A stretch of 9,541 nt of DNA from positions 1-9,541 of the forward strand of contig CALZJV010000385.1 in the NCBI GenBank assembly GCA_945787595.1. Direction: 5' to 3'. Below are positions 1-9,541 of the stretch, piece after piece; position 1 is the first letter of the stretch, and each line of letters begins with the position of its first letter. Under the pieces are notes generated by a model. It was not told the origin of the DNA, ran no database searches, and saw nothing but the letters and a program-made list of their open reading frames with translations. A program made the translations under genes and the position numbers. Origin of the DNA: an uncultured Desulfobacterales bacterium. GTDB taxonomy: Bacteria; Desulfobacterota; Desulfobacteria; Desulfobacterales; JAFDCJ01.

Positions 1-81
1 TTTTAAATGAGACACTTCTTTTTTTGATAATTTTTTATCGCTCAATACCACACCACCGTGCGGATTCCAAAATGCTCCCAT
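1..81 (-). CDS. possible 5' end of a gene running off the left edge
   Basis: On the minus strand an ATG at 81-79 opens a frame of 27 codons that stays open to the window edge and begins MGAFWNPHGGVV, ending in a lysine-rich stretch. An in-frame stop lies about ten codons upstream, so this ATG is the natural start. A weak AAGG lies just upstream as a possible ribosome site. I do not recognise the family and 27 codons is too short for a function. It could be a chance open frame; the sequence is AT-rich here, which makes a stop-free run of this length only moderately unlikely. Confidence 0.3.
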   Translation of the reverse strand, partial: MGAFWNPHGGVVLSDKKLSKKEVSHLK

Positions 82-634
82 ATAAAACCTTACAAAAGTC
101 TACAGCATCTCAATTATTATGCTCCCATGAGTCCGTCGTTAAAGGGGAGACGGACGGTACAACACCGCAAATAAATCCCACAGTCAGAATATCCGCCCCC
201 CCATGCAAAAGAAGACCTGGCCGTTATGTAAACAGAATTTTCAAGCAAGCTTGATGACAAAAGCATTCCATCCGGTCAATAACCGATTGGCCAGGCACTG
301 GTAATCCACAGCAAAATATGTGCCAGTTTTATTTATTCATAAATAGGAAATGATATTAATATGATAAGAAATTTCGTAGCGGAGGGAGCTATTGATACTA
401 TGAAATAAACTTGCTAAAATTGTGAAAAACTTTCTACCCTAATTGAGCGAAAACCCAGGATGCCCCAGATCCAAGGCATCAAGGATGAAGCCGTATTCGA
501 ATACGGTCCGCCGACGGAATAACACAGGTTAGGGGTATTCCTCCAGGCGGATTATCCAGATCGGCTTTGCCGCACGGCAAATAAAAATGGTATTAAAAAT
601 GGACATTTACAACCTATCATCTTAAGTTAGTTTC
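82..634. other. spacer upstream of the MaoC gene, no convincing gene
   Basis: About 550 bases without a credible coding region. A 76-codon plus-strand frame at 24-254 has no ribosome site and no protein-like composition. The spacer holds a 7-bp hairpin (GTCCGTC at 131-137 pairing with GACGGAC at 149-155, 11-base loop) and a perfect 16-base palindrome at 491-506. The stretch from about 440 to 600 is richer in GC than the flanks and could be a dispersed repeat or a structured leader, but nothing here identifies it. Confidence 0.5.
491..506. repeat. perfect 16-base palindrome CCGTATTCGAATACGG
   Basis: The sequence CCGTATTCGAATACGG equals its own reverse complement. It sits about 130 bases upstream of the MaoC gene start. 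Such a site could be an operator for a dimeric regulator or part of a dispersed intergenic repeat. No regulator is encoded nearby, so its role is unknown. Confidence 0.5.
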
Positions 635-1114
635 ATGAACAATTCTTCTTTCAAAGTTGCGGTTGAAAACCGTTACCTCGAGGATTATGAACCCGGTTCG
701 GTTCACGAGTTCGGGACTATTTCGGTCGAAGAGTCGGATATCATAGCGTTCGCCCGGCGCTTCGATCCGCAGGTTTTTCATACTGTTCCCCAGGCCGCAA
801 AGCAAACGACCTACGGTGGGTTGATCGCCAGTGGATGGCATACCGCCAGCTTGATGATGCGCTTGTTTGTCGATCACTATCTATCCGCTATTGCCAGCCT
901 CGGGTCGCCGGGGGTGGACGAACTGCGCTGGAAAAAACCCGTGCGTCCGGGCGATATACTTTCGCTGCGGGTGACCGTTATGGAAACAAAGCGTTCACGT
1001 TCCAAGCCGGATCGCGGGGTCCTGACTTCATTTATCGAAGTCATAAATCAGAAGCAAAATGTTGTGATGAGCATGAAGGCTGTCAATATGTTGCTGTGCC
1101 GGCAGGCGTCCTGA
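635..1114 (+). CDS. MaoC-like (R)-specific enoyl-CoA hydratase/dehydratase family protein
   Basis: A 159-residue single hot-dog domain protein of the MaoC family, whose members hydrate enoyl-CoA or dehydrate hydroxyacyl-CoA thioesters in the cytoplasm. The N-terminal part reads YLEDYEPGSVHEFG, typical of the family entry strand. The catalytic Asp/His pair of the hydratase-2 motif is visible as D44 and H49 in FDPQVFH, with the five-residue spacing of the family D-x-N-P-x-H motif; the usual Asn-Pro is replaced by Gln-Val. GLIASGWHTASLMMRL (62-77) is the characteristic helix after it. The length suits a stand-alone MaoC protein, with about a dozen extra N-terminal residues. An in-frame stop four codons upstream fixes the ATG as the earliest start, but no clear ribosome site is seen. 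It is convergent with dinB and not in an operon here, so the actual acyl substrate cannot be named. Confidence 0.85.
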   Translation: MNNSSFKVAVENRYLEDYEPGSVHEFGTISVEESDIIAFARRFDPQVFHTVPQAAKQTTYGGLIASGWHTASLMMRLFVDHYLSAIASLGSPGVDELRWKKPVRPGDILSLRVTVMETKRSRSKPDRGVLTSFIEVINQKQNVVMSMKAVNMLLCRQAS

Positions 1115-1219
1115 GCCATTCCAGGACGAGTCTGATAGGCGCTAAGTTGGTTTATAAACATCCACAGTTTATATTTATGCCGTACGGGGTTGAGTTGAAG
1201 GGTGAACAATGAATTGACT

Positions 1220-1388
1220 GAACGTCGAACATCGAACGTCCAACGTTGAACGTCGAATAATGATGTCGCTTTGCTCCGCAATTTAATTCCATTTATTTTC
1301 AAAAAATCCGATGTCAAACCTTGAATGACTATTTGTGTTTCTTCATCATTTCCCATTCAACATTCGATGTTGGACGTTCGATGTTCAT
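1220..1388. repeat. MITE-like inverted-repeat element made of 7-base units
   Basis: The left arm (1220-1261) is a run of six heptamers on a GAACRTC theme: GAACGTC, GAACATC, GAACGTC, CAACGTT, GAACGTC, GAATAAT. The right arm (1352-1386) holds five such units in opposite orientation. An 18-base stretch, GAACATCGAACGTCCAAC at 1227-1244, is matched exactly in inverted form at 1369-1386. About 90 bases of non-repetitive, AT-rich core lie between. A minus-strand frame crosses the element but looks like the accidental translation of a repeat. It sits between the 3' ends of two convergent genes, the usual place for dispersed palindromic elements, and its transcript could fold into a long hairpin. Confidence 0.7.
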
Positions 1389-1449
1389 TTTCTTTAACCT
1401 TCCACTGGCCCTCGGTTTATTAACGGCGGCTGCCGGGATTTGCACTCAT

Positions 1450-2565
1450 TTATCGTAAGTAACAAATTTTTTGAAAACCCCTGAAAGGCAAGAGAAGCTG
1501 TCCACAGGTTTCAATATCGGATTCTTGATCTTCGAAACTTGAAATCGAGATGCCCAGCAACCTGATCTTTTTCCGACCTGCTTCGGTTTTAGAGAGTAAG
1601 GGCTTAACGTATTTCATCATAACGGATGCATTATCCACCGGCTCATCCACCGTGATGCTTCTTGTAATGGATTGGAAATCAAAATATTTTATTTTAAGTG
1701 TAATTGTATGTCCTTTGGCTTCACGTTTGATTAAAGAACTCTCTAACCGCACAGCGATGTCTTCCAGAGTCTGTAGCATCTGCTCGATATCGTCAATGTC
1801 CTCAAGGAGTGTTGTTTCCTTGCCAATAGATTTTCTGATCCTGTTGGGTTCAACCGGTCTTTCATCGAGTCCGTGGGCGATATTGTAAAAATAGGTGCCT
1901 GATTTCCCGAAAAGCTGAATTAAATTTTCCTTTGTAAATTTTTTAAGATCCGCACCGGTTTGAATGCCGAGGTTGAGCATTTTTTCTTCCGTAACTTTTC
2001 CAACGCCAAAAAATTTTCTGATCGGCAACTTATCGATAAACTCGTCTGCTATCTCAGGCGTTATAACCGTTATCCCGTCCGGCTTATTGAAGTCGGATGC
2101 AACCTTCGCAATGAACTTATTGAAGGAGACGCCGGCAGATGCTGTCAGGTTGCCGGTTTCCGCACTTATCTTTTTCTTAATTTCTTTGGCAACCAGCGTC
2201 GCTGAGGCCATCCCCTTGTGATTTTCGGTGACATCGAGAAACGCCTCATCCAGGGATAAGGGCTCAACAAGGTCGGTAAATTCATAAAAAATTTCTCTTA
2301 TATCAGCGGATACCGCTCTATATGCATCAAATCTCGGCCGAATGAATACCGCCTGGGGACAACGTTTGTAAGCAATGGATGAAGCCATCGCGGAGTGGAT
2401 GCCGTATTTTCTGGCTTCATATGAACAGGCCGCAACGACACCTCTCGAACTCGGCTCACCGCCGACAATCACTGGCTTTCCCTTGAGCTCGGGTCTATCC
2501 CTCTGTTCGACGGAGGCATAAAACGCATCCATATCGATATGGATTATTTTGCGAATTGGTTGCAT
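1450..2565 (-). CDS. dinB: DNA polymerase IV (Y-family translesion polymerase)
   Basis: A 371-residue Y-family polymerase that copies past damaged template bases at the replication fork. The palm begins HIDMDAFYASVE, giving the first metal-binding Asp at D11 and an aromatic steric gate at Y16 where E. coli DinB has Phe. The second catalytic motif SLDEAFLDVT supplies D106 and E107. The fingers (PVIVGG, then CSYEARKYGIHSAM) and the helix-hairpin-helix thumb (IRKFFGVGKVTEEKMLNLGI) are in order, and the little-finger domain follows. The C-terminal QLLLPF resembles a sliding-clamp binding motif and is followed by an 11-residue tail, which is slightly unusual because that motif commonly ends the protein. 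All key residues are present, so the gene should be functional. It starts at an ATG with no good Shine-Dalgarno sequence, and I see no LexA-type CTG-N10-CAG box just upstream. Confidence 0.96.
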   Translation of the reverse strand: MQPIRKIIHIDMDAFYASVEQRDRPELKGKPVIVGGEPSSRGVVAACSYEARKYGIHSAMASSIAYKRCPQAVFIRPRFDAYRAVSADIREIFYEFTDLVEPLSLDEAFLDVTENHKGMASATLVAKEIKKKISAETGNLTASAGVSFNKFIAKVASDFNKPDGITVITPEIADEFIDKLPIRKFFGVGKVTEEKMLNLGIQTGADLKKFTKENLIQLFGKSGTYFYNIAHGLDERPVEPNRIRKSIGKETTLLEDIDDIEQMLQTLEDIAVRLESSLIKREAKGHTITLKIKYFDFQSITRSITVDEPVDNASVMMKYVKPLLSKTEAGRKKIRLLGISISSFEDQESDIETCGQLLLPFRGFQKICYLR

Positions 2566-2819
2566 CTGATTTTTTTGAATTTTGGATTATGGTATTTGTG
2601 CTCAAGCACCTGGTGGAAGGTGGCGGCATTAACCCCTTTCTTGGTTTTTTTGATAGTTTCCAATATAAAAATAATCCTCGCTTTCTTATTGGTCTATAAA
2701 GGATAACATCATTGGTTGTGACTCATAATTCACGGAATCGTTTACAATAGAATCCAACAAGACGCAATAACGCCCCCTTTGAATGCAAAAGAGGGCGTCA
2801 TGGGAACGGCGGTTATGGG
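2566..2819. other. spacer between dinB and the acetamidase-like gene
   Basis: About 250 AT-rich bases that should hold the dinB promoter and the 3' end of the upstream amidase-type gene. No open frame, convincing -10/-35 pair or operator was found. The hairpin described separately at 2770-2798 lies at its right end. Confidence 0.5.
2770..2798 (-). terminator. hairpin downstream of the acetamidase/formamidase-like gene
   Basis: ACGCCCCCTTT at 2770-2780 and AAAGAGGGCGT at 2788-2798 form an 11-bp stem around a 7-base loop. The single mismatch becomes a G-U pair in RNA of the minus strand, so the stem fits transcription from the amidase-like gene, whose stop lies 22 bases upstream. The following minus-strand bases are not a clean U-tract, so it may be a weak terminator or an mRNA-stabilising hairpin. 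Confidence 0.5.
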
Positions 2820-4121
2820 TTATAAACCGTATTGTTCTTTTACCAGATGCGCAATGCCTAGTTGTTCCAGCCGGCTAATGGGGGTGAGCATGGAGATGTG
2901 AACTATGCCGGGAAGGCGACCGATTTCAATGCCTCCTGTAATGGTTACGCGGTTTTTCACTTCATCAATATCCATATCTGCTAACTTTGCCATTCGTTCG
3001 AGACCGTTCATTGTAGCCTCATTCAAATTAGCACCTGAACCCACCACCTGGATGGGGGCCACCTCAGTTTGGATATCAAAACCGCTCCTGCTGGCTAGTG
3101 ATCGGGCGGCCTCCAACTCTTCATTAGAAGGTAATCTCGCCAGCGGCGGCAGATTCTCCATTAAAGGCAATAAGATCGGTCCATCATTTGCTAATTTTTT
3201 GATGACCTCGACCTCAATAGTGACCTCCGCAGATACGTCCGTCGTATGACCTGCAATCTCCCCGTCCCCCTGCATCGCATGGACATCACCTACGATTATG
3301 CCTGCTTGCGCAACTTTAACAGGTGCAATAACGATAGCACCTTCACCGACACTATCGATGTCCATGTGAGTATCACTTCTTTTCGCCAGATCTACTTCAG
3401 TGATGGCATGATCATGAGGGGCACCAATAAGAAACACCCCAAAGTCTCCGGCATTATGAGACGAGGGCAGGGTAACGCCGGGTAAAGTTCCCAAATTGCC
3501 TATCATCGGCCGAATCTTCGATACAATTCCAGCAGGCATATCTGCCAGAGCAAAAACCAATATGGAGTGGCAGGTAGATCCCGCAGGTGCTCCGGAATAG
3601 TCTTCTGCATTTCTGGCTATTTCTTCTGCTACGTGATTGGGAACTGTGACTCCCACTGTGCGTTTATCATCAAAAACCATGGTATATCCATTAGTTACAT
3701 CAAATGCAGATATCGAAGTGTCGCAATCGGCACAGCAGATTGCATTTCTGCCAACTCCCTTTACAACTGTATTGGGATTGACTTTTCCGCACCCCGGACA
3801 TTTTTTTGCCACAAATGGATCACCAACAAAACTTCCTTCACGAGGAGTTTCAGTTCCAGACGCTGAAGCTTTGGAAGTAATCTTGATCTTTTTAATTCTT
3901 AGGGCGACACCGTCGCCAACTTCTGCACCCGCAACCGCTACGGGGCGGCTGATCGTGTGACCACTTTCAACTTCCGGCGTAATCATGGGACCATAGCACG
4001 CCGGTTCTGTGCCTGTTACAATTCGGCCACCATCTTTAACAGGGCCAAGCATTTCAGTTTCCGGACCGACTAGATCAATAAATTCACTTACGTACACTAT
4101 ATTTTCGCTTGATTTTTTCAC
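2820..4121 (-). CDS. acetamidase/formamidase family protein with inserted zinc ribbon
   Basis: A 433-residue cytoplasmic protein of the FmdA/AmdA family, whose characterised members hydrolyse formamide or acetamide to ammonia and the acid. The family signature is clear: GDVHAMQGDGEIAGH at about 278-292 followed by the acidic strand TIEVEV, plus HNAGDFGVFLIGAPHDHA around 222-239. An unusual insertion at about 105-135 carries CPGC (108, 111) and CC-x2-C (129/130, 133), a four-cysteine zinc-ribbon pattern. At 433 residues it is longer than many family members, which the insertion partly explains. It starts with GTG; an AGGAGG seven bases upstream supports this choice. dinB lies downstream on the same strand after a 254-base gap with a hairpin, so they are probably separate units. 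The substrate is not determinable: the subgroup could act on another amide. Confidence 0.85.
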   Translation of the reverse strand: MKKSSENIVYVSEFIDLVGPETEMLGPVKDGGRIVTGTEPACYGPMITPEVESGHTISRPVAVAGAEVGDGVALRIKKIKITSKASASGTETPREGSFVGDPFVAKKCPGCGKVNPNTVVKGVGRNAICCADCDTSISAFDVTNGYTMVFDDKRTVGVTVPNHVAEEIARNAEDYSGAPAGSTCHSILVFALADMPAGIVSKIRPMIGNLGTLPGVTLPSSHNAGDFGVFLIGAPHDHAITEVDLAKRSDTHMDIDSVGEGAIVIAPVKVAQAGIIVGDVHAMQGDGEIAGHTTDVSAEVTIEVEVIKKLANDGPILLPLMENLPPLARLPSNEELEAARSLASRSGFDIQTEVAPIQVVGSGANLNEATMNGLERMAKLADMDIDEVKNRVTITGGIEIGRLPGIVHISMLTPISRLEQLGIAHLVKEQYGL

Positions 4122-4128
4122 TTAATCC

Positions 4129-4134
4129 CCTCCT
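4129..4134 (-). promoter_or_regulatory. Shine-Dalgarno AGGAGG for the acetamidase-like gene
   Basis: A perfect AGGAGG on the minus strand lies 7 bases before a GTG codon at 4121-4119. It decides the start, because no ATG is positioned as well. Confidence 0.75.
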
Positions 4135-4590
4135 CTCTTTTCTGACAGAGTCAAAATCTAATCTTTACCAACCTACCCGTGAACCAAACCTTGGATAGGA
4201 ATTATCGACGCAAACCCAACAGGTAGCTTCCTCGTCCAAACTGTCAATCATCCAAAGACGATAAGAGATAGAGATAAGGAATTGCGTTTTCAGTGCGAAT
4301 CCATCGAAAATGGTGAATTGTACACCGACTTCAGCTGCAGCCCAGCATATGGAGGCATCCATTAATCGGAAACTATAACCATCCGGATAACGAAAGTTGG
4401 CTTTATTGTCAAGATCGATTTGGAACTTTGATATTAAATTGATCACGGTTGCGGCTGGTGTTTTCGTTAAAATGAATTGTACACAAAAATGATGCAGTTA
4501 AAAGTCTGTTGGCGACAGCAGGATAACTGGCATTCTTAAAATAATGCATTAAGTTTATCTTAGCGGATAAAAAATTTCATAGGAGTTTCC
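4135..4590. other. divergent spacer with a repeat copy and doubtful small frames
   Basis: The space between the divergent amidase-like and DUF3500 genes. It should contain both promoters, though none stands out. Two minus-strand frames were considered. One of 93 codons (4165-4446, GTG start, no ribosome site) is rich in aromatic residues and ends SRVGW; it matches no family I know. One of 46 codons (4409-4549, ATG start, no ribosome site) runs through the repeat at 4414-4481. Neither is supported enough to call a gene. Confidence 0.4.
4414..4481 (+). repeat. 68-base dispersed direct repeat, copy 1
   Basis: This segment matches 9391-9458 in the same orientation and with the same length, differing at only four positions by direct comparison. 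Outside these limits the two sequences diverge. It lies in the spacer upstream of the DUF3500 gene. Confidence 0.85.
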
Positions 4591-5634
4591 ATGTACTTAG
4601 CAATCAGGTACAGCTGGTTCTTCATAACCGTTGCCTGTGTTTTTATTCCAATGACTGCATATGCTCATGAAATAAGCGCACCCGCAACAGCCGCCCAAAT
4701 GGTTAGGGCGGCCAACGCCCTATTATATGCCCTCTCGCCCGGACAGCAGAAAGGCGCCTGGTTGGAATTCGAAGACACCGAGCGGTTTGATTGGCATTAT
4801 GTGCCACGGAACCGCGCAGGTTTGGCCCTTAAAGATATGACGGATGATCAACGCCAACTTGCTTTGCAGTTTTTAAAGGTCGGCTTGAGCCAAGGCGGGT
4901 ATCTCAAAGCGACCAACATCATGGCGCTGGAGGCAGTATTGCGTGAGATCGAAACCTCGAACTGGCTAGGGCGGGACCCGGAAAAGTATTTCTTTTCCTT
5001 TTTCGGACAGCCATCCGAAAATAACACATGGGGCTGGAGGGTGGAGGGGCATCATCTATCCCTTAACATCACCATCGTCGAGGGGCATCTGTTCGCAACG
5101 TCGCCTCGCTTTCTGGGCGCCAATCCGGCCGAAGTCGCAGAAGGGAATATGAGCGGTGCGCGCACGCTGTTCAACGAAGAATACCTGGCTCGCAAGCTTG
5201 TAAAGTCTCTGGATCAGAAGCAACAGAGAAAAGCCGTTTTTCGCAATCGTGCCTATCGCGACATCGTGACCGGCAGCGATGAGAAGGTTTCGCCTCTGGA
5301 GTTGGTGGGAATTTCTGCCGGAGAATTAAATCAAGCACAAATGGATTTGCTGATCAGGCTGATCGACGAATATATATCGAGCATGCCGCCTGAAATCGCC
5401 CGTCAGCGCATGGATGCCATCCGCCAGAGCGATTTGGATCTCACTTATTTCGGTTGGGCCGGTGCTATAGAGCCCGGCCGGCCACATTATTATCGTATTC
5501 AGGGGCCCACTTTTCTTATCGAGTACGACAATGTGCAAAACGGTGCCAATCACATCCACACCGTATGGCGGGATTTCGACGGTGATTTCGGTCGGGACCT
5601 GCTGCGGGAGCACTACCGGAAGGCACATCAGTGA
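4591..5634 (+). CDS. exported DUF3500 domain protein
   Basis: A 347-residue protein with a Sec-type signal peptide: a short basic start, a hydrophobic run at about 8-22 and a likely cleavage after AYA (residue 25). The mature part matches the DUF3500 family as I know it: a helical segment with LSPGQQKGAWLEFED, then FFGQPSENNTWGWRVEGHHLSLNI at about 137-160, FLGANPAEV, and a C-terminal ANHIHTVWRDFDGDFG. The several His and Trp residues suggest a binding or catalytic site, but the family's biochemical function is unknown to me. An AGGAG immediately upstream (4581-4585) supports the ATG. It stands alone on its strand, convergent with the nitrile hydratase operon and divergent from the amidase-like gene. 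It should be periplasmic or secreted, and no lipobox cysteine is present. Confidence 0.85.
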   Translation: MYLAIRYSWFFITVACVFIPMTAYAHEISAPATAAQMVRAANALLYALSPGQQKGAWLEFEDTERFDWHYVPRNRAGLALKDMTDDQRQLALQFLKVGLSQGGYLKATNIMALEAVLREIETSNWLGRDPEKYFFSFFGQPSENNTWGWRVEGHHLSLNITIVEGHLFATSPRFLGANPAEVAEGNMSGARTLFNEEYLARKLVKSLDQKQQRKAVFRNRAYRDIVTGSDEKVSPLELVGISAGELNQAQMDLLIRLIDEYISSMPPEIARQRMDAIRQSDLDLTYFGWAGAIEPGRPHYYRIQGPTFLIEYDNVQNGANHIHTVWRDFDGDFGRDLLREHYRKAHQ

Positions 5635-5733
5635 CCCGGAGGAGATCTTTACTAAAGATTATTATTTCTATTTTGTCATATTTATCTTTGCTTCAACCCC
5701 TTGTTCAAGCAGACTGATATAGCGCAATAAACG

Positions 5734-5773
5734 AATGCCTAAAATGAACTAAATTGTCTAAAATGCCTAAAAT
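5734..5773. repeat. degenerate 9-10 base tandem repeat (CTAAAAT theme)
   Basis: Four consecutive units share the pattern CCTAAAATG, with CTA occurring at 5739, 5749, 5758 and 5767, a spacing of 10, 9 and 9 bases. The units are imperfect. It may be a fragment of a dispersed intergenic element, and no protein-binding role can be shown. Confidence 0.45.
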
Positions 5774-5885
5774 TAAGGAAACGCTTCGCTCTATCTCTTT
5801 TTATGAAATCGACAGAATACCACAATTTTAGCTCATTTTTTCAATTAAAATGACAACCTTTTGAAATTCAAATAAAATATTTTGT

Positions 5886-5920
5886 TCCGATAATGTGACG
5901 AAGTAGAGTTATTTATCGGA
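5886..5920 (-). terminator. possible hairpin after the nitrile hydratase operon
   Basis: TCCGATAA at 5886-5893 is the exact inverted match of TTATCGGA at 5913-5920, with a 19-base loop. It begins about 20 bases beyond the accessory gene's stop on the minus strand and is followed by an A/T-rich run. The stem is short and AT-rich, so termination is uncertain. Confidence 0.3.
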
Positions 5921-5940
5921 GGAAATTCAAATTCGATTTT

Positions 5941-6247
5941 TTATTGGTGGGGTGAAGGCTTATCTCTGCTCCGCTCCCGGCTTATAGCAGCTGAAAGGCC
6001 GACAGGCCGGCCGTGGGGCGTGTTAAGATAGGCATGTCGCCATGTCGCCTTGCGCCGGTGCATGTCCTCGCTGCCGACGAGGCCCTTTGCGGCACAGATC
6101 CGTTCAAGGGCGTTGAGCCAGTGCTGGTAATAAGTGTGACCCAGGTCCGGATCGCCCCTTCGCTTCCCAAGGTTGATTGAAGACCGGACCGTCTTGGTCC
6201 CGGGGCAGTGCCGGGAGATTTTCGATGGACAAGCGGGTATCTCTCAT
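5941..6247 (-). pseudogene. nitrile hydratase accessory/activator protein, frameshifted with internal deletion
   Basis: This is the third gene of the operon and resembles the small activator proteins (P14K/NhlE type) that load cobalt into the nitrile hydratase alpha subunit. The first 30 codons (6247-6158) read [20 protein letters not shown] then PVFNQPWEA, the conserved activator N-terminus. From 6156 the homology continues in a different frame for 71 residues, including GDPDLGHTYYQHWLNALERI and AYLNTPHGRP, to a TAA at 5943-5941. The total of 307 bases is not a multiple of three. Compared with a typical activator, about 30 residues between the WEA and the GDPD segments, normally an AFAL...W..W helix region, are absent. 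The gene starts in a TGATG overlap with the beta-subunit stop. Translation in the first frame would give a 71-residue truncated product. A sequencing or assembly error is possible. Confidence 0.8.
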
Positions 6248-6915
6248 CAGGCAGGCTCCAGATAATCTTGCCACAAATCGACATAGACGGCGTTGCGGCC
6301 GGAAGCGCTCTCGCCCCATAATGCCTCTGCCGTAAAGCGTACGCTGTAAAGATGCCGCCCTTCTTTTGACCCCTCGGCGTTTCGGTCCGGGAAGACATAG
6401 GGGCCGTGGTATTCGTGAATTACGCCCACGCGGCCGCGAACGTAACGGGGCTCGCGGGTATGACCGATCGGATGCCGGTTGACCGCACGGACACTTTCGC
6501 CGGATTTGAAACGCGGTGGACTACTGATCGTCATCGCCACCGGACTCCCTTTGGCGATAGCCTCGGCGACCTTTTCGGCCTTGAGGATACATTGCCGTAT
6601 TGACCCATCCGCCGGTCCTGCAGCTTTGCCGGTCTTCAACTCCTCCGGATTCACAAGTTCCGCTTCGACCAACAGCTTTTCCAGACCCGCCAGCCAGTTT
6701 TCGTAGTAGGTATGCCGCAGATAATCTACCGGATGTTGTCGTTCACGGGCATAGCGCGACATGTCGATATTCCATTTGCCTAGAAACCCGGCTGCCAGAG
6801 CCAGGCCGAACACACGTTTTTCCCAATCTGTGTGAAAGACCGGTTCCTCGGTTTCGGGTTGCGGGTTAATCGGGCCGAGGCCATGCGTACCACCCAGATC
6901 GTGTGCGCCGTTCAT
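6247..6915 (-). CDS. nthB: nitrile hydratase beta subunit
   Basis: The 222-residue beta subunit of nitrile hydratase, which pairs with alpha in the cytoplasm to hydrate nitriles to amides. The N-terminus [16 protein letters not shown] is diagnostic for this subunit. [11 protein letters not shown] and the [21 protein letters not shown] region (54-74) follow, with arginines near 54-59 where the family places one Arg contacting the oxidised claw cysteines. [16 protein letters not shown] (151-166) carries the second such Arg region, and the C-terminal SH3-like barrel ends [13 protein letters not shown]. Length is normal and nothing appears missing. Its ATG overlaps the alpha stop codon as ATGA, and an AGGAGG encoded by two Arg codons of alpha sits 5 bases upstream, so translation is coupled. 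Confidence 0.95.
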
Positions 6916-7628
6916 TTGTTCCTCCTAATATTCATCGGCGTTTTCGCCTTTTCGACCCCAATCATGGCGTTGCGGGTTACGAGTTCGGTGAGATCCGCTT
7001 CGCTCCAACCCTCAGTCCCCTCAGGGCGCTCCGGCAAAACCAGGTAGCGCATTTCCGAGGTCGAATCCCACACCCGGATCTCTACATCATCAGCTAACTT
7101 CGTGCCGAATTCTTCCAACACACCGCGTGGGTCAGCAACAGCACGGGCCCGGTATGGCGCGGATTTGTACCAAACGGGCGGCAGGCCCAGCACCGGCCAT
7201 GGATAACACGAGCATAGGGTGCAGACAACCAGGTTGTGGGCGGTCGGCGTGTTCTCCACCACTTTCATATGTTCGCCTGGATAACACGAGCATAGGGTGC
7301 AGACAACCAGGTTGTGGGCGGTCGGCGTGTTCTCCACCACTTTCATATGTTCGCCCTGTCGTCCAGTGTAGCCCAGAGAAGCGATGGCCGTCGTCGCATC
7401 CCTCAACAGCCACTGTTTGAACTCTGAATCGCCCCAGGCACGCGCGACAACATTCGCGCCATTGCGCGGGCCGATCTTGGTTTCGTAGGTGTCGATCAGC
7501 ACGTCGATTGCCGCCGGTTCAACCAGGCCCTTCTCGATCAGCAACGATTCGAGCGCCTGGACACGCAAAACCAAATCAGACGGCGGTTCGGTATGATCGA
7601 GATCATGGGAATGATGGTGTTCATTCAC
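6912..7628 (-). CDS. nthA: cobalt-type nitrile hydratase alpha subunit with duplicated metal-binding claw
   Basis: The catalytic alpha subunit, 238 residues against about 205-212 for close family members. The N-terminus is His-rich ([11 protein letters not shown]), as in several cobalt-type enzymes. [16 protein letters not shown], the [13 protein letters not shown] segment and [10 protein letters not shown] are normal. The active-site claw CTLCSC, whose Thr marks cobalt rather than iron enzymes, appears twice: C110/C113/C115 and C136/C139/C141. Residues 92-117 and 118-143 are an identical 26-residue tandem repeat. Only the second copy leads into the expected [17 protein letters not shown]. 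Removing one copy restores a standard 212-residue protein. The start is a GTG at 7628, favoured by GGGAGGAAG upstream; an ATG two bases inside is out of frame. In a sampled line (7441-7500) GC is 62 percent, far above the patatin gene. Confidence 0.95.
6921..6926 (-). promoter_or_regulatory. Shine-Dalgarno AGGAGG for the beta subunit inside the alpha gene
   Basis: AGGAGG on the minus strand encodes two arginines near the alpha C-terminus and lies 5 bases before the beta ATG, which overlaps the alpha TGA. It supports coupled 1:1 synthesis of alpha and beta. Confidence 0.7.
7200..7355. repeat. perfect 78-base tandem duplication within the alpha gene
   Basis: Bases 7200-7277 and 7278-7355 are identical at all 78 positions, and the flanks differ immediately outside (A at 7199 versus C at 7277; C at 7356 versus T at 7278). 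Since 78 is 26 codons, the reading frame is kept. The unit spans the complete conserved block from GEHM to the claw cysteines and the following YP. Confidence 0.97.
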
Positions 7629-7634
7629 GGCAAC

Positions 7635-7643
7635 TTCCTCCCT
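7635..7643 (-). promoter_or_regulatory. ribosome binding site of the alpha subunit
   Basis: AGGGAGGAA on the minus strand precedes the GTG at 7628 by about 6 bases. It supports the GTG as the true start and so the inclusion of the His-rich N-terminus. Confidence 0.65.
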
Positions 7644-8310
7644 GAAAGCAAAGCCTGTCTAAGGAACATGCATCCTTCATTTTCATCGCCATCAATAGTG
7701 ATATGGCCGCAAAAAGGCGCAAAATGCACAAAAATAAAATTTCAGGACTTGTAATTTCAATGTGTTACAATGAACAAAAATCGAAATTCAGACTTGTTAC
7801 GAGCCCATCAACAGTCAACCGTACGGATTAACTGGTCGGCATGAGGCGAAATTATTCTTATCATATGAGTTAGGCATTTGACATGCACTTGTCAAGCTGA
7901 TTTTCAAACGAAAAGATAGGTTGGGAAAAAGCTTCCAAACGCCCCCTTTCACTAGTTTGATAGCAGCAACAATACCAATCAGCAGGTTCAGATTAATAGC
8001 TTAACAGCGGCTTCAGGGGAATATAAGGGAGTGAGATAAGGTATTGCTATTTCAAGGCGTATCAATCGAAAAAGAGGGAAGGAGTCAAACATAGACTTGA
8101 TAGATATAAAAAAAATTAGCCGGGTTAATTCATAAATCAGAATGTGACACCGAGCTTTGTGGCTGATTTCCATGTTAATGGCTTATTTATCAGAATACCA
8201 TCAGAAAGCTTGGGTAGATCGCGGAACTGATATTTTACATATTTTTCACTTTTGTCTTGTCACCAGCAATACCACCTATTAAATTGAGATATGTTTTATA
8301 TTTTGATTTG
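7644..8310. other. long AT-rich spacer between divergent nitrile hydratase and patatin genes
   Basis: Roughly 670 bases separating divergently transcribed genes, so both promoters should lie here. No intact gene is visible. A minus-strand 61-codon frame (7988-8173) has no ribosome site and reads as low-complexity hydrophobic sequence. Further left, around 7870-7975, another minus-strand frame gives a short hydrophobic stretch (NLLIGIVAAIKLVKGG) in a different frame from it, so a decayed gene is possible. The most protein-like debris is listed separately at 8137-8307. Confidence 0.45.
8137..8307 (-). pseudogene. possible decayed C-terminal fragment of an outer-membrane beta-barrel protein
   Basis: A minus-strand frame of about 40 codons ends at a TGA (8139-8137) with WKSATKLGVTF, an alternating pattern closing on Phe as outer-membrane barrel proteins commonly do. 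Before it comes KYVKYQFRDLPKLSDG. A neighbouring frame just upstream (about 8310-8245) reads YKTYLNLIGGIAGDKTKVKN, so one frameshift near 8245-8255 would join the two. There is no start codon or ribosome site, and its 5' end abuts the patatin ribosome site. This is pattern reading only; it could be chance. Confidence 0.22.
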
Positions 8311-8316
8311 AGGAGG
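8311..8316 (+). promoter_or_regulatory. Shine-Dalgarno AGGAGG for the patatin-like gene
   Basis: A perfect AGGAGG lies 5 bases before the ATG at 8322 and fixes the start. Confidence 0.8.
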
Positions 8317-8321
8317 ATAAT

Positions 8322-9275
8322 ATGGCCCCAGAAAAAATAAAAAAACGAATTGCCATCGCCTGTCAAGGGGGTGGAAGTCATACGGCTTTCACAGCAGGTG
8401 TTTTAAAAAAGATTTTGAGTCAACGGGATAAAACTTTTGACATCGTTGCCTTGAGTGGTACCTCCGGGGGTGCGATCTGCGCCGCATTAACCTGGTATGG
8501 TTTATTAACGGGTAATGAGGTTAAAGCCATTGATCTTTTGGACGCGTTTTGGAAGGATAATGCTGCAGATACATTCTGGGATATTTGGTTGAACGATACC
8601 TTGATTTTATCTGAAAAAGTACGTGACTTTGTTTCCCAGCCGGAAGTTAATCCTTATTCTTTTCCTACCCATGGACAGGACCATTTGAAAGGCCTGTTGA
8701 ATAAGCATATTAATTTTGAAAAAACAAAGACGCTGGGGAAAACATCCGACCGTATGCTCCTTGTCGGTGCCGTTGATGTGCTCAGCGGTTATTTTAACGT
8801 TTTTAAAAATGATGAAGTCAGCGCAGAAGCACTACTGGCCTCCGCTGCGATTCCTACCTTGTTCAGAGCGGTGAAAATTGGCGACAAGGTGTATTGGGAC
8901 GGATTGTTTTCGCAAAACCCTCCTGTCCGGGATTTGACTGAGACCTCTCCCGATGAGATATGGGTCATACAAATAAACCCCCCGCAAAGGACGAAAGAGC
9001 CTACCTCCATCGAAGAAATACGGGACCGCCGAAATGAACTTGCCGGCAACATTTCTTTAGAGCAAGAGATATATTTTATAAGAAAAATCAATGAATTTGT
9101 AAAAAGTAAATCGTTTTCAAACGACAAATATAAGCATATCGAAGTAAGACGGATTCGAATGCTTCGAGATTTGAATTATTCCACAAAACTAGAACGCCGG
9201 CTTGAATTTATACAAGACATGATAGCCTATGGTGAGCGCCAGGCTGAAGATTTCCTGAAGGGCTTAGGCATGTAG
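8322..9275 (+). CDS. patatin-like phospholipase
   Basis: A 317-residue patatin-family acyl hydrolase, expected to cleave acyl ester bonds of phospholipids with a Ser-Asp dyad. The glycine-rich oxyanion loop GGGSHTAFTAGVL (16-28) is followed by the nucleophile elbow LSGTSGGA with Ser48 (G-T-S-G-G). The catalytic Asp is D193 in YWDGLFSQNPPV, the usual D-G motif, preceded by ASAAIPTLFRAV (173-184), another family landmark. WVIQINP follows. The last 100 residues are helical and charged with no recognised domain. There is no signal peptide or membrane segment, so it is cytoplasmic or delivered by an unseen route. All catalytic residues are intact. It is monocistronic here and clearly AT-richer than the neighbouring nitrile hydratase genes (35 percent GC in the sampled line 8581-8640). 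Confidence 0.93.
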   Translation: MAPEKIKKRIAIACQGGGSHTAFTAGVLKKILSQRDKTFDIVALSGTSGGAICAALTWYGLLTGNEVKAIDLLDAFWKDNAADTFWDIWLNDTLILSEKVRDFVSQPEVNPYSFPTHGQDHLKGLLNKHINFEKTKTLGKTSDRMLLVGAVDVLSGYFNVFKNDEVSAEALLASAAIPTLFRAVKIGDKVYWDGLFSQNPPVRDLTETSPDEIWVIQINPPQRTKEPTSIEEIRDRRNELAGNISLEQEIYFIRKINEFVKSKSFSNDKYKHIEVRRIRMLRDLNYSTKLERRLEFIQDMIAYGERQAEDFLKGLGM

Positions 9276-9284
9276 GTAGCGTAG

Positions 9285-9362
9285 TTACCAATTAATCTCT
9301 AAATGGGTGACGGTTTCATCCACAAGTAACATCTTGCTCCCGAATTTCTCACATTTTACCAT
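9285..9362 (-). CDS. doubtful 25-codon small ORF next to the repeat
   Basis: A minus-strand ATG at 9362 opens a 25-residue frame beginning MVKCEKFGSKMLLVDETV and stopping at 9287-9285, just after the patatin stop. Composition is protein-like, but there is no Shine-Dalgarno sequence and no homologue I can name. It sits directly beside the dispersed repeat and may simply be part of the larger repeated element. Confidence 0.15.
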   Translation of the reverse strand: MVKCEKFGSKMLLVDETVTHLEINW

Positions 9363-9390
9363 TTTCAATCGATCACCTTAATGGTTTTAC

Positions 9391-9458
9391 ATCGATTTGG
9401 AACTTTGATATTAGATTGATCGCGATTGCGGCTGGTGTTTTCGCTAAAATGAATTGTA
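9391..9458 (+). repeat. 68-base dispersed direct repeat, copy 2
   Basis: It matches 4414-4481 in the same orientation over 68 bases with four substitutions and no gaps. The two copies are about 5 kb apart and bracket the DUF3500, nitrile hydratase and patatin genes. Confidence 0.85.
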
Positions 9459-9486
9459 TGCAAATTTCAATCAGATGGATTAATCA

Positions 9487-9541
9487 TGAAAAACATTTTA
9501 TCCGTGAATTTTCGCCTGGCAAGACCCGATGGATATCCGGG
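9487..9541 (+). CDS. possible gene start running off the right edge
   Basis: An ATG at 9487 opens 18 codons, beginning MKNILSVNFRLARPDGYP, that remain open to the window end. No good ribosome site precedes it. The opposite strand is also open across this stretch, so strand and reality are both uncertain. Confidence 0.15.

Follow-up and report, generated by a model that had tools for sequence, protein, structure and literature searches.

The nitrile hydratase operon in the window (the whole stretch of DNA analyzed here, 9,541 bases, apparently an entire metagenome contig) raises the question of why its alpha-subunit gene contains the metal-binding claw twice, and whether the doubled claw adds a metal site, is tolerated as an insertion, or belongs to an operon that is being lost. 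The gene, nthA, lies on the minus strand (7628..6912), starts with a GTG codon, and encodes a protein of 238 aa with an internal 26-residue tandem duplication. This protein scores above the cut-offs of the models for the nitrile hydratase alpha subunit (TIGR01323, 347.2 bits versus 249.85; PF02979, 337.5 bits versus 27.2), and its best PDB sequence match is 3qxe, the cobalt-type nitrile hydratase of Pseudomonas putida (E 3.4e-91). It contains the cobalt-type claw motif C-T-L-C-S-C twice and in this respect departs from the canonical alpha subunit, which has a single claw. The adjoining nthB (6247..6915, minus strand) overlaps the nthA stop by four bases and encodes an intact beta subunit of 222 aa (TIGR03888, 230.7 bits versus a cut-off of 152.2; PF21006; PF02211), as expected of a working cobalt nitrile hydratase operon. 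Two other assignments of nthA were rejected: the score against the thiocyanate hydrolase gamma subunit (TIGR03887, 211.6 bits) was under the cut-off of 291.45, and the match to TIGR03793, the NHLP leader peptide found in RiPP precursors (66 versus a cut-off of 50.9), fell within an alpha subunit of 238 aa that is paired with a beta subunit, not in a short precursor peptide.

Both the repeat finder and TRF reported positions 7200-7277 and 7278-7355 as a perfect tandem with a period of 78 bases, 2.0 copies, and 100% matches, which is far beyond what chance would produce. The unit is in frame in nthA and codes for 26 residues, twice. In reading order, copy 1 (7278..7355, minus strand) gives residues 92-117, and copy 2 (7200..7277, minus strand) gives residues 118-143, after which the native sequence continues with WPVLGLPP. 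A count of the claw pattern located CTLCSC at residues 110-115 (claw 1, 7284..7301, minus strand) and at residues 136-141 (claw 2, 7206..7223, minus strand), with all three cysteines and the serine kept in both. The preliminary description had reported identical, in-frame copies containing the claw and cysteine ligands at 110/113/115 and again at 136/139/141; repeat finding, translation, and pattern counting bear this out. By eye, there is no partial third copy, and the bases adjoining the ends do not extend the repeat. The unit ends without a base in common with its flanks, which gives no direct indication of slippage at short repeats. At its start, the unit meets imperfect inverted repeats of 11 bases.

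Judged by the alpha subunit, the genome loci nearest to the window are L001, from a Desulfosarcina metagenome-assembled genome, and L002, from the Olavius symbiont Delta 1. In both, nthA has one copy of the unit, and the extra 78 columns of the alignment are gaps, so the duplication in the window is derived. Of the causes put forward in the preliminary description for the identity of the copies (a very recent event, strong conversion, or an assembly artifact), a recent event or an artifact agrees with the zero divergence and the single copy in both near relatives. Outside the duplication, nthA is 87% identical in DNA to L001 and 91% identical to L002, with dN/dS values of 0.11 and 0.13, respectively, and nthB is 89% identical to both. 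Amino-acid and silent codon changes private to the window number 6 and 12 in nthA and 7 and 8 in nthB; the corresponding counts are 9 and 34 and then 13 and 14 for L001, and 5 and 16 and then 11 and 13 for L002. In these comparisons of nthA and nthB with L001 and L002, we found no decay signature in the substitution counts, the window being much like its two relatives. Since the counts give no indication of long relaxation, the lesions in this operon are either recent or artifacts.

The second of these lesions lies in the third gene of the operon, which encodes the cobalt activator and has a 98-base deletion after codon 30 and a frameshift. With the L002 activator as the tblastn query, the first 30 codons were found at 6158..6247 (minus strand, frame -1, 74% identity) and the remainder, out of frame past the deletion, at 5941..6157 (minus strand, frame -2, 69% identity). 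The open reading frame from 6247 ends after 47 codons (stop codon at 6104-6106), versus 126 codons in L002, and the alignment, by eye, permits about two shared bases at the deletion. In L001 and L002, the activator is intact (TIGR03889, nitrile hydratase accessory protein, 94.5 and 95.4 bits; cut-off, 46), and an activator match spanning residues 25-95 in one piece, outside the beta gene, was found in 59 of the 79 genome loci; the broken activator in the window is therefore most likely derived. What remains of its sequence is well preserved, so both lesions look recent. The other 20 loci, some of them on long contigs, had no spanning match (a shorter activator match only in 10 and no match in 10, some on short contigs), so that a locus with no activator linked to it is nothing exceptional in this family. 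The window thus has no intact activator of the kind expected in a working cobalt operon, and it is possible that one is encoded elsewhere in the host genome.

In published accounts, almost all nitrile hydratase clusters are said to contain an activator gene and to depend on it for full activity, with the eukaryotic enzymes excepted (PMC7193024), and the P. putida enzyme is reported to require P14K for its cobalt (PMC4709657). The P. putida apo-enzyme from cobalt-free culture is given an activity of 18.3 units/mg versus 439 units/mg, and its direct uptake of cobalt is stated there to be absent, with data not shown (PMC3511329). The nitrile hydratase of S. canus, on the other side of this question, is described as having no activator gene, and its alpha subunit as taking up cobalt in vitro without an activator under reducing conditions (PMC7329996).

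The two lesions fall within 1.2 kb of one operon, and no damage is seen in the other genes open to comparison. All 222 residues of nthB align without gaps to the genomes of L001 and L002 (G001 and G002), and all 433 residues of AmdA align without gaps to G001. For DinB, 361 to 362 of 371 residues align to six relatives with 0 to 3 gaps; its identity to the DinB proteins of G001 to G005 ranges from 74 to 82%, from which the host is probably an uncultured relative of these genomes. For MaoC and patatin, there was no relative in the compared genome loci, and the DUF3500 protein had only a match of 40 residues, in L002; at the DNA level, a part of its gene (window 5427-5541) is 84% identical to L002 10817-10931.

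The nitrile hydratase gene is patchy in this group, with a match in 2 of the 58 genomes around and including G002, the two being G001 and G002 themselves. The operon aligns with L001 and L002 over about 5909 to 7649, and an upstream stretch is also common, at 7805-7900 with L001 (83%) and 7835-7916 with L002 (81%). Intergenic stretches of the window at 1-437, 7805-7916, 8615-8693, and 9291-9541 match intergenic stretches of L001 at 72 to 83% identity, but the two differ in how these stretches are ordered around the operon and AmdA; the stretch upstream of nthA also occurs in L002. These differently ordered matches may represent either a rearranged neighborhood or further dispersed repeats. An acetamidase/formamidase-like gene (window 2820-4121; good match to PF03069, weak match to a formamidase model) is 93% identical to L001 1979-3280, near the L001 nitrile hydratase operon, and its orientation relative to the operon is opposite there. 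The window also contains dispersed intergenic repeats (4263-4421; 4414-4487 with 9391-9464; and 4261-4310 with 8023-8072). When 58 genomes were searched with 4130-4500 (mostly 4263-4421) as the query, with at most 12 candidates scored per genome, G001, G002, G004, and G005 each gave 7 to 12 matches, G028 gave one weak match, and the other 53 gave none. Possibly, these repeats form a small family, mobile or structural, that belongs to the clade.

In search of a conserved two-claw family, we queried proteins with the whole alpha subunit, with the two copies alone, and with the duplication of one further two-claw protein, P0003, scoring up to 8,000 candidates and listing 120 per query. Two claws occurred in 3 of the 320 distinct proteins among the matches listed (that of the window, P0003, and P0206), and the other 317 had one; this is not an unbiased rate, since the two-copy and P0003-duplication queries favor duplicated proteins. 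The ranking by the two-copy query is also not exhaustive, as P0003 was absent among its matches listed. In the genome loci, the claw pattern was found exactly once in 79 of 79. Each two-claw protein is a one-member cluster on one contig, and the copies are spaced 26 (window), 70 (P0003), and 88 (P0206) residues apart, with 26/26, 71/73, and 67/67 residues identical, respectively. A further protein, P0207, has its N-terminal part duplicated without the claw (62/73 residues identical). P0003, P0206, and P0207 all carry the source label "ena"; each is a one-member cluster, and their single contigs measure 1,302, 4,168, and 1,027 bases, respectively.

No relative with any of the three repeats was present among the matches listed, and since the spacing also differs in all three, we found no conserved two-claw family. 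The preliminary description had proposed looking for other alpha subunits with two CTLCSC motifs 26 residues apart; there was no other among the matches listed, P0003 and P0206 being spaced differently. In the class of G059, 85 of 240 genomes had a match at 1e-20, with no match running through both copies among those listed. We found no relative in viral contigs, and none of 179 plasmid records exceeded 80% identity. Among the open-access papers listed for the topic, no title or abstract start describes a duplicated claw or a tandem duplication in a nitrile hydratase, which is weak evidence of absence. Judging from these sequences, claw doubling seems to be an occasional event, and we found no case of its conservation. 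Among the proteins retrieved, P0203, P0204, and P0205 have a single claw, yet they match the P0003 duplication with unusually high scores (258 to 267 bits), and P0030 is a 377-aa protein that combines an alpha and a beta domain.

In the predicted fold of the alpha subunit, copy 2 forms strands and copy 1 is of low confidence, a difference that cannot tell the copies apart, since 60 of the 60 other alignment rows were matched to copy 2. Residues 89-117, which include copy 1, and 142-155 have pLDDT values below 50 in this model of the two-copy sequence, although the values at 142-155 may be low irrespective of the duplication.

With its activator freshly broken and its claw block disturbed, the operon is, on balance, probably losing function. 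We favor, at about even strength, a recent tandem duplication in a cobalt-type nthA-nthB-activator operon whose inactivation would be in an early phase, the host being an uncultured relative of Desulfosarcina. The activator lesion would remove or greatly lower cobalt loading. The duplicated block would place 26 extra residues next to the native claw, most likely as a disordered loop ahead of copy 2, and would give no second working metal site; both lesions would be recent and probably transient. The clustering of the lesions among otherwise undamaged comparable genes, the derived and broken state of the activator, the activator literature, the patchy occurrence of the gene, and the one-member two-claw clusters argue for this reading. 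Against it stand the lack of any sign of long relaxed selection, the retained frame of the duplication, the frequency with which the activator is unlinked, the S. canus enzyme without an activator gene, the possibility of an activator elsewhere in the host genome, and a fold model that cannot distinguish the two copies.

An artifact could mimic this pattern. The duplication, and perhaps the activator deletion, would then stem from chimeras among amplified reads or from an incorrect join in the metagenome assembly. Zero divergence, a single contig of 9,541 bases, and a one-member cluster speak for this, as do the similarly isolated, single-contig "ena" duplications in P0003, P0206, and P0207 and the 0 of 79 genome loci with two claws. 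However, a de Bruijn assembler does not invent junctions, and some read must contain the junction sequence; in addition, the comparable neighboring genes have no large indels, and one operon would need two different rearrangements. We consider such an origin possible but doubtful. It appears unlikely that the insertion is simply tolerated, with one claw native and holding one cobalt, the other copy a harmless loop, and the enzyme working either with no activator nearby or with one encoded at another place in the genome. Against this, the insertion falls within the block that holds the metal site, residues 89-117 and 142-155 are modeled at low confidence, and the operon's own activator is broken.

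A further possibility is that both claws are oxidized and hold one cobalt ion each. Both retain three cysteines and the serine, and two further two-claw alpha subunits, P0003 and P0206, are known from the search. However, a claw normally needs the native strand and the beta subunit to complete it, and only one of each is present; the spacing differs in all three proteins with no repeat in the listed relatives, and copy 1 is modeled at low confidence. We give this reading almost no credence, and the second metal at the second claw that the preliminary description had entertained, along with a loop insertion and a loss of folding, finds no support in one-member clusters with differing repeat lengths, a low-confidence copy 1, and a broken activator. 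It is also highly improbable that the loss of the activator and the gain of a claw are linked, the spare claw replacing the activator by taking cobalt first and handing it to the native site in the same alpha subunit, or by becoming a second metal centre.

Returning to the reading of an operon in early inactivation, a subunit that does not work would carry a caution, namely, that a striking, open, in-frame duplication can occur in an operon that is dying and has another fresh lesion, here visible only through comparison of the whole operon with its relatives. If the two-claw subunit did work, it would test how far an oxidized-cysteine metal site tolerates a tandem copy of itself and whether the enzyme can take over the loading step from a separate activator.

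Among the systems closest to the window are P0003 and P0206, in which the internal duplication likewise includes the claw; the P0206 copies are separated by a 21-residue linker, whereas those of the window adjoin without one. The L001 and L002 operons have the same gene order as the window and, unlike it, a single claw and a whole activator. The P. putida nitrile hydratase (3qxe) belongs to the same family, and its genes are arranged in the same alpha-beta-activator order (PMC3511329), with one claw there and two in the window, where the activator gene is broken.
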